A DNA stretch of 64,000 nucleotides from Clostridiales bacterium (GTDB lineage: Bacteria; Bacillota; Clostridia; Oscillospirales; Acutalibacteraceae): positions 1 to 64,000 of the forward strand of contig JAAWQC010000009.1 in assembly GCA_022800315.1 (NCBI GenBank). The letters run 5' to 3'. How positions within the stretch are numbered: position 1 is the first letter of the stretch; each line of letters opens with the position of its first letter. The notes under the pieces were generated by a model. That model saw nothing but the letters and a program-made list of their open reading frames with translations, ran no database searches and was not told the DNA's origin. Below, piece by piece: positions 1-64,000 of this stretch. The position numbers and the translations under genes were made by a program.

Positions 1-486
1 CGGTATACCCTGCGGACCGGGTTCACCTGTGGGCCCCGTTGCGCCCGTGGGCCCCGGTATACCCTGCGGACCGGGTTCACCTGTGGGCCCCGTTGCGCCT
101 GTGGGCCCCGGTATACCCTGTGGGCCGGGTTCACCTGTGGGCCCCGTTGCGCCTGTGGGTCCCGGTATACCCTGCGGGCCGGGTTCACCTGTGGGCCCCG
201 TTACACCCGTTGGTCCCGGTATACCCTGCGGACCGGGTTCACCTGTGGGCCCCGTTGCGCCTGTGGGTCCCGGTATACCCTGCGGGCCGGGTTCACCTGT
301 GGGCCCCGTTGCGCCCGTGGGCCCCGGTATACCCTGCGGACCGGATTCACCTATGGGCCCCGTTGCGCCTGTGGGCCCCGGTATACCCTGCGGACCGGGT
401 TCACCTATAGACCCCGTTGCTCCCGTTGGTCCCGGTATACCCTGCGGACCGGGTATGCCCTGTGGTCCTCGGCAGCACACAAAATT
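1..486. repeat. 54-bp in-phase tandem repeat array
   Basis: Nine copies of a 54-bp unit begin at 1, 55, 109, 163, 217, 271, 325, 379 and 433, the last one incomplete, and the array continues past the left edge. Copies differ by a few substitutions, mostly synonymous when read on the minus strand. The array encodes the collagen-like triplets and is expected to vary in copy number between strains. Confidence 0.9.
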
Positions 487-531
487 GCAGCAGTTACCAC
501 TATTTTTATGGCAATTTCCGTATATATTCAT
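1..531 (-). CDS. collagen-like (Gly-X-Y) repeat protein, 5' part only
   Basis: Read on the minus strand, the frame opens at ATG 531 behind a purine-rich site (AGAAAGG) and stays open to the window edge, so the 3' end is missing. A Cys-rich head of about 20 residues (two CC pairs) is followed by uninterrupted Gly-X-Y triplets such as [18 protein letters not shown]. This 18-residue unit is encoded by a 54-bp repeat whose copies start at 1, 55, 109 and so on to 433, perfectly in phase. Such triplets form collagen-like triple helices; in spore-formers they are typical of exosporium filament proteins of the BclA type, which fits the spore genes in this window. The exosporium role is inference, since the C-terminal trimerisation domain is outside the window. 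The open plus-strand frame over the same bases reads Pro-rich and is only a shadow. Confidence 0.85.
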
Positions 532-1097
532 GTTCGTAACCTTTCTTCCCTATGCATCTGAGAAACCATATGCGAACCAAGTGTCTAATATAAATTTATG
601 CTGGAGGCTAAAAATAGTTCAGGTTTTCTGTAACTCTGTAAATTCGTTTTTTGAGGAAGGGTAGGGATGTCCTTTTGTCTCACCACTACAGGATAAGTCC
701 GTGGTTTAATGTAGTGACCGAAATCATCAAACGAACAGATAATTTCCACTGCGGAAATGCAATCTCAACCCAACCAAAGGCAGCTGTTTCGTCAAGGAGA
801 CCCAATAAGAAAAGACAGGCATTAGCTTGTCTTTTCTTATTGGTGCACGTTTATGCCGGTGGCAAACGACGTCCTCTGCGGCGGAACGATCCGCATCGCT
901 CTACGCGACGGCCTGTAAAGGTTATCAACATGACGGCACAGCCGTCACGCCTTACAATTTTTCTGGCGACTGATAATGCGCCGATCATTTTTATTGCCTT
1001 TTTATATTGTGGAAAGAAGTCTAATATTCTAAAATTGATCAACTTTTTTTATTGTGATGGTTTAATGATGTAAATAAGAATGAGGAGTGGATTCCAT
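532..1097. other. intergenic region with hairpins, no gene supported
   Basis: These 566 bases separate the collagen-like gene (minus) from the GyrI-like gene (plus), so both promoters should lie here. I see a strong hairpin at 802-843 and a smaller perfect one at 931-947 (TGACGGC, loop ACA). Short open frames exist on both strands, but none has a convincing ribosome-binding site or protein-like composition. Confidence 0.5.
802..843. terminator. 19-bp stem-loop, terminator-like on both strands
   Basis: The arms 802-820 and 825-843 pair over 19 bases with one G-U and a tetraloop ATTA. The arms are A-rich on the left and T-rich on the right, so each strand ends in a U-rich stretch. There is no obvious upstream gene on either strand, so the role as terminator is tentative. 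Confidence 0.45.
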
Positions 1098-1601
1098 ATG
1101 GCTGAGATCATGAAAGCCTATAAAGAAAAGGTTCCCGGAATGCGGTTTATCGGAAAAAAGTATAACGAATTTGGGCATTGGGGCGATTGGTCCGCAAATG
1201 GCCGGTTTGATACCATTGAAAACGCAATGGGTGGCGTGGGTTCCATCCGTAACATGTGGGAAGACGGCGGCGGGTATGTTGGTCTCGAGCGCCACAAGGA
1301 AAATGATCCTTTTGCATATTGGATTGGCATGTTTACCCCACCGGATATACGAGTGCCAGACGAATTCCTCTTCATTGATTTTCCCGAGACTTATTTTGGC
1401 GTTTGCTGGATTTATGGCAAGGAAAGCGATACACATCGTCTGACAGCGTATTGTGCGCAAGCGCTAAAGCACGAGGGAATCGAAATTATGTCTGATGAAA
1501 ATGGCGCGGTGTGGTCTTTTGAGAATTGCACGTGCCCACGTTTTACGACGCCGGATGAAAGAGGAAATGTCATACTGGATTATTGCTATTTTGTTCGTTA
1601 A
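1098..1601 (+). CDS. GyrI-like / AraC effector-binding domain protein
   Basis: This 167-residue protein resembles stand-alone GyrI-like small-molecule-binding proteins, the domain found at the C-terminus of BmrR/AraC-type regulators. The stretch MKAYKEKVPGMRFIGKKY and the late segment ending in NVILDYCYFV are characteristic of clostridial members. It probably binds a hydrophobic or cationic ligand; no DNA-binding domain is present. I chose ATG 1098 because GAGGAG lies about ten bases upstream, whereas ATG 1080 would overlap that site. It stands alone, with its own intergenic regions. Family assignment is good; the ligand is unknown. Confidence 0.75.
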   Translation: MAEIMKAYKEKVPGMRFIGKKYNEFGHWGDWSANGRFDTIENAMGGVGSIRNMWEDGGGYVGLERHKENDPFAYWIGMFTPPDIRVPDEFLFIDFPETYFGVCWIYGKESDTHRLTAYCAQALKHEGIEIMSDENGAVWSFENCTCPRFTTPDERGNVILDYCYFVR

Positions 1602-1661
1602 GTATCGCAGAAGGTGCGAGTTCAGGTCTAAACGATTATATCTTGCCTGTATTTGGAACGA

Positions 1662-1709
1662 CGGTTGGAGTTTGGATACATTCCGTTTGGAATGACCATG
1701 CTCCAACCG
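1662..1709. repeat. two-level stem-loop downstream of the GyrI-like gene
   Basis: The outer arms CGGTTGGAG (1662-1670) and CTCCAACCG (1701-1709) are perfect inverted copies. A second 6-bp stem, CATTCC/GGAATG, is nested at 1679-1694. It lies between the converging GyrI-like and ABC ATPase genes, so a terminator role is likely, although no long U tract follows. Confidence 0.45.
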
Positions 1710-1779
1710 CCGTTTAATCACGGGAAAGCTTTACTTTACCAGGTTTTCCGTTTTTTGCCCGTGAGGATTGTCCAGCTTC

Positions 1780-2412
1780 CTATCTCACTGATAACAATTT
1801 ACCGCGCTTCAATTTCAAAACGATATCCGCCTGCTTTGCCAGCTCGCTTGAATGGGTTACGACGATGACGCACTTATCGAGTTCATAGGCGCTTTCCTTC
1901 AGGATACCGGTGATTTCGGCCGCCGTATCCTCGTCCAGATTTCCTGTCGGCTCGTCCGCCAGGATAAACGGCGCGCCGGAAGCCAGCGTTCGGGCGATGG
2001 CAACCCGCTGCTGCTGCCCGCCGGAAAGCTTCAGCACATTGCGTTTGGCCTCCTCTGCGGACAGCCCCAGCCGCTTCAGGACAGGCAGGGCGTCCTGCTG
2101 GGCGGTCAAGTTCACGTTTTCCACAGGCGTCATGTAATCGATCAGGTTATAGCTCTGAAAAATCAGGGAGACATGGTGGCGACGATGATATTCCAGGCCG
2201 CGCCCGGCTATATTTTCCCCGTTAAAGAGGATTTCCCCTTTCGTCGGGGAGTCCAGCCCGCCCAGCAGGGAGAGCAGCGTCGTTTTTCCAGAGCCGGATG
2301 GTCCCAGTATCGCGTACATTCTTCCCGTTTCAAACAGGGCATTGACGTCGGATAAAATGTTGTTTTCCTTCGCATAGGAATAAAAGACCTCTTTCGTTTC
2401 TAAAACAGCCAT
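1780..2412 (-). CDS. ABC transporter ATP-binding protein (LolD/MacB type)
   Basis: A 210-residue nucleotide-binding subunit that should power the FtsX-type permease encoded directly upstream, 17 bases away on the same strand. Walker A is GPSGSGKTT near residue 38, the signature is [15 protein letters not shown], and Walker B is [11 protein letters not shown], followed by the H-loop VVTHS. The QQQRV signature and PTGNLD are typical of the MacB/LolD/BceA branch, which drives mechanotransmission rather than channel transport. ATG 2412 follows AAGGAG. Likely function is resistance to, or release of, membrane-active compounds or lipoproteins; the substrate is not deducible. The nearby two-component genes suggest inducible expression. 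Confidence 0.88.
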
Positions 2413-2429
2413 TTGATGTTTCTCCTTCT

Positions 2430-3854
2430 TCAGCTCATTTTCGACAGGATTTCTCTGGGCTTCAGGCGCATGACCGATGCAGAGGAAATACCCACCGAAA
2501 GGATGATGATAGCAAAACCGATCAGATAGAGTCTTGCCATATTGTCAAGGCCGATGGCTACGTTGAGCGGCTCCACCGAAGCATTCTTCTGTATAGATTC
2601 CCCGCCGTCACCATTGTCATTGATAACGACATTGTCCTGCTTGGCCTCGTCCTTCATCTTGATTTGCAGCCCGTTATCCTCCTGCGGTGCGGTTTGCTCT
2701 TCCCCAGACTGCACCTGCGCCTGCAACAAGCTGTTGCCGATCTGGCCCGCGATGAGATTGCTCGAGAAGAAGGACAATCCGAACGCAAACACCGCGATCA
2801 TCAGAACCTCCGCCAGATACTGGCCGATGACGGCCCCTTTACGGAACCCGATGGATAGCAATACACCTGTTTCGTGAATCCGGCTTTTTGCCCACATGGT
2901 CAGGATAAGGGACAACACGACGGCGCTGACCGCCACAATCAGGATGAGTACGGTGGTAATCAGGGTCTGAAATTTCTCGAGGGGTGCGGCGGCGGCCTGG
3001 TAGGTTTTATTGTTGGTCTCCACCTTGAACGCCCGCCAGTCGATGGTATCGTTCTGTTTGAGTCCGGCAACGATTTCGTCGAGCTGTGCCGGGTCGTCCA
3101 CCCCAAATACGACATTTTGATAGCCCGCCGCGGAGTCTGACATCAGCTCCTGATAGGCCTGAAGGCCGGAAAAGATCTGGTTTTCCAATTTATCAAAGGA
3201 GTTGACGTTGGTGTATGCCTGTTCCTGTTTCAACACCTCAAACAGCCCGATGATCTTGATTTCGGTTTTGTCGCCACCGTCCACCGTTAAGGTAATACTG
3301 TCTCCGATACGCAGTCCGTTTTTCTCGGCCAAAGCCTTACTGATGACCGCCACATGCCCGCCGTCCGCCGGTACATGGCTGCCCTCGATGAGTTTCATTA
3401 TCCCGCCACGGAAAAAGCTGCTGTTTTCCGTTCCCGTTACAAATCGGCCGTACACCCGGTCCCGGTATTTGTCCTTGACGGGGACGGTACCGGGAATGAC
3501 GTCCAGATTGGTGGAGACAAGGCATTGCGACATGCCGTCATAGCTCTCGACCCCGGCTGTTTCCATCACCTTATCGATGATCTCCTGGGTGACGGGCATC
3601 TTCGTGTCAATGGTAAAGTTGCCCTCCTCGTCGGTTTCCATCTTATAATACGGATTGCTTTCCGAGTAGTCGGGCGCCATCTCGAATTCCCCGCCCAATG
3701 CGTAACGCAGATTGTCCTGTGTGACCCGCGTCGCCTTCTCGATGGAAAGCCCCGTCAGCACAAAGGTCGCTATCACCAGCAGAATGATGAACAGCAAAGC
3801 GCTTTTACCCCTTTTTTTGGTAACATATAAAAACGCCCGTTTGATAAAGTCCAT
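2430..3854 (-). CDS. FtsX-like ABC transporter permease
   Basis: A 474-residue permease. One N-terminal membrane segment (about residues 15-35, after a basic start) is followed by an extracytoplasmic MacB-type domain of roughly 250 residues, then three C-terminal segments of the FtsX fold. The loop between the second and third of these is long and rich in Gln, Asp, Glu and Asn, which is unusual in length. The last residues match the usual LKPREIL ending of the family. GGGAGG lies eight bases before ATG 3854, so I prefer it to the in-frame GTG 3863. It forms the partner of the downstream ATPase. The single-permease arrangement resembles MacB-like systems. Confidence 0.85.
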   Translation of the reverse strand: MDFIKRAFLYVTKKRGKSALLFIILLVIATFVLTGLSIEKATRVTQDNLRYALGGEFEMAPDYSESNPYYKMETDEEGNFTIDTKMPVTQEIIDKVMETAGVESYDGMSQCLVSTNLDVIPGTVPVKDKYRDRVYGRFVTGTENSSFFRGGIMKLIEGSHVPADGGHVAVISKALAEKNGLRIGDSITLTVDGGDKTEIKIIGLFEVLKQEQAYTNVNSFDKLENQIFSGLQAYQELMSDSAAGYQNVVFGVDDPAQLDEIVAGLKQNDTIDWRAFKVETNNKTYQAAAAPLEKFQTLITTVLILIVAVSAVVLSLILTMWAKSRIHETGVLLSIGFRKGAVIGQYLAEVLMIAVFAFGLSFFSSNLIAGQIGNSLLQAQVQSGEEQTAPQEDNGLQIKMKDEAKQDNVVINDNGDGGESIQKNASVEPLNVAIGLDNMARLYLIGFAIIILSVGISSASVMRLKPREILSKMS

Positions 3855-3908
3855 AAGGAACACCTCCCTGTTATTGTACTGTTAGATTAGCACGCCGGCA
3901 TGGAGGCT

Positions 3909-3938
3909 GTATGGAACGTATAAGGAGCGGGTATGGAA
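3909..3938 (-). promoter_or_regulatory. direct repeat upstream of the ABC permease, possible response-regulator site
   Basis: The octamer GTATGGAA (plus strand) occurs at 3909-3916 and 3931-3938, 22 bases apart, about two helical turns, just upstream of the permease gene. A related TTCCAT-type pair lies before the response-regulator gene (7250-7266). OmpR-family regulators bind direct repeats with such spacing, so this is a candidate operator; binding itself is inference. Confidence 0.4.
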
Positions 3939-3978
3939 TGAAAAACGTAAATGGGGATAAAACGTGACCCGTATTATC

Positions 3979-4016
3979 AAAGCCCCCTCCTGCATTGTGA
4001 ATGCAGGAGGGGGCTT
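3979..4016. terminator. intrinsic terminator between VOC and ABC permease genes
   Basis: A 17-bp perfect stem, AAAGCCCCCTCCTGCAT and its complement, closes a very short loop (TGTGA). It lies downstream of the minus-strand VOC gene and separates it from the permease/ATPase pair, so those two probably have their own promoter. T-rich flanks occur on both strands. Confidence 0.75.
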
Positions 4017-4065
4017 TCACTAGCCGATATACTTTTTTGATCCGAGTCTTTCTGATACCCTTGGA

Positions 4066-4473
4066 TTATACTCCGCTGGCGTCGTTTAACTCAAACAGGT
4101 TTCCTTCCGGATCTCTGAAATAAGTACAGCGCATCCCCCATGCTTCAATGTATTGCGGTTCACCCAAAAACGGAACACCCGCTTCCTTCATCCGCCGGTA
4201 GTCTCCGTCCAGGTCGGTCGTGGGGACGACCGCCACTATGGTGTCAGGCTGCGTGTCACTGAGAGGCTGGGTATACCCTTGATACAGCGGCATCGCGTCC
4301 CCGGAAAAAATAGCAAAGCAGGGAGGAGCGCCGACGCTTACGGCAAAAGACGTATAAGGGCCATCCCTGTCGCCCCAAACGGGAACCAAGCCCATTTTCT
4401 CCGTATAAAAATCATAGCACTCTCCATAGTTTTTCCGCACTAAAATGCGGAGGGTGGTTTGGTCAAAATTCAT
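4066..4473 (-). CDS. VOC (glyoxalase/bleomycin-resistance fold) family protein
   Basis: A 135-residue single-domain protein with the paired beta-alpha-beta-beta-beta modules of the vicinal oxygen chelate superfamily. The first half carries the YDFYTEKMGL motif and the second ends with the diagnostic RDPEGNLFEL, where Glu and neighbouring positions usually bind metal. Members include glyoxalase I, dioxygenases and drug-binding proteins, so the exact reaction cannot be named. ATG 4473 follows GGGAGC. It lies 79 bases after the AraC regulator, with a 14-bp inverted repeat between them, which suggests control by that regulator. Confidence 0.82.
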   Translation of the reverse strand: MNFDQTTLRILVRKNYGECYDFYTEKMGLVPVWGDRDGPYTSFAVSVGAPPCFAIFSGDAMPLYQGYTQPLSDTQPDTIVAVVPTTDLDGDYRRMKEAGVPFLGEPQYIEAWGMRCTYFRDPEGNLFELNDASGV

Positions 4474-4503
4474 GTTAAATCGCTCCCTTTTTTCATTTTT
4501 GCT

Positions 4504-4558
4504 TTTTGATATATAATGCCAGTGCTAATGCCGTATACATTTTGATTATATATCAAAA
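4504..4558 (-). promoter_or_regulatory. 14-bp perfect inverted repeat before the VOC gene
   Basis: TTTTGATATATAAT at 4504-4517 is repeated in inverted orientation at 4545-4558, with 27 bases between. The arms are very AT-rich and contain -10-like sequences on the minus strand. The right arm overlaps the stop codon of the AraC-type gene. It could be an operator of that regulator or a weak terminator; I cannot decide from sequence. Confidence 0.4.
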
Positions 4559-5386
4559 TTTTGCGATTTCACTGTAAAAATCGGACATCCTGTTTCGATA
4601 TTCCTGCGGCGTAAGTCCGCATACCGATTGAAAATCGCGGATAAAATGAGACAAATCGTAGAACCCTGTCTCACAGGAAACGCGAGTCAGAGGATACGGC
4701 GTATGTTTTATAAGCCGAATAGCCTTGTTGACACGAATCAGGCGGGAGAGTGTTTTGGTATTCATACCGAAATAATCCTGAAATATACGATTGAGGTGCC
4801 GTTCACTGTAATAAACGGAAGCGGCAAGCTTTTTACAGGAGAGGTTCCCGGCGCTTTTCATCATCATTTCCGCCGCCATTTTGAGTTCGGAAGGACATTG
4901 GTCATATATGTTATTCAATAAAATCCGGTCGAGACGGGTTATCAGTTCATCCAAACACCCGGCGTGTTCGAGTGCCTCTGCAAGCAGCCTGTTCAATGAG
5001 GAAGCGATGATTTCAAATGGAATTGTGCGGTCAGTCAATTCGTTTTGACTGACACCTGTAAACGCTGATAAACCCGCGGGCTGAAATTCTATGATGACGA
5101 GCATTTCACTTTGATTTGCCACACCGCCAACCATGCAGGGCCTGGTCATCGGACCAAACAGATGACTGTCTGATTCGCGCTGATTGCAGGAAAACACCAG
5201 GGTCGCGCTTCCATGAGGTATCACCGTATAGATATCGGGCAGAATCTGTTGATTTGGAAAGGTAATCGTATAATTGGAAATTTTGTCGCGCAGCGCCGGA
5301 TGGGGCAGAATATAAACAAAATCGTTTTCGCGAAGTAGGATACGAGCCGTATCATGATAAATGCGTATGTCTTTTTTTACGATCAT
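4553..5386 (-). CDS. AraC-family transcriptional regulator (DUF6597-like sensor domain)
   Basis: A 277-residue regulator. The N-terminal half (about 1-150) resembles the DUF6597 cupin-like sensor found in AraC proteins, with a run of PHGS and FGP-type beta turns. The C-terminal 100 residues hold two helix-turn-helix motifs, the second with the family hallmarks CETGFYDLSHFIRDFQ and GLTPQEYR. Start ATG 5386 overlaps the stop of the sensor-kinase gene (ATGA), a sign of translational coupling, and has AGGGAG eight bases upstream. A longer reading frame upstream is only a shadow of the kinase gene. It likely controls the VOC gene or the ABC pair; the ligand is unknown. Confidence 0.85.
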   Translation of the reverse strand: MIVKKDIRIYHDTARILLRENDFVYILPHPALRDKISNYTITFPNQQILPDIYTVIPHGSATLVFSCNQRESDSHLFGPMTRPCMVGGVANQSEMLVIIEFQPAGLSAFTGVSQNELTDRTIPFEIIASSLNRLLAEALEHAGCLDELITRLDRILLNNIYDQCPSELKMAAEMMMKSAGNLSCKKLAASVYYSERHLNRIFQDYFGMNTKTLSRLIRVNKAIRLIKHTPYPLTRVSCETGFYDLSHFIRDFQSVCGLTPQEYRNRMSDFYSEIAKF

Positions 5387-6549
5387 CCTCTGCTCTCCCT
5401 GTTTGGCCGCCCATCTTCGAAAGCCTCGCGATATAAATGAATCGCAAACCGCATGCCAAGCGGCTGCTCCATCGGACGAAACGAATAGGAAAGATGCATC
5501 GCTTTTAAAAGCGTATCGACGAGATACAGCCCCAGTCCATTCCCGCCGTCGTCTTGGCATCGGGCATAATCGGGCCGGTAGAAGGGCTCGAATACATGAC
5601 GCAGGGCTTCGGATGGAATCGGAGCACATTCATTTTCGACCACCAGGCCGGAGTCGTTGAAATACACGGAAATCGTCTTGCCTGCCTCCGTGTAAGAGAC
5701 GGCGTTGGCCAGAATGTTGGAAACCGCTTTGCTGAACATCCGCGGCGGCAGCTCGACGGAAAAGCCGCCCGAAAAGTCCCGCTTAAAAATGGTTCCGCGT
5801 GCTTTGGCGATCTGCTCATACGGCTCACATATACGGGACAGCAGGGAAGGCAAATCGGTTTTTACTGGGGCTTCGCTTTTTATAGGGCTGCTCAGTTTCG
5901 ACGCCTCCAAAACCTCCTGAATCATTTCCGCCAGACGTTCAGTCATTTCCTTGCACTGAGGCAAATAGACGTCAATATTTCGATATTTCCCGATACCGAG
6001 AATCATATTCTCCAGCGTGGCGTTCAGAGCGGTGAGCGGGGTTTTCAGTTCGTGGGATGCCGCACGCATAAAGTCCACCTTGGATTGTTCCATGTCCCGC
6101 ACGCGCTGTTTTTCTATTTCCAGCTTTTCAATGGCTGCCAGCAGGTTTTGATATAAGCCATTGATATTGTCGGCCAGCATACCGATTTCATCTTTCGTGT
6201 GGAGTTCGCAGGCCGCGGTTTTGTCCATCTGCGCCATCCGCTCGGTGACGGCTGAAATCTGCTTGACGGGAACGGTGATTTGCTTCGAAAACAACAGGGA
6301 GCAAAGGACGGAAATCAGGACGCAGCAGCCCAGAGACATCGGAAGGACCTTTTGGATCATCTGCGTGATATACGGCGTCAAATTGAATTTCCAGAGTAAC
6401 GGTATGTCTCCCTGGCCGGGACCGGGAGTCAGCTCCAGCGGTACCTGCGGGGTGAGGAAATACAGAAGCGCGTGGGCCACCAGTACGATAAACAGTAGCA
6501 GCCCCAGCGTATAAAAAAATGTTTTTGGGTAAATTTTCAGCCGCTTCAT
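5383..6549 (-). CDS. sensor histidine kinase
   Basis: A 388-residue membrane kinase. It has an N-terminal membrane segment (about 10-30), a short extracytoplasmic loop of some 50 residues, a second segment (about 85-105) and a HAMP linker. The HisKA box contains ASHELKTPLTAL with the phospho-accepting His, and the HATPase domain carries the G-box NGLGLYLV. The short sensor loop is typical of kinases that sense at the membrane or through an ABC transporter. Its start overlaps the response-regulator stop by four bases (ATGA), and its stop overlaps the AraC start the same way, so three genes are coupled. It should phosphorylate the regulator encoded just upstream. Confidence 0.9.
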   Translation of the reverse strand: MKRLKIYPKTFFYTLGLLLFIVLVAHALLYFLTPQVPLELTPGPGQGDIPLLWKFNLTPYITQMIQKVLPMSLGCCVLISVLCSLLFSKQITVPVKQISAVTERMAQMDKTAACELHTKDEIGMLADNINGLYQNLLAAIEKLEIEKQRVRDMEQSKVDFMRAASHELKTPLTALNATLENMILGIGKYRNIDVYLPQCKEMTERLAEMIQEVLEASKLSSPIKSEAPVKTDLPSLLSRICEPYEQIAKARGTIFKRDFSGGFSVELPPRMFSKAVSNILANAVSYTEAGKTISVYFNDSGLVVENECAPIPSEALRHVFEPFYRPDYARCQDDGGNGLGLYLVDTLLKAMHLSYSFRPMEQPLGMRFAIHLYREAFEDGRPNRESRG

Positions 6550-7211
6550 TCCTGCACCTCAAATTTATATCCGATCCCCTTCACCGTGACTAGGCAATCC
6601 AGGCGGCATTTTTTGCGCAGATTTTTGACATAGGTATCTATCGTCCGGTCGATAATCGGATTGTCGTCGCCCCATAGCTCATCCAGAATTTGATTTCGTG
6701 TAAGAACCAGGCCCTTGTGCTCTGCAAACAGCCGCAGCAGGTCTATTTCCTTGGGCGTCAATTCAATTTTGCCGTTTTTATCCCAAGCCGTATAGCCGGA
6801 AAAGTTTACGTTTACCTCTCCGAACGCCATCGTGTCCGGCAGGATACTTTGCCCGCTTCTCCGCAGCAGCGCCGAGATCCTTTTACCCAGTAAAACCAGA
6901 GAAAAGGGCTTGGTGATATAATCGTCCGCCTGCTCGTCAAAGCTTTGAATCTGGGTGTATTCGTCTCCAATTGCGGTGAGCATGAGAACGGGGAGAGCGC
7001 TTGTCCGGCGGATTTCGTGCAATACGGCCAGTCCGGTCATTTTCGGTAGCATGATGTCCAAAACGGCAAGCTGGGCCTTCTTTTCTCTGAAAATATGTAT
7101 GGCCTCAGCTCCGTCATAAGCCGGAATGGTCTCATGCCCGGTGGATTTCAAATATTCGCAGATGGCCTCGTTTGTCTTTTTATCGTCTTCCACGATCAAT
7201 ATCAGCGCCAT
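6546..7211 (-). CDS. OmpR-family response regulator
   Basis: A 221-residue regulator. The receiver domain (1-115) shows the acidic pair EDD, the phospho-acceptor Asp in LDIMLPKMTG and the conserved Lys in ITKPFS. The winged-helix domain (about 125-221) has the OmpR/PhoB features LTPKEIDLLRLF, RNQILDELWG and VKNLRKK, and ends in KGIGYKFE. A strong site (GCAGGAGG) precedes ATG 7211. It is first in a minus-strand cluster with its kinase. The direct repeats before its own gene and before the ABC permease are candidate binding sites, so it probably autoregulates and induces the transporter. Confidence 0.92.
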   Translation of the reverse strand: MALILIVEDDKKTNEAICEYLKSTGHETIPAYDGAEAIHIFREKKAQLAVLDIMLPKMTGLAVLHEIRRTSALPVLMLTAIGDEYTQIQSFDEQADDYITKPFSLVLLGKRISALLRRSGQSILPDTMAFGEVNVNFSGYTAWDKNGKIELTPKEIDLLRLFAEHKGLVLTRNQILDELWGDDNPIIDRTIDTYVKNLRKKCRLDCLVTVKGIGYKFEVQE

Positions 7212-7640
7212 AAGAACACCTCCTGCCGTAGTATACCATCTTTATGTGGAGGGAATATGAATGGAATGGCGGTTTGGAGGTGTTGGAAAATTTATTATAC
7301 TTTTTTAGCGCTGCCATGGATTTAAGCGGACGGATGATCCGCTTCGCCCGGCGGCCGCCGCGGAGACCTTACATGAAGCTGAAATTGCTTTTTAAACAGA
7401 TCATTTGATAATATGTATAGGGATGTATGTCATTTGCCGGATGTTGGAGGCTGATACCTTTCTTTTTCTACTTTTTTCATGATATCAATTCGTATCCGTT
7501 GTTACAGATGGCTTATCAGCTGATCTATGGAAATAAGCTGTTGCAAGATGGCTATTGTGATGTATCGGATGCATCCGATAAGTATTGTTGAAAAAACATT
7601 CTCCCTGTCAATACAGAAATTGGCATGTGGCCAATATAAG
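7212..7640. other. AT-rich intergenic region, no gene supported
   Basis: Apart from the response-regulator promoter at the left end and a terminator at the right end, I see nothing that can be supported here. Short frames lack ribosome-binding sites. Base composition is clearly more AT-rich than the flanking genes. Confidence 0.45.
7230..7266 (-). promoter_or_regulatory. promoter and direct repeat of the response-regulator gene
   Basis: On the minus strand a TATACT -10 box (7230-7235) lies just upstream of the ribosome-binding site. Further upstream, TTCCAT (7261-7266) and TTCCCT (7250-7255) repeat with 11-base spacing. The -35 box is poor, as expected for an activated promoter. Confidence 0.4.
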
Positions 7641-7648
7641 GTGAAAAG

Positions 7649-7690
7649 AAAGCAGCCGCTGGCAGAATTGCCTCTGGCTGCTTTTTATTT
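7649..7690 (-). terminator. intrinsic terminator of the helical-protein gene
   Basis: The arms AAAGCAGCC (7649-7657) and GGCTGCTTT (7676-7684) enclose a nested GGCA/TGCC stem. It begins ten bases after the stop codon of the minus-strand gene at 7694, and U-rich sequence follows on both strands. Confidence 0.75.
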
Positions 7691-7693
7691 CAC

Positions 7694-8284
7694 TCATGAC
7701 GACGCTTTGGAAGGTGTCTGATCTTCCTGTCCGTGATGGCGGGCCTGATCCAAACCAGAGATACCGTGCGCCAGATAGTCGGCCATGTCCATTTTCAGCC
7801 GGCGGATTACAGGAAGAATCAGCGACCAGTCCTCGTATTTCCCCTCTTTGGCGTCGTACATGACCGTGTTCATCAGCTCGATCTGGTGATGGATCATCGT
7901 CTTCCACTGGGTGTCGCCCCATTGAGGGTTGATCTGGCATAAGCATTTCGTAATATATTGAATGTTGTCGTCTAATTTCTGACGGATTATCCCTTTGTCA
8001 TCGCCTCCATGGAAAACGCAGTCCACGTACTCGACAAACAGGCGGTTTCCCTCGTAAACGGCCTGAGTCAAATCCCTGACAGTAGGGGAATTGACCGAAT
8101 TGAGCATAATCAGCTCAAAGTTTTTCGGCAGGGACAGCAGCTTGTTGCGAACGACGCTGAGATTCGGCGCATGCTGCGCCACCGCATTGATATACAGGAT
8201 CTGCCATAACAGCTGGTCAGCAGCATTCTCGTAAATGGCTTTGCGCAATTCTTTCAGTTCGTGTTCTGTATACACCGTGTTCAC
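7694..8284 (-). CDS. helical cytoplasmic protein of unknown function
   Basis: A 196-residue protein with no signal peptide, membrane segment or metal-binding cluster, predicted all-helical. Its pattern (INPQWGDTQW, a late HH..L, then MADYLAHGI) resembles a family of small helical Firmicutes proteins that databases often mislabel as acetylglutamate kinase. There is nothing kinase-like in it: no glycine-rich loop and no amino-acid kinase fold. The last 20 residues are polar and probably disordered. It has its own ribosome-binding site (GGAGGTG) and terminator, so it is likely monocistronic. The family link is from memory of the pattern and moderately sure; function is unknown. Confidence 0.7.
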   Translation of the reverse strand: MNTVYTEHELKELRKAIYENAADQLLWQILYINAVAQHAPNLSVVRNKLLSLPKNFELIMLNSVNSPTVRDLTQAVYEGNRLFVEYVDCVFHGGDDKGIIRQKLDDNIQYITKCLCQINPQWGDTQWKTMIHHQIELMNTVMYDAKEGKYEDWSLILPVIRRLKMDMADYLAHGISGLDQARHHGQEDQTPSKASS

Positions 8285-8571
8285 CTCCTTATTATTAAAC
8301 TATGCGTTTTTCTTGATTTCGTTACCGTTCGTGACAGGAATTTTTGGCGTAAAGACGCCCCTTTTGTTCATGTTTTCAGGGATCCCTACGGAATCCACAC
8401 ATGGTTCATCAGGCTTAAAAGGACTGATGATTAGGATTGGCCCATACTGGTCACCACCAGCCACGGCGAGGCCGGCAGCGATCACGGGGGCAGAGCCTGG
8501 AGGAATGCTCCCCGGCTGGCGTACACAACCGGGTGCTGACACCGTTTTTAAGAAAGGAAAAGGAAACGGAC
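8285..8571. other. intergenic region, possible small minus-strand frame
   Basis: A minus-strand frame runs from 8593 to 8300, but its start lies inside the Lrp terminator and no ribosome-binding site is visible. Its C-terminal half reads like soluble protein (many Asn, Asp, Pro and Lys), so a remnant is possible. I do not call a gene. Confidence 0.35.
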
Positions 8572-8615
8572 AAGAAACGCCGGAACGCGCCACGCGTTCC
8601 GGCGTTTCTTGCTTA
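8572..8615 (-). terminator. intrinsic terminator of the Lrp gene
   Basis: An 18-bp perfect stem (8572-8589 with 8593-8610) closes a three-base loop, CCA. It starts some 20 bases after the stop of the minus-strand Lrp-type gene, and T-rich sequence follows. Confidence 0.8.
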
Positions 8616-8631
8616 TTCCGTGGAGGATTTC

Positions 8632-9090
8632 TTATAAACGAAGACCTTTGACATCCTTGATACGGGACAGGATGATATGGCAGCTGCTGCTGACGACTCC
8701 CGGGAGCGGGTCGACAACCTCCCGTATCAGCTGTTCCATTTCTTCGCCGGATGCGGCCACCGCGTGGACATGCAGCTTGTTTTGCCCGGTGACCCGATAA
8801 ATTTGGGTGATCGTTTCGTCCCGGCTGAGTATATCCGTCACCTGTGCGAACGCTGCGGGGCTGGTCTCGATCTCAAAGTAACAGGATACCGCCCCGCTGA
8901 TTTTCTGCGGATTGATGACAGCGGTGTATTCCTCGATCACGCCCCGCTTCTCAAGAGCCTGAATCCGCATTCTGACAGCGACACGGGATATCCCTACCAA
9001 CTGACCGATTTCGGAATAGGACATCCGCGCATTCTGAATTAATAAGCGGACAATCTTCTGATCCAGCTCATCCAGTCCGTTCAAAAACAT
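8632..9090 (-). CDS. Lrp/AsnC-family transcriptional regulator
   Basis: A 152-residue regulator. The N-terminal winged helix-turn-helix (LDELDQKIVRLLIQNARMSYSEIG, with ISRVAVRMRIQALEKRGVI as recognition part) is followed by an AsnC/RAM ligand-binding domain from about residue 65. Lrp proteins form dimers to hexadecamers and respond to amino acids or related small molecules. GAGGG precedes ATG 9090. It is transcribed divergently from the MATE exporter with two well-formed promoters in the 146-base gap, so it most likely controls that exporter and itself. The effector is unknown. Confidence 0.92.
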   Translation of the reverse strand: MFLNGLDELDQKIVRLLIQNARMSYSEIGQLVGISRVAVRMRIQALEKRGVIEEYTAVINPQKISGAVSCYFEIETSPAAFAQVTDILSRDETITQIYRVTGQNKLHVHAVAASGEEMEQLIREVVDPLPGVVSSSCHIILSRIKDVKGLRL

Positions 9091-9121
9091 GATATATCCC
9101 TCTTTTCCCTTTCACACTTGA

Positions 9122-9150
9122 ATTATAGAGGTATCATGAACAGAATGCAA
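9122..9150 (-). promoter_or_regulatory. sigma-A promoter of the Lrp gene
   Basis: On the minus strand TTGCAT (9145-9150), a 17-base spacer and TATAAT (9122-9127) form a near-consensus promoter reading toward the Lrp start. Confidence 0.75.
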
Positions 9151-9158
9151 GATGTGAA

Positions 9159-9187
9159 TTGACATATGGTATATAAATGACTATAAT
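9159..9187 (+). promoter_or_regulatory. consensus sigma-A promoter of the MATE gene
   Basis: TTGACA (9159-9164), a 17-base spacer and TATAAT (9182-9187) match the consensus perfectly. With boxes this strong, regulation is probably by repression, for which the divergent Lrp protein is the obvious candidate. Confidence 0.85.
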
Positions 9188-9236
9188 TATTACATAATGT
9201 AAGAGATAAATTGCGATACGAAAGGTGTGCGGCCGG

Positions 9237-10571
9237 ATGAGAGGCGATATGACAAAAGGCCCGGTAATGAAAACCATGCTGCTTTTTGCCGTGCCGATGA
9301 TCCTGGGAAATCTGCTGCAGCAAGGCTATAATGTGGCGGATACGCTGATCGTGGGGCGTTACCTCGGCTCCGACGCCCTGGCGGCGGTGGGTTCGGCCTT
9401 TACCCTGATGACCTTTCTGACCTCCATTCTGCTGGGACTCTGCATGGGAAGCGGCACGGTCTTTTCCATCCGGTTTGGGCGACAGGATTTCGAAGGGCTG
9501 AAAGAAAGCATCTTTACCTCAATGATGCTGATTGCGAGCTTCGGCGTGCTGCTGAATGTAGCCGCTTATTGCAGCATGGACGGCATTCTCCGGCTACTGA
9601 ACGTTCCGCAGGGAATACAGGGATTGATGCGGGAATACCTCGCGGTTATTTTCTGCGGCATTGCTGCCGTTTTTTTATACAACTATTTTGCCTGTCTTTT
9701 ACGGGCTGTGGGCAATTCCCTGGCCCCGCTCCTGTTTCTGGCGGTGTCCGCGCTGCTGAATATCGCGCTGGACCTCTGGTTCGTGCTGGGGCTTCATCGG
9801 GGCGTCGCCGGCGCAGCGGAAGCCACGGTGATTTCGCAGTATATTTCCGGTGCAGGTATCGCCCTTTACACCTTTATAACATGTCCCCGCCTTCGGATCG
9901 GAATAGCCCATTGCCGGGTGCGCCTGTCCTGCCTGAAAGAAATCGCGGGTTTCTCGGTGCTGACCTGCGTCCAGCAGTCGGTCATGAATTTCGGCATCCT
10001 GATGGTGCAGGGACTGGTCAACAGCTTCGGCACGACGGTGATGGCGGCCTTTGCCGCCGCGGTCAAAATCGATGCTTTCGCCTATATGCCCGTGCAGGAT
10101 TTTGGCAACGCCTTTTCCTCCTTCATCGCTCAGAATTATGGGGCGGGGAAGAAGGAACGCATACGGAAAGCTTTCGCGGGCGCGGCACTGGTGTCCCTGA
10201 TTTTTTGTCTGGCAGCGTCGGCTGTCATGGGGGGCTTTGCCCGTCCGCTGATGCGGCTTTTTGTGGGGGAGAGGCAAGACGCCATTATTGCGGTAGGGGT
10301 CCGCTATCTGCGAATCGAGGGGTCTTTTTATGCCGGCATCGGTTGTTTATTTCTGCTTTACGGCCTCTATCGTGCTCTGGGAAAACCGGGAATGGCGGTG
10401 ATACTCACCGCCATTTCGTTGGGGACCCGGGTAGCGCTGGCCTACCTGCTGTCCGCCATACCCTCCGTTGGGGTGGCGGGTATCTGGTGGTCGGTGCCAA
10501 TCGGCTGGTTTTTGGCGGACGCCGTCGGCCTGCTATACTTCAAGCGCCATTACCACCGGATACTGCCGTAA
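9237..10571 (+). CDS. MATE family multidrug efflux transporter
   Basis: A 444-residue membrane protein with twelve predicted segments in two six-helix halves. The start region TKGPVMKTMLLFAVPMILGN and the following QQGYNVADTLIVGRYLG are the hallmark of clostridial MATE (NorM/DinF-type) exporters, which expel cationic drugs in exchange for Na+ or H+. The second half repeats the pattern around the NFGILMVQGLVNSFG segment. I chose ATG 9237 because GAAAGGTG stands about nine bases before it; ATG 9225 and 9249 are alternatives. A perfect promoter precedes it and an Lrp gene is divergent. The substrate is not deducible. Confidence 0.9.
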   Translation: MRGDMTKGPVMKTMLLFAVPMILGNLLQQGYNVADTLIVGRYLGSDALAAVGSAFTLMTFLTSILLGLCMGSGTVFSIRFGRQDFEGLKESIFTSMMLIASFGVLLNVAAYCSMDGILRLLNVPQGIQGLMREYLAVIFCGIAAVFLYNYFACLLRAVGNSLAPLLFLAVSALLNIALDLWFVLGLHRGVAGAAEATVISQYISGAGIALYTFITCPRLRIGIAHCRVRLSCLKEIAGFSVLTCVQQSVMNFGILMVQGLVNSFGTTVMAAFAAAVKIDAFAYMPVQDFGNAFSSFIAQNYGAGKKERIRKAFAGAALVSLIFCLAASAVMGGFARPLMRLFVGERQDAIIAVGVRYLRIEGSFYAGIGCLFLLYGLYRALGKPGMAVILTAISLGTRVALAYLLSAIPSVGVAGIWWSVPIGWFLADAVGLLYFKRHYHRILP

Positions 10572-10750
10572 TGCCGTACCTGCCATTGGCCCAAATCCCT
10601 GGAGGAATCCGCCTTCTGTGACTGGCAGAGCGAATTCCGCTTCTGATAAAAGAAAGGGGAGCCAAGATACCTGCCGTTTTCTAACCGGGATGTGACCTCC
10701 CGGTTGTATGTTAGTGCTGCCGAAAGGTACGGCCCCGCTCCGCCGCCGGC

Positions 10751-11173
10751 TCATTTGATGTACAACTTGTTGGGGTTGGGTCGCGTATTGCGGAAGTGTG
10801 AGGCTTCCAGACATACCATGCGACAGATATGCTGTTGTTCCTCGAGGGGAAGGGTGGCGAGCTCCTGTTCGATAATCCCGGCGACGTCCTGACAATCAAA
10901 GCGGATCAGATCGGCCGGGTTAATCGTCAGGTCCAGCAGCTGAGTCAGGGGAACGCCGAGTCCGTTTGCCAGCCCGACCATCAGGGACAGCTGAGGATTA
11001 GCCGTTTCCTTCAAAATCCGTGCCACTTCGTTCAGGCTCAGACCTGTCATTTCCGCCAGTTGGTCCTGTGTCAGTTTGCGCTCCTCCTTCAGCTGGCGTA
11101 AATTGCGGGAAAGAGCGGCGCGTTGAGGCGCGGCCGCATCGAATCGCTGCTTGCTGAGTTCCTTTTTGTTCAT
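10751..11173 (-). CDS. XRE-family helix-turn-helix regulator
   Basis: A 140-residue protein with a Cro/C1-type helix-turn-helix at about residues 20-75 (RNLRQLKEERKLTQDQLAEM, then LSLNEVARILK) and a helical C-terminal part that may dimerise. AAGGA lies eight bases before ATG 11173. Two relatives of similar size and layout occur at 21942 and 28575, so these form a small paralogous set in one region. No neighbour is an obvious target; it stands between the MATE gene and a DUF1294 gene. Function beyond DNA binding is unknown. Confidence 0.85.
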   Translation of the reverse strand: MNKKELSKQRFDAAAPQRAALSRNLRQLKEERKLTQDQLAEMTGLSLNEVARILKETANPQLSLMVGLANGLGVPLTQLLDLTINPADLIRFDCQDVAGIIEQELATLPLEEQQHICRMVCLEASHFRNTRPNPNKLYIK

Positions 11174-11342
11174 GCTCGCTTCCTTTCAAGCCTGCGGGCA
11201 GAGCGGACCGTACAAGCCGATTGTAGCATTGAACCGATCAGAAACAAATACAGCCGGATGGCGGAATCACTCTTTTTGGGATGGATATTGATAGTAATTA
11301 GTGAAATAACGACTTCTTTTGAGGTGATTCCCGATAATCCGC

Positions 11343-11398
11343 AGCAAGGGGGACGCTTTTCTTCACCGCGTGAAGAAAAGCGTCCCCCTTGCTTACAG
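11343..11398 (-). terminator. strong intrinsic terminator overlapping a stop codon
   Basis: A 23-bp perfect stem (11343-11365 with 11371-11393) closes the loop CCGCG. Its right arm touches the TAA stop of the minus-strand DUF1294 gene, so transcription ends directly after translation. Confidence 0.8.
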
Positions 11399-11680
11399 GA
11401 CATTCCCCTGGAAGAAAGTCAACCACACAGCGGTAATCTGTGCCAGCAGGATCAGGGGAATGCCCAGCATAAATTTGAGCTTTTTGGTTTTATGCCGTAT
11501 CAGCAGCATAGTTAGGTACATGGCGGCCGAACCGCCCGCAGCGGACAGAAGCAGCAGGGTGTTTTCCGGTATCCGCCATTTGTGCCGTCTGGCGCGGCGC
11601 TTGTCCGAGATGGTGACCACTGCGGCCACCACGCTGATGACCAGAAGATAATACAGCAGAATACGGTAAAGGCTTGGCAT
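11393..11680 (-). CDS. DUF1294 small membrane protein
   Basis: A 95-residue protein with three hydrophobic segments (about 6-24, 40-60 and 70-90). The motif DKRRARRHKWRIPE between the first two, followed by LLLLSAAGGS, is the signature of DUF1294, a family of inner-membrane proteins of unknown function, sometimes fused to a cold-shock domain. That domain is absent here. GAGGAGG stands six bases before ATG 11680. It seems to be a single-gene unit ended by the strong terminator that overlaps its stop. Confidence 0.85.
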   Translation of the reverse strand: MPSLYRILLYYLLVISVVAAVVTISDKRRARRHKWRIPENTLLLLSAAGGSAAMYLTMLLIRHKTKKLKFMLGIPLILLAQITAVWLTFFQGNVL

Positions 11681-11931
11681 AGACTGCCTCCTCTCAACGA
11701 TGGGTTCGGATTGAATGACCGCTTCATATATTTGTGCTTCGTTTGAGTTTGTCGATTCTCCCTACCCAGCCGATTTGTACATAGGGGAGGGGCCATGGCT
11801 CTCCCGAAACCCTGAGTCAATAAGTCGATGCTTGTTGTCATCGCAGGTTCCGCCGGCAAGGTATGGCCATGCCCTACAAAAGGAATCGGGTTCCTGTAAC
11901 GGAAACAGAGTGGTCTACTCTCATCGCTGCT

Positions 11932-12294
11932 TCAGCGGCTTGTTGATGATGTATTCCCACCGGAACGCGGGCGAAAGATCAGATCCCGCTTCCTTTGATG
12001 AACCGGTTCTCCCGCAGGCAGAGGGTGAAAAAATCGGGCGGATACGTATGGGTCGGGAAGAGCGCCGGACAGCCACAATTTTGCCGCCGCCGGCGCTACC
12101 CGGTACACACTTTTGCAGCGGGGGCAGACGGCGGTGTAAGCGGTGAACAGCCGGGGGAGGGGCCACCCCTTCACAATCGGCCGTTGAGCGCAGCGGTACA
12201 GGACCAGCGGACGAACCTTTTTGCAGCGGGGGCACCGGCCCGGCAGAATACCACGGTCCTTCATCTCCGATTGCAGATCAACGATAGGGGACAT
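11932..12294 (-). CDS. small zinc-ribbon protein
   Basis: A 120-residue protein with two CPRCK knuckles (about residues 20-25 and 57-62) that together could bind one zinc ion as a ribbon. The C-terminal third is Arg/Ser/Pro-rich and looks disordered. AGGAGGG seven bases upstream of ATG 12294 supports translation. The four Cys are spaced like those of rubredoxin-type zinc ribbons, though I cannot assign a family. It is flanked by unrelated genes and its role is unknown. Confidence 0.6.
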   Translation of the reverse strand: MSPIVDLQSEMKDRGILPGRCPRCKKVRPLVLYRCAQRPIVKGWPLPRLFTAYTAVCPRCKSVYRVAPAAAKLWLSGALPDPYVSARFFHPLPAGEPVHQRKRDLIFRPRSGGNTSSTSR

Positions 12295-12443
12295 GTTTTT
12301 TCCCTCCTTGCCATATGTATAAAAAGCGCTGGCTTTATCCTATCTCCCCCGTCCTCGGAAGTCAAGAGGCGGACGATACGCCGAAGTCAAGAGGGAGGAT
12401 GAGCGGGGGCGCACCGATATGCGCGGAAATTGCCGCCGAACGG

Positions 12444-12472
12444 TTGACCCGCGGCGGCAAAGCTTATATTAT
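12444..12472 (+). promoter_or_regulatory. sigma-A promoter of the GHL10 lipoprotein gene
   Basis: TTGACC (12444-12449), a 17-base spacer and TATTAT (12467-12472) lie about 50 bases before the start codon, in an AT-rich spot within GC-rich sequence. Confidence 0.65.
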
Positions 12473-12519
12473 ATAATATATGGCCGAAAACGGTCGTTTT
12501 CCGCCGGGAAGGAGTCTCC

Positions 12520-13803
12520 ATGAAATTCAGCCCCTCTGTCCGACCCACCGGACGCCCCACCGCGTTTCTCCTGACAGTGCTGCTGCTGGTTTCCCTGCTG
12601 CTGCCGGGCTGCGGCCTCGGACCGTCTGCTGCCGATCCGCCGCAGCAGGAGCCGTCATCCACCGTCAAGAAGAACGGCGGCGTGACACGGGAGGAGGAGT
12701 TCCGGGGGGTATGGGTGTCCTATATGGAGATGAACACCCTGCTCAGTGGGCAAAGCCCCGACGGGGCGAAAGCGGCCATCAATCAGTTGATGGACGACTG
12801 TGTTTCCTACCACCTGAACGCCGTGGTGCTGCATGTCCGCGCCAACAGCGACGCCTATTATCAATCCTCCCTGTTTCCCGCGGCGGCGGCCGCCGCCCCT
12901 TTGCTGGAACAGGGCTTCGATCCTCTTGCCTACGCGGTGGAAGCGGCCCATGCCCGCGGTATCGAGCTCCACGCCTGGCTTAATCCCTACCGGGTGGGGA
13001 CCGATCCGGAAAATAAGCGGTGCGACGACGTGTTCCTGTGCGGGGACCGCACCTACTATATCCCCTCCTCCACCGCCGCGCAGAAGCTGATTCTGGACGG
13101 GGTGCGGGAGATTGTGCGGAACTACGCTGTGGACGGCGTCCAGTACGACGACTATTTCTATCCCCCCGGCGGCGTGCCGGACGACAATCCCGCCGACTTT
13201 GAGGCGGAGGACTTCGCCAGATCGGGGATGTCCGATATCGGCCAGTGGCGGCGCACCCATGTCAGCGCGCTGGTCCGCGCTACCAGTGTGGCCGTCCATG
13301 AGCGGGAAGGCTGCGTGTTCGGCGTCAGCCCCGCCGCCACCATCGACCACGATATCCAAAAATTGTACGCCGATGTGAGGGAATGGACCCGGACGGCGGG
13401 CTATCTCGATTATATCTGCCCCCAGATCTATTATGGCTTTAAAAACGGCGCCAATCCCTTCGATCAGGCGTTGGATCAATGGCTGTCTCTGCCCCGGGCC
13501 GATTCGGTGAAGGTGTATGTCGGCCTCGCCCTGTATAAGGCGGCGCTGGCGGATGACGCCTATGCCGGGGACGGGCGGCAGGAATGGGCCCAAAACAGCG
13601 ATATTCTCAAACGCGCGGCCCTCCTGACACGGGAAGCGGGCTGCGGTATGATCCTATACAGCTACAGCTATTTCGACCCGGCAGGCCGGGGAGAGCTGAG
13701 CGGCGACGCGCTGGCGACGGCGCAGCAGGAAGTGGAAAATCTGCTGCCGGTCCTACGGGACGGCGGCTTGTCAGCGACGGAGACCACGGCAGCCGCAGAG
13801 TAG
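12520..13803 (+). CDS. family 10 glycosyl-hydrolase-like lipoprotein (GHL10/DUF187)
   Basis: A 427-residue exported protein. A hydrophobic signal peptide (about 14-30) ends in the lipobox LLPGC, so it should be lipid-anchored to the outer face of the membrane. From about residue 60 it follows the GHL10 barrel: EFRGVWVSYMEM at the first strand, LNAVVLHVRANSDAYY, HAWLNPYRV and VDGVQYDDYFYP with the acidic pair expected at the active site. GHL10 proteins are believed to act on cell-wall or surface polysaccharides; the substrate is not established. AAGGAG precedes ATG 12520. The next gene carries a diverged copy of the same barrel joined to an amidase, so both probably work on peptidoglycan. Confidence 0.85.
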   Translation: MKFSPSVRPTGRPTAFLLTVLLLVSLLLPGCGLGPSAADPPQQEPSSTVKKNGGVTREEEFRGVWVSYMEMNTLLSGQSPDGAKAAINQLMDDCVSYHLNAVVLHVRANSDAYYQSSLFPAAAAAAPLLEQGFDPLAYAVEAAHARGIELHAWLNPYRVGTDPENKRCDDVFLCGDRTYYIPSSTAAQKLILDGVREIVRNYAVDGVQYDDYFYPPGGVPDDNPADFEAEDFARSGMSDIGQWRRTHVSALVRATSVAVHEREGCVFGVSPAATIDHDIQKLYADVREWTRTAGYLDYICPQIYYGFKNGANPFDQALDQWLSLPRADSVKVYVGLALYKAALADDAYAGDGRQEWAQNSDILKRAALLTREAGCGMILYSYSYFDPAGRGELSGDALATAQQEVENLLPVLRDGGLSATETTAAAE

Positions 13804-13838
13804 CCGTCGGTCCCGCCGGCCAACGGAGGATGTGTAAC

Positions 13839-16800
13839 ATGGCGCAGCACGCCCGGCATTCCAAAAAACGGGATAAGAAGGGAAAAACGGTTCCCCGTCA
13901 GGAGAGAACCGCTCCTGAGGCTTCATCAGGCGCGCCCGCGGGAAAGGCGGCGCCTGCTTCCGACTGGGACATCGAGATGCTACTGCAGGAAAGACGGGCG
14001 CCGGCCGACCCGCCGGCCGCTGTGGAGCAGCCGCCGGCAGCCGCCGGGACACAACCGGGATTTCTGTATGAAAAATGGGGGGGACCGGCGGAAAACGCAG
14101 CCCCGGTCCCTGACGATACTGCCTCGGCGGATGATGGGACGGCTCCCCTGCACCCGATGGAAGGAGACGATTCGGACAGCGGTGCCCCCCCCTTGCTGCC
14201 CCAGGAATCGGCTCCCCGCCGCAAAGGACCTTCCCGCAAAAAGATCGTTATCGGCGCGGTGGCTTCCGCGGCCGCTGTTTTGTTGGCGGCCGCGGTGATA
14301 TTCGTCTGCAACGGTGGCTTTACCGCCGTGACCGGCCTGATTTCCGCGGCGCTGTCGTCTCAGACGCCCCCTGTGGTACAGGCGGAGGGCCCCCTCGGCA
14401 CCAAACCCGCCGGGGATGATTCCGACCCGGCGGTGGATTCGCCGGAAGTGCCTGTCCAGCGGGTATTTGCCCGCCCCGACGGGATGCGCGGGGCGTGGAT
14501 CACTCCGGGGGTGGACTACCTGACCGGGGAGGGAGACACGGCCCAGACCGTGCGGGAGCAGCTGGACACCGCAATTGCCAAACTGAAGGAATGGAATTTT
14601 AATACCGTGCTGGCGCCTATGAGCCGGGGTGAGCGTCTGCTGCTGCCCACCGCCGGGGCTGAGCCCCTGTTCGCGGAGGAACCGGCGTTTTCCCCACTGT
14701 CCTATCTGCTGGAAAAAGCGCGGGAGAACGGTTTATTCGTCTACGGCGTGCTGGACCTGAATGCACGAGGCGACGCACCCTGGGACCCTGCCGACCCCGA
14801 TGGGGCAGCATGTATCCGCTCGCTGGCCGCCGCCTGTGCTTCGCTGGCCGCCGACGGTTTCCTCATCGACAATTACAGCTATGAGGCGGGGCGCGGCGCC
14901 AGCTATGCCGCTTATATGGCTCAGGCGCCCGGCGCGGGACGGGAGGGCTTCACGCGGGACAGGGTCACCGCCGTGATGGAGGACGTGGTCCGCACCCTCC
15001 GCGCCGCCAATGAGAACGCCTATATCGGTTTGCTGGCGGGGGGACTGTGGGCCTCCTCCGAGACCGACGAGCGGGGCATGGCGGCCGCCGGCTACGCCGA
15101 ACTGTCCGACGGGCACGCCGACACCCTCTCCTGGGTACAGGGGGGACTGTTCGATTTCGTCATGGCGGAAGATTACGAGTCCATCGAAAACGGGGACTGC
15201 GGTTTCCAGACCGTGCTGGACTGGTGGGCGTCGGTGTGCGGGGACGCTAAGATTCCGCTGTATATCGCCCATGCCGCCGACCGGGCCGTCACCGACGGCG
15301 CGGGGTGGAAATCTCCCGACCAGCTCTCCCGTCAGGTATTGGCCTGCAAGGAGCGGGCCGGCTGGGCGGGCAGCGCCTTCCGTTCCCTCGCCGATCTGAT
15401 ACGCAACCCCCTGAACAGTACCACCGTACTGCTCCGCGCCTTTGACGGCGGGGTGCGGAGCGAGTATATCTCCAACCAGCTGGTGGTCTCTTCCCCCAAA
15501 AAGCAGACGATGACCACCTATGAATCCACCCAGAATTTCCAGGGCAGTGCGGACCCCAACTTCCCCCTGATCGTCAATGGGGAAGAGGTGGAGCTGTCTG
15601 AGCACGGCTATTTCGCTTTTACGGCCGAATTGTCAGTGGGAAAGAACACCTATACCTTCGAGCATAAGGGGCAGAGCGTCACCTATACCGTCACCTACAA
15701 GGTACAGGTGCTCAAGAGCGCTTCCCCCGGCGAAAATCTGGCGCTGGACGGCGGTACCACCATCACGGTCAGTGCTATCGCCCACAAGGACGCGTCGGTG
15801 TCCGCCAAAATCGGCGGGACTTCCATCACCATGTCGCCCGCCCCGCTGAAGCAGAATGAGCTGGACGCCTCGATTTCGGCGGATTACGAGAATTTCTCCG
15901 GCGAATACACCCTGCCTGAGGGCAGGGAAGGGGAGTCCCAAAATCTCGGTACGGTCAAGATATCCGGCAGCTATAAGGGTCTGAGCGAAAGCTTGACCGG
16001 CGGGTCCATCACGGTCAACCCGCTGCCGGTGTACAATCCCGGTGCCCCCGACGATCCCCTGCCAAACGGCGGCGGTAAGCCGGTGGACCCCGGTACCGGC
16101 GGCGCTGTCATCGCCAGCGGCAAGATACTGACCATCACCTCACAGTATGCGGAGACCTTCAGCGGGGAGACGACCGACGACTACTCCCGTCCCACCAATG
16201 CCTATCTGCCCCAGGGGACCACCGACCGCCTGGTCAAAACGGTGTACGACTCTGCATCGAAGAATTATTATTACCTGCTGGGCTGCGGACGGCGGGTGTA
16301 TCAGCGCGACGCCGCCGTTTATATGAACAGCGGGAATATCACGGCCAACACCATCAGCACCACCGGGGTGAAATCGGAGGGCGGCTATACCACCGTATCG
16401 CTGAAATCGATATGGCACGTTCCCTATAACCTGCGCCTGCTGCCCCAGAGCTATGCGAATACCTCCACCCCTAATTACGCCGTGTCCTCGGTCACGGCCC
16501 AGTATGTGGATATCCGCTTCTCCTATACCCCGGCCACCGGTTCCGTCCCCGACGTATCGGGCAGCCCCCTGTTCAGCAGCGCTGAATGGCTGCGGGACGG
16601 GAACGACTCTACCCTGCGCCTGCACCTGAAGGCGACCGGCGGTTTTTACGGCTATTCGGTATCGTGGGACGACAGCGGGGTTCTCCACTTCTCCTTCAGG
16701 CACGCGCCGGGGAGCCAAAGCCTGCAGGGCAAGCGCATCGTCCTCGACCCTGGTCACGGCGGCAGCCACGTGGGCACCGCGGCGGGTTCGCTGGCGGAGA

Positions 16801-17378
16801 AAACCATGACACTCAAGTACGCCCTGACCCTGCGGGACAAGCTTCAGGCCATGGGCGCCACGGTGGTGCTGACCCGCACCGGGGACGTCCACCTCTCCAC
16901 CGACGATCACACCGACCTGGAGGCACGGGCCGCTTTTGCCCGTAACAACCGCACCGATATGATGATCAGCCTGCATATGGACGGTTCCACGTCCTCCTCC
17001 GCCTACGGGTCCTCCGTCCATTATTTCTATGAATACGCGCAGGCGGCCGCGCAGACGATAACCAACCGTATGCAGGGCGTATACGACGCCTACAATCCCA
17101 GCGGCCCCCGCCGCGGCACCGTCTGGAACCCCTTCCTGGTTACCCGTATCCACGACTGTCCCGCCGTCCTGATCGAGTGCGGCTTTATGACCTCCCCCTC
17201 CAATCTGGAGCTGCTGATCAACGATACCTTCCGGGACAAGCTCACCGCCGCCATCACGGACGGTGTGCTCGACTATTTCAAGGCGCAGCCGGTATCCCGC
17301 GTCGCTTTTGCCGAACCGGTCATACCCTTGGTCAGGCCCCTGGCCGATGTCCCTAAAGAACGGCGGTATTTTCTGTAA
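13839..17378 (+). CDS. membrane-anchored GHL10-like / N-acetylmuramoyl-L-alanine amidase fusion
   Basis: A 1179-residue multidomain wall enzyme. The order is: a basic, disordered cytoplasmic head of about 130 residues, one membrane helix (about 135-158), a GHL10-like barrel (about 212-540, beginning RGAWITPGVDYL), Ig-like and SH3-like beta domains (about 557-930), and a C-terminal amidase_3 domain (about 965-1150). The amidase retains LDPGHGG, a Glu in AEKTMTL, SLHMDG and the catalytic Glu in LIECGF, so the zinc site looks complete. It should cleave the bond between MurNAc and L-Ala. ATG 13839 follows GGAGG; the frame is open further upstream, but that part overlaps the previous gene. Size and head domain are unusual for the family. 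Confidence 0.85.
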   Translation: MAQHARHSKKRDKKGKTVPRQERTAPEASSGAPAGKAAPASDWDIEMLLQERRAPADPPAAVEQPPAAAGTQPGFLYEKWGGPAENAAPVPDDTASADDGTAPLHPMEGDDSDSGAPPLLPQESAPRRKGPSRKKIVIGAVASAAAVLLAAAVIFVCNGGFTAVTGLISAALSSQTPPVVQAEGPLGTKPAGDDSDPAVDSPEVPVQRVFARPDGMRGAWITPGVDYLTGEGDTAQTVREQLDTAIAKLKEWNFNTVLAPMSRGERLLLPTAGAEPLFAEEPAFSPLSYLLEKARENGLFVYGVLDLNARGDAPWDPADPDGAACIRSLAAACASLAADGFLIDNYSYEAGRGASYAAYMAQAPGAGREGFTRDRVTAVMEDVVRTLRAANENAYIGLLAGGLWASSETDERGMAAAGYAELSDGHADTLSWVQGGLFDFVMAEDYESIENGDCGFQTVLDWWASVCGDAKIPLYIAHAADRAVTDGAGWKSPDQLSRQVLACKERAGWAGSAFRSLADLIRNPLNSTTVLLRAFDGGVRSEYISNQLVVSSPKKQTMTTYESTQNFQGSADPNFPLIVNGEEVELSEHGYFAFTAELSVGKNTYTFEHKGQSVTYTVTYKVQVLKSASPGENLALDGGTTITVSAIAHKDASVSAKIGGTSITMSPAPLKQNELDASISADYENFSGEYTLPEGREGESQNLGTVKISGSYKGLSESLTGGSITVNPLPVYNPGAPDDPLPNGGGKPVDPGTGGAVIASGKILTITSQYAETFSGETTDDYSRPTNAYLPQGTTDRLVKTVYDSASKNYYYLLGCGRRVYQRDAAVYMNSGNITANTISTTGVKSEGGYTTVSLKSIWHVPYNLRLLPQSYANTSTPNYAVSSVTAQYVDIRFSYTPATGSVPDVSGSPLFSSAEWLRDGNDSTLRLHLKATGGFYGYSVSWDDSGVLHFSFRHAPGSQSLQGKRIVLDPGHGGSHVGTAAGSLAEKTMTLKYALTLRDKLQAMGATVVLTRTGDVHLSTDDHTDLEARAAFARNNRTDMMISLHMDGSTSSSAYGSSVHYFYEYAQAAAQTITNRMQGVYDAYNPSGPRRGTVWNPFLVTRIHDCPAVLIECGFMTSPSNLELLINDTFRDKLTAAITDGVLDYFKAQPVSRVAFAEPVIPLVRPLADVPKERRYFL

Positions 17379-17526
17379 ACTGCATGGAAGAATCATCGGC
17401 CGCCGTTCCTGCTGCATACCTCGATGACAGCAAACATAGGCAGGGTGGTGAAAGGTCTCGGGCCGGCCCCTGCGATGAATGAGATGTTCCGGCTGTGTTT
17501 GTCGAAGGATAATTTATCCGGAACAG

Positions 17527-17554
17527 TTGATATTTCCTACCAAAATGGTATAAT
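17527..17554 (+). promoter_or_regulatory. sigma-A promoter of the ABC importer operon
   Basis: TTGATA (17527-17532), a 16-base spacer and TATAAT (17549-17554) form a good promoter. A 7-bp inverted repeat, GTTCCGG/CCGGAAC (17486-17524), ends just before the -35 box and could be an operator. Confidence 0.7.
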
Positions 17555-17560
17555 AAACAA

Positions 17561-17672
17561 GCGGAGAAAGCGCGTGCCGAAGCCCGCGCTTTCTCTCTGC
17601 CTTCCGCGCTGTGCCGCGGAGAGACCGCCATCAATAACCGTCTGCGGAAACACAGACGAAGGAGGAACTTTT
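17561..17672 (+). promoter_or_regulatory. structured 5' leader of the ABC importer operon
   Basis: The expected transcript begins with an 11-bp hairpin (17564-17574 with 17585-17595) and later a 6-bp hairpin (17639-17658) directly before AAGGAGG. It does not match a thiamine or other riboswitch I know. It may only stabilise the mRNA. Confidence 0.35.
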
Positions 17673-18695
17673 ATGATACACCAATATTTCAGACAGGCCG
17701 CTGCGGCGGTTTTATGTCTGCTTATGCCGTCCCTGCTGCTGTCCGGCTGCACGTCGAAGGAGGAACCCAAGGGAGACCCGTCCGCTTCCACCTCTTCTTC
17801 GGCAAAGGCGGGCCCGGCGCGGGTATACGCCATCAAGGGCCCCACGGGGATCGGGATGGCCAACCTGATGGCCGAAGCGGCGGAGGGAACCTATGATTTC
17901 CACATCGCGGCCTCACCCGAGGAGGTCACGGCCAAGGTGGTCAGCGGCGAGGCGGATATCGCCGCCGTCCCCACCAATCTCGCGGCGGTGCTGAGCAAGA
18001 AAACCGGGGGCAAGGTGCAGATCGCCGCGGTCAATACCCTGGGCGTGCTGTACGTGCTGGAAAACGGCAGCGCCATCCAGTCGGTAGCCGACCTGAAGGG
18101 CAAAACCATCTACTCCATCGGACAGGGCTCCAACCCAGAGTATGTCCTCAACTACGTGCTGACCAAAAACGGCCTGACTCCGGGCGAGGACGTGACCATC
18201 GAGTTCAAGGAACAGGCGGATGAGCTGGCGACTCTGCTGGCCGCCAACAAAGCGGCGGTGGCCATGCTGCCCGAACCGTCGGTAACCACCGCTCTCTCCA
18301 AAAACGCAGAGCTGCGGGTAGCGCTGGACATGACCAAAGAGTGGGACGCGGCCACCGACGACGGCAGCCGTCTGATGATGGGCTGTGTCATCGTGTCTAC
18401 CGCCTATGCCCAGCAGCATCCCGATGAGGTGAAGGCGTTCCTCACGGCTTATCGAGGGTCGGTGGAGAAGGCATCCGCCGATGTGGAAGGGACCGCCCAA
18501 CTCTGTGAGCGGTACGAAATCATCCCCAAAGCGGCGGTGGCCAAACAGGCGATTCCCCGCTGCGGGCTGACCTATATCGACGGCAGTGAGATGCAGTCGC
18601 AGTTGTCGGGTTATTACGCCGTGCTGTATGCCGCCGATCCCCAGTCGGTGGGCGGTGAGCTGCCCGGCGACGCCTTCTACTACCATGCCGCGTAA
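17673..18695 (+). CDS. ABC transporter substrate-binding lipoprotein (NMT1/SsuA type)
   Basis: A 340-residue exported protein with a signal peptide ending in the lipobox LLSGC (about residue 26) and a Ser/Lys linker. The mature part starts with the strand ARVYAIKGPTGIGMANLM and shows the two-lobe type II fold of nitrate/sulfonate/thiamine-precursor binding proteins (ADIAAVPTNLAAVL, then GKTIYSIGQGSNPEYVLNYV). The substrate is not fixed by sequence; sulfonates, pyrimidine thiamine precursors and similar small molecules are options. ATG 17673 follows AAGGAGG. The permease gene overlaps its 3' end and the ATPase follows, giving a complete importer. Confidence 0.85.
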   Translation: MIHQYFRQAAAAVLCLLMPSLLLSGCTSKEEPKGDPSASTSSSAKAGPARVYAIKGPTGIGMANLMAEAAEGTYDFHIAASPEEVTAKVVSGEADIAAVPTNLAAVLSKKTGGKVQIAAVNTLGVLYVLENGSAIQSVADLKGKTIYSIGQGSNPEYVLNYVLTKNGLTPGEDVTIEFKEQADELATLLAANKAAVAMLPEPSVTTALSKNAELRVALDMTKEWDAATDDGSRLMMGCVIVSTAYAQQHPDEVKAFLTAYRGSVEKASADVEGTAQLCERYEIIPKAAVAKQAIPRCGLTYIDGSEMQSQLSGYYAVLYAADPQSVGGELPGDAFYYHAA

Positions 18696-19488
18696 TCGGG
18701 AAGCTGTTTTCCGCACCGGTCCGCTGTCCAGGGGGCCGGTACGGGGGCTGCTGGCGGCCCTTTTCTGGCTGGCGGTCTGGCAGTTGGCGGCTGTCGCGGT
18801 GGGGGAGGAACTGCTGGTTCCTCCGCCTCTGACGGTGGCCCGCACCCTGGGGGGCCTGATGGGTTCACTGCCCTTCTGGCAGGCGGCGGGAGCGTCCCTG
18901 CTGCGCATCGGGGCGGGCTTCGCAGCGGCGGTAGCGGCTGGCGGCCTGCTGGCGGCCCTGACCGTCCGGTTCCGCGCTGCCGATCTGCTGATCTCCCCGC
19001 TGCTGCGTACCATCCGGGCCATACCGGTGGCTTCCTTCATCATTCTGCTGCTGGTGTGGGTGCGTACCGATATCCTGCCCGCGGCGGCGGCTTTCCTGAT
19101 GGTGATGCCAGTGGTGTGGGGGAATGTGGAGAAGGGCTTCCGGTCGGTGGACGGCAGCCTGCTGGAGATGGCGCGGGTATTCCGCTTTGGGACGGCGCGG
19201 ACGTTGACACGGGTGCGCATACCGTCGGTGATGCCCTATTTCCTGTCCGCTTGCACCACCGGTCTGGGGCTGGCGTGGAAGTCGGGGATCGCTGCCGAGG
19301 TCATCGCCCGGCCCCTGCTCTCCATCGGCAAGGAATTGCAGGATGCCAAGGTGTATCTGGAAACCGCCGAGATGTTCGCCTGGACCCTGGTGGTGGCGGT
19401 GCTGAGCCTGCTGCTGGAAAAGCTGCTGGTGTCCGCCGCCCGCCGTTTCGGGCGGCGCTGGGGGGCCGCCGGCGATACGACGGCGTGA
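18685..19488 (+). CDS. ABC transporter permease (SsuC/TauC type)
   Basis: A 267-residue inner-membrane protein with six predicted helices and the EAA-like cytoplasmic loop around EMARVFRFGTARTLTRVRIPSV, which contacts the ATPase. IRAIPVASFIILLLVW in the third helix is typical of the nitrate/sulfonate/taurine class. ATG 18685 overlaps the end of the binding-protein gene by 11 bases; an upstream in-frame extension would lie wholly inside that gene and is rejected. It forms the channel of the importer whose binding protein and ATPase flank it. Confidence 0.87.
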   Translation: MPRNREAVFRTGPLSRGPVRGLLAALFWLAVWQLAAVAVGEELLVPPPLTVARTLGGLMGSLPFWQAAGASLLRIGAGFAAAVAAGGLLAALTVRFRAADLLISPLLRTIRAIPVASFIILLLVWVRTDILPAAAAFLMVMPVVWGNVEKGFRSVDGSLLEMARVFRFGTARTLTRVRIPSVMPYFLSACTTGLGLAWKSGIAAEVIARPLLSIGKELQDAKVYLETAEMFAWTLVVAVLSLLLEKLLVSAARRFGRRWGAAGDTTA

Positions 19489-19498
19489 GGGGGAGCGT

Positions 19499-20140
19499 AT
19501 GGCTATTCGTTTGATCGATGTGGATTTTACCTACCGGGGGGACGGCGGCGAGCGGGAAATTCTGCGCCGCTTTTCCCTCACTCTGCCCGAGCGGGGGATT
19601 GTCTGCCTGTCCGGCCCGTCCGGCTGCGGCAAGACCACCCTGCTCCGCCTGCTGGCGGGGCTGGAAGAGCCTGAAGGGGGCCGGATCGAAGGCCTGGCCG
19701 GGCTGCGGCCCGCCATGGTATTTCAGGAGGACCGCCTGCTACCCTGGTGTTCGGCGCTGGAGAACGTGGCGCTGGCCGCGGGCGGGGACAGCCCAAAAGA
19801 AACCGTCGCCCGCTGGCTTCGGATGGTGGAGCTGGAGGGGGCGGAGGCGCTGCCGCCGGCGCAGCTCAGCGGCGGCATGAAGCGGCGGGTAGCCATCGCG
19901 CGGGCGCTGGCCTCCCCGGCCGAACTGCTGCTGCTGGACGAGCCGTTTACCGGCCTCGACCGGCCGCTGTGGAGCCGTATCGCCCGCCGCCTTGCTCCGC
20001 AAGGCAGCGACCGCCATAAGGAGCAAGGCGGCGACCGCCTCGTGGTGGCGGTGACCCATCTGGCGGATGAAGCGGAGGCGCTGTCCGCCCGGCGTATCGT
20101 CCTCGACGGCCCGCCTCTGGCCGTGGCGGAGATTGTGTGA
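19499..20140 (+). CDS. ABC transporter ATP-binding protein (SsuB/TauB type)
   Basis: A 213-residue ATPase. Walker A is GPSGCGKTTLL (about 39-49), the Q-loop is VFQEDRLLPW as in SsuB/TauB/ThiZ proteins, the signature is LSGGMKRRVAIARAL and Walker B is LLLLDEPFTGLD, followed by the H-loop VTHLADEA. Between Walker B and the H-loop an eight-codon in-frame partial duplication (QGSDRHKE, then QGGDR) lies inside an inverted repeat, which is unusual for a compact family. It completes the importer operon that begins at 17673. Confidence 0.88.
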   Translation: MAIRLIDVDFTYRGDGGEREILRRFSLTLPERGIVCLSGPSGCGKTTLLRLLAGLEEPEGGRIEGLAGLRPAMVFQEDRLLPWCSALENVALAAGGDSPKETVARWLRMVELEGAEALPPAQLSGGMKRRVAIARALASPAELLLLDEPFTGLDRPLWSRIARRLAPQGSDRHKEQGGDRLVVAVTHLADEAEALSARRIVLDGPPLAVAEIV

Positions 20141-20224
20141 ACATGACGATGCATCTGGCTGGACCGGAGCTGCTTAGGGTTTTATTTCTATTCTTCACCT
20201 CACCGACATGCTGACAGTTCTCAT

Positions 20225-20264
20225 AAGCCCCCGGACGCTTTACGGCGTCCGGGGGCTTTTCTCA
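20225..20264. terminator. bidirectional terminator between importer operon and patatin gene
   Basis: The arms AAGCCCCCGGACGC (20225-20238) and GCGTCCGGGGGCTT (20245-20258) form a 14-bp stem followed by T residues. It sits between converging genes and probably serves both. Confidence 0.85.
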
Positions 20265-20268
20265 GTTT

Positions 20269-21138
20269 TTATGAAACGCCGAACAGCGCCCGGATCATGG
20301 GCAGCCGTTTTTTCGTATAGTCGTATCCCGCCTCCATACAGGCGTTCATGGTATCGAAGGTCAGCAGTCCCGCTTCCTCCGGCAGTTCCGGCTTGAGCAG
20401 CAGCTTTTCTTTGGTGGCAAAGCAGTCCTTCAGCCGGCTCTCCATGACGGTGAGGGATTTGGACAGGGTTTCGATGAAATTGTCCCGTTTGGGCGCCTCG
20501 TACTCCTCCGACACGTCCACCGCCAGGATATTTTCCACGCCCGCCGCCCTCAGGAGGTCCACCGGCAGGTTGTCGGAAATGCCGCCGTCCACCAGCCGGT
20601 AAGGGCCTTCGGACACCGGATGGAAGATGCCGGGCACCGATGCGCTGGCCCGCATGGCGCGGCACAGCGTGACGTCGTTGCGCCACTGGACGTGATTCAG
20701 CGGGCGCAGGCCTTCCAGTTGATTGGTATAGGCGATGGTGTCGCCGGTCAGGATATCCACCGCCGGAATCACCAGCCGCATGGAAATGTCGCGGATGGGA
20801 ATCGGACCGGTCTGGGAACACAGGAATTTTTCCAGGCGATTGCCGCGGATCAAACCTTTCAGCGTAGGGGCGCGGAAGGTGATGAGCTGAAGGGCCGCGC
20901 GGCCCACGCCCCATACGTCGGGATCAATCAGCCGCTTGCCGTCCTCGCACAGCGACAGCACCAGTTCCTTCAGCTGAACGGGTTTCATCCCCGCCGCGTA
21001 CAGGCCCGCCACCAGACTGCCCGCACTGGTGCCCGCTATCGACTGCGGACGCAGCCCCGCCTCTTCCAGCGCCATGAGGATACCCACATGCGCCGCTCCG
21101 CGCGTGCCGCCGCCCGCCAGCGCGATACCAAATCCCAT
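20269..21138 (-). CDS. patatin-like phospholipase family protein
   Basis: A 289-residue hydrolase of the RssA/patatin type. The oxyanion loop GGGTRGAAHVGIL stands at the N-terminus, the nucleophile elbow GTSAGS at about residue 38 and the catalytic Asp in DGGISDNLPVDLL at about residue 165, so the Ser-Asp dyad is complete. Patatin proteins cleave acyl groups from phospholipids or related lipids in the cytoplasm or at the membrane. AAGGAG precedes ATG 21138. The gene converges with the ABC importer and is not obviously in an operon. The physiological substrate is unknown. Confidence 0.9.
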   Translation of the reverse strand: MGFGIALAGGGTRGAAHVGILMALEEAGLRPQSIAGTSAGSLVAGLYAAGMKPVQLKELVLSLCEDGKRLIDPDVWGVGRAALQLITFRAPTLKGLIRGNRLEKFLCSQTGPIPIRDISMRLVIPAVDILTGDTIAYTNQLEGLRPLNHVQWRNDVTLCRAMRASASVPGIFHPVSEGPYRLVDGGISDNLPVDLLRAAGVENILAVDVSEEYEAPKRDNFIETLSKSLTVMESRLKDCFATKEKLLLKPELPEEAGLLTFDTMNACMEAGYDYTKKRLPMIRALFGVS

Positions 21139-21219
21139 GAAGCAGCACTCCTTTTCGTTCCTCTATCTCCATGGTATGAGAGGAGGAGAAAAGGGTGACG
21201 ATAAAAGGGGAAAAACTGC

Positions 21220-21771
21220 TTATTGGGGCGGATGGCATTTTGAGCAGGGAGTATAGGATCGCTTGGCCTCCTCCAGCGATATCGGGATTTGGCTTTTACG
21301 CAGATATTGGCAGCCTGCCCTGTGGTATTTTTCACCGGTTTTGGTGATATAAACAGTCACCGACTGCGGTTCGGGAGCGGCTGTCGCTGTGGTTTTCGGG
21401 AGGGTCGTCTGCGCCTCTGTAGTAGGGGCAACGGTCGCCTTCGTGGGGGGAGCGGTTGTCGTTGTTGTTGTGACAGGAATACTGGCGGATGTGGTGGTAA
21501 GGGCAGCCGACGAGGTGGTAGCCGGGCGTTCCCTGACCGGCTCATTGGTCGGCGACGAGGTGCTCTGAGTGGCAGAAGCACCGGCGGCACGTTTGTCGTC
21601 ACCGCCCGCATCGGAACAGCCGCTGATGGTGAACAGTACCATCAGAACGGCGGCACACGCGGCGATTAAGCGATGCCGCCTTCTGCCCCATTCCCGGACA
21701 CCATAACCTTTTTGTCCATCCGCACCTTCTTTTTCATGAGCAGTACCGTCTGGTTGTGTGAAACAATGCAT
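21220..21771 (-). CDS. Thr-rich lipoprotein with C-terminal Cys/His motif
   Basis: A 183-residue exported protein. A charged head is followed by a membrane segment ending in the lipobox TISGC (about residue 52). A Thr/Ser/Pro-rich linker of about 80 residues probably spans the wall. The C-terminal 45 residues carry VYITKTGEKYHRAGCQYLRKS and end in YTPCSKCHPP, a His-Cys-Cys-Cys module that recurs at the ends of various clostridial secreted nucleases and competence-like proteins; it looks like a small metal-binding module. AGGAGG stands eight bases before ATG 21771. The role is unknown. Confidence 0.75.
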   Translation of the reverse strand: MHCFTQPDGTAHEKEGADGQKGYGVREWGRRRHRLIAACAAVLMVLFTISGCSDAGGDDKRAAGASATQSTSSPTNEPVRERPATTSSAALTTTSASIPVTTTTTTAPPTKATVAPTTEAQTTLPKTTATAAPEPQSVTVYITKTGEKYHRAGCQYLRKSQIPISLEEAKRSYTPCSKCHPPQ

Positions 21772-21889
21772 ATATGATACCTCCTGCGGTGCCTCTCCCT
21801 TGGAGAAGCAGCCGATTCCTTTGATTCCGAATTATATCACAAATTAAACTAAAATGGAAATATGAGGCGATAATGGTGTGATGGACATA

Positions 21890-21924
21890 AACAAACTCCC
21901 CATCCGGTGGATAGGGAGTTTGTT
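21890..21924 (-). terminator. intrinsic terminator of the XRE gene
   Basis: AACAAACTCCC (21890-21900) pairs with GGGAGTTTGTT (21914-21924), with an ATCC/GGAT stem nested inside. It lies just downstream of the minus-strand XRE gene, and U-rich sequence follows. Confidence 0.75.
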
Positions 21925-21941
21925 GAAGGGGCAGGATGGAT

Positions 21942-22298
21942 TCAGCGCTCTTTCCATCGAGAATGGCCGTTGCGGCGCAAACTGCGGATCAGGTCCCAGA
22001 CGATTTGCTGGTCGGCTTCGTTTAATTCGAGCAACTCGCGGACGGCGGCTTTGGCGACGACGCCCTGAACGGGTAACGCCGCGTGGGAATCCAGCCGCGG
22101 GTCCAGCAGATGGAAGGCTTCCCGGTCGAAACCGACGGACAGCTTTTCCAGCACGATAAGTTTGGGGCTGACGCGTTCCCGTTCGATTTTGCCGATCTCG
22201 TTGACACTGAGACCAGAGGCTTCCGCCAGATTTTCCTGTGTCATCTTCAGCTGGCTGCGTAAATAACGGGTGTTGTGACTGAGAATTTGCAGCAACAC
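21942..22298 (-). CDS. XRE-family helix-turn-helix regulator
   Basis: A 118-residue protein with an N-terminal Cro/C1-type helix-turn-helix (NTRYLRSQLKMTQENLAEAS, then GLSVNEIGKIERERVSPKL) and a helical tail. It is related in layout to the proteins at 10751 and 28575. The start is uncertain: GTG 22298 lies 14 bases after AGGAG, somewhat far, and TTG 22295 is in frame too. An ATG just upstream is out of frame. It is divergent from the FAD/Rieske oxidoreductase gene, with about 280 bases between, and might control it; that is inference. Confidence 0.78.
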   Translation of the reverse strand: MLLQILSHNTRYLRSQLKMTQENLAEASGLSVNEIGKIERERVSPKLIVLEKLSVGFDREAFHLLDPRLDSHAALPVQGVVAKAAVRELLELNEADQQIVWDLIRSLRRNGHSRWKER

Positions 22299-22579
22299 AT
22301 CTATAAATCATTCTCCTTTTTCTACAGCGTAATGATTTTTTCGGCAAAATTCCACACCCTTACAGGCAGGTATCACCACAACTGTACCGAAAATAACATA
22401 AATTTCCTATAGAAAAGGAAAGCACACATACCAAAGTAAAATGTCGGCCTATTTTCGTCATTACCGACACTAAGGACGATCTGCGCGGCGATTCCATGCA
22501 TGAATCGATTGACAAAGGGGAAAAGCTAACCTCATACCATGGTTTTGATCGTTTTGAACTACGGAGGGGATAGCGAATT

Positions 22580-24109
22580 ATGGACAATCCATCCATCTGG
22601 CAGACGAGGGGCGCGGCAGCTCCTGCCTTTTCACCCCTGAAAGGGGATGTGGAAGCGGACGCGCTGGTGATCGGCGGCGGGATGTGCGGCGTACTGACCG
22701 CCCATGAGTTGAAGGTGCGGGGGCTGTCGGTCGTGGTCATCGACGCAGGAGAGCTGGGGCAGTCGGTGACCGCCCACACCACCGCCAAGATTACGGCCCA
22801 GCACGGTTTTATCTATCACCGGCTGCTGACCGGGGCGGGGGAGTCGACCGCCCGGCGCTATGCGGCCGCCAACCGGAGGGGAGTGGACCGGCTCTGTCAG
22901 CTGGCTGCCGCCGAAGGAATGGACTGCGACTTCGAGCGGCTGGACGCTTACGCCTACGTCCGCGACAAGGACAATCTGCCCCTGGCGCGGCGGGAGACCG
23001 AAGCGGCACGGGAGCTGGGCTTCCCGGCGGAGCTTGTCCAGCAGACCGAGCTGCCCTTCCCGGTGGCGGGGGCGGTGCGCTTTCCCGACCAGGGAGCCTT
23101 CCATCCGCTGAAATTCCTTTACCGCCTCATCGACAAGCTGTCCAGTGCCGGTGTGCGCTTTTATCCGAACACCCGCGCCCTCCATCCCGAGGGGGGCGAC
23201 TGGAAGGACGGAGTGGTGCGCACCGAGGGAGGCGCGATCCGCGCCCGGCACATCCTCTGCTGCACCCATTTTCCGTTTATGGACAAGCCGGGCTGGTATT
23301 TCGCCCGGGTGTGGCAGCAGCGTTCCTATGTGCTGGCCTTGCAGGGCGCGCCGGCGCTGAAGGGCATGTATATCGGGTACGAGGAGGAAGAGGACGCCTA
23401 TTCCTTCCGCCCGTATCAGGACCTGCTGCTGCTGGGCGGACGCAGCCACAAGACGGGGCACGAGGGGCAGGAGGCCCACTTCGACCGGCTGGCCCAGGCG
23501 GCCTGCAGCTTTTACCCCGACGCGCAGCCCACCCTGGGCTGGTCGGCGCAGGACTGCATGACCCACGACCGCATCCCCTATATCGGTGCGTATAAACAGC
23601 TGTCCGACCGGGTGTATGTGGCCACCGGCTTCAACAAATGGGGCATGACCTCCTCCATGGTGGCGGCGGAACTGCTGGCCGATGCGGTGACGGGGGTGGA
23701 GAACAGCTACGCTCCCGCCTTTTCTCCCGAACGATTCGATCCCTGGCTGAAGGGGAAAAGCTTTATCATTCAGTCGGCGGACATGATGGCCGACTACATC
23801 GGCGGCTATATGAAGCTGCCGAAGGGGACGGCGGCCGACCTGCCCCGGGGTGAGGGCCGCATCGTAGAGCACGACGGCGAAAAGGTGGGGGTTTACCGGG
23901 ACGGGGATGACACCCTGTACACGGTCAAGCCCTACTGCACCCATCTGGGGTGCCCCCTGCGGTGGAACGCCGACGAAAAGTCGTGGGACTGCCCCTGTCA
24001 CGGTTCCCGCTACGACGTGACCGGCCATATCATCAACAACCCGGCGGTGGAACCACTCCGACCCGGCCGGGGCGGGCGGGTGCAGGAGGGGGAAGCGCCC
24101 GCCCTGTAA
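22580..24109 (+). CDS. FAD-dependent oxidoreductase with C-terminal Rieske domain
   Basis: A 509-residue two-domain enzyme. The DAO-type FAD domain begins with the dinucleotide motif LVIGGGMCGVLTAHEL and continues to about residue 400, with THDRIPYIGAY and GFNKWGMTSSM near its end. The C-terminal Rieske domain carries CTHLGCPL and CPCHGSRYD, the Cys-His ligand pairs of a 2Fe-2S cluster. Such fusions are common in Firmicutes and Bacteroidetes and are thought to pass electrons between flavin and cluster, but no substrate has been fixed. CGGAGGGG precedes ATG 22580. The gap upstream contains an open 59-codon stretch (22397-22573) without start codon, perhaps a gene remnant. Spore genes follow downstream. 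Confidence 0.88.
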   Translation: MDNPSIWQTRGAAAPAFSPLKGDVEADALVIGGGMCGVLTAHELKVRGLSVVVIDAGELGQSVTAHTTAKITAQHGFIYHRLLTGAGESTARRYAAANRRGVDRLCQLAAAEGMDCDFERLDAYAYVRDKDNLPLARRETEAARELGFPAELVQQTELPFPVAGAVRFPDQGAFHPLKFLYRLIDKLSSAGVRFYPNTRALHPEGGDWKDGVVRTEGGAIRARHILCCTHFPFMDKPGWYFARVWQQRSYVLALQGAPALKGMYIGYEEEEDAYSFRPYQDLLLLGGRSHKTGHEGQEAHFDRLAQAACSFYPDAQPTLGWSAQDCMTHDRIPYIGAYKQLSDRVYVATGFNKWGMTSSMVAAELLADAVTGVENSYAPAFSPERFDPWLKGKSFIIQSADMMADYIGGYMKLPKGTAADLPRGEGRIVEHDGEKVGVYRDGDDTLYTVKPYCTHLGCPLRWNADEKSWDCPCHGSRYDVTGHIINNPAVEPLRPGRGGRVQEGEAPAL

Positions 24110-24202
24110 ATCCGACGCGCATAATGGGCACTTTCCCGGTAAAACTATAGCTTACCGATATTACCGGTTCAGAAAAACCGGACAAGAAGGAGAGGGGTAT
24201 CC

Positions 24203-24646
24203 TTGGATATCACGGGTCAGGAATACCGGCAGATGAACAAACAGGCGTCGCCTAAATCGCCGGTACTCAAAAACTGCATTCTGGCGTTTCTGGTGGGCGG
24301 CCTGCTCTGCGTCGTGGGCGAGGTGATCTCCCAGCTGGCGGTGGGAGGCGGCATCGATCAGAAAACGGCGCGATTTCTGGGGTCCCTGACCCTGATCGTG
24401 CTCAGCGCCGTGCTCACCGGCTTCAATGTGTACGACGACATCGCCAAGCACGCCGGCGCCGGTACGCTGGTGCCGATCACCGGCTTTGCCAACGCAGTGG
24501 TATCGCCGGCCATTGAATTTAAGAGCGAGGGGCTGGTGCTGGGGCTTGGCGCCAAGATGTTCACCATCGCCGGTCCGGTGCTGGTGTACGGCATCACCAC
24601 CTCCATCGCCTACGGCATTGTCCTGTTCGTCCTGTCCCTGTTCTGA
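24203..24646 (+). CDS. spoVAC: stage V sporulation protein AC
   Basis: A 147-residue membrane protein with four hydrophobic segments, matching SpoVAC, part of the SpoVA channel that moves dipicolinic acid across the inner spore membrane in sporulation and germination. The N-terminal pattern EYRQMNKQASPKSPVLKNC and later GFNVYDDIAKHAGAGTLVPITGFAN are family signatures. It begins with TTG 24203, supported by AAGGAGAGGGG just upstream and by the conserved residues before the internal ATG 24233. spoVAD follows after 50 bases; expression is expected in the forespore under sigma-G. Confidence 0.93.
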   Translation: MDITGQEYRQMNKQASPKSPVLKNCILAFLVGGLLCVVGEVISQLAVGGGIDQKTARFLGSLTLIVLSAVLTGFNVYDDIAKHAGAGTLVPITGFANAVVSPAIEFKSEGLVLGLGAKMFTIAGPVLVYGITTSIAYGIVLFVLSLF

Positions 24647-24696
24647 CCGGCCTGGGCGGACCAACCTATAACAGCTAAGAAAGGCAGGGAAACACT

Positions 24697-25707
24697 ATGC
24701 CGGAACGCAAGGGCCAGTATACCGTGACCCTCTCCAGCCGGCCGACCATTCTCGGCTATGCGGCGGTGGCGGGCAAAAAGGAGGGGGAAGGCCCTCTGGG
24801 GCGGTATTTCGACACCATTTTTGAGGATACGACCCTCGGTGAAAAGACGTGGGAAAAGGCGGAGAGCGCCATGCAGCGGGAGGTGTTCACCCGTGCGGTG
24901 AACAAGGCCCAGCTGTCCCCGTCACAGCTCAACTATATCTTTTCAGGCGACCTGCTCAACCAGAACATCGCCTCCACCTTCGGCATCCGGGAGTTCGGGG
25001 TGCCGCTGCTGGGCCAGTTCGGCGCCTGCTCCACCATGGCGCAGACGCTGGCGATGGCCTCGATTTTCGTGGACAGCGGCGCCGCCGATCTGTGCTGCGC
25101 CATGACCTCCTCCCACTTCTGCACGGCGGAGCGTCAATTCCGCTTCCCGCTGGAGTACGGCGGGCAGCGGCCCCAGACCTCCCAGTGGACCGCCACGGCG
25201 GCGGGGGCCGCCATCGTCGGCATGGGAGGCAGCGGCGTCCGCGTATCCGAGGTTTGCATCGGCAAAATCGTGGACATGGGCATCACCGACGCCAACAACA
25301 TGGGTGCGGCCATGGCGCCCGCGGCGGCGGATACCATCGCCGCCTTCTTCCAGGACACTGCCACCGGGCCGGAGAATTACGACCTCATCGTCACCGGCGA
25401 CCTGTCCGCCGTGGGCAGCGACCTGATGCGGGAGCTGCTGGGCCGGCAGGGCATCGACCTGGGCACCCGCCACGCCGACTGCGGCCTGATGATCTACGAC
25501 CGCAACAAGCAGGACGTCCACGCCGGCGGCTCGGGCTGCGGCTGCTCTGGTTCGGTGCTGTGCTCCTATCTGCTGGGCAAAATGGAGCGCAGGGAATTGA
25601 ACAGCATCCTGTTTGTAGGCACCGGCGCGCTGATGTCGCCGACCTCCTCCCAGCAGGGGGAGAGTATCCCCGGCATCGCGCACCTGGTGCATCTGGTCAC
25701 CCAGTAA
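24697..25707 (+). CDS. spoVAD: stage V sporulation protein AD
   Basis: A 336-residue soluble protein with a thiolase-like fold, including GQFGACSTMAQTLAMAS around the position of the thiolase Cys. SpoVAD binds dipicolinic acid directly and cooperates with SpoVAC in its uptake into the spore. The start region VTLSSRPTILGYAAVAGKKEGEGPLG and the ending GESIPGIAHLV are highly characteristic. Residues of a real thiolase (the late Cys and His) are not all present, as usual for SpoVAD. The third usual gene, spoVAE(b), does not follow; nagA comes next. Confidence 0.94.
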   Translation: MPERKGQYTVTLSSRPTILGYAAVAGKKEGEGPLGRYFDTIFEDTTLGEKTWEKAESAMQREVFTRAVNKAQLSPSQLNYIFSGDLLNQNIASTFGIREFGVPLLGQFGACSTMAQTLAMASIFVDSGAADLCCAMTSSHFCTAERQFRFPLEYGGQRPQTSQWTATAAGAAIVGMGGSGVRVSEVCIGKIVDMGITDANNMGAAMAPAAADTIAAFFQDTATGPENYDLIVTGDLSAVGSDLMRELLGRQGIDLGTRHADCGLMIYDRNKQDVHAGGSGCGCSGSVLCSYLLGKMERRELNSILFVGTGALMSPTSSQQGESIPGIAHLVHLVTQ

Positions 25708-25861
25708 ACTTCGACAGCGTCCCCGTCCGCCGTGTCTATCGGCGTGCGGCGGCGCATACATACAAAATCAGGAGGAAAACCGCCCCGGCCTCTTGTGTTT
25801 TCACCCCGCCCCGGCTATAATAAAGCAAAGTGACATTTGCTGCGAAAGGAATGAAGACACG

Positions 25862-27004
25862 ATGATTCTCAAGAACGCGACTGTCTATAATGAAGAATTC
25901 AATCCCATCGCCGCCTCGGTTGAGGTGGAGGGCGAAAAGATCAAGGCGATCGGCCCCATGGCCGATGCGGGCGAGGTGCTGGATTTAACCGGCTGTACCG
26001 TCATTCCCGGCCTGATCGATATGCATATACACGGCTGCGCGGGCGCCGATACCGGCGACGCGACTCCCGAAGCGTTAGAGGCCATGTCCGACTGCCTGGT
26101 GCAGCGGGGCGTCACCTCCTTCTGCCCCACCTCCATGACCCTGTCCTTTGAGGAGCTGCAGAAGATTTTCGGCAACGTCGCCGCCTGCAAGGATAAGGTC
26201 AGCGGCGCGTATATCCAGGGCATCAATATGGAGGGCCCCTATATCGCCCTGTCCAAGAAGGGGGCGCAGAACGGCGAGTATGTGCGCAATCCCGATAAGG
26301 ACGAGTTCCGCCGGCTGTATGACGGCTGCGGCGGCATCATCAGCGTGGTGGATATCGCGCCCGAGTGCGACGGCGCCGAGGCGTTCATCCGCGAAGTGCA
26401 GCCCTACTGCCCCGTATCCATCGCCCACACCGCCGCCGGCTACGACGAGGCGGTGCAGGCCATCGAGTGGGGCGTGCGCCACGCCACCCATCTGTACAAC
26501 GCCATGAGCGGCCTGACCCATCGGTCCCCCGGCGTGGTCGGCGCCTGCTTCGATATGGGCCGCACCTATGGCGTGCAGGCCGAGCTGATCTGCGACGGCT
26601 TCCACATCCATCCCGCCGCCCTGCGCGTCGCTTTCCACCAGATGGGGGAGGACGGCACCGTAATCATCAGCGATTCCATGCGCGCGGCGGGCCACACCGA
26701 CGGCGAGTACGATCTGGGCGGCCAGACGGTTTATGTCAAGGACGGCAAGGCCCTGCTGGCCGACGGCACCATCGCCGCCTCCACCTCCAACATGTACGAG
26801 GAGCTGAAGAACGTCATCCGCTTCGGCATCCCCATGAAGCAGGCCATCAAATCCGCCACCATCAACCCCGCCCGGTCCATCCGCGTGGACGACGTCACCG
26901 GTTCTATCAAGGTGGGCAAATACGCCGACCTGCTGGTGCTGGACGCCGAGATGAATATCAAGCTGGTCATGGTCAAGGGACAGATCAAGGTCAACAATCT
27001 GTAA
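25862..27004 (+). CDS. nagA: N-acetylglucosamine-6-phosphate deacetylase
   Basis: A 380-residue amidohydrolase that converts GlcNAc-6-P to GlcN-6-P and acetate, the first step in use of GlcNAc from chitin or recycled peptidoglycan. The metal motif appears as IDMHIHGCAG, followed by EGPYI, HTAAGY, HLYNAMSGL, ICDGFHIHP and SDSMRAAGH, which are in the family order, and it ends with GKYADLLVLD. I chose ATG 25862, which begins the first beta strand; an upstream in-frame ATG lies in non-coding sequence. nagB is not adjacent. The neighbouring wall-hydrolase genes fit a peptidoglycan recycling role. Confidence 0.93.
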   Translation: MILKNATVYNEEFNPIAASVEVEGEKIKAIGPMADAGEVLDLTGCTVIPGLIDMHIHGCAGADTGDATPEALEAMSDCLVQRGVTSFCPTSMTLSFEELQKIFGNVAACKDKVSGAYIQGINMEGPYIALSKKGAQNGEYVRNPDKDEFRRLYDGCGGIISVVDIAPECDGAEAFIREVQPYCPVSIAHTAAGYDEAVQAIEWGVRHATHLYNAMSGLTHRSPGVVGACFDMGRTYGVQAELICDGFHIHPAALRVAFHQMGEDGTVIISDSMRAAGHTDGEYDLGGQTVYVKDGKALLADGTIAASTSNMYEELKNVIRFGIPMKQAIKSATINPARSIRVDDVTGSIKVGKYADLLVLDAEMNIKLVMVKGQIKVNNL

Positions 27005-27052
27005 GCCGGCGATAAATGAGCCCGGGCGGTCCCGGAGGATAAGCAGAAAGGT

Positions 27053-27319
27053 ATGGTAACCAGAATGAAAGAGAATAAAACTTCCCGTCTGACCTTTATC
27101 GTGGTGCTGGCGGCGATAGTCGCCGCGGCGACCACGGCGGCGATTTTCTTCCTGCGCGCCCGTGAGAAGAAACGCACCCTGCGCGCCTACGACGACGCGT
27201 TCGACTACGATTTCGACGACTGCTGCTGCGACGACGAGTGCTGTGGCGAGGACTGCGGCTGTGAAGGCTGCGGCGAACCCGCAGCCGATGAGACTGTCGA
27301 GGACGACAACGCGGAATAA
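27053..27319 (+). CDS. small membrane protein with Cys/Asp-rich tail
   Basis: An 88-residue protein. One membrane segment (about residues 14-35) is followed by a basic stretch (RAREKKRTLR) and a very acidic tail with eight Cys in 18 residues, DDCCCDDECCGEDCGCEG. By charge distribution the tail should lie in the cytoplasm. The cluster might bind metal or an iron-sulfur centre, but there is no family I recognise. ATG 27053 is close to AAAGG; ATG 27065 is possible. It lies 48 bases after nagA on the same strand, and a good terminator follows, so it is probably the last gene of that unit. Confidence 0.65.
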   Translation: MVTRMKENKTSRLTFIVVLAAIVAAATTAAIFFLRAREKKRTLRAYDDAFDYDFDDCCCDDECCGEDCGCEGCGEPAADETVEDDNAE

Positions 27320-27333
27320 GGGCTGTACAAATC

Positions 27334-27366
27334 AAGAGGCTGACAGTTTGTCAGCCTCTTTTTTTG
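27334..27366 (+). terminator. intrinsic terminator after the nagA unit
   Basis: AAGAGGCTGAC (27334-27344) pairs with GTCAGCCTCTT (27350-27360) and is followed by a run of T residues, a textbook rho-independent terminator. Confidence 0.9.
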
Positions 27367-27853
27367 TGGACATCTCTCGCTGAAGTGATATTTTATATTG
27401 TTTTTTACGCTCATGCCGCGCGGGCACATCCTTTCCGTTCCGTCGGAAAGGATGCAAAGGACGGCTCAGGGGGCGCGCCGGTTGTCATCATACAAATTAT
27501 AGCGCGGTCTCTTGCGGCAAAGGTCGCCTCATTTCGTCGGACACGCCGCCTCATGACGCTCCCGCTGCTGCGCCCACCCCGTCTCCCTGTTTCCGCCGCC
27601 GGCGGCGGTCGACGGCATTGCTCTTGAGAATCCCCCGATAATCACAAGAACAGCGTTATATGCTGTGAAGAGAGATAAAGAGCCTTTGAGTTTTGCCATC
27701 TCTGACCAGCCAGGGTCCAGGGACGTAGTCCCTGGTCATGGTGGGGAAGGGGTTTTAAGGGGAAACCCGTTTGAAAGGTTTCCCCTTAACGATTCTTTTC
27801 CCCCCTTTTCTTATCGTCAAGAAAAGGGGGCCTGCGGAGCAAGCGCCATGAAG
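27367..27853. other. non-coding region with clustered hairpins
   Basis: About 490 bases without a supported gene. The right half holds three hairpins in a row (27703-27830), described separately. The left half has no ribosome-binding sites and no protein-like frame. Confidence 0.5.
27703..27830. repeat. cluster of three perfect hairpins, probable interspersed repeat
   Basis: Hairpin one is CCAGGGA/TCCCTGG (27717-27735) inside a TGACCAG/CTGGTCA outer stem (27703-27738). Hairpin two pairs 13 bases (27755-27767 with 27777-27789). Hairpin three pairs CCCCCTTTTCTT with its complement (27801-27812 with 27819-27830). The dense structure without coding potential suggests a mobile non-coding element of the REP/MITE kind; I cannot see a second copy in this window. 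Confidence 0.55.
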
Positions 27854-28033
27854 CTATTTCTTTGTACCGCGTTTCCAGTCGATGGGGATGGGGCCGTGCT
27901 CCTTTTCATAGGCTTCCACCGCCTCCTTGATGAGCTGGAGGACCTGACTGTTGGCGGAGCGCCCCTCGAACCCTGCGATGTAATGGAGCTTATGGAGTGA
28001 TTTTTCATCTATGCGGATGGTAAAACTTTTCAT
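27854..28033 (-). CDS. ribbon-helix-helix DNA-binding protein
   Basis: A 59-residue protein whose first 45 residues follow the Arc/MetJ ribbon-helix-helix pattern: a beta strand (SFTIRIDEKSLHKL), helix, turn and a second helix (SANSQVLQLIKEAVEAYEKEHG). Such proteins bind DNA as dimers through the strand. GGAGG is ten bases before ATG 28033; GTG 28039 is also in frame. It is divergent from the SLOG-like gene, with two AT-rich palindromes between, which are probably its operators. This could be an autoregulated pair, perhaps a toxin-antitoxin-like arrangement, though the partner is not a known toxin. Confidence 0.75.
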   Translation of the reverse strand: MKSFTIRIDEKSLHKLHYIAGFEGRSANSQVLQLIKEAVEAYEKEHGPIPIDWKRGTKK

Positions 28034-28048
28034 TTTCACAGAACCTCC

Positions 28049-28116
28049 GAATATAAAGTGAATCTATTTTATATTCAGAAATGTTCCAGTGACAATTTCA
28101 GATATAAAATATATCT
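28049..28116. promoter_or_regulatory. two AT-rich palindromes between divergent genes
   Basis: GAATATAAA/TTTATATTC (28049-28057 with 28068-28076) and AGATATA-AAA-TATATCT (28100-28116) stand between the ribbon-helix-helix and SLOG-like genes. Both share an ATATAAA core and overlap the expected promoters, so they are candidate operators for the ribbon-helix-helix protein. Confidence 0.5.
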
Positions 28117-28140
28117 AAAATATGGTCACCGGAGGTTCAT

Positions 28141-28503
28141 ATGAAGGTCGCAATTGTGGGTTCCCCGCATTTTCACAAGGACATCACCAAATACATCCCG
28201 CTGGATACCTCCTGTCTCATCATCGGGCAGGAAACGGGGGTGGGTGAGCAGGCCATGGCCTACGCCCGGCACCGGGGGCTGCCGCTGGTCATCCTGTATC
28301 CGCCGTATATGAGCAGCGGGCCCCGTCTGCGGGCACGGGATTAGCAGCTGGTGGAGCTGGCCGACCAGCTGGTGGTCATTCAGGACGGCTGGACCGACAG
28401 CGCCAACGACAAGGCGCTGGTCGCCTATGCCCGCCGGCAGAAGAAGCTGGTGCACGAGGTGCGGTTCTCGGTGGACGACTCGTCCAACCGGCTCCGGCGC
28501 TGA
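28141..28503 (+). pseudogene. SLOG/YpsA-like nucleotide-binding gene interrupted by in-frame TAG
   Basis: The frame opens with MKVAIVGSPHFHKDITKYIP behind GGAGG and resembles small Rossmann-fold SLOG proteins related to YpsA and DUF2493, expected to bind a nucleotide or sugar-nucleotide. At 28342-28344 a TAG stop interrupts it after 67 codons, and the same frame then continues with QLVELADQLVVIQDGW and further family-like sequence to TGA 28501-28503. The context suggests a Gln codon (CAG) mutated to TAG. TAG is a normal stop elsewhere in the window (hpt, glucokinase), so recoding of the whole genome is unlikely. It may be a pseudogene, a sequencing error, or a case of readthrough. Confidence 0.7.
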
Positions 28504-28514
28504 AAAAGCAGGCA

Positions 28515-28551
28515 GACGAACCCCCGTCCTTTTTCAGGGCGGGGGTTCGTC
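28515..28551. terminator. bidirectional terminator between SLOG-like and XRE genes
   Basis: GACGAACCCCCG (28515-28526) pairs with CGGGGGTTCGTC (28540-28551) around a T-rich loop. It sits between converging genes. Confidence 0.7.
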
Positions 28552-28574
28552 CGGTACATCTGCGGATGCGCTTA

Positions 28575-29003
28575 TCATTCATTTGGATCATAGACGGATG
28601 TCGGATGGGTCTCGTGATAATGGCGGACATATTCTTCCGCCAGACGGCAGAGGAAATCCTGTTCATCTGTCGGAAGTGAGGACAGCGCGGACAAAATCAA
28701 TTCTTTGCCTTCTGTTTCGATAAAATGAGAAACAGCCGCCGAATCCGCAGGAGGATCCAGCAACTGTCTGACCGATACGCCAAGGCCCGATGCCAGCGCC
28801 GCCAGTGTATCCAGCTGAACGTTGGTGATGCCTCGCTCTATTTTCCCAATAGCGTTGGCGCTGACGCCGGTCAGGCCTTCCAGCTTTTCCTGCGACAGCT
28901 TGCGTTCTCTGCGGAGCGTATGCAGATTGACCGAGAGCGCGTGCCGCAGTACGGCAGCCTCTTTTTCACGATCCAAGTAATCATCTTCTTTGCGTTTGAG
29001 CAC
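28575..29003 (-). CDS. XRE-family helix-turn-helix regulator
   Basis: A 142-residue protein. A charged leader of about 25 residues precedes a Cro/C1-type helix-turn-helix (LHTLRRERKLSQEKLEGLTG, then VSANAIGKIERGITNVQLDTL) and a helical tail with conserved LPTDEQDFLCRLAEEYV. This tail resembles the one in the 10751 protein (LPLEEQQHICRMV), which supports paralogy. A ribosome-binding site is weak. It converges with the SLOG-like gene. The target is unknown. Confidence 0.83.
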   Translation of the reverse strand: MLKRKEDDYLDREKEAAVLRHALSVNLHTLRRERKLSQEKLEGLTGVSANAIGKIERGITNVQLDTLAALASGLGVSVRQLLDPPADSAAVSHFIETEGKELILSALSSLPTDEQDFLCRLAEEYVRHYHETHPTSVYDPNE

Positions 29004-29227
29004 ACGGGGATGTACCTGATTTCAGTATACCAATTGGCGGGTGATTATACCACACACAGTTAAGGGGAATTCGTCGATTTCGGGACATTATAGGGCGGAT
29101 TTCATTTTATTGACGTCTAACTGTCGGATAATGCAGTGATATGCCGAATCGCCTGCGCCGTGTTCACAGGTATACCACGGTCGTTCCGTTTATGAGGGGG
29201 CGTACCGTTAATAGCTGTCGGTATATG

Positions 29228-29274
29228 AAACACCACCCCGCGGCAGGCGCTGAGGCCTTCACGGGGTGGTGTTT
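29228..29274 (-). terminator. intrinsic terminator of the isc genes
   Basis: AAACACCACCCCG (29228-29240) pairs with CGGGGTGGTGTTT (29262-29274), a 13-bp stem just after the stop codon of iscU on the minus strand. Confidence 0.8.
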
Positions 29275-29290
29275 ATCGCTGTTTCGCCGG

Positions 29291-29731
29291 TCAGTGGAGG
29301 TGGCATACCTCTTCCTCCGGGTCGGGCAGCTCGCCCACGATGGGGGTGGGGTCGATGCCCTGCCGGCGGTAGTAGTCCGCGATGGCCGCCTTAATGGACT
29401 GTTCCGCCAGCACGGAACAGTGGATTTTGTGAGCGGGAAGGCCGTCCAGCGCTTCCACCACCGCTTTGTTGGAGAGGGTCAGGGCTTCCTCGATGGTCTT
29501 GCCCTTAATCATCTCGGTGGCGATGGAGCTGGTGGCGATAGCTGAGCCGCAGCCGAAGGTTTTGAACTTGACGTCGGCGATCCGCCCGTCCGCCACCTTG
29601 ATATACATTTTCATGATATCGCCGCATTTGGCGTTGCCGATTTCGCCGACCCCGTCCGCGTCGGGGATTTCACCCACGTTGCGGGGATGGGTGAAATGAT
29701 CCATTACTTTTTCACTGTAATAAGCCGCCAT
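29291..29731 (-). CDS. iscU: iron-sulfur cluster scaffold protein IscU/NifU
   Basis: A 146-residue scaffold on which 2Fe-2S and 4Fe-4S clusters are built before transfer to target proteins. The three conserved Cys are present at about positions 36 (GNAKCGD), 61 (FGCGSAIA) and 104 (HCSVLAE), with the Asp after the first Cys that promotes release. The N-terminal YYSEKVMDHFTHPRNVG is diagnostic of the NifU-like type of Clostridia. The last residues, ending in CHLH, add a possible fourth thiol. It lies 18 bases after the desulfurase gene, in one operon. No iscR is adjacent. Confidence 0.93.
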   Translation of the reverse strand: MAAYYSEKVMDHFTHPRNVGEIPDADGVGEIGNAKCGDIMKMYIKVADGRIADVKFKTFGCGSAIATSSIATEMIKGKTIEEALTLSNKAVVEALDGLPAHKIHCSVLAEQSIKAAIADYYRRQGIDPTPIVGELPDPEEEVCHLH

Positions 29732-29749
29732 GTTCGTATCATCCTTTCT

Positions 29750-30955
29750 TTATCGTTGAGAGGCCGGCAGGGCGTCTTCACCCACGATCCGTTCCCACAG
29801 GGGGGACATGTCGCGCAGGTATTTCACCACCGCGGGCACCGTTTCCAGCAGGTAATCCACGTCCTCGTCGCTGGTATCCTCCGACAGGGTCAGCCGGAGA
29901 GAGCCATGGGCCACCTCGTGTATCAGGCCGATGGACAGCAGCACATGGCTGGGGTCCAGCGAACCAGAGGTACAGGCCGAGCCGGAGGAGGCGCAGATGC
30001 CGTGCATGTCCAGCATCAGCAGCAGGCTTTCACCCTCCACCCCTTCGAAGCTGATGTTGACGTTGCCCGGCAGCCGCTGTTCCCGGTCACCGTTGAGGCG
30101 GCAGCGGGGAGAAGAGGCGAGGAGGCCGTCGATCAGGCGGTCCCGCATCGCGGCGATGCGGGGAGCGGTCTGCGCCATCCTTTCGCAGGCGATGTCCAGC
30201 GCGGCGGCCAGCCCCACGATGCCAGGGGTGTTCTCGGTACCGGCCCGGCGGCCGCTTTCCTGCGCGCCGCCCTCGATCAGGCTGCCCAGCCGCAGGCCCT
30301 TACGGCACAGCAGGGCGCCCACACCCTTGGGGCCGTGGAATTTATGAGCCGACAGGGACAGCATGTCGATATTCATGCCGGCGAAATCCACCGGCACATG
30401 CCCCACCGCCTGTACGGCGTCGGTGTGGAACAGCACACCCTTTTCCCGGCACAGGGCACCCAGCTCCCCGATGGGCTGGAGGGTGCCGATCTCGTTGTTG
30501 GCAAACATGATGGTGACGAGGGCGGTATCCTCCCGCAGGGCGTCCCGCAGCTCGTCCACCCGGACGATGCCGTTATCGTGCACCGGCAGCAGGGTGACTT
30601 CAAACCCCTCTTTTTCCAGCGCCTTCAGGGTGTGCAGCACGGCATGATGCTCGAAGGCGGTGGAGATCAGATGCTTTCTGCCTTTTGCCGCCTGCTGTTT
30701 GGCGGCCATGCGGATGGCCCAGTTGTCCGCCTCGCTGCCGCCGGAGGTGAAGAACACCTCGTCGGGCCGGCAGTCAAGCCGCTGCGCCACCGTCAGGCGG
30801 GCCTCCTGAACCGCCTCGTGCGCTTTCTGCCCGAAGGCGTACAGGGAGGAGGGGTTGCCGTATTCCTCGGTCAGATAGGGGGTCATTTTATCCAGCACCT
30901 GCGGCAGCAGACGGGTGGTGGCCGCGTTATCCGCGTATACAAATCGTTTGTCCAT
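29750..30955 (-). CDS. iscS: cysteine desulfurase IscS/NifS
   Basis: A 401-residue pyridoxal-phosphate enzyme that takes sulfur from cysteine and passes the persulfide to IscU. YADNAATT begins the fold, the PLP Lys is in [11 protein letters not shown] (about residue 203) and the catalytic Cys is in the loop [11 protein letters not shown] (about residue 323). That loop has the length of group I desulfurases, suited to work with IscU. I chose ATG 30955, which follows GGAAAGGA, and not the more upstream in-frame start. The scaffold gene follows directly. Confidence 0.94.
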
Positions 30956-31094
30956 GGTATTCCGTCCTTTCCGGAGCTTTTCCTGTGATGAAGGGGGTGC
31001 GCCTTTAATATATACCAAAACAGTATGAAATACAATACCCGGTTAAAATAAATTTGAAGAATACACGGATAGCCGCGATGCTCGATTTCCTTTT

Positions 31095-31532
31095 TTATTT
31101 ATACTGCTGATAGGCAGCCACCGCCAGCTGGTCGCACCGTTCGTTTTCGGGATGGCCCTGATGACCCCGCACCCATATCATCCTGACCTCGTGGAGCTCC
31201 AGCAGGGTGAGCAGCCGGTCCCACAGGTCAGCATTGAGGGCGGGCTTTTTATCGGCTTTGCGCCAGCCGTTGCGTTTCCAGGAGCGGGCCCAGCCCTTCT
31301 GGATGCCGTCGATCACGTAGCGGGAATCGCTGGTCAGGGTGACGCGGCACGGCTCCTTGAGGGCGGACAGGCCCTCGATGACGGCGGTCAGCTCCATGCG
31401 GTTGTTGGTAGTATCGGGCTCGCCGCCGGAGAGCTCCTTCTCCTTGCCGCCAAAGCGCAGCACCGCGCCCCAGCCGCCGGGGCCGGGATTGCCCGAACAC
31501 GCCCCGTCGGTAAACAGTTCAATTTCTTTCAT
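31095..31532 (-). CDS. rnhA: ribonuclease HI
   Basis: A 145-residue enzyme that cuts the RNA strand of RNA-DNA hybrids, including R-loops and primer remnants. The four acidic residues of the active site are visible in [16 protein letters not shown] (Asp 9), NNRMELTAV (Glu), [10 protein letters not shown] (Asp) and NERCDQLA (Asp), with the basic handle [12 protein letters not shown] typical of E. coli-type RNase HI. GAGGAG precedes ATG 31532. It stands alone between iscS and a 360-base gap. Confidence 0.94.
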
Positions 31533-31897
31533 GTTGGCGTTCTCCTCTGTCTGAATCCGCTTTCCTGACGAAAGCACAGCCAGTATAGCACATTTTTGAC
31601 CCGCGGGACATAGGAGAACGTATTTGAAAAAGCCCAAATGCTATCTAGTTCTGCTGTAAGACACCATCTTCTGCGTCAAAAATGCTTCGAATCCGGAAGG
31701 ATTCGTCCGCTTTTTTCCTTGAATCGGCTATTCTTCAGCGAAATATACGGCACTTTTTCATTCAAACACGCTCTAAAGCACCCCAAAGCGGTCAATACTA
31801 CTCTCGACACGCGGCGGGACACCCGCTGCAAGGAGCCGTGCTGCGAAGCAGCTGCGGCAAAAATGTGCCGATTCGGCAAGGAAAGGCCTGATACAAC
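31533..31897. other. AT-richer intergenic region, no gene supported
   Basis: The 365 bases upstream of the nucleotidyltransferase gene are clearly poorer in GC than both neighbours. A 7-bp hairpin with a GGAA loop (31688-31705), followed six bases later by a run of T, is the only clear structure. Short frames here look spurious. The composition suggests an inserted non-coding element. Confidence 0.4.
31688..31715 (+). terminator. possible intrinsic terminator
   Basis: CGAATCC-GGAA-GGATTCG forms a 7-bp stem with a stable tetraloop, followed shortly by six T residues. No plus-strand gene precedes it closely, so it may act as an attenuator for the gene downstream. Confidence 0.4.
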
Positions 31898-34270
31898 ATG
31901 ATGAAAGCCGTGATCATGGCGGGCGGGGAAGGCAAACGCCTCCGCCCCCTGACCTGCGACCTGCCCAAGCCCATGGCGCGCCTGTGCGGCCGCCCGGTGA
32001 TGGAATACCTACTCGACCTGCTGGAGGAGCACGGCGTGACCGAAGCGGCGGTGACCCTGCGGTATCTGCCCTCCGCCATCAGCGAACATTTCGGCGAGGG
32101 TCACGGGCGGGTGAAGCTCTCCTTTTACGAAGAGGACCGTCCCCTGGGCACGGCGGGCAGCGTGAAAAACGCCGCGTCCTCCGGCTTTATGGGGGAGGAG
32201 GACACCCTGCTGATCGTCAGCGGCGACGCCCTCACCGACATTGATCTGACCGCGGCCGCCCGCCGGCACGAGGAAAAGAGAGCGGCGGCCACCATCGTGG
32301 TCACCCGGGTGGACGACCCGCGGGAATACGGGCTGGTGGCCTTTGACGGCAACGGCATGGTCACCGGCTTCGTGGAGAAGCCTGGCTGGGCCCAGGCGGT
32401 TACCGACCTGGCCAATACGGGTATTTATTTGTTATCTCCCGAGGCGCTTCGCTATATCCCCGACGGGGAAGAATTCGATTTTGCCAACGACCTGTTCCCC
32501 CTGCTGCTGAAGGAGGGGCTGCCGGTCTGTGTCTATGTGGCCGACCGCTATTGGTGCGATATCGGCGACCTGAACTCCTATGTGGCCTGTCAGCGGGATA
32601 TTCTGGAGGGCCGGGTGCGCACCGTCGTCAGGGCGGAGGGCGGTGTCTGCTGCGAGGACGGGATGCCGGAAGGGGCGTACGAGCTGATTCCGCCCGTCTA
32701 TATCGGCCGTAACGTTCACATTGGCGCGGCGGCGACGGTGGGGCCCTTCGCCGTACTGGACGACGGGTGCCATGTGGGCAACAGCGCCCGCGTAAAGGGC
32801 TCGGTGATGCTGCCCTGCGCCTACGCGGGCGACCGGTCGTCCCTGTCGGGGGCGCTGCTGTGCCGCGGGGCCTCGGTCCGGCGGGGTGCCTCTCTCTACG
32901 AGGGGGCGGCCGTGGGCTTCGACAGCGTGGTGGGGGAAAACGCTACCGTGCGGCCCGGTGTGAAAATCTGGCCGGAAAAGGAGATCGCCGCCGGCGCCGT
33001 CGCGGCGGACAACCTCCGTTCTGGCAGACGCAATCCCTCCCTCTTTGACGATGCGGGCCTCACCGGCGAAACGGGGGTGGAACTGACCCCCGAGCTGTGC
33101 GCCCGCTTCGGCGCGGCGGTGGGCAGCCTATCCCGCGGGGAGCGGATCGCGGTGGGGTGCAGCCACGACCGGGCGGCCTCCGCCCTGCGCATGGCGCTGA
33201 CCTCCGGCGTGCTGTCCACCGGCGGTCAGGTCTGGGATTTCGGCTCCTGCATCGAGCCGCAGTTCGATTATTTCGTCAACTTCGGCCATATCCACACCGG
33301 CGTGTACGTCTCCGGCGGGCCCAAAGCCTGCCTGCGGCTGGTGACCGCCGGCGGGCTGCCCGCCGAGCGGGCGGCCGAGCGGGCAGTGGAGGCCAGCCTG
33401 TCGGGAGGCGACTTTGCCCGCGCCAGCTGGGACTGCGTGCGGGAGGTGACCGATATGTCGGGCATGAGTCAGCTGTACCGGCAGGAGCTGGTCAGCCTGG
33501 CTCCTCACGGGCTGGGCGGCCTATGCTGCGAGGTGCGGGGCTCCGATTACGAATCGGTCAAGCTGCTGTCGACGGTGCTGGAAACCCTGGGCTGCCAGCC
33601 CGGCGAGGGCCGCGCCCTGTCCGCCGGCGGCATGCGCCTGCATCTGGGGGCGGGGGGACGCCGTCTCTCCGTCTTCGACGAACAGGCCGGTTATATCTGG
33701 CCCGACCGGGTGCTGGCCCTCAATTGCCTGTTTGAGCTGATGGACGGCCATGACGTCGCCCTGCCCTGCGACGCCCCCGTCTGTGTGGACCAGCTGGCCG
33801 CTCAGTACGGGCGCAGGGTCTACCGTTATCTCAACTGTCCCGCAGATACCGCCGACGAGCGGGCCCGTCGGCTGGCCGCCAACCAGCTGTGGGTGCGGGA
33901 CGGCCTGATGATGGCGGTGCGGCTGCTGAACCGGCTGAAACGGGAACGGCGTACCCTGTCGGAGATGCTGGACCGGATGCCGGCCTTCGCCGTCACCAGC
34001 AAAACGGTGTGCTGCAAGGGAAATCCGGGCCGGATACTCCGCCGCCTGTCGGACGACAAGGCTTCTTCTGAAGAAAAAGCGGAGGGAATCGGGGAAGGGA
34101 CCCGCCTCCGCACAAAAAACGGCGTGATTTTCGTCCGCCCCACCAAGCTGGGCAGTGAACTGATTCTGACAGCGGAAGCGGCCGATATGGAATCGGCGGC
34201 GGAGCTTTGCGGCGAACTGGAAAAGAAGCTGGATGCGCTTCTCCTTGACATCGACAGGGAAAAAAAGTAA
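31898..34270 (+). CDS. nucleotidyltransferase / degenerate phosphomannomutase fusion
   Basis: A 790-residue protein. Residues 1-235 are a sugar-phosphate nucleotidyltransferase (KAVIMAGGEGKRLRPLTCDLPKPM, then GTAGSV, SGDALTDID and FVEKP), with all motifs needed to make an NDP-sugar. Residues 255-370 are a left-handed beta-helix with hexapeptide-like repeats. Residues 390-700 align with the phosphomannomutase fold, but the phosphoserine loop (normally TASHNP) reads HTGVYVSGGP and the metal loop (DGDGDR) is replaced by FDEQAGYIWPD, so mutase activity looks lost. Similar fusions with altered mutase domains are known in Firmicutes and cyanobacteria as mannose-1-phosphate guanylyltransferase-like proteins. 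It probably makes an activated sugar for surface glycans; the base and sugar are uncertain. Confidence 0.85.
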   Translation: MMKAVIMAGGEGKRLRPLTCDLPKPMARLCGRPVMEYLLDLLEEHGVTEAAVTLRYLPSAISEHFGEGHGRVKLSFYEEDRPLGTAGSVKNAASSGFMGEEDTLLIVSGDALTDIDLTAAARRHEEKRAAATIVVTRVDDPREYGLVAFDGNGMVTGFVEKPGWAQAVTDLANTGIYLLSPEALRYIPDGEEFDFANDLFPLLLKEGLPVCVYVADRYWCDIGDLNSYVACQRDILEGRVRTVVRAEGGVCCEDGMPEGAYELIPPVYIGRNVHIGAAATVGPFAVLDDGCHVGNSARVKGSVMLPCAYAGDRSSLSGALLCRGASVRRGASLYEGAAVGFDSVVGENATVRPGVKIWPEKEIAAGAVAADNLRSGRRNPSLFDDAGLTGETGVELTPELCARFGAAVGSLSRGERIAVGCSHDRAASALRMALTSGVLSTGGQVWDFGSCIEPQFDYFVNFGHIHTGVYVSGGPKACLRLVTAGGLPAERAAERAVEASLSGGDFARASWDCVREVTDMSGMSQLYRQELVSLAPHGLGGLCCEVRGSDYESVKLLSTVLETLGCQPGEGRALSAGGMRLHLGAGGRRLSVFDEQAGYIWPDRVLALNCLFELMDGHDVALPCDAPVCVDQLAAQYGRRVYRYLNCPADTADERARRLAANQLWVRDGLMMAVRLLNRLKRERRTLSEMLDRMPAFAVTSKTVCCKGNPGRILRRLSDDKASSEEKAEGIGEGTRLRTKNGVIFVRPTKLGSELILTAEAADMESAAELCGELEKKLDALLLDIDREKK

Positions 34271-34434
34271 TATAGTTTTACCGGAAATAAACGGAACGGA
34301 ACCATTCATGACTTGCTTTATAAGGGGAGACCGCCGGAGCACGGCGTTTCCCTTTACGGATAGTATCCGCCCCGTGCGGATTCCCTTCGCCAAACGCGGA
34401 GACAGACAAGGACGTATAAAGCGTGTGAAGAATC

Positions 34435-34460
34435 AGCCCCGCCGTCAGCGGGGCTCTTTT
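34435..34460 (+). terminator. intrinsic terminator or attenuator before RNase J
   Basis: AGCCCCGC (34435-34442) pairs with GCGGGGCT (34448-34455), followed by CTTTTA. It lies in the 240-base gap between the nucleotidyltransferase gene and rnj, and could end the first or attenuate the second. I see no other feature in that gap. Confidence 0.65.
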
Positions 34461-34510
34461 ACCACGATGCATGACCGTATGGTTTCAATACAGGAAATGG
34501 AGGAACATGT

Positions 34511-36577
34511 GTGACAACCGAAAAAAAGAATGAGGCTCCAGCTGCGTCGGGCGCAGTGAAGGAGACGGCGGGCCGCGGCGCGGCAGCCGGCTCCAGGGGC
34601 CGCCAGCCCGCGGCAGCCCCCGCCGCCAAACCGGACGGGGAGAAGAAGAGCCGCGGCGGCTATCGCGGCTCCCGCGGCAGAGGGACCCGCAAGCCGAAGA
34701 CGGAGGTGCCGGCCCCGACGGCGGCGGAATCCGTACAAGCGCCTGTTCAGCAGACAGCGGTGAAACAGGCGGCTGCCAAACAGACGCCCCCCGCGCAGGG
34801 ACAGGCAAAGAAGCCGCAGAAAAACGGCAAACAGGAAACTTTAAAGCAGGGCGCGGCCCAGGAATCCGCTGCCCCCTCGCGCCAGCAGGGTTCCCGGCGG
34901 GGCCGCCCGCCTAAAAACAAGGCGCTGCCGGTCCGTCTGACCATGCTGGGCGGACTCAATGAGATCGGCAAGAACATCACGATGTTCGAATATGGGAACG
35001 ACGCCTTTGTCATCGATTGCGGCATGGCGTTTCCCGACGACGAGATGCTGGGTGTGGACATCGTGCTGCCCGATTTTACCCATATCGTCAAAAATAAGGA
35101 CCGCATCCGCGGCATCGTCCTCACCCACGGGCATGAGGACCATATCGGCGGCCTGCCTTACCTGCTCAAGCAGGTGAACCTGCCGGTTTACGGCACTCGC
35201 CTGACCCTGGCGCTGGTGGAGTCCAAGCTCAAGGAGCACGGCCTCGCCGGAAAGGTGAAGCTGAACGTGGTCAAACCGGGTGACGTGGTGCGCTTCGGCG
35301 AGGTATCGGTGGAGTTCATCAACGTCAACCATTCCATCCCCGACGCCGCGGCCCTGGGTATCAAAACGCCCATCGGCTACGTGGTGCATACCGGCGACTT
35401 CAAAATCGACTGCACCCCCATTCTGGGTGAAATGATCGACCTGACCCGTTTCGGCGAGCTGGGCAACGAAGGGGTGCTGGCCCTCCTCGGTGAGTCCACC
35501 AACGCGGAGCGCCCCGGCTTTACCCCCAGCGAGCGGGTGGTGGGGGAGAGCTTCGCCAACCTGTTCCGCAAGGCGGAAAACAAGCGGATTATCATCGCCA
35601 GCTTTTCCTCCAACATCCACCGCATCCAGCAGATCATCGACGCGGCAGTGCATGACGGGCGCAAGGTGGCGGTCTCGGGCCGCAGCATGATCAACGTGGT
35701 GAACATCGCCACCGAATTGGGGTATCTCAAGATGCCGGAGGGTCTGATTGTCGATATCGACCTGATCAACCGGTATCCTAAGGATAAAATGATTCTGATC
35801 ACCACCGGCAGCCAGGGCGAGCCCATGTCCGCCCTCAGCCGCATGGCCTTCTCCGACCACCGCAAGGTGGAGGTAGGCCCGGACGATTACATCATCATTT
35901 CCGCCACCCCCATCCCCGGCAACGAAAAGACGGTGGGCAAGGTGGTCAACGAGCTGATGAAGCGGGGCTGCGATGTGGTGTATGAAAAGATGTACGACGT
36001 ACACGTGTCGGGCCACGCCTGTCAGGAAGAGCTGAAGATCATCCACGGCCTGACCCGCCCCAAGTATTTTATCCCCGTCCACGGCGAGCAGAAGCACATG
36101 CAGAAGCACGCCATGCTGGCCCGCTCCATGGGTATGCCGGCGAAAAATATCGTCCTGCCCGACATCGGCAAGGTCATCGAGATCACGCCGGACAAAATGG
36201 AGATGGTCGGAACGGTGCAGGCCGGCCGGGTGCTGGTGGACGGCCTCGGGGTCGGCGACGTGGGCAGCATCGTACTGCGGGACCGCAAGCATCTGGCCCA
36301 GGACGGCCTCATCGTGGTGGTAGCCTCGGTGGACTGCGCCAACGGGGAGATCGTGTCGGGACCCGACGTGGTGTCACGCGGATTTGTCTATGTGCGGGAG
36401 GCGGAGCCTCTCATCGATGACATCCGCAGCCTGGCCCGCGGCGTGCTGGAGGATTGCCTGCAGGAGCACGGCGACTGGTCCACCATGAAGACCCGCGTAC
36501 GCGATGAGCTGTCCCACATGCTGTTCCAGAAGACCAAGAGAAGCCCCATGATCCTGCCTATTCTGATGGATGCCTGA
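34511..36577 (+). CDS. rnj: ribonuclease J with long basic N-terminal extension
   Basis: A 688-residue exo/endoribonuclease for mRNA decay and rRNA maturation. The metallo-beta-lactamase core starts near residue 140 (RLTMLGGLNEIGKNITMFEY) and holds the zinc motif THGHEDHIGG at about 204-213, followed by the beta-CASP part and a C-terminal domain ending in LPILMDA. Core length matches the usual 555 residues. The first 135 residues are Ala/Lys/Arg/Gln/Pro-rich with RG-type repeats (RGGYRGSRGRG) and must be disordered; they may bind RNA. The start is GTG 34511, seven bases after GGAGG. gdpP follows after about 125 bases. Confidence 0.92.
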   Translation: MTTEKKNEAPAASGAVKETAGRGAAAGSRGRQPAAAPAAKPDGEKKSRGGYRGSRGRGTRKPKTEVPAPTAAESVQAPVQQTAVKQAAAKQTPPAQGQAKKPQKNGKQETLKQGAAQESAAPSRQQGSRRGRPPKNKALPVRLTMLGGLNEIGKNITMFEYGNDAFVIDCGMAFPDDEMLGVDIVLPDFTHIVKNKDRIRGIVLTHGHEDHIGGLPYLLKQVNLPVYGTRLTLALVESKLKEHGLAGKVKLNVVKPGDVVRFGEVSVEFINVNHSIPDAAALGIKTPIGYVVHTGDFKIDCTPILGEMIDLTRFGELGNEGVLALLGESTNAERPGFTPSERVVGESFANLFRKAENKRIIIASFSSNIHRIQQIIDAAVHDGRKVAVSGRSMINVVNIATELGYLKMPEGLIVDIDLINRYPKDKMILITTGSQGEPMSALSRMAFSDHRKVEVGPDDYIIISATPIPGNEKTVGKVVNELMKRGCDVVYEKMYDVHVSGHACQEELKIIHGLTRPKYFIPVHGEQKHMQKHAMLARSMGMPAKNIVLPDIGKVIEITPDKMEMVGTVQAGRVLVDGLGVGDVGSIVLRDRKHLAQDGLIVVVASVDCANGEIVSGPDVVSRGFVYVREAEPLIDDIRSLARGVLEDCLQEHGDWSTMKTRVRDELSHMLFQKTKRSPMILPILMDA

Positions 36578-36702
36578 TGATTTTCGCTGGGAAGGATATC
36601 CCTGTTTTCTTTGAGGATCGACACCCCGGAGTGGGTTCCACTTTTAGCCTCCGTCAGGGGTGAACACCCTGGCGGAGAGCGGAAAGGGTACGGCTGCTGT
36701 CT

Positions 36703-38712
36703 ATGAAAAAGAAAGGCTTTTGGTCCGTTACGCCTGTGATCCTGCTGCTGGGCGCCGCCCTGCTGCTGGTCACGGGCGCGACCTTTTTCCTCAACCGTCC
36801 GGTTTTTTATGGGGCCTGCGCCCTGACGGCGGCCGTATTCGCCTACGGCATCTGGCGGCTGCGCCGGCTGAACGCCGACATGCGCCGGTATCTGGCCCGC
36901 GTGTCGGGCTCCCTCAGCCAGAGCGAGCAGGATGCCCTGGCCTCCTTTCCCATGCCGGCGGCAGTCTGTTCGTCCGGTGGGGAGATCCTGTGGTATAACG
37001 AGCTGTTCCGTGACCAGGCGCTGGACGGCGCCGAGCTGACCGGCGAGTCGGTGATCCACATCAGCGGCGGCGCGCCGGTGGAGGACATCGCGCGCAAGCG
37101 CTTTATGGACGTGTCGCTGAAGGGGCGCCGCTATACCGTGTACATCAGCCCGGTGCCGGTGCGGGGGGAGACCCTGTACGCCCTGTATTATGTGGACGAC
37201 ACCCGTCTCAAGGAAATTGCGGACGAATACCGTCTCAGCCGTCCGGCCGTGATGGTTGTCTACATAGACAATCTGGAGGAAGTTGTCCAGAACACCCGCG
37301 ATAGTGAGCGGGCCCAGCTCTCCGGCCGGGTAGAAACCCTGCTGGAGGACTGGGTGGGTTCCACCACCGGCATGCTGCGCAAATACAGCAGCGACCGCTT
37401 CCTCGTGATGGTGGAGCAGCGTCATTTGCAGCAGGTGGTGGATAGCAAATTCGATATCCTCGACCGGGTGCGGTCGGTACAGACCCCCGGCGGTTTGAGC
37501 GTGACCCTGTCCATCGGCGTGGGACAGGGCGACACCATGCGGGAGTCGGAGGAGATGGCCCGCCAGGCGCTGGAGATGGCGCTGGGACGCGGCGGCGACC
37601 AGGCCGCCGTCAAGACCCGCAGCGGCTTCGATTTTTACGGCGGCGTCTCCAAGGGCGTGGAGAAACGCACCAAGGTGCGCACCCGCGTGGTAGCTTCCGC
37701 CCTGAGCGAGCTGATCGCGGGCAGCGACAACGTGATGGTGATGGGGCACCGGTTTTCCGACCTCGACTGCCTGGGCTCCGCCGCCGCCATGACGGTGGCG
37801 GCCCGCAGCATGGGCAAACCCGCCTATGCCGTCGCGCGGCATAAAACTACCCTCGCCGCCGAGCTGATCGACCGTTACGACGCATCGGGCAGGGGGGATT
37901 TGTTCATCGAGCCGGAGGAAGCCATGGAGCTGCTGAACCGGCGGACCCTGCTGATCATCACCGATACCCACAATCCCCATATGCTGGAGGACCCCGCCTT
38001 ATACCGCGCCGCCGGTTCGGTGGTGGTCATCGACCATCACCGCAAGATGGTGGATCACATCGACAACGCGGTGATATTCTATCATGAGCCCTACGCGTCC
38101 TCCGCCTCCGAGATGGTGGCGGAGCTGATCCAGTATATGGAGGGGGACAGCATCTCCCGGCTGGAGGCGGAGGCTCTGATGGCCGGCATCATGCTGGACA
38201 CCCGCAGCTTTGTCATGAAGGCGGGGGTCCGCACCTTTGAGGCAGCGGCATACCTGCGCCGGCTGGGCGCTGACACGGTCGAGGTCAAGAAGATGTTCGC
38301 CGAGAGCATGGACACCTACCGGGCCAAGGCGGACATCATCGCCAAAGCGGAGCTGTACCGGAAAACCGCCATTGCGTGCTGCGATCAGAGCGGGGCCAGC
38401 GAAACCCGTATCGCGGCGGCCCAGGCCGCCGACGAGCTGCTGTATATCAAGGGGGTGGACGCCTCCTTCACCCTCTTTGAAGAGGGGAACACCGTCAATA
38501 TATCCGCCCGTTCGCTGGGGGACTTCAACGTCCAGCTGGTGATGGAGACTATCGGCGGCGGCGGGCACATGACCATGGCGGGGGCCCAGCTGGAGGGCGT
38601 GGATATGTCCGGGGCCCGGCAGATGCTCACCGAAGCCATCGACCGCCTGCTGGCCGACCGGGAACACGCCCTGGCGGTCCAGCAAAAACAGAACGAAAGC
38701 CGGGGCGGCTGA
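36703..38712 (+). CDS. gdpP: c-di-AMP phosphodiesterase GdpP
   Basis: A 669-residue membrane protein that degrades cyclic di-AMP, the messenger for osmotic balance and wall integrity. Two membrane helices (about 8-30 and 34-52) are followed by a PAS domain, a degenerate GGDEF domain (about 170-300) and a DHH-DHHA1 module. The DHH motifs are [20 protein letters not shown] and VIDHHRKM, with [12 protein letters not shown] near the C-terminus. In the first motif Arg-Phe-Ser replaces the more usual Lys-Asn-Ala, but the metal-binding His and two Asp remain. rplI and dnaB follow, the standard Firmicutes order. The ribosome-binding site is rather far from ATG 36703. Confidence 0.93.
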
Positions 38713-38747
38713 CGCCACGGCAAACCCATACGGAAAGGACGATTCTT

Positions 38748-39188
38748 ATGAAGGTGATTCTCAAACAGGACGTACGCGGCCAGGGGAAAAAAGGCGAACT
38801 GGTCAATGTCTCCGACGGATACGCCCGCAACTATCTGTTTCCCCGCGGCCTGGCGGCGGAAGCCGACGCCGCGGCCATGAACGAGCTGAAGAATAAGGAA
38901 GAAGCCGCCCGCTTCCGCGAGGAGCAGGACAAAAAGGCCGCTTCCGAAACCGCCGCCGTGCTCAGCGGCAAGGTGCTGAAGATCACTGCTAAAGCGGGGC
39001 AGGGCGGTCGGCTGTTCGGTTCGGTCACCACCAAGGAGGTGGCCGAGGAACTGAAAAAGCAGTTCGGCGCCGACGTGGACAAGCGGAAGATCCAGATGGC
39101 CGACATTAAGGCCTTCGGTACCTATGAAGCGGAAATCCGCTTCAACTTCGGCATCTCGGCGAAAATGAGCGTTATGGTGACCGAGTGA
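38748..39188 (+). CDS. rplI: 50S ribosomal protein L9
   Basis: A 146-residue ribosomal protein of the large subunit. The N-terminal domain begins [36 protein letters not shown], the classical L9 signature; a long connecting helix (about 40-75) leads to a C-terminal RNA-binding domain with GGRLFGSVT. Length is as expected. GGAAAGGA precedes ATG 38748. It lies between gdpP and dnaB, as in most Firmicutes. Confidence 0.97.
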
Positions 39189-39251
39189 GTTTCCCCAAAA
39201 GCGTAAGTTTTGGAAAGCTCAGTAAGAACTTGGGGCGGCGGAAGGCGCCTG

Positions 39252-39285
39252 ACGCGGGATTGAACACAATCCCGCGTTCCCTATT
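39252..39285 (+). terminator. stem-loop between rplI and dnaB
   Basis: ACGCGGGATT (39252-39261) pairs with AATCCCGCGT (39268-39277), followed by a moderately T-rich stretch. It may reduce readthrough into dnaB. Confidence 0.5.
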
Positions 39286-39354
39286 CTTCCGCATTTCGCA
39301 TAAACAAAAATGTGAGAGAAACGCGGAAAGCCCTCTTTGAAAGGACGTATGAAC

Positions 39355-40719
39355 ATGCCAGACCTGAACAATGTCCGCAGCGACGGCCTGAACCTGCCCT
39401 ACAGCCTGGAGGCGGAGCAGGCGGTGCTGGGTTCGGTGCTGATGGAACCGAACAGCCTCAATCAGGTGGCGGATGTCCTTCGTCCCGATCATTTCTACCT
39501 GCCGGAGCATCAGGCGATATACCGGGTGATGAGCGAGAAGATGATGGCCTCCCAGGTCATCGATTTCGTCACCGTGCTGGAAGCGCTGAAGACCGAGGGC
39601 TTTTTCTCCGGGGAGGAGGGCAAGGCCTACCTGCTGCGGCTGGCCCAGATGGTGCCCTCCATCTCGAACATCGGCAATTACGCCCGTATCGTGCGGGAGA
39701 AATACGACGTGCGCTCCCTGATACAGGCGGCGCGGGAAATCGTGGACGACGCCATGGACCCCGGTATTGAAGCGTCCCTGCTGCTGGACTCGGCAGAACA
39801 GAAAATTTACGACATCCGGCAGGGGCGGCAGCCCGGAGGACTGGTGCCTATCCGGGAGGTGCTCGCCTCCAACTACGAGATGTTCAACAAACTGGCTTCT
39901 GACGACCGGGATCAGTTCGTGGGGGTCTCCACCGGCATTTCCGCGCTGGACGAGATCACCACCGGCCTGAACCGGTCCGACCTGATCATCGTCGGCGCCC
40001 GCCCTGGTATGGGAAAGACCAGCTTCGCCCTCAACCTGGCACGCAACGTGGCGGTCCAGAAGGGCAAGACGGTGGCCTTCTTTTCGCTGGAAATGTCCCG
40101 CGAGCAGCTGGTCAACCGCATCCTGTCCACCGAGGCGCGGGTATCCAGCAAAAAGCTGCGGGTGGGCAACCTGACCCCCGACGAGTGGGGACGCATCGCC
40201 GCGGCTTCCAACATCCTGTGCCAGGCCCCCATGTATTTCGACGATACCTCCAGCATTACGGTACCCGAGATGAAGGCCCGTCTGCGCCGGATGAAGAATC
40301 TGGATTTCGTGGTCATCGACTACCTCCAGCTGATGCAGTCGGCCCGCCGCATCGACAACCGTGTGCAGGAGGTCACCGAGATCACCCGAAATCTCAAAAT
40401 TATGGCCAAAGAGCTAAATATCCCCCTCATGGTGTGTGCCCAGCTCTCCCGTGCCACCGAAAAACAGCAGAATCACCGTCCCGCCCTGGCCGACCTGCGT
40501 GAATCCGGCTCCATCGAGCAGGACGCCGACCAGGTGCTGTTCCTGTACCGGGACGAATACTATAAAAACGAGAAGGAAGACCCGTCGGAGGTGGAAACCA
40601 GCACCTCCGAGGTGATTGTGGCCAAAAACCGACACGGCGAGCTGGGTACTGTCAAGCTGGCCTGGTTCGGTGAGTTCACTCAATTTACCAGTCTGGAGAT
40701 GCATCAGAGTGAAAGATGA
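39355..40719 (+). CDS. dnaB: replicative DNA helicase
   Basis: A 454-residue hexameric helicase that unwinds DNA at the fork. The N-terminal domain (LPYSLEAEQAVLGSVLM) is followed by the RecA-like domain with Walker A GARPGMGKTSFALNLARN near residue 210 and Walker B VVIDYLQLM, then CAQLSR and ESGSIEQDADQVLFLYRD. No intein is present. ATG 39355 has AAGGA nine bases upstream; ATG 39349 is too close and TTG 39337 precedes the site. tilS overlaps its end by 11 bases. Confidence 0.96.
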   Translation: MPDLNNVRSDGLNLPYSLEAEQAVLGSVLMEPNSLNQVADVLRPDHFYLPEHQAIYRVMSEKMMASQVIDFVTVLEALKTEGFFSGEEGKAYLLRLAQMVPSISNIGNYARIVREKYDVRSLIQAAREIVDDAMDPGIEASLLLDSAEQKIYDIRQGRQPGGLVPIREVLASNYEMFNKLASDDRDQFVGVSTGISALDEITTGLNRSDLIIVGARPGMGKTSFALNLARNVAVQKGKTVAFFSLEMSREQLVNRILSTEARVSSKKLRVGNLTPDEWGRIAAASNILCQAPMYFDDTSSITVPEMKARLRRMKNLDFVVIDYLQLMQSARRIDNRVQEVTEITRNLKIMAKELNIPLMVCAQLSRATEKQQNHRPALADLRESGSIEQDADQVLFLYRDEYYKNEKEDPSEVETSTSEVIVAKNRHGELGTVKLAWFGEFTQFTSLEMHQSER

Positions 40720-42229
40720 CCGGCAGCGGCAGGGCGGGGCCCTGCCCCGCAAGGCAGCGGATATTCTCGTTCAGGAGCGTATGCTCCCGGATGGCGCCGT
40801 TGTCCTGGTCGCTCTTTCGGGCGGCGCCGATTCGATGGCGCTGCTTCATTTTTTTAAGGAACGGTGGGAAACCCTCGGCCTGTCCGGCCTGTTTGCTGCG
40901 CATTTGAACCACCGTCTGCGCGGGGCGGAGTCCGACCGGGACGAGGCGTTCGTCCGCACGGTATGCAAAGGGTGGGGAATCCCCCTGACAGTGGAGCGGG
41001 CCGACGTGGGTGCTTTGGCCGCCGGCGGCTCCGAAGGGCTGGAAGCGGCGGGCCGTCGGGCGCGGTACGCCTTTTTGCGGCGGACGGCAGAAAAACTGGA
41101 GGAACAGACAGGCGGTCGGTCGGTGCGCATCGCCACCGCTCACACCCTTTCCGACCAGTGGGAGACTATCCTGCTCCACCTGACCCGCGGCAGTGGGTTG
41201 CGGGGCCTGTGCGGGATTGCCCCGGTCCGGGACGCGGTCATTCGTCCGCTGCTGGACTGCACGCGGGCGGAGGTGGAAGATTACTGCCGGGCGAACGGCA
41301 TTCCGTTTATCACCGACAGCACCAACGCCGACCAGCGGTACAGCCGCAACCGGATACGGCACGCGGTGGTCCCCATCCTGTCCGAGCTGAATCCGCGGGG
41401 CGCGCAGGCGGCGGGCCGGACCGCCCGACTGCTGCGTGAGGACGCGGATTATCTCGACGGGCTGGCTCGGCAGGCGGAAAGGCAGGTCCGGCGGGCCGAC
41501 GGCGCTTATGACGCCGCCGCCCTGCGGGGACTGCCTCCTGCCCTGCGGGGCCGTGTGCTGCGCCGGCTGGCCGGGACGTCGGAGGGAGAGGACCCACTCC
41601 ACGATCTGGACGCGGAGACGATCGGCCGACTGGAACGCCTGCTTGACAGCGAACGCGGCGGGATCAACCTGCCAGGGGGACGCACCGTCCTGCTGGCGGC
41701 AGGACAGCTGACAATACGGGTTTCTCCGGTGGATTTCGGCGAGGTGAGTCTGCCCCTTCCCCGTGACGGCGGCTGCTTTTTCTGCGGGCGGACGGTGCGG
41801 GTCTGCATTCTTCCGAAAACTGTGTTGGACCAGCGGCGGGAGGCCGCGCTGTCCGCAGCGGCGGAGGCCAATGAGGATGTTAAGAAAATTTACAATTTTG
41901 TATTACAAAACACATGTGACTATGATATGATTAAGAGCAATGTGATCCTGCGCAATCGCCGAGCGGGAGACGCTTTTCGCCCGGCGGGCCGCGGCGTGAC
42001 CAAAAGCCTGAAAAAGCTGTGGAACGAAAAACGCCTGCCGCCTGAAAAGAGGGCGGCTGTCCCGCTGGTCTGCGACGAGGACGGTATCCTGCTGGTCGGC
42101 GGCTTCGGCTGCGACGAGCGGGTGCGGGTCACCGATTCCACCCGCCGTGTCCTGCTGCTGCTGGACGCGGCCGCTGTGGGAAATCTCAATATCAATGCCT
42201 CATTTTTTGAGGGGATTGGGGAAGCATAA
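40709..42229 (+). CDS. tilS: tRNA(Ile)-lysidine synthetase
   Basis: A 506-residue enzyme that modifies C34 of tRNA-Ile(CAU) to lysidine so that it reads AUA. The PP-loop is VALSGGADSMALLHF, followed by HLNHRLRGAESDRDEAFV, LEAAGRRARYAFL and AHTLSDQWETILLHL; the C-terminal part has the TilS-specific RRAGDAFRPAGRGVTKSLKKL. GTG 40709, in the end of dnaB with GGAG upstream, is the likely start. A patch at about 41880-41945 is far more AT-rich than the rest and encodes KKIYNFVLQN; it contains a promoter-like sequence. hpt starts one base into its stop codon. Confidence 0.92.
   Translation: MKDDRQRQGGALPRKAADILVQERMLPDGAVVLVALSGGADSMALLHFFKERWETLGLSGLFAAHLNHRLRGAESDRDEAFVRTVCKGWGIPLTVERADVGALAAGGSEGLEAAGRRARYAFLRRTAEKLEEQTGGRSVRIATAHTLSDQWETILLHLTRGSGLRGLCGIAPVRDAVIRPLLDCTRAEVEDYCRANGIPFITDSTNADQRYSRNRIRHAVVPILSELNPRGAQAAGRTARLLREDADYLDGLARQAERQVRRADGAYDAAALRGLPPALRGRVLRRLAGTSEGEDPLHDLDAETIGRLERLLDSERGGINLPGGRTVLLAAGQLTIRVSPVDFGEVSLPLPRDGGCFFCGRTVRVCILPKTVLDQRREAALSAAAEANEDVKKIYNFVLQNTCDYDMIKSNVILRNRRAGDAFRPAGRGVTKSLKKLWNEKRLPPEKRAAVPLVCDEDGILLVGGFGCDERVRVTDSTRRVLLLLDAAAVGNLNINASFFEGIGEA
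41896..41926 (+). promoter_or_regulatory. internal promoter with palindrome inside tilS, reading to hpt-ftsH
   Basis: TTGTAT (41898-41903), a 17-base spacer and TATGAT (41921-41926) form a promoter-like pair in an AT-rich island. The perfect palindrome TTTTGTA-T-TACAAAA (41896-41910) overlaps the -35 box and could be an operator. Confidence 0.5.
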
Positions 42230-42774
42230 TGAATATGCGCGACGATATCGCGGAAATCCTCTATACGGAGGAGCAGCTGGCGGAGATCGTCAGCCGGATG
42301 GGCCGCCAGATCAGTGAGGATTACGAAGGGAAAAACCTGTTTATGATCAGCGTGCTCAAAGGGTCGCTGATTTTTATGGCCGATCTGATGCGGGCGGTGA
42401 CCGTCCCGTGTTCCATCGACTTTCTGTCGGTTTCCAGTTACGGCAAGGGTACGGTCAGTTCCGGCGCGGTGCGGATTCTCAAGGACCTGGACGATTCGCT
42501 GGAGGGCAAGGACCTGCTGGTGGTGGAGGACATCCTCGATTCCGGCGTGACCCTGTCCTTCCTGCTGAAGAATCTGTCCGCCCGCAATCCGAGAAGCATC
42601 CGTTTGTGCACCCTGCTCGACAAGCCCGAGCGGCGTAAGGTGGATATCCGCCCCGACTATGTGGGGGCGGAGGTGCCCGACGAATTCATCGTCGGTTACG
42701 GTCTCGATTACGCCGAAAAATATCGCAACCTGCCCTATATCGGGGTGCTCAAGCCGGAGGTTTACGCCGGCTAG
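42229..42774 (+). CDS. hpt: hypoxanthine phosphoribosyltransferase
   Basis: A 181-residue purine salvage enzyme that makes IMP or GMP from hypoxanthine or guanine and PRPP. The PRPP-binding motif VVEDILDSGVTLSFLL is clear at about residues 95-110, with MISVLKGSLIFMADLMRA earlier and PDEFIVGYGLDYAEKYRNLPYIGVLK at the end, all family hallmarks. Start ATG 42229 overlaps the tilS stop by one base; ATG 42235 is possible. The tilS-hpt-ftsH order is the usual one. It ends in TAG, which shows that TAG is a normal stop in this genome. Confidence 0.96.
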   Translation: MNMRDDIAEILYTEEQLAEIVSRMGRQISEDYEGKNLFMISVLKGSLIFMADLMRAVTVPCSIDFLSVSSYGKGTVSSGAVRILKDLDDSLEGKDLLVVEDILDSGVTLSFLLKNLSARNPRSIRLCTLLDKPERRKVDIRPDYVGAEVPDEFIVGYGLDYAEKYRNLPYIGVLKPEVYAG

Positions 42775-42860
42775 AGGCCCGGAGGGCGCTTTCCCCCGGA
42801 GGACCGGAACCCGTGCCGTCCGCAGAACCCGACGTGCGGCGGTGATAAGGAGTGAATGTA

Positions 42861-44867
42861 TTGGAATCCAACAACAATGATTTCGGCAAGATGATCCGCA
42901 ACATCGGCCTGTTCCTGGGTATCCCGCTGCTGATTTTCATCGCGCTCTGGCTGGTGCTGGACGCCCGCACCCCCGCTGATGAGAAGAAATATTCCGATTA
43001 TCTCGCGTATTTCCGCAACGAACAGGTGCAGGAATACGATCTGAATATCGGCAACGGCAATCTGAAAATCGTGCTCAAGCCCGAGTTTATCACCGAGGAT
43101 ACCAATCGGGACGGCAAGCTGGATGAGAAGGACATTCTCAAGTACCAGGTGCCCGATGTCAGCCTATTCGTTCAGGACCTGCGGGATATCTTCGAACGCA
43201 AAACCGACGCCGACGCCGCGTATGTGCCGCCAGCCAACGACTACGAGCCGGCCAGCCAGCTTCCTTGGATTCTCAATCTGCTGCCCTCCCTTCTGATCGT
43301 GGTGGTATTCATCGTCATGATCGTGATGGTGCGCCGCTCCATGTCCTCCATCGACGGGGGCAAGACCATGGGCTTCGGCAAGGCGCGGATCAAGCAGCCC
43401 AGCGAGGATAAGCGCAAGACCACCTTTGCCGACGTGGCGGGGGCGGATGAGGAAAAGGAAGAGCTGCGGGAAATCGTGGACTTCCTCAAATCCCCCAAAA
43501 AGTTTAAGGAGCTGGGCGCCCGGGTGCCCAAGGGTGTGCTGCTGGTGGGCCCTCCCGGTACCGGTAAAACCCTGCTGGCCCGCGCCGTGGCCGGCGAGGC
43601 GGGGGTTCCCTTCTTCTCCATTTCGGGTTCCGATTTTGTGGAGATGTACGTGGGTGTGGGCGCCTCCCGTGTCCGCGACCTGTTCGACCAGGCGAAAAAG
43701 AACTCCCCCTGTATCATCTTTATCGACGAGATCGACGCGGTGGGCCGTCAGCGCGGCGCCGGCCTGGGCGGCGGCCACGATGAGCGTGAGCAAACCCTGA
43801 ACCAGATGCTGGTGGAAATGGACGGCTTCGGCAGCAACGACGGCGTGATTATGATCGCCGCCACTAACCGACCCGATATTCTCGACCCGGCCCTGACCCG
43901 TCCGGGCCGCTTCGACCGTCAGATCGTGGTCAATTATCCCGACGTCAAGGGCCGTGAGGAAATCCTCAAGGTTCATGCCCGCGGCAAGCCCTTGGCTCCC
44001 GACGTGGAGCTTTCGGTTATCGCCAAATCCACCGCCGGCTTCACCGGAGCAGATTTGGAAAACCTGCTGAACGAGGCGGCGCTGCTGGCCGCACGGAGGG
44101 GGCTCCACTCCATCACCATGCCCGAGATCGAGGAGGCTACCATCAAGGTGGTCATGGGCACCGAAAAGCGCAGCCACGTCATCACCGATAAGGAAAAGAA
44201 ACTCACCGCCTTCCACGAGGCGGGCCACGCGGTGGTCACCTATTACTGCCCCACTCAGGACCCTGTCCATCAGATTTCGGTTATCCCCCGCGGCATGGCC
44301 GGCGGCTACACCATGAGCCTGCCGGAGCACGACCGTTCCTACCGCGCGAAGAAGGAGATGCTGGAGGATATCCAGGTGCTCCTGGGCGGCCGGGTGGCGG
44401 AAGCGCTGGTGCTGGACGATATCTCCACCGGCGCTTCCAACGATATTGAGCGGGCCACAGAAACCGCCCGCAACATGATTACCAAATACGGCATGAGCGA
44501 TAAGCTGGGGCCGATCATGTTCGGTTCCTCCGACTCCAATGAAATTTTCCTGGGCCGCGACTTCGGTCACACCCGCAACTACTCCGAGCAGGTGGCCGCC
44601 CAGATCGACGAGGAAATCAACGAGATCATACGGGAGAGCTACCAGCAGACCGAGCGCAAGCTAAGTGAGCACAGGGAACAGCTCGACGCGGTGGCCCGTT
44701 ACCTCTTCCTCAACGAGAAGGTAGACGGCGAACAGTTCCGCGCCATTATGGAGGGGACGCTGGTACCCAAGATGACCGACTTTGTCACCCGTCCGAAGGA
44801 ATCCGCTGAAACGGCAGCCGAACTCCCCGTCGGAGAGACCGGGGGAGACGGCGAGATATCCCATTGA
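42861..44867 (+). CDS. ftsH: ATP-dependent zinc metalloprotease FtsH
   Basis: A 668-residue membrane AAA+ protease that degrades damaged membrane proteins and regulators. Two membrane helices (about 14-34 and 136-158) enclose an extracytoplasmic domain of about 100 residues. The AAA domain has [34 protein letters not shown] and the second region of homology [18 protein letters not shown]; the protease zinc site is [11 protein letters not shown] 42861 is best placed for AAGGAG (eight bases); GTG 42852 overlaps that site. The C-terminus is Glu/Thr-rich. A strong terminator follows. Confidence 0.96.
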
Positions 44868-44918
44868 TGAAAGTCACGGATTGACGTGACCGGCCGCCTC
44901 CCTGACAAACTTATAAAG

Positions 44919-44954
44919 AAGCCCCCGGCGGTAAAGACCGCCGGGGGCTTTTGC
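44919..44954 (+). terminator. intrinsic terminator of the tilS-hpt-ftsH operon
   Basis: AAGCCCCCGGCGGT (44919-44932) pairs with ACCGCCGGGGGCTT (44937-44950) and T residues follow. It is a strong rho-independent terminator. Confidence 0.92.
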
Positions 44955-44991
44955 CTGCTGTTCTTCCAGCTGGCGGTCTGCGGAGCGGCAC

Positions 44992-45020
44992 TGGACGGCA
45001 AAGCAAAGATCGGGTATACT
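44992..45020 (+). promoter_or_regulatory. promoter of the leader peptide/MFS unit
   Basis: TGGACG (44992-44997), a 17-base spacer and TATACT (45015-45020) precede the leader peptide by about 60 bases. The -35 box is only fair. Confidence 0.55.
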
Positions 45021-45078
45021 GGTAATCGCAGCGTCGCCGTGATTGCGGGGACGGGTTAATACGACGGGAGATACCACC

Positions 45079-45117
45079 ATGAAATTATGCCTTGCTCACG
45101 CTCCATGCAAAGTCTGA
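45079..45117 (+). CDS. putative 12-residue regulatory leader peptide
   Basis: ATG 45079 opens a 13-codon frame (MKLCLAHAPCKV, stop TGA) with GGGAG eight bases upstream, a well-formed translation start. The second half of the frame runs into the first arm of a hairpin (45101-45138). Its position, directly before the MFS exporter gene and followed by a hairpin that masks the exporter's ribosome-binding site, is what is seen in drug-inducible attenuators such as those of erm and mef genes. Function is inferred from layout only. Confidence 0.55.
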   Translation: MKLCLAHAPCKV

Positions 45118-45208
45118 TCCGGGCGGGTCTGCATGGAGCCAATCCTTTTCATACGCCCGAACAGGCTTTGCTCTCTGTTTCTGATAAACAAAGAGTAGAG
45201 GAGCAAAG
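45101..45208 (+). promoter_or_regulatory. two-hairpin translational attenuator before the MFS exporter
   Basis: Hairpin one pairs CTCCATGCA (45101-45109) with TGCATGGAG (45130-45138) plus an inner GATCC/GGGTC stem. Hairpin two pairs CTTTGCTC (45166-45173) with GAGCAAAG (45201-45208) and, inside it, CTCT/AGAG and GTTT/AAAC; its right arm covers most of the Shine-Dalgarno GAGGAG (45198-45203). An alternative pairing, TGGAGCC (45134-45140) with GGCTTTG (45164-45170), would break both hairpins and free that site. Confidence 0.55.
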
Positions 45209-45210
45209 TC

Positions 45211-46530
45211 GTGATGAATACCTTTCGAACCACCATCGGAGAGCTGCGTCAGTTTCTGATTCTGTGGTCCACCCAATCCTTATCGTCCCTGGGCAGCTCC
45301 ATGACCAATTTTGCTCTGGTGGTCTGGTCTTATCAGGCGAAGGGCTCGGCCCTGACCACCGCGCTGCTGTCGGTCTGTTCCTACGCGCCCTATGTGCTGA
45401 TGAGCATCTTCGCCGGAGCGTTCAGCGACCGATGGCCTAAAAAAGTGACCATGCTGGCAAGCGATACCTTTGCCGCCGCCTGTACGGTGGGGGTGTTGCT
45501 GCTGATGACCACGGGACGGCTGGAAATTTGGCATCTGTATGTGCTCAACGCCCTGAACGGGCTGATGAATACCATCCAGCAGCCGGCGGCTGACGTCACC
45601 ATCAGCCTGCTGACGCCCCCGCGGCATTATCAGAAGGTCAGCGGCCTGCGTTCCCTTTCCAACTCCCTCACCGGCATTCTGACGCCGGTACTGGCCACCG
45701 CCCTGCTGGCCTTCGCCGGTATGGAGGCGGTGATCGTTTTCGACTTGGCGACCTTCGGGGCCGCCTTCGTATCGCTGTTGTTTTTTATCAAAATACCGCA
45801 GGTGCAGCAAACCGATAAAGGGGAGGAATCGGTCTGGCAGGCGGCCAGGGCGGGCCTGCGCTTTCTCCGCGGTCATCGGGGTATCCTGCACTTGATTTTG
45901 TTTCTGGCAGCTATCAACCTGACCGCGTCCATGTTCAACGCAGCGCTGCCCGCTCTGCTGATCACCGGCGGGCCGGGTGGGGAAACGGCGCTGGGAGCGG
46001 TCAACGCCGCCACGGGCGTGGCCATGCTGATCGGCAGCCTGGCCGCTTCCTTTTTGCCCGAGCCCAAAAGCCGGGGCCGGGTGATCTGCAACACCCTGTT
46101 GCTGTCCATGAGCACCGAGAATTTTTTTCTGGCCTTTGGTAAATCCCTCCCGGTGTGGTGCCTGGGGGCTGTGCTGGGCTGGCTGTGCATTCCGGTGATG
46201 AACGCCAATATGGACGTCCTGTTCCGCCGGAACATCCCGGTGCCGATACAGGGACGTGTCTATTCGGTGAGGAATACCCTTCAGTTTTTCACCATCCCCA
46301 TCGGGTACTCACTGGGGGGGCTGCTGGTGGACCGGGTGCTGGGGCCGTTTATGGTTGCCCAGCCGCCGGATAGCTGGTGGACACGCCTGTTTGGCTCCGG
46401 CAAGGGAGCCGGGGCTGCTTTGCTGCTTTTTTTCCTGGGCGTGCTGGGGGTGGTCACCTGCCTGATCTTTCGCCGGGATCCCGCCATCTGGGACCTGGAA
46501 AAGGACAGGGAGCCGCTGCCCGACGAATAG
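45211..46530 (+). CDS. MFS efflux transporter (MefA/MFS_3 type)
   Basis: A 439-residue major facilitator with twelve predicted helices. The start LRQFLILWSTQSLSSLGSSMTNFALVVWSYQ and the loop FAGAFSDRWPKKVTMLASD are typical of the MefA/enterobactin-exporter branch, whose members export macrolides or other amphiphilic compounds by proton antiport. GTG 45211 and ATG 45214 are adjacent start choices, seven and ten bases after GAGGAG. The upstream leader peptide and hairpins suggest induction by a ribosome-targeting drug. The substrate is inference from family and control region. Confidence 0.87.
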   Translation: MMNTFRTTIGELRQFLILWSTQSLSSLGSSMTNFALVVWSYQAKGSALTTALLSVCSYAPYVLMSIFAGAFSDRWPKKVTMLASDTFAAACTVGVLLLMTTGRLEIWHLYVLNALNGLMNTIQQPAADVTISLLTPPRHYQKVSGLRSLSNSLTGILTPVLATALLAFAGMEAVIVFDLATFGAAFVSLLFFIKIPQVQQTDKGEESVWQAARAGLRFLRGHRGILHLILFLAAINLTASMFNAALPALLITGGPGGETALGAVNAATGVAMLIGSLAASFLPEPKSRGRVICNTLLLSMSTENFFLAFGKSLPVWCLGAVLGWLCIPVMNANMDVLFRRNIPVPIQGRVYSVRNTLQFFTIPIGYSLGGLLVDRVLGPFMVAQPPDSWWTRLFGSGKGAGAALLLFFLGVLGVVTCLIFRRDPAIWDLEKDREPLPDE

Positions 46531-46565
46531 GAAGGGCTCGGGAATCATTGTTACCAGACTGTCAA

Positions 46566-46603
46566 AAAAGAGGCTGTCGGCTGATGCCGATAGCCTCTTT
46601 TCA
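46566..46603. terminator. bidirectional terminator after the MFS gene
   Basis: A 16-bp stem (46566-46581 with 46586-46601, one G-U) with a TGAT loop lies between converging genes and has A-rich and T-rich flanks, so it can serve both strands. Confidence 0.88.
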
Positions 46604-46639
46604 TCGTTACGGACAGGGGACAGCCGTGGAGAAGGAGAA

Positions 46640-47020
46640 TCAGAAAATATTTTCGGTCAGGGGCGTTTCCACATTGGACAGCTTCTCCAGCTGATTGCGG
46701 CACACCGCCAGCTGGGCGGCAAAATGTCCGCCGTCACCCTCCGCGATCATGACGGGAAGCGGCACCACCGTTTCTTCAATCTTTTGAATGTCGGCGTGCC
46801 GCATAAACAGCGGAAAATGCTTGGTTTTCTCTTCAAAGGTTTTTACAAAATCCCGTGACAGGGTGCGGCACAGCTCGATGTTGCCGTCGTCGTAGGCCTG
46901 CTGGACCTGTTCCAGCTCATCCAGCAGATATTGGGTGTTGTTTACCTGTACGCCCAGGGAGACAACGCACACTGCCGCTACGATGACCAGCAGGGCCGCC
47001 GCGATTATCAGCCGTTTCAC
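46640..47020 (-). CDS. DUF4363 family protein
   Basis: A 126-residue protein with one N-terminal membrane helix (about 4-24) and a helical extracytoplasmic domain. It fits DUF4363, a clostridial family of unknown function that usually accompanies a DUF421 (YetF-like) gene, as here. Start GTG 47020 has AAAGGAGGG seven bases upstream. It is the second gene of a minus-strand pair, 60 bases after the DUF421 gene. The two proteins probably act together in the membrane. Confidence 0.82.
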   Translation of the reverse strand: MKRLIIAAALLVIVAAVCVVSLGVQVNNTQYLLDELEQVQQAYDDGNIELCRTLSRDFVKTFEEKTKHFPLFMRHADIQKIEETVVPLPVMIAEGDGGHFAAQLAVCRNQLEKLSNVETPLTENIF

Positions 47021-47079
47021 AGGTGAGCCCTCCTTTGTCCGTCAGGGGCTATCCGCGAACAGATTACGCGGATAGCCCT

Positions 47080-47757
47080 TTATTTTTTAGCATCTTTACG
47101 GATCAGGGTGTATTTTTTTGCCCGATCCGCCGTCAGCAGAAAGACATCGTCGGCGCGGCAGTGGTTCCATTTCAGCGTCTTTTCCAGCCATTTGTCGTCG
47201 AGACCGCAGACCCCCAGCGCCCAATGGGACACCTTGCCGTCATCAATGAGGACCATAGGCAGCCCCGAATCGGGTGGGACGGCGTTCAGGTCACCGCAGG
47301 AGGGCGGCCGGTAATCCGGCTTCAGAAAGACACTGATTTTGCCGTTGGTTTCGGCGATGGCGTATTGAATCTGCTCAATATCGAAAATGTTCTGTCCCCG
47401 CAGGTTTTCCATCATTTCGCTGATGGTCACCCGCATACGCCTGAGAGCCTGCTGGTCCAGTTTGCCGTCGTTGATGACCACCATGGGCCGGCCGCTGATC
47501 AGGTGATAAAAAAAGGGGACCTTCAGCATCAGGCCGGACAGCAGCAGCTCCATCGCCACCAGCACCAGAATGGGGATCAGGCCGTCAAGCAGGGGCATAC
47601 CGCTCTCCTGCATGGGGACGGCGGCCAGATCGGAGATCATCAGGGTGACCACCAGTTCGGCAGGCTGCAGCTCACCCAGCTGCCGTTTGCCCATGATGCG
47701 CATGGCCGTGATAATGAATATGTAGATTATCACGGTGCGGATAGCAGTAATCGCCAT
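47080..47757 (-). CDS. DUF421 (YetF-like) membrane protein
   Basis: A 225-residue protein with three N-terminal membrane helices (AIRTVIIYIFIITAMRIMGKRQLGELQPAELVVTLMISDLAAVPM is the family signature in shortened view, residues 4-48) and a C-terminal cytoplasmic domain with the repeated motif PMVVINDGKL and PMVLIDDGKV. YetF-type proteins are common in spore-formers; some affect spore properties and envelope lipids, but the mechanism is open. I start at ATG 47757, where the first helix begins. It is divergent from the germinant-receptor operon. Confidence 0.85.
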   Translation of the reverse strand: MAITAIRTVIIYIFIITAMRIMGKRQLGELQPAELVVTLMISDLAAVPMQESGMPLLDGLIPILVLVAMELLLSGLMLKVPFFYHLISGRPMVVINDGKLDQQALRRMRVTISEMMENLRGQNIFDIEQIQYAIAETNGKISVFLKPDYRPPSCGDLNAVPPDSGLPMVLIDDGKVSHWALGVCGLDDKWLEKTLKWNHCRADDVFLLTADRAKKYTLIRKDAKK

Positions 47758-47964
47758 ATTCTCAGTCCCGCCTTTCGAAAGGATGCGCCCACATGAACGG
47801 CGCCGCTCCCCTAGTATGGCCTGCCGCCGCACGGTTATTCGAAAAAATGCATTTTCCCGGCGTTTTGGCGGCAGAGAATAAGCGGCGGGTGAGACGGACA
47901 TAACTATATTTATTGATTGCCCGACTGAAAATCAACGCCTATTTGAAAGGAGCGGCCGTATAGT

Positions 47965-49527
47965 ATGCCCTCTTTAAAAGGATTTTTCCGTTCCTCCGGC
48001 GACCGGCAGAAGGCGGTATCCGCGCCGCCCCCGCCGCCGCATCCGGTGTCACCGGTGCTCATGGACAACCTGGTTTATCTCCATGCCCAGTTCGGCGTCA
48101 GCTCCGACCTGACCGTGCGGGAAATGGAGGCCGGCGGCTGTAAAATCGCCATCGTAACCCTGGAAGGGATGGTAGACCGCCACACCATCGCCGACGCGGT
48201 TCTGCTGCCCCTGTCGAAGGTTCCGGATATGGACGGGGCGGAAGCGCTGATGTCCTACGTCCGCGACAAGGTGCTGGCCATGGTGGACCTGATGCAGGTG
48301 GTCACCATGGATGAGGTCATCAACCTGATCTCTTCCGGCTTCGCCGCGGTCATGGCCGACGGCGCCGCCTATGTGCTGCTGGGCGGTTTCCAAAATTTTA
48401 TGATCCGCGGGGTGGGGGAGCCTTCCTCTGAAATGACCACACGCGGCTCACGTGAGGGCTTTACCGAAGCGATCCGGGTGAATATCAGCATGATCCGCCG
48501 CCGGATGAAGACTCCCGACCTGACCTTTGAGATGATGAGCGCGGGCAAAACCAGCAATACGGCGGTCTGTCTGTGCTATATGAGGGGGCGGGTGTCTGAA
48601 CAGCTGCTGAACGACGTGCGCGCCCGCATCCAGAAACTGCCTCTGGACGTGGTGCTGGAATCGGGATATATCCAGCCCTTCCTCGAAAACCGGCGGCTGT
48701 CCCTGTTTTCCAGTGTGGGAACCACCGAACGCCCCGATACCCTGTGCGGCAAGGTGGCCGAAGGACGCATCGGTGTGCTGGTGGACGGCACCCCCTTTGT
48801 TTTGATTACGCCCACCCTGTTCGTGGAACACTTTCAGTCGATGGATGACTACGCCATCCATCCCTATTACGCCAGTTTCCTGCGCATCATCAAATACGTT
48901 TCCTTCTTTGTAGGGATGCTGCTGCCGGGGCTTTATGTGGCGGTGGGAACCTTCCATCCCGAGATGCTTCCCTTTACCCTGATGCTGTCCTATCTCAAAT
49001 CCGACCTGTCCACCCCGTTCCCCCTAGTGATGGAGGCCCTGATTATCCACTTTCTTTTTGAGATCATGCGGGAGGCGGGCCTGAGGTTTCCCAAGGCGGT
49101 GGGCCACGCCGTCAGCATCGTGGGAGCGCTGGTCATCGGCGAATCGGCGGTGCGGGCGGGTCTCATTGGCGCGCCCATGGTCATCATCGTCGCCCTGACC
49201 GCCATCAGCTCCTTCGTCATCCCCTCCCTGTACGGCCCGGTGACCCTGCTGCGCTTCGGCTTCATCATCCTGGGCGGGACGCTGGGTATTTACGGCATTA
49301 TGATCGGTCTGACCCTGCTATTGTGCAGCGTGTGTGCTGTGCATATCCAGTCCATCCCCTTTACCGCCCCGGTGACCCCCTTCAGCCTCAAAGCCATGCG
49401 GGACGTGCTGATCCGGGCGGATTGGCGGGAACTTTGGAAGCATCAGTTCCTGGTGCAGAACGTGGTGGGCTCCCATCTTAAGGAAAACGGAACCGAGCCC
49501 GACACGACCGACCCCGGCGAGGAATAA
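47965..49527 (+). CDS. spore germination receptor A subunit (GerA/GerKA type)
   Basis: A 520-residue membrane protein. An N-terminal hydrophilic domain (about 1-290) precedes four to five membrane segments and a short C-terminal cytoplasmic tail. The motifs TRGSREGFTEAIRVNISMIRRRMKTPDL and YIQPFLENRRLSLFSSVGTTERPD are hallmarks of GerA-family A subunits, which with B and C subunits detect amino acids or sugars in the inner spore membrane and start germination. The family's usual length is close to 500. It is first in a three-gene operon; the germinant is unknown. AAAGGAG lies 12 bases upstream. Confidence 0.93.
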   Translation: MPSLKGFFRSSGDRQKAVSAPPPPPHPVSPVLMDNLVYLHAQFGVSSDLTVREMEAGGCKIAIVTLEGMVDRHTIADAVLLPLSKVPDMDGAEALMSYVRDKVLAMVDLMQVVTMDEVINLISSGFAAVMADGAAYVLLGGFQNFMIRGVGEPSSEMTTRGSREGFTEAIRVNISMIRRRMKTPDLTFEMMSAGKTSNTAVCLCYMRGRVSEQLLNDVRARIQKLPLDVVLESGYIQPFLENRRLSLFSSVGTTERPDTLCGKVAEGRIGVLVDGTPFVLITPTLFVEHFQSMDDYAIHPYYASFLRIIKYVSFFVGMLLPGLYVAVGTFHPEMLPFTLMLSYLKSDLSTPFPLVMEALIIHFLFEIMREAGLRFPKAVGHAVSIVGALVIGESAVRAGLIGAPMVIIVALTAISSFVIPSLYGPVTLLRFGFIILGGTLGIYGIMIGLTLLLCSVCAVHIQSIPFTAPVTPFSLKAMRDVLIRADWRELWKHQFLVQNVVGSHLKENGTEPDTTDPGEE

Positions 49528-49555
49528 GACCGGACCCGTCCGGAAGGAAAGAGCG

Positions 49556-50659
49556 GTGGTTCCCCTGAAAAAGAATACTCAGATCAGCGTGTCTCAATTG
49601 GTGTGCCTGCTGCTGGCCAGCCGGCTGACCACGGCCATGACCGCCTCCCCTGCGGGGGGGCCGGCGGGATTCGGTTCCAGTATGCTGGTGTCGGTGGTGC
49701 TGCAAATCCCTCTGCTGCTGATACTGCTGCTGCCCACCTGGTGGTTCAGCCGCCGTACCAACCGGTCGGGGACGATCGATTATGCCTATGTGCTGTTCGG
49801 CCCGAAGGGGGGCGGAGCGGTGGCGGCCCTGTATGGTCTGCTCTGCCTCGTGATCGTGAACGCCGACCTGCTGCGTTTTCAGACCTTCGTGTCGGTGGCT
49901 CTGTCCCCTGGTATGTCCCGCATAGCCCTGTGCGGCACGCTGGTGGTGGGGGTGTTCTTCGCCGCCTCCTGCGGGCTGCAGGCCGTCGCCCGCGCCGCCG
50001 GCGTGGCGGTGGTGGTGGTGATCGCCGCTATGGTGTTCACCTTGTTTTCCCTCCTGCCCGAGATGCGGGGCGTCCACTTCCTGTCACCCCTGTACGACGG
50101 GGTGTATCCGGTGGTGGAGGGCGCGCTGTACGAGCTGCCCCGCTCCATCGAGGTGGCGGTGGTGGGGATGCTGCTGCCCTACGTCCGCGGCAGCTCCTCA
50201 AAGGGCTACGCGGTATGGACGACGGTGCTGGCCGGCGTGCTGGTGCTGATGCAGGCGACTATTACCGGCGTGCTGGGGGATTTCGCCGCACAGGTGCGTT
50301 TTCCCTATTATACGGCCGTCACCGCCGCCGACGTGGGGATCATCCAGCGGATGGATCTGATCGCGGTGGCCGTGTGGCTGGTGGTCCTGTTCGTCAAGAT
50401 GGCCTTTTACTCTATGCTGTATATGAGCTGCGCCCAGCGGATATTCGGGAAAAACCGCAAACCCCTGTACGCTGTCGCGGGGGGCGGGACGGTTTTCGTG
50501 ACCGGTTTGTCCTTTGCCGGTTTGGCGGCCCAGAGTGAGCAGGAGGCGTCGGTCCCCGTCTATCTGATCATCGCGGGACTGTTTGCGGTGGCGCTGCCCC
50601 TGGTACTGGTGCTGGCGGATATGGTGCGGGAACGGCGGGCGCGCCGGGCACGGGCGTGA
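49556..50659 (+). CDS. spore germination receptor B subunit (GerAB/GerKB type)
   Basis: A 367-residue membrane protein of the amino-acid/polyamine/cation transporter superfamily with about ten helices. It starts with the typical ISVSQLVCLLLASRL segment of GerB subunits, which are thought to hold the germinant-binding pocket. Start GTG 49556 follows AAGGA by eight bases. It lies 28 bases after the A-subunit gene and 43 before the C-subunit gene, and all three should be expressed in the forespore. Confidence 0.9.
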   Translation: MVPLKKNTQISVSQLVCLLLASRLTTAMTASPAGGPAGFGSSMLVSVVLQIPLLLILLLPTWWFSRRTNRSGTIDYAYVLFGPKGGGAVAALYGLLCLVIVNADLLRFQTFVSVALSPGMSRIALCGTLVVGVFFAASCGLQAVARAAGVAVVVVIAAMVFTLFSLLPEMRGVHFLSPLYDGVYPVVEGALYELPRSIEVAVVGMLLPYVRGSSSKGYAVWTTVLAGVLVLMQATITGVLGDFAAQVRFPYYTAVTAADVGIIQRMDLIAVAVWLVVLFVKMAFYSMLYMSCAQRIFGKNRKPLYAVAGGGTVFVTGLSFAGLAAQSEQEASVPVYLIIAGLFAVALPLVLVLADMVRERRARRARA

Positions 50660-50702
50660 ACCGGGTTAACGATCGTTTTTTACGAAAGGCGGGACGGCTC
50701 CG

Positions 50703-51854
50703 ATGAAGGTATGGGCGATATTGATCGCGCTGGCGCTGGGCATGGCCCTGATCCCCAGCTGTAAAGAAAAATCACAGGTCAGCAGCCGGGTGATCGTGAC
50801 GGCGGTGGGGATCGACGGTGTGCCGACAGAGGGGGAGGCCGGCGAAAACGGCGATGTGAGGCTGTCGGTGCAGTCGGTGGAACCCCTGCTCACCTCCGGC
50901 AGCCTCACCGAACAGCAGGATAACGCCACCGGCGTTTACGAGGCGGAGGGGGCTTCGGTGGCCGACGCCCTGCACACCTTCGTTTCCCTCACAGGGCGCA
51001 GCGCCTTTATCATGCACAACCGGGTGATCGCTTTGGGGATGGAACAGGCGCAAAGCCGGACGCTTTCCTCCCTGACCGACTACTTTATCCGCAATCATGA
51101 GGGACGACCCCTGGTGGATGTGGTCATCAGCCGCACCACGGCGGCCGACCTGCTGAATCTGAAGTCCACTGCCTTTACCGTCCCGGCTGAGCAAATCTCC
51201 ATGATGCTGCGGGAGGGACGGCACCGGGGCGCCGCGGTGCGTACCCGTCTGCTGGACCTGGAGCGGGCCTCCAGCGGCATGTACGACGTGGCCGTTCCCA
51301 TCGTGGAGGTCGGCGGGGAGGGGGAGGACCAGACCGCGTCGGTCACCGGAACCGCCCTGTTCCGCGGCGGCGTATACGCGGGGGAAGCGGATATCGACGC
51401 CACCCGCGGCCTGCTTTTCCTCCGGGGAGAGCTGGAAACGTCCCCCTATGTGCTGGAGCTGGGGGACCAGGGCCGCATCACGGCGGAGGTGGAAAGAGCC
51501 TCCTGCTCCATTCGGGTGGAACGGGAGGGAGACGGCGTCCGTTTTCACATTTCGGTCGACGTCCGGGCGGAAATCGCCGATGAAACCAAACCGCAGAAAA
51601 TGATGCGGGAAAATCTCGACCATATCAACACAGCCCTGTCGGAACGGATTGAGGCGGATATCCGCCGCGCCATTGATCAGTCGGTTCTGCGGAGCGGCTG
51701 CGACGTAATCGGCCTCGAGAGGCTGATGATGCAGCAGGAGCCGGAGCTGGTCAAGGGATCGGAAGACCGCTGGCCGGCGGGACTGAAGGACTGCTCCTAC
51801 GAAATAGAGGTGAAAGCCGTCGTCGATAAATTTGGCGAAGAGGCGGAGCACTGA
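50703..51854 (+). CDS. spore germination receptor C subunit lipoprotein (GerAC/GerKC type)
   Basis: A 383-residue lipoprotein. The signal peptide ends in the lipobox LIPSC (about residue 20); the mature protein has the Ger(x)C layout with VIVTAVGIDGV at the start, GRSAFIMHNRVIALG, and a C-terminal domain of alternating strands and helices ending in YEIEVKAVVDKFG. It docks on the A and B subunits at the outer face of the inner spore membrane. Its TGA stop lies in the left arm of a 35-bp palindrome, so the terminator starts before translation ends. Confidence 0.92.
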   Translation: MKVWAILIALALGMALIPSCKEKSQVSSRVIVTAVGIDGVPTEGEAGENGDVRLSVQSVEPLLTSGSLTEQQDNATGVYEAEGASVADALHTFVSLTGRSAFIMHNRVIALGMEQAQSRTLSSLTDYFIRNHEGRPLVDVVISRTTAADLLNLKSTAFTVPAEQISMMLREGRHRGAAVRTRLLDLERASSGMYDVAVPIVEVGGEGEDQTASVTGTALFRGGVYAGEADIDATRGLLFLRGELETSPYVLELGDQGRITAEVERASCSIRVEREGDGVRFHISVDVRAEIADETKPQKMMRENLDHINTALSERIEADIRRAIDQSVLRSGCDVIGLERLMMQQEPELVKGSEDRWPAGLKDCSYEIEVKAVVDKFGEEAEH

Positions 51855-51924
51855 CCACAAGACGATAAACAGGACGGACGATCGGTTATCCGATCGTCCG
51901 TCCTGTTTATCGTCTTGTGGTCAG
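51851..51924. terminator. 35-bp perfect palindrome, bidirectional terminator over two stop codons
   Basis: Bases 51851-51885 are perfectly complementary to 51890-51924 around the loop TTAT. The left arm holds the stop codon of the germinant receptor C gene (51852-51854) and the right arm that of the convergent DUF1963 gene (51921-51923). The stem is far longer than a normal terminator. There is no pronounced U tract. Confidence 0.75.
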
Positions 51925-52568
51925 CAGCAATCCCAGCTGTAACTCACCGATGAGAAATCGAGGTTTACCAGCTCTTCCAGCGTGATAATAAAGCGGCAGG
52001 CTCCGCAGTCACCGAAATGGATATTGCAGTTATCCGCCAGCTGAAGCAGCAGGAACTCCTCGTCCGGCTCCAATTCCCCGTCCTGTGGGAAATAGGGATA
52101 GCCGCCTATCTGGCAGTCCTCATAGATTTCGTTGGACAGGACCGGCGGGTCAAAGGTCATCCTGCACGGCTCATCAAAGGGAAGCGCCGCGCGATACGCC
52201 TCGTCGGCAAAGGGATGTTCGGTCAGCAGCCCGTCGTCGGATTCCGCGATATCGGCGATATAGCGTACGACAGGCGACGAGTACAGGCCATAAACGTCGT
52301 CCCAGCCAACGAAAAACTGCAGCATCCCCTCACTGGGAAGCAGACCGATGGAGGGAACCTCCTTCAGGTTGATCTGCGCCATAAACAGCAGGGGTTTTCC
52401 GTTTTCCCCCAGGGGATAGTCCGCCGCTGAACGCAGATAGGGGCAGCCGCCCAGCTTGCTTTCCCACACGCGGCCTTCGTCCTCTTGAAAATCTATACCG
52501 ATGATCGGCAGGCTCCAGCCATGTTCCTCCAGCTGGTCCAGATAGTGTTGAATTTTCTTATTTGACAT
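51921..52568 (-). CDS. DUF1963/YwqG-like protein
   Basis: A 215-residue cytoplasmic protein of the YwqG type. The pattern SKLGGCPYLRSAADYPLGENGKPLLFMAQIN, then GLLPSEGMLQFFVGWDD, and GGYPYFPQDGE and QLADNCNIHFGDCGACRFII, is characteristic. The family is found as immunity or toxin-neighbour proteins and as orphans, and its biochemical function is unknown. ATG 52568 is preceded by GGAGAG. The final residues, ending in WDCC, are encoded next to the palindrome that spans its stop codon. Confidence 0.87.
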   Translation of the reverse strand: MSNKKIQHYLDQLEEHGWSLPIIGIDFQEDEGRVWESKLGGCPYLRSAADYPLGENGKPLLFMAQINLKEVPSIGLLPSEGMLQFFVGWDDVYGLYSSPVVRYIADIAESDDGLLTEHPFADEAYRAALPFDEPCRMTFDPPVLSNEIYEDCQIGGYPYFPQDGELEPDEEFLLLQLADNCNIHFGDCGACRFIITLEELVNLDFSSVSYSWDCC

Positions 52569-52624
52569 CGTTTCTCTCCTTATGATTTTGTCAGGTTACG
52601 CCCTTCCTGGGAAGGGGCACCGGG

Positions 52625-53887
52625 CTATTCCGCTTTTTTATCGATAAACTCGGGGCGGAGTTTGGAATACAGGATTTTCTGTTCGCTGTAGAGGCTGTAA
52701 TAACCCGACAGCATATAGCTGACCGCCACCGCCAGCGCCACATACAGGATACCGTCCGCGCCGAACAGCTCAAGGCCGAGAATGATGGAGGTGAGGGGGC
52801 AGTTGGTCACGCCGCAGAACACGGCTGCCAGTCCCAGACCCGCACCGAAGGAGGGATTCAGACCCAGCAGGCCGCCCATAACGTTGCCGAAGGTAGCGCC
52901 GCAGAAGAAAACCGGGATGATCTCCCCGCCCTTGAAGCTGGCGCCCAGGGTGACGGCGGTGAACAGCATTTTCAGCGCAAAGGCCTCCGGCCGTGCCTCA
53001 CCGCCCAGCGCGCGGGCGATCACCTGCATGCCGGTGCCGTTGTAATCCCCCGTGCCGGTCAGCAGGGTCAGCGCGATGATCAGACCGCCGCCGGTCAGAG
53101 CGATCAGATAGGGGTTCTTGATATACCGCTGGTACAGCACGCGGAACAGCTGCATCACCACACAGAACAGGACGCTGAGCAGGGCGCACAGAGCGGCCAG
53201 GCCGATGGTCTGCAGCGCCGGGAGCAGGGACAGCTCCGGAACCCCCGTCATGACGAACTGGGTGGGGGCCACCGCGAAACGGGCTGCCAGCCAGGCCCCG
53301 GTCAGGGAGGAGAGCAGGCAGGGGACGATGGCGGAATAGTACATCACACCGACGCTGATGACTTCCATGGAAAAGACGGTAGCGGTCAGGGGGGTTCCGA
53401 ACAGGGCGGAAAAAGCGGCGCTCATGCCGCACATGGTGATGATGCGGGCGTCCTTGTCATCCAGCCGCATCCATCGTCCGATCTGGGCGGAAATGCTGCC
53501 GCCCAGCTGCAGCGCCGCGCCCTCCCGGCCCGACGACCCGCCGAAGAGGTGGGTGATGACGGTGCTGATGAAGATCAGGGGCGCGGTCTTCAGCGGCAGC
53601 TTTTCATTGCCCCGCACCGCCATCAGCACAAAGTTGGTGCCCCGGTCCTTTTCCATCCCGCACAGGCGGTACATCAGCACGATGGCCAATCCGCCCAGCG
53701 GCAGCAGATAGAGCAGCCAGGGATGCCCCATCCTCCACGTGCCCGCTATCTCGATGCTGTAGTGGAACAGGATGCCCACGCCGCCGACCACCACCCCGAT
53801 GATCAGGGAAAAAACCACCCACCGCAAAAAGGTGAGCAGGTCGGTTTTTCCCTGCAGCAGGCGTTCCTTCAGATGTTCCATGGTCAT
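52625..53887 (-). CDS. CLC family anion channel/transporter, possibly fluoride-type
   Basis: A 420-residue membrane protein with about ten helices. The gate-region motif is HLFGGSSGREGAALQLGGS, with the Glu that couples protons. The usual chloride-selectivity loop GSGIP is missing; the corresponding region reads RGTNFVLMAVRGN, as in the CLC-F branch that exports fluoride in exchange for protons. The Phe-Lys-Gly-Gly-Glu motif (FKGGEIIP) is present too. Fluoride specificity is inference; I found no fluoride-riboswitch consensus in the region before the gene. ATG 53887 follows GAGGGGG. Confidence 0.85.
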   Translation of the reverse strand: MTMEHLKERLLQGKTDLLTFLRWVVFSLIIGVVVGGVGILFHYSIEIAGTWRMGHPWLLYLLPLGGLAIVLMYRLCGMEKDRGTNFVLMAVRGNEKLPLKTAPLIFISTVITHLFGGSSGREGAALQLGGSISAQIGRWMRLDDKDARIITMCGMSAAFSALFGTPLTATVFSMEVISVGVMYYSAIVPCLLSSLTGAWLAARFAVAPTQFVMTGVPELSLLPALQTIGLAALCALLSVLFCVVMQLFRVLYQRYIKNPYLIALTGGGLIIALTLLTGTGDYNGTGMQVIARALGGEARPEAFALKMLFTAVTLGASFKGGEIIPVFFCGATFGNVMGGLLGLNPSFGAGLGLAAVFCGVTNCPLTSIILGLELFGADGILYVALAVAVSYMLSGYYSLYSEQKILYSKLRPEFIDKKAE

Positions 53888-54049
53888 GTGGTTCCCCCTC
53901 TGTGTGACGGTGACATTGCATACGGGTTAATGGATGCGCAACAGTATGGAGAGCGTTTATTTCCTTCGCGGTAAAGATAACCGTACATTCTGTATGGCGC
54001 TGCTGAACGTATCACTGCCTCTGCTAAAAGAGAAGACACAGCTCGTTTC

Positions 54050-54081
54050 GCAAAGATACGGCAGGGGGTTCCCTGCCGTAT
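54050..54081 (-). terminator. intrinsic terminator of the glycosyltransferase gene
   Basis: ATACGGCAGGG (54056-54066) pairs with CCCTGCCGTAT (54071-54081), an 11-bp stem with GGTT loop just downstream of the minus-strand stop. CTTTG follows, so the U tract is short. Confidence 0.7.
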
Positions 54082-54112
54082 GTTGATAGGGCTCCGTATG
54101 CGGTTCGATGGC

Positions 54113-55306
54113 TCAGCGGATTTTTTTGGCGTTGTAGGGCAGCGGCCCCGGCCATTTTTGCAGTATCTCCGTATACCGCTGATACGCCCGGTCCACCGCC
54201 GTATCCCACGACAGATAAATGTGTTCGCCGGCGTTGCGGCCCACCCGGCCCGGATTGTCCCGGCTCTGGCAGGCGTCCAGCAGCACCCGGGCGCAGTCGT
54301 CGGCGTTTTCCTCTGCAAGAAAGCCGGTGAAATCCTGCTCGATCCCCTCCGACGCGCAGCTTCCACGCACCAGCAGGGCGGGACATTCGCAGGCGGCGGC
54401 CTCCTTCACCACGATGCCGGAGGTATCGTAGGTGGAGGGGAAGAGGAAGATGTCCGCCATGCTGTAATAGACCCGCAGCTTTTCCCGGTCGTAGACAGGG
54501 CCGGTGAAGGTGACCTGCTCCTGCATGCCGAGGGCCTCGGAGTAGGCGCGGATGTCCGGCGCGTCGTAGCCGTCCCCCACCATGAACGCGCGGAAGGGCA
54601 GCCCGGCCTTTTTGGCGCGGGACAGGGTATCGAGAATCAGGCGGACGTTTTTGTACCACATCATCCGCCCGACGAACAGGAAGACGAACTCGTCGTCTTT
54701 TACCCCGTATTTCTGCCGCAGGGATTCCACCCTGTCCTCTTCCGCCTTGCCGAAGGCGAAGTCGGTGCCGTTTTCCATCACCCGGTAGCCGCCGCGGTAG
54801 CCGATGCGGCGCAGCGCCTCGCCGCAGCCCTTGGTGACCACCCAAACCTCGTCCACCGCCTTGATGTTCTCCAGCAGAAAGCGCATGGCGATCTTGCGGA
54901 ATTCGGGCAGGCGCACCCGCTTTTTGATATCAATGTCGAACATGGTATGGTAGGTAAGCACCACCGGCACACGGGGGTGGAAATTGATATTTTTCACCAG
55001 CACCGACGACGCGAAGGGTGCGTGGATATGCATCAGGTCGAAATGCCGGGCGCGCAGCTTGAGCAGGGTGTCGGGTGAGAAGGGATTCCCCGCCCGGTAG
55101 CCGATGCGCTTATCCAGCGGGATGGAATGATAGCGGAACACGTCGAATGGATAGTGGTCCACCACACCTTTATAGCTGGGCGTGACCACCGTGACGTCGC
55201 AGTGGTTTTTCTGCAGGATGGTGGCGTAATTTTTGACCGTCTGGGCCACACCGTCGATGGTGGGCGGAAAGGAGTCGTTGAATTCCCCGACATGCAGGCG
55301 TTTCAT
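54113..55306 (-). CDS. GT4-family glycosyltransferase
   Basis: A 397-residue GT-B enzyme. The N-terminal half has FNDSFPPTIDGVAQTVKNYA and HIHAPF, the acceptor side; the C-terminal half has FVGRMMWYKNVRLILD, PSTYDTSGIVVKEAAACECP with the Glu of the nucleotide-sugar site, and is typical of GT4. The start resembles the diacylglycerol glycosyltransferases and PimB-like enzymes, so glycolipid synthesis at the membrane is a plausible role. ATG 55306 follows GAGGGGG; an upstream in-frame ATG at 55333 would put that site inside the gene. The sugar donor is uncertain. Confidence 0.9.
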   Translation of the reverse strand: MKRLHVGEFNDSFPPTIDGVAQTVKNYATILQKNHCDVTVVTPSYKGVVDHYPFDVFRYHSIPLDKRIGYRAGNPFSPDTLLKLRARHFDLMHIHAPFASSVLVKNINFHPRVPVVLTYHTMFDIDIKKRVRLPEFRKIAMRFLLENIKAVDEVWVVTKGCGEALRRIGYRGGYRVMENGTDFAFGKAEEDRVESLRQKYGVKDDEFVFLFVGRMMWYKNVRLILDTLSRAKKAGLPFRAFMVGDGYDAPDIRAYSEALGMQEQVTFTGPVYDREKLRVYYSMADIFLFPSTYDTSGIVVKEAAACECPALLVRGSCASEGIEQDFTGFLAEENADDCARVLLDACQSRDNPGRVGRNAGEHIYLSWDTAVDRAYQRYTEILQKWPGPLPYNAKKIR

Positions 55307-55664
55307 GTGGTCGGTTCCCCCTCTGTTGATCAAAGCGTATGCAGGTCTCTGTTCCTTATTCTACACAGTTTCCCCCGTTCATTCAAGTAGGGGGCGCCAA
55401 CATGACGGAAAAGTCATCTCCTGACAAAAAAATCTCCAGTTTTTCGCCGCCGCATATTTAAAGTCGGACCAAAATACGCTATACTATCTCTATGCATTAT
55501 TTTCCGCTGATACCTGCATGCTCCTCCGTCCTGGGGCGGTGCTGTACCATCGGTGCATGGTGGAAAAATCGGAGACAGGCGGGGCCTATACCGTGGAGGA
55601 TGGCGGCGTCGCCTGACAATCCGCCCGGTTTAATTTTAATAACGTAAAAAACAGGAGGCAGGTT
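55307..55664. other. intergenic region with hprK promoter and long leader
   Basis: About 360 bases between the divergent glycosyltransferase and hprK genes. The promoter of hprK is described separately. The resulting leader of about 170 bases is GC-rich and contains several possible stems, but I cannot match it to a known riboswitch. Confidence 0.45.
55457..55485 (+). promoter_or_regulatory. candidate promoter of hprK
   Basis: TTTAAA (55457-55462), a 17-base spacer and TATACT (55480-55485). The -10 box is good, the -35 box poor. The long leader that follows reaches ATG 55665. Confidence 0.45.
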
Positions 55665-56630
55665 ATGACAAAGGCATTTACCGTCTCGATGGCGGACATC
55701 ATCGAGGAGAATATGCTGGAAACGGTGTACATGCCCGCCCACCCAGAAAATTTGATGGTTGCCTGCAGCGACGTCAATCGTCCCGGTCTGGCTATCGGCG
55801 GGTATTTCGATTATTTCGACAAGGACCGCATTCAGATCATGGGGAAGAGCGAACATGGCTATCTGGCCGACCTCAGCCAGGAGACGCGAAAAAAGCGTAT
55901 CGATGAGTTCATCTCCCGGACGCCGCCGGCGGTGGTGGTGACCCGCGGGCTGGAGATCCTGCCCGAGCTGCGGGAGAGCTGCGAGCGGTACCAGGTGGCC
56001 CTGCTCTCCACCAAGGAGGCCACCTCCAGCTTTATGGCCACCCTGATCGCCTATCTCAATGTGGAGCTGGCGCCCCGCATCACCCGCCACGGCGTGTTTG
56101 TGGAGGTGTACGGCGAGGGCGTGCTGCTGGTGGGCGACAGCGGCGTGGGCAAGAGCGAAACCGCCATCGAGCTGATCAAGCGGGGACATCGCCTCATCGC
56201 CGACGACGCGGTGGAAATCCGGCGGGTATCCTCCAAATCGCTGGTGGGCTGCGCGCCGGAGAATATCCGCCACTTTATCGAGCTGCGGGGCATCGGCATC
56301 ATCAACGCCCGCCGCATCTTCGGCATGGGCGCGGTCAAGGTGACCGAGAAGATCAACATGGTCATCCAACTGGAACAGTGGGACAACGAAAAAATTTACG
56401 ACCGCATGGGCCTGGAGAACGAGTATACCGAAATACTGGGCATCACCGTCCCCATGCTGACCATCCCCGTCAAGCCGGGACGCAACCTGGCCATCATCAT
56501 CGAGGTGGCGGCCATGAATTACCGGCAGAAGAAGATGGGCTACAACGCTGCCCAGGAGCTGATGCACAATCTGGGCATGACCCAGGAGCCGCCCGCCCCC
56601 AAGGTGAAGGCGGAATGGGAAGGGATGTAA
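55665..56630 (+). CDS. hprK: HPr kinase/phosphorylase
   Basis: A 321-residue bifunctional enzyme that phosphorylates HPr at Ser46 in response to ATP and fructose-1,6-bisphosphate and reverses this with phosphate, which sets carbon catabolite control. Walker A is VGDSGVGKSETAIELI (about residues 156-171), followed by HRLIADDAVEI and the family signature LRGIGIINARRIFGMGAV. The N-terminal domain (about 1-130) matches in length. AGGAGG precedes ATG 55665. It heads a plus-strand cluster with PHP, ROK, murB, rapZ and whiA genes. Confidence 0.95.
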   Translation: MTKAFTVSMADIIEENMLETVYMPAHPENLMVACSDVNRPGLAIGGYFDYFDKDRIQIMGKSEHGYLADLSQETRKKRIDEFISRTPPAVVVTRGLEILPELRESCERYQVALLSTKEATSSFMATLIAYLNVELAPRITRHGVFVEVYGEGVLLVGDSGVGKSETAIELIKRGHRLIADDAVEIRRVSSKSLVGCAPENIRHFIELRGIGIINARRIFGMGAVKVTEKINMVIQLEQWDNEKIYDRMGLENEYTEILGITVPMLTIPVKPGRNLAIIIEVAAMNYRQKKMGYNAAQELMHNLGMTQEPPAPKVKAEWEGM

Positions 56631-56664
56631 TCCGGCGCACGCCGCAGAAAAGGAGAACCTCCAC

Positions 56665-57393
56665 GTGAACGACGTAACCTTGATAGCCGACCTCCACTGC
56701 CACACCCTGGCCTCCACCCACGCTTACTGCACCGTGACCGAGCTGGCGCGGATGGCGCGGGAGAACGGTTTGCTGGCGGTGGCCTGTACCGACCACGGTA
56801 CCGGCGGTCCTGATTCCCCTCATCTCTGGCATTTTTCCAATCTCCATGTGCTGCCCAAACAGATTGAGGGGATACGGGTGCTGCAGGGGGCGGAGGCCAA
56901 TGTCATAGACTTCGGCGGCGCCATCGATCTGCCCGCCGGCATCCTCGCCCGGTTGGAGCTGGTGATTGCCTCCATGCACGGCGGCATCATGCCGGAGGGA
57001 CATCATATGGAAGCCTGTACCGCCGCCTGGCTGAAGGTGGCGGAGAATCCCGATATCGATATCATCGGCCATTCGGGTATTCCCGAATATACCTATGATT
57101 TTGAGACGGTCATCCCCGCCTTCGGCCGCGGCGGCAAGGCGGTGGAGATCAACGAGACGACCTTCCGTGCCCGGTCGTCCTCCATCCCCAACTGCCGCCG
57201 CATCGCTGAGACCTGTAAAAAATACGGGGTTCGGGTCGCGGTGGATACCGACGCCCATTACGGCACCCAGGCGGGCCGGGCGCCCCAATCCCTCGCCATG
57301 CTGCGGGAGATCGACTTCCCGCCCAAACTGATCGTCAATTCCAGCTTGGAGCGGCTGGCTGCCTTTTTGTCCGAGCGCGGCGTCGCGCTGTAA
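56665..57393 (+). CDS. PHP domain phosphoesterase (YcdX-like)
   Basis: A 242-residue metal-dependent phosphoesterase. The PHP motifs are present in order: DLHCHTLASTHA, CTDHGTGG, EAN, SMHGG, GHSG and DTDAHYG, enough for a trinuclear metal site as in YcdX. The protein fits the clostridial phosphatases found next to hprK. The substrate is unknown. Start GTG 56665 follows AAGGAG by nine bases. It is 34 bases after hprK and likely in one operon. Confidence 0.9.
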   Translation: MNDVTLIADLHCHTLASTHAYCTVTELARMARENGLLAVACTDHGTGGPDSPHLWHFSNLHVLPKQIEGIRVLQGAEANVIDFGGAIDLPAGILARLELVIASMHGGIMPEGHHMEACTAAWLKVAENPDIDIIGHSGIPEYTYDFETVIPAFGRGGKAVEINETTFRARSSSIPNCRRIAETCKKYGVRVAVDTDAHYGTQAGRAPQSLAMLREIDFPPKLIVNSSLERLAAFLSERGVAL

Positions 57394-57497
57394 CGGGACA
57401 GCTCCCCAAGATGGGAAGGATCGGCGGCCCGGCCGCCTGAAACTTATAGATTACCTGCCGGTTACGGCATAAAACGGGAAAGGATTGGAGTATCATT

Positions 57498-58439
57498 ATG
57501 TACAGAGTGGGAATCGACCTCGGCGGCACCAACATCAAGGCGGGGGTCGTGGATGAAAACTATCGCATTATCGCGGACGCCCGGTGCAAGACACGACTGC
57601 CCCGGCCCTCCCGGGAAATCCTGATGGATATGGCCCGCGTCGCCAAGGAAGCGGTGGAAAAGGCGGGGCTGACCATGGACGACATCCACAGTGTGGGCAT
57701 CGGCATCCCCGGCACCTGCAACGCCGACACCGGCGTGGTGGAATACGCCTGCAACGTGGGGTTTGAAAACGTCCCGGTGCAGGAGGAGATGAGCGCCCTG
57801 CTGGGCAGGCCCGTCTACATAGAGAACGACGCCAACGCCGCCGCTTTGGGCGAGGCGCTGGCCGGCGCGGCCAAGGGGGCGCAAAGCGCGGTGTGCATCA
57901 CACTGGGCACCGGCGTCGGCGGCGGTATCATCATCGACGGCCACATATACGGCGGCTTCAACTTCGCCGGCGCGGAGCTGGGCCATATCGTCATCATGGT
58001 GGACGGCGAGCTGTGCGGCTGCGGCCGTCAGGGCTGCTGGGAGGCTTACGCCTCCGCCACCGCCCTCATCAACCAGACCCGCCAGGCCATGATCAACCAC
58101 CCCGACAGCGGGCTGTGGAAGATCGCGGAGGATCTGGAGCTGGTGGACGGCCGCACCGCCTTCGACGGTATGCGGGCGGGTGACCCGGTGGCCAAACAGG
58201 TGGTGGACACCTACATCAAGTATATCGCCTGCGGGCTGATCAATGTCATCAACATCTTCCAGCCCGAGGTGCTGTGCATCGGCGGCGGCATCTGCAAGGA
58301 GGGGGATACCCTCCTTCTCCCGCTGAAAAAGCACATCGAGCGGGAGCGGTACAGCAAGTACAGCACCCACCAGACCAGGCTCTGCGTGGCGGAGCTGGGC
58401 AACGACGCGGGAATCATCGGCGCCGCGTATCTGGGCTAG
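57498..58439 (+). CDS. glcK: ROK-family glucokinase
   Basis: A 313-residue sugar kinase. The phosphate loop GIDLGGTNIKAG is at the start, the catalytic Asp is in ENDANAAALGE, and the ROK zinc motif is CGCGRQGCWE after GAELGHIV. This set is that of glucokinases of the ROK group, which make glucose-6-phosphate from ATP and free glucose. ATG 57498 has AAAGGATTGGAG upstream. Its TAG stop lies in a 13-bp stem (58433-58463). Its place beside hprK fits a role in carbon flow. Confidence 0.9.
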   Translation: MYRVGIDLGGTNIKAGVVDENYRIIADARCKTRLPRPSREILMDMARVAKEAVEKAGLTMDDIHSVGIGIPGTCNADTGVVEYACNVGFENVPVQEEMSALLGRPVYIENDANAAALGEALAGAAKGAQSAVCITLGTGVGGGIIIDGHIYGGFNFAGAELGHIVIMVDGELCGCGRQGCWEAYASATALINQTRQAMINHPDSGLWKIAEDLELVDGRTAFDGMRAGDPVAKQVVDTYIKYIACGLINVINIFQPEVLCIGGGICKEGDTLLLPLKKHIERERYSKYSTHQTRLCVAELGNDAGIIGAAYLG

Positions 58440-58463
58440 TACGGATTTCGTCCGTACTAGCCC
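58433..58463 (+). terminator. stem-loop over the glucokinase stop codon
   Basis: GGGCTAGTACGGA (58433-58445) pairs with TCCGTACTAGCCC (58451-58463) around TTTCG. The left arm includes the TAG stop. No U tract follows, so it may reduce but not stop readthrough into murB. Confidence 0.5.
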
Positions 58464-58535
58464 GGGGGACTGATTCCCACCGCGCAGGGTCCACGGAAAA
58501 CCGGGGAAAATTCATCGGATAAAAGGGGAATGGCT

Positions 58536-59456
58536 GTGGGAATGACCGGCATACAGCGGGCGGGCCTGATGGAATACGCCCGTTCACTCCATTGTGAAGT
58601 GCGGGAGGACGCGCCGATGGCGGCGCTGACCTCCTTTAAGATCGGGGGGCCCTGCGCCTGCCTGATCACCGCCCCCAACGGGGAGGCGGCCGGCCTGCTG
58701 CTGGCCCGCTGCCGGGAGGAGGGGGAACCGCCCCTGCTGCTGGGCAACGGCAGCAACATGCTGGTCGCCGACGGCGGGATATCCGGCGCGGTGCTGCGCC
58801 TCGCTCCCGGCGAGGTGAAGGCGGAGGGCAACCGTCTCTTCTGCTCCGCGGGCCTGCCCCTCAAGCAGCTGTGCCGCGCCGCGCGGGATCACGGCCTGTC
58901 GGGCCTGGAATTCGCCTTCGGCATCCCCGGTACGGTGGGCGGCGCGGTGTATATGAACGCCGGCGCCTACGGCGGGGAGATGAAGGACGTGGTGGTTTCC
59001 GCCCGGGCGGCGGACGGGGAGGGCGCCCTCCGTGAGGTGGCGGCGGCCGATATGGACCTCGGCTACCGACACAGCGTATTCATGTCCCGTGACCTCACCG
59101 TGCTGTCGGCGGTGTTCGAGCTGACCCCCGATGACCCCGCCGCCATCAACGGGCGGATGGAGGAATTCATGCGCCGCCGGCGGGAGAAGCAGCCGCTGGA
59201 ATACCCCAGCGCCGGCAGCTTCTTCAAGCGGCCCGCCGGTCATTACGCCGGGGCCCTGATCGAGTCCAGCGGGCTCAAGGGCTTCGGGGTGGGGGGCGCG
59301 CAGGTCAGTGAAAAACACGCGGGCTTCGTCATCAACCGGGGCGGGGCGACCTGCGCCGACGTGCGGGAGCTGGCGCGGCGGGTGATCGAACGGGTGGAGC
59401 GGGAGCACGGCGTGCGGCTGGAGCCGGAGGTGCGGTTCATCGGCGTCACCCTGTAA
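58536..59456 (+). CDS. murB: UDP-N-acetylenolpyruvoylglucosamine reductase
   Basis: A 306-residue FAD enzyme that reduces UDP-GlcNAc-enolpyruvate to UDP-MurNAc in peptidoglycan synthesis. The FAD site is seen in LLGNGSNMLVADGG and FGIPGTVGGAVYMNAGAYGG, the proton donor Ser in PSAGSFFKRP and the late Glu in LEPEVRFIG, the layout of type II MurB. GTG 58536 has AGGGG seven bases upstream; ATG 58530 is too close to that site and ATG 58542 rather far. rapZ follows after 49 bases. Confidence 0.95.
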   Translation: MGMTGIQRAGLMEYARSLHCEVREDAPMAALTSFKIGGPCACLITAPNGEAAGLLLARCREEGEPPLLLGNGSNMLVADGGISGAVLRLAPGEVKAEGNRLFCSAGLPLKQLCRAARDHGLSGLEFAFGIPGTVGGAVYMNAGAYGGEMKDVVVSARAADGEGALREVAAADMDLGYRHSVFMSRDLTVLSAVFELTPDDPAAINGRMEEFMRRRREKQPLEYPSAGSFFKRPAGHYAGALIESSGLKGFGVGGAQVSEKHAGFVINRGGATCADVRELARRVIERVEREHGVRLEPEVRFIGVTL

Positions 59457-59505
59457 ACGGCCATAAGCAGTCTGAGTTAGATGGAATCGAGGAAGAACAG
59501 GCCCC

Positions 59506-60363
59506 ATGGAATTTGTAATTGTGACCGGGCTTTCCGGTGCGGGTAAGTCCCGCGCGGTGGACGCACTGGAGGATATTGGATTTTACTGCGTGGACAACAT
59601 GCCGCCGAAGCTGCTGTCCAAGTTCGCGGAGCTGTGCCTCCAGTCTCAGGAGAAGCTGTCCCGTGTGGCTATCGTCATCGACAGCCGGGGCGGCCGGCTG
59701 TTCCGCGGACTGTTCGACGAGCTGGACGCCATGCGGGAACAGGGCGGCAGCTATAAAATCCTGTTTTTGGAATGCGAGGACCAGGTGCTGGCCCGCCGCT
59801 TTAAAGAGACCCGCCGCAAGCATCCGCTGGCGTCGGAAAACGGCGGGTCGGTGCTCAAGGCCATCGAGGCGGAGCGGCAGCTTCTCCGGTCGGCCAGGAC
59901 CCGCGCCGATTATCTGATAGATACCTCCCATCTGTCCTCCGCCCAGCTGCGGGAACGGATCGCCCAGCTTTTTCTGGGGGATACCAACGGGGCGATGATG
60001 GTGCAGTGCATGTCCTTCGGCTTTAAATACGGCTACCCGTCGGAGGCGGACATCGTCATGGACGTGCGCTGTCTGCCCAATCCCTATTATGTGGATGCGC
60101 TGCGCAGCCGCACCGGGCTGGAGAGCGAGGTGCGGGACTATGTGCTGGACCGGGACGAGACGCGGGAATTCCAGCGGCGGCTGTACGACCTGATCGACTA
60201 TATGCTTCCCCTCTACCGCAACGAGGGCAAATCTCAGCTGGTCATCGCTATCGGCTGTACGGGGGGCCGTCATCGGTCGGTCTGCCTCACCGAGGAGCTG
60301 GCCCGCCATATCGGGGACGGCGGCCAGCGGGTGATGGTCAACCACCGGGATATCCAGAAGTAA
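59506..60363 (+). CDS. rapZ: RNase adapter/nucleotide-binding protein RapZ (YvcJ)
   Basis: A 285-residue P-loop protein. Walker A is TGLSGAGKSRAVDALEDIG at residues 7-25, followed by CVDNMPPKLL; the C-terminal half ends with AIGCTGGRHRSVCLTEEL. In E. coli RapZ controls glmS RNA decay; in Firmicutes YvcJ affects competence and the wall. The Firmicutes gene order is usually rapZ-yvcK-whiA; here whiA comes directly after 62 bases and yvcK is missing from the slot. Confidence 0.94.
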   Translation: MEFVIVTGLSGAGKSRAVDALEDIGFYCVDNMPPKLLSKFAELCLQSQEKLSRVAIVIDSRGGRLFRGLFDELDAMREQGGSYKILFLECEDQVLARRFKETRRKHPLASENGGSVLKAIEAERQLLRSARTRADYLIDTSHLSSAQLRERIAQLFLGDTNGAMMVQCMSFGFKYGYPSEADIVMDVRCLPNPYYVDALRSRTGLESEVRDYVLDRDETREFQRRLYDLIDYMLPLYRNEGKSQLVIAIGCTGGRHRSVCLTEELARHIGDGGQRVMVNHRDIQK

Positions 60364-60425
60364 GAGAGGGCGGGGCGCGGCCCCGCCTCTTTTCCCCTGT
60401 GGATAAAGGAAAAGGAGAAGCGGAC

Positions 60426-61325
60426 ATGTCATTTTCTGCCGAAGTCAAGAACGAGCTGGCCGCCGTACGGGCGGACAGGCCCTGCTGCCGGGGGGCGCAG
60501 CTGTACGGCATGCTGGAGATGGGACACAGCTTTTCCGGCGGCGCGATATCCCTCCAGACCGAGTATGAGGCGGGAGCGGGGCGGTACGCTTCTCTTCTTC
60601 ATCAGGTATGCGTCATTCCGGAGCCGCCGGTACAGCCGCCGGCAAAGGAGAACGGTTTTTACACCGTGTCGGTGGCGGACGGGGAGGACCGGGTCCGGGT
60701 GCTGGAACGGTTCGGCCACACACCGGGGGAGCTGAACGTCCGCCTCAACCGGGCCAATCTGGAGTGTGAGGAATGCGCCGCCCACTATCTGCGGGGGGCC
60801 TTCCTGGCGGGCGGCGCGGTGACCAATCCCAGCGCCGATTATCATCTGGAATTCAGCGTGCCCCACTACAACCTCAGCCGGGACCTGCTGGCCCTGCTGA
60901 GGGAGCTGAACTTTAACGCCCGTCTGGTGCGGCGCAAGGGCAGCCCGGTGGTGTATTTCAAGGAGAGCGGGCAGATCGAGGACTGCCTGACCCTGATGGG
61001 GGCCACCGGTGCGTCGCTGGAGCTCATGCACGTGAAAATCGTCAAGAATGTGCGTAACCTTGCCAACCGCCTTACCAACTGCGAGAGCGCCAACATTGAT
61101 AAAACGGTGGCGGCTTCCGCCGCCCAGACCGAAGCGATCCGCCGGCTGGCGGGGCGGGGCGGCCTGGATTCCCTCCCCGACGAGCTGAAGGAGCTGGCCC
61201 TGCTGCGGCTGGATAACCCCGAGCTGTCCCTGCGGGAGCTGGGGGAGCTGCTGGAACCGCCCCTGAGCCGGTCGGGGGTCAACCACCGCCTGCGCCGCCT
61301 GCTGGACCTGGCGGAGCGGGATTAA
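60426..61325 (+). CDS. whiA: DNA-binding protein WhiA
   Basis: A 299-residue protein. The N-terminal part is a LAGLIDADG-like fold without nuclease activity (SFSAEVKNELAAV, then CCRGAQLYGML, AAHYLRGAFLAGGAVTNP), and the C-terminal part is a helix-turn-helix with LSLRELGELLEPPLSRSGVNHRLRRL. In Actinobacteria it controls sporulation; in Firmicutes it binds the nucleoid and influences division and chromosome segregation. ATG 60426 follows AAGGAG. dnaE follows after 61 bases. Confidence 0.95.
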   Translation: MSFSAEVKNELAAVRADRPCCRGAQLYGMLEMGHSFSGGAISLQTEYEAGAGRYASLLHQVCVIPEPPVQPPAKENGFYTVSVADGEDRVRVLERFGHTPGELNVRLNRANLECEECAAHYLRGAFLAGGAVTNPSADYHLEFSVPHYNLSRDLLALLRELNFNARLVRRKGSPVVYFKESGQIEDCLTLMGATGASLELMHVKIVKNVRNLANRLTNCESANIDKTVAASAAQTEAIRRLAGRGGLDSLPDELKELALLRLDNPELSLRELGELLEPPLSRSGVNHRLRRLLDLAERD

Positions 61326-61386
61326 GAGGCAGTCTGCAACCTTTGTGAGTCAGTCCATACACCCTGTCGATCAAGGAGGCGTGGTT

Positions 61387-64000
61387 ATGTCGGGTTTCGT
61401 ACATCTGCACGTACACAGCGAATACAGTCTGCTGGACGGCGCCTGCCGTGTGGAGGAGCTGGTGAAAACCGCCGCCCGGCTGGGTCAGACGGCGGTGGCG
61501 GTCACCGACCACGGGGTGATGTACGGTCTCGTGGAGTTTTACAAGGCAGCGAAAAAGGCCGGGATCAAACCGATCCTCGGCTGCGAAGTATACGTGGCGC
61601 CCCGCACCCGGTTCGACAAGGTGCACGGCGTGGACAGTGAATACAGCCACCTGGTGCTTCTGTGCGAGAACGAGGAGGGGTACCACAACCTCATCAAACT
61701 GGCCTCCTCCGCCTTTATCGAGGGCTTCTATTCCAAGCCGCGGGTGGATCACGATCTGCTGCGGGAATATCACGGCGGCCTCATTGCCCTGTCGGCCTGC
61801 CTGGCGGGGGAGATACCCCGCGCCCTGTCCCGCGGCGATTACGAGGGCGCGAAGGAGCGGGCCCTGTTCTACCGTGACCTGTTCGGCGAGAACAATTACT
61901 TTCTGGAGCTGCAGGATCACGGCCTGCAGGAGCAGAAGACCATCAACCCCCATATCGTGCGCCTGTCCGCCGAGACGGGCATCCCGCTGGTCTGTACCAA
62001 CGACGCCCACTACCTGACGCGGGAGGACGCCAAGATGCAGCGGGTGCTCATCTGTATCCAGACCAACACCACCCTGGACGAGCCCAATCCGCTGGCCTTT
62101 GAAACCGAGGAGTTTTATCTCAAACCGGAGGAGGAGATGCGGGCGCTGTTCCCGGCGCTGCCGGCGGCCTTTGACAACACGGCGGCCATTGCGGAGCGAT
62201 GCAATGTGGAGATCGAATTCGGCCACACCCAGCTGCCCCACTTCGACGCCCCCGGCGGGGACAGCCTCGCCTATTTCCGTGAGGAATGCTATAAGGGCCT
62301 CCATCGCCATTACGGCGAACAACCCGACCCCGCCCTGGTCGACCGGCTGGAATACGAGATCGGCACCATCCAGCGGATGGGATACGTCAACTATTATCTC
62401 ATTGTCAACGACTTCATCCAGTATGCCCGGCGCAGCGATATCCCGGTGGGGCCGGGGCGCGGCTCCGGTGCGGGCAGTCTGTGTGCCTACTGCATCGGCA
62501 TCACCGGCATCGACCCCATCAAGTACAACCTGCTGTTCGAACGGTTCCTCAATCCCGAACGGGTGAGTATGCCCGATTTCGACATCGACTTCTGCAACGA
62601 GAAGCGGCAGCTGGTCATTGATTATGTCATCCAGAAGTACGGGGCGGATCACGTCTCCCAGATCGTGACCTTCGGCACCATGGCGGCGCGGGCCGCCATC
62701 CGGGACGTGGCGCGGGCCATGGCCCTGCCCTACGCGGTAGCCGACCAGGTGGCCAAAATGATCCCCTGGGAACTGAATATGACCCTGGACAGGGCCCTCA
62801 GCCTCTCCAAACCGCTGAGGGAACGGGCGGAAGCCGACCCGCAGGTGCGGGACCTCATCGAGATGGCCAAGAAGGTGGAGGGAATGCCCCGCCATGCTTC
62901 CACCCACGCGGCGGGAGTGGTCATCACCGCCCGGCCGGTCAGCGATTACGTGCCCCTCTGCCTCAACGGCGACATGGTGGCGACCCAGTACACCATGGGG
63001 CTCATCGAAGAGCTGGGGCTGCTGAAAATTGATTTTCTCGGCCTGCGCAACCTGACTGTCATCGACGACGCGGTAAAAATGGTGCGCCGTCAGAAGCCCG
63101 ATCTGCGTATCGAGGACATCGCCCTTGACGAACAGCCGGTGTTCGAGATGCTGACCAGGGGGAACACCGAGGGGGTATTCCAGTTCGAATCCGGCGGCAT
63201 GCGCCGGGTGATCGGCAATCTGCGCCCCGACTGCTTCGAGGACCTGATCGCCGTGATTTCCCTTTACCGGCCGGGGCCCATGGATTCCATCCCGAAGTAT
63301 ATCAACAACCGCCACCATCCCGAGCAGGTGCGTTACCTTCATCCGCGCCTGGAGCCCATCCTCAGCGTGACCTACGGCTGCATCGTGTATCAGGAGCAGG
63401 TCATGCAGATTTTCCGTGAGCTGGCGGGATATTCCCTCGGCCGCGCCGACGTGGTGCGCCGCGCCATGTCCAAAAAGAAGCACGACGTCATGGAGCGGGA
63501 GCGGGAGATATTTATAAACGGCCTGACCGCCCCCGACGGCACAGTGGAGGTGGAGGGCTGCGCCCGCCGCGGCGTTCCGGAGGAAACCGCCCGGGCCGTC
63601 TTCGACGACATGTCCTCCTTCGCCTCTTACGCCTTCAATAAATCCCACGCGGCGGCCTACGCCATGGTCGCCTACCAGACCGCGTGGCTCAAATGCTTTT
63701 ATCCCCGGGAGTATATGGCGGCCCTGATGACCAGCGTGCTGGGCTACGAGAGCAAGCTGGTGGGCTATATCACCGAGTGTGAGCGGCTGGGCATCCGGGT
63801 GCTGCCCCCCTCGGTCAACGACAGCGCCATGGGCTTTCTGACCACGGGAGAGAACGCCGTCCGCTTCGGCCTGCTGGCGGTGAAAAATCTGGGCCGCGGC
63901 TTTATCGAGGAACTGATCGCGGAGCGGGAGAAGGACGGCCCCTTCCGCAGCTTTTATACCTTCTGCCGGCGGATGTCGGGCCGCCGGGATTTCAACCGCC
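61387..64000 (+). CDS. dnaE: DNA polymerase III alpha subunit DnaE, 5' part only
   Basis: The frame opens at ATG 61387, seven bases after AAGGAGG, and stays open for 871 codons to the window edge; the full family length is near 1150. The N-terminal PHP domain begins FVHLHVHSEYSLLDGACRV with TDHG following. The polymerase core shows VGPGRGSGAGSLCAYCIGI, MPDFDIDF with two catalytic Asp, THAAGVVIT, LYRPGPM, YQEQVM and NKSHAAAYAMVAYQTAWLK. It extends the lagging strand or acts in concert with PolC, which Firmicutes usually also have. The long minus-strand frame over the same bases is a shadow. Confidence 0.96.
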   Translation, partial: MSGFVHLHVHSEYSLLDGACRVEELVKTAARLGQTAVAVTDHGVMYGLVEFYKAAKKAGIKPILGCEVYVAPRTRFDKVHGVDSEYSHLVLLCENEEGYHNLIKLASSAFIEGFYSKPRVDHDLLREYHGGLIALSACLAGEIPRALSRGDYEGAKERALFYRDLFGENNYFLELQDHGLQEQKTINPHIVRLSAETGIPLVCTNDAHYLTREDAKMQRVLICIQTNTTLDEPNPLAFETEEFYLKPEEEMRALFPALPAAFDNTAAIAERCNVEIEFGHTQLPHFDAPGGDSLAYFREECYKGLHRHYGEQPDPALVDRLEYEIGTIQRMGYVNYYLIVNDFIQYARRSDIPVGPGRGSGAGSLCAYCIGITGIDPIKYNLLFERFLNPERVSMPDFDIDFCNEKRQLVIDYVIQKYGADHVSQIVTFGTMAARAAIRDVARAMALPYAVADQVAKMIPWELNMTLDRALSLSKPLRERAEADPQVRDLIEMAKKVEGMPRHASTHAAGVVITARPVSDYVPLCLNGDMVATQYTMGLIEELGLLKIDFLGLRNLTVIDDAVKMVRRQKPDLRIEDIALDEQPVFEMLTRGNTEGVFQFESGGMRRVIGNLRPDCFEDLIAVISLYRPGPMDSIPKYINNRHHPEQVRYLHPRLEPILSVTYGCIVYQEQVMQIFRELAGYSLGRADVVRRAMSKKKHDVMEREREIFINGLTAPDGTVEVEGCARRGVPEETARAVFDDMSSFASYAFNKSHAAAYAMVAYQTAWLKCFYPREYMAALMTSVLGYESKLVGYITECERLGIRVLPPSVNDSAMGFLTTGENAVRFGLLAVKNLGRGFIEELIAEREKDGPFRSFYTFCRRMSGRRDFNR

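Follow-up and report, generated by a model that had tools for sequence, protein, structure and literature searches.

In the 64,000-nucleotide window analyzed here (Clostridiales bacterium contig JAAWQC010000009.1, forward strand), a short leader open reading frame (MKLCLAHAPCKV and its stop codon, 45079 to 45117) is encoded on the forward strand between an upstream ftsH gene and a downstream gene for an MFS exporter (45211 to 46530, forward strand; start codon GTG at 45211 or ATG at 45214). The leader is preceded by a Shine-Dalgarno (SD) sequence (GGGAG) and ends 93 nt before the exporter gene, whose own SD (GAGGAG) is at 45198 to 45203. A weak promoter-like site (TGGACG-17-TATACT) lies at 44992 to 45020, although it is supported only by a consensus scan. 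The exporter is a TIGR00900/Mef-like protein that scores below all named NCBIfam cutoffs, and well below those of the Mef macrolide efflux proteins (MefA, 86 bits against 675; MefC, 100 bits against 870). Farther downstream (47965 to 50659) are spore-germination genes, with a GerXA-like protein (47965 to 49527, below the family cutoff) followed by a membrane protein that we read as its likely partner.

The RNA forms two hairpins, H1 (45100 to 45109 with 45130 to 45139; 10 bp) and H2 (45164 to 45173 with 45201 to 45210, plus an inner stem), the second of which includes the 3' part of the exporter SD. The predicted structure has a minimum free energy of −55 kcal/mol (z = −3.3), and none of 200 shuffled sequences is as stable. 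An earlier note proposed from the sequence alone that this is a leader-peptide attenuator of the erm/mef type, with a possibly new drug-sensing leader. The layout, the SD masking, and the new-leader reading are supported by comparison, although the competing pairing that it proposed is not, and the element is not tied to this exporter.

Conservation of the leader peptide and RNA arms

The leader and stems do not occur by chance. Of 67 loci with orthologous MFS genes above 36% identity, collected in three searches, 62 carry the leader, with the consensus M-x-L-C-I-[V/A]-x-A-P-C-K-V; these are in Clostridia, Paenibacillus, and one Spirochaetaceae metagenome-assembled genome. Of the other five, one is cut by the contig end, and four MFS homologues lack a detectable element. 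An SD-like 4-mer is present upstream of the leader in 55 of 57 elements. The leaders vary in N-terminal length (MKLCIVSAPCKV, MILPLCIRFAPCKV, MQNISLPLCIASAPCRA), but the codons from L-C-I to the RNA arm are kept. Codons 3 to 6 (45085 to 45096), which encode L-C-L-A here and L-C-I-[V/A] in the family, constitute a predicted stall motif. Codon 3 uses all six Leu codons and codon 4 both Cys codons plus Ala codons; single-base differences at codons 3 and 4 are synonymous in 562 of 633 and 377 of 388 sequence pairs, against expected fractions of 0.34 and 0.19, respectively. We note that sequence pairs are not independent and that these values are descriptive, and that codon 5 is almost always ATT when it encodes Ile and thus does not by itself separate RNA from peptide constraint.

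Codons 8 to 12 and the stop codon, in contrast, are RNA arms with compensatory changes. The H1 5' arm (45100 to 45109; codons 8 to 10 and the first base of codon 11) covaries with its 3' arm (45130 to 45139), as does segment B (45162 to 45171) with segment C (45203 to 45210), which includes the 3' end of the exporter SD; 10 pairs have two-sided changes, a result reached in 0 of 500 shuffles. The end of the leader, segment A (45107 to 45117; codon 10 to the stop), competes with C for B. A:B is paired in 94.7% of cells and its covariation score is reached by 0 of 500 shuffles; in a wider set including other gene classes, 6 of 10 pairs change on both sides (0 of 500 shuffles). In three loci (L030, L032, and L051) A, B, and C have all changed together (A GCAAGGAA, B TACCTTGC, and C GCAAGGG, GCAGGGTA, or GCAAGGTA), turning the peptide end into CKE. 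A further stem, S2, formed by 45120 to 45125 (CGGGCG) and 45154 to 45159 (CGCCCG), extends A:B (0 of 2,000 permutations). The competing pairing proposed in the earlier note, between 45134 to 45140 and 45164 to 45170, shows no covariation above shuffles: 232 of 500 reach its score, and two of its pairs fail in 28 and 32 of 45 sequences.

To ask how ribosome position influences the exporter start, we used ViennaRNA to fold the RNA left visible by a ribosome at each leader codon, with the first visible base 16 nt after the first P-site base. The unpaired probability of the GGAG core proved a poor measure, because B:C pairs only its last G, and was replaced by the opening energy of the start region. 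This energy is lowest with the P site at codon 4 or 5 in 54 of 57 elements, with a mean of 4.8 kcal/mol at codon 5, compared to 10.6 kcal/mol in free RNA and about 12 to 13 kcal/mol at codons 7 to 10. With other assumed footprints (half of the elements) the optimum moves between codons 4 and 6, although folding omits pseudoknots and kinetics. A:B often forms in free RNA, yet the SD stays closed; our reading is that the GCTCC of arm 1 pairs with the SD. There are also minimal forms at three loci (L102, L104, and L120), in which the H1 3' arm is itself the exporter SD and A, B, and C are absent. Their leaders are MINCIAYAPCR, MINCSVYAPCR, and MILCIAEAPFSQK, and hiding the RNA covered by a ribosome at codon 5 frees that SD.

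Occurrence upstream of other genes

Two covariance models find the element in 40 of 391 genomes of the class and 11 of 398 of the phylum, and the wider model finds it in 74 of 147 genomes of one clostridial family (several copies per genome), 4 of 20 of another family, and 46 of 250 of the class that holds a Paenibacillus-like genome (G1011). A single copy was detected in the genome containing the window. E-values are rough and weak hits include chance; hits without a leader ORF or with low scores (L110-L113, L118, L121, L122, L124, L160, L161, and L190) are treated as chance or unclear. Among 69 first genes scanned, 35 are of the CD3324 family, 16 code for Mef-like MFS proteins, 5 are FusB-type, 3 Cfr, 3 CatA, 3 ceramidase-like, and 1 ABC-F. 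Second genes include those for ABC-F proteins, Vat/CatB-type acyltransferases, FusB-type proteins, GNAT acetyltransferases, and SpoU methylases. Some scores are below NCBIfam cutoffs (CatA, 212 bits against 270; Vat, 235 to 247 against 300), and these are family-level names only; moreover, the loci were chosen from hits and the counts are not frequencies.

The CD3324-family proteins are small (about 88 aa; NF040785), and 10 members weakly match the Mor transcription-activator family. They have no known role in resistance, but are candidate antibiotic-inducible regulators of unknown function. The 214- to 221-aa genes directly behind the element in Bacilli loci L170, L175, L178, L181, and L187 appear to be the FusB-type EF-G-binding proteins counted above, and similar proteins follow CD3324 elsewhere. 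The element also precedes ceramidase-like proteins and an esterase (L129:291-1505, L130:291-1505, L154:261-1502, and L131:1687-2469), which have no obvious link to the ribosome, and at L123 a minimal leader (MKLCIIYASYKL...) lies upstream of a MATE family reading frame, although the link is unclear. The two mobile genes examined, cfr(C) of a C. difficile plasmid and cfr of a staphylococcal plasmid, do not carry the element.

In members preceding CD3324 followed by ABC-F, the arm is read in another frame, giving SSMQRL instead of APCKV, yet codons 3 to 6 are LCIV, LTIV, LANV, or LANA; this argues that the N-terminal block is selected as peptide. The motif is not universal, however. Cfr and several CD3324 leaders use other sequences (MFNRNIKVTHNRLHAKP..., MIRILDFLNEKLHAKS...) and two catA leaders have MKRGLD, such that motifs may be tuned to different drugs.

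A candidate drug-responsive translational attenuator

These observations are best explained, with reasonable though not complete confidence, by a leader-peptide translational attenuator. In this model, the ribosome finishes the leader in the absence of drug, B pairs with C, and the exporter SD is closed, as it also is in ribosome-free RNA. A ribosome-binding antibiotic that halts the leader ribosome with its P site at about codon 5 (codons 4 to 6 are possible) covers the H1 5' arm but leaves A free; A then pairs with B, extended by S2, and C and the SD are released for exporter translation. The conservation, covariation, and geometry rest on comparison and computation, whereas the drug stall, its codon, and induction of the exporter are inferred without experimental support.

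The most likely inducers act at the peptidyl-transferase center or tunnel entrance, with the phenicol/PhLOPSA type first and the macrolide type second, and we favor peptidyl-transferase drugs because of the gene set. Chloramphenicol and linezolid stall best with Ala, and less well with Ser or Thr, at the penultimate position (PMC8987054). With residue 5 in the P site this position is residue 4, which is A, C, S, or T in 46 of 53 distinct MFS leaders, but it is mostly Cys, which is not on the published list. It is possible, though less likely, that the same switch senses a macrolide. The exporter is Mef-like, albeit far below cutoff, and Leu/Ile at position 3 is reported as critical for macrolide sensing by MsrDL (PMC10314930). 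However, Cfr, CatA, and Vat-type enzymes probably do not act on 14-membered macrolides, the Leu is at variable distance from the Met, and codon 4 is restricted to small residues.

It is unlikely that this is an RNA-only element with the peptide as a by-product. Codons 8 to 12 and the stop are fixed by RNA pairing, and variants such as CKE, ALCRV, and AHPCRV follow compensatory changes, but codons 3 and 4 vary synonymously and the L-x-I-V block survives a change of arm frame. Amino acid starvation, with the ribosome waiting at the Cys4 or Ile5 codon, is very doubtful: Cys dominates at codon 4 and ribosome position rather than drug drives the switch, but there is a single Cys codon, replaced by Ala, Ser, or Thr in many members, and the downstream genes are resistance rather than biosynthesis genes. 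Transcription attenuation, with B:C as terminator and A:B as antiterminator, is equally improbable, as although CplR and VmlR leaders combine transcriptional and translational attenuation (PMC10201436), B:C contains the SD and is followed by the start codon rather than a U run, and no terminator-like site was found there.

The element shares with ermC/ErmCL a short leader ORF, two hairpins, a masked SD, a competing pairing, and a ribosome stall as the proposed trigger, but the peptide and arms differ, the antisequestering strand is the end of the leader ORF itself rather than the 3' arm of the first hairpin, and no erm gene was found behind it. In cat-86-type chloramphenicol attenuators an early stall in a short leader likewise seems to open a hairpin masking the SD, a one-hairpin layout shared by the minimal forms, whereas most members use the A/B/C relay and the leader sequences differ. 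The CplR/VmlR/VgaL/LsaA attenuators also control ribosome-protection genes in Clostridia and Bacilli with SD masking, but their uORFs are MR[I/M], MIN, MK[L/Q], or MAGN, probably stalled right after initiation, and cplR has an intrinsic terminator (PMC10201436); here there is a 12-codon leader with arms and no terminator-like site between leader and gene. The MefAL/MsrDL leaders similarly precede a Mef-like pump or ABC-F gene with Leu/Ile near the start, although MYLIFM stalls at its stop codon and acts through a terminator (PMC10314930), and there are no shared RNA arms. In the multidrug ToiL uORF of E. coli topAI a stalled ribosome also unmasks an SD, but the sequence is unrelated and a stall anywhere suffices (PMC12121999), whereas here geometry favors codons 4 to 6. 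There is no Rfam match, and we found no description of the element in the open-access literature searched, where full-text searches for the peptide and RNA strings gave only unrelated papers; as most subscription journals are not covered, its novelty is provisional.

It is somewhat more likely than not that this is one undescribed cis-RNA family of Clostridia and Bacilli, with a shared stall motif, L-[C/A/T/S]-I-[V/A], and a shared A/B/C relay, which wires unrelated ribosome-protection genes (Mef-like MFS, CatA, Cfr, Vat-type, ABC-F, and FusB-type) and a Mor-like regulator (CD3324 family) into one antibiotic response, using a stall context not on the published phenicol or macrolide lists (Cys at the penultimate position). 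Regulatory leaders for antibiotic resistance are usually studied gene by gene. A single widespread element recognizable by one covariance model would predict inducible resistance in many gut and soil Firmicutes, mark uncharacterized genes (CD3324 and others) as part of the response, and provide a direct test of a new drug-dependent stalling context. Conserved uORF sequences have been suggested to point to as-yet-uncharacterized patterns of sequence-specific antibiotic stalling (PMC10201436), and this element is a concrete candidate.
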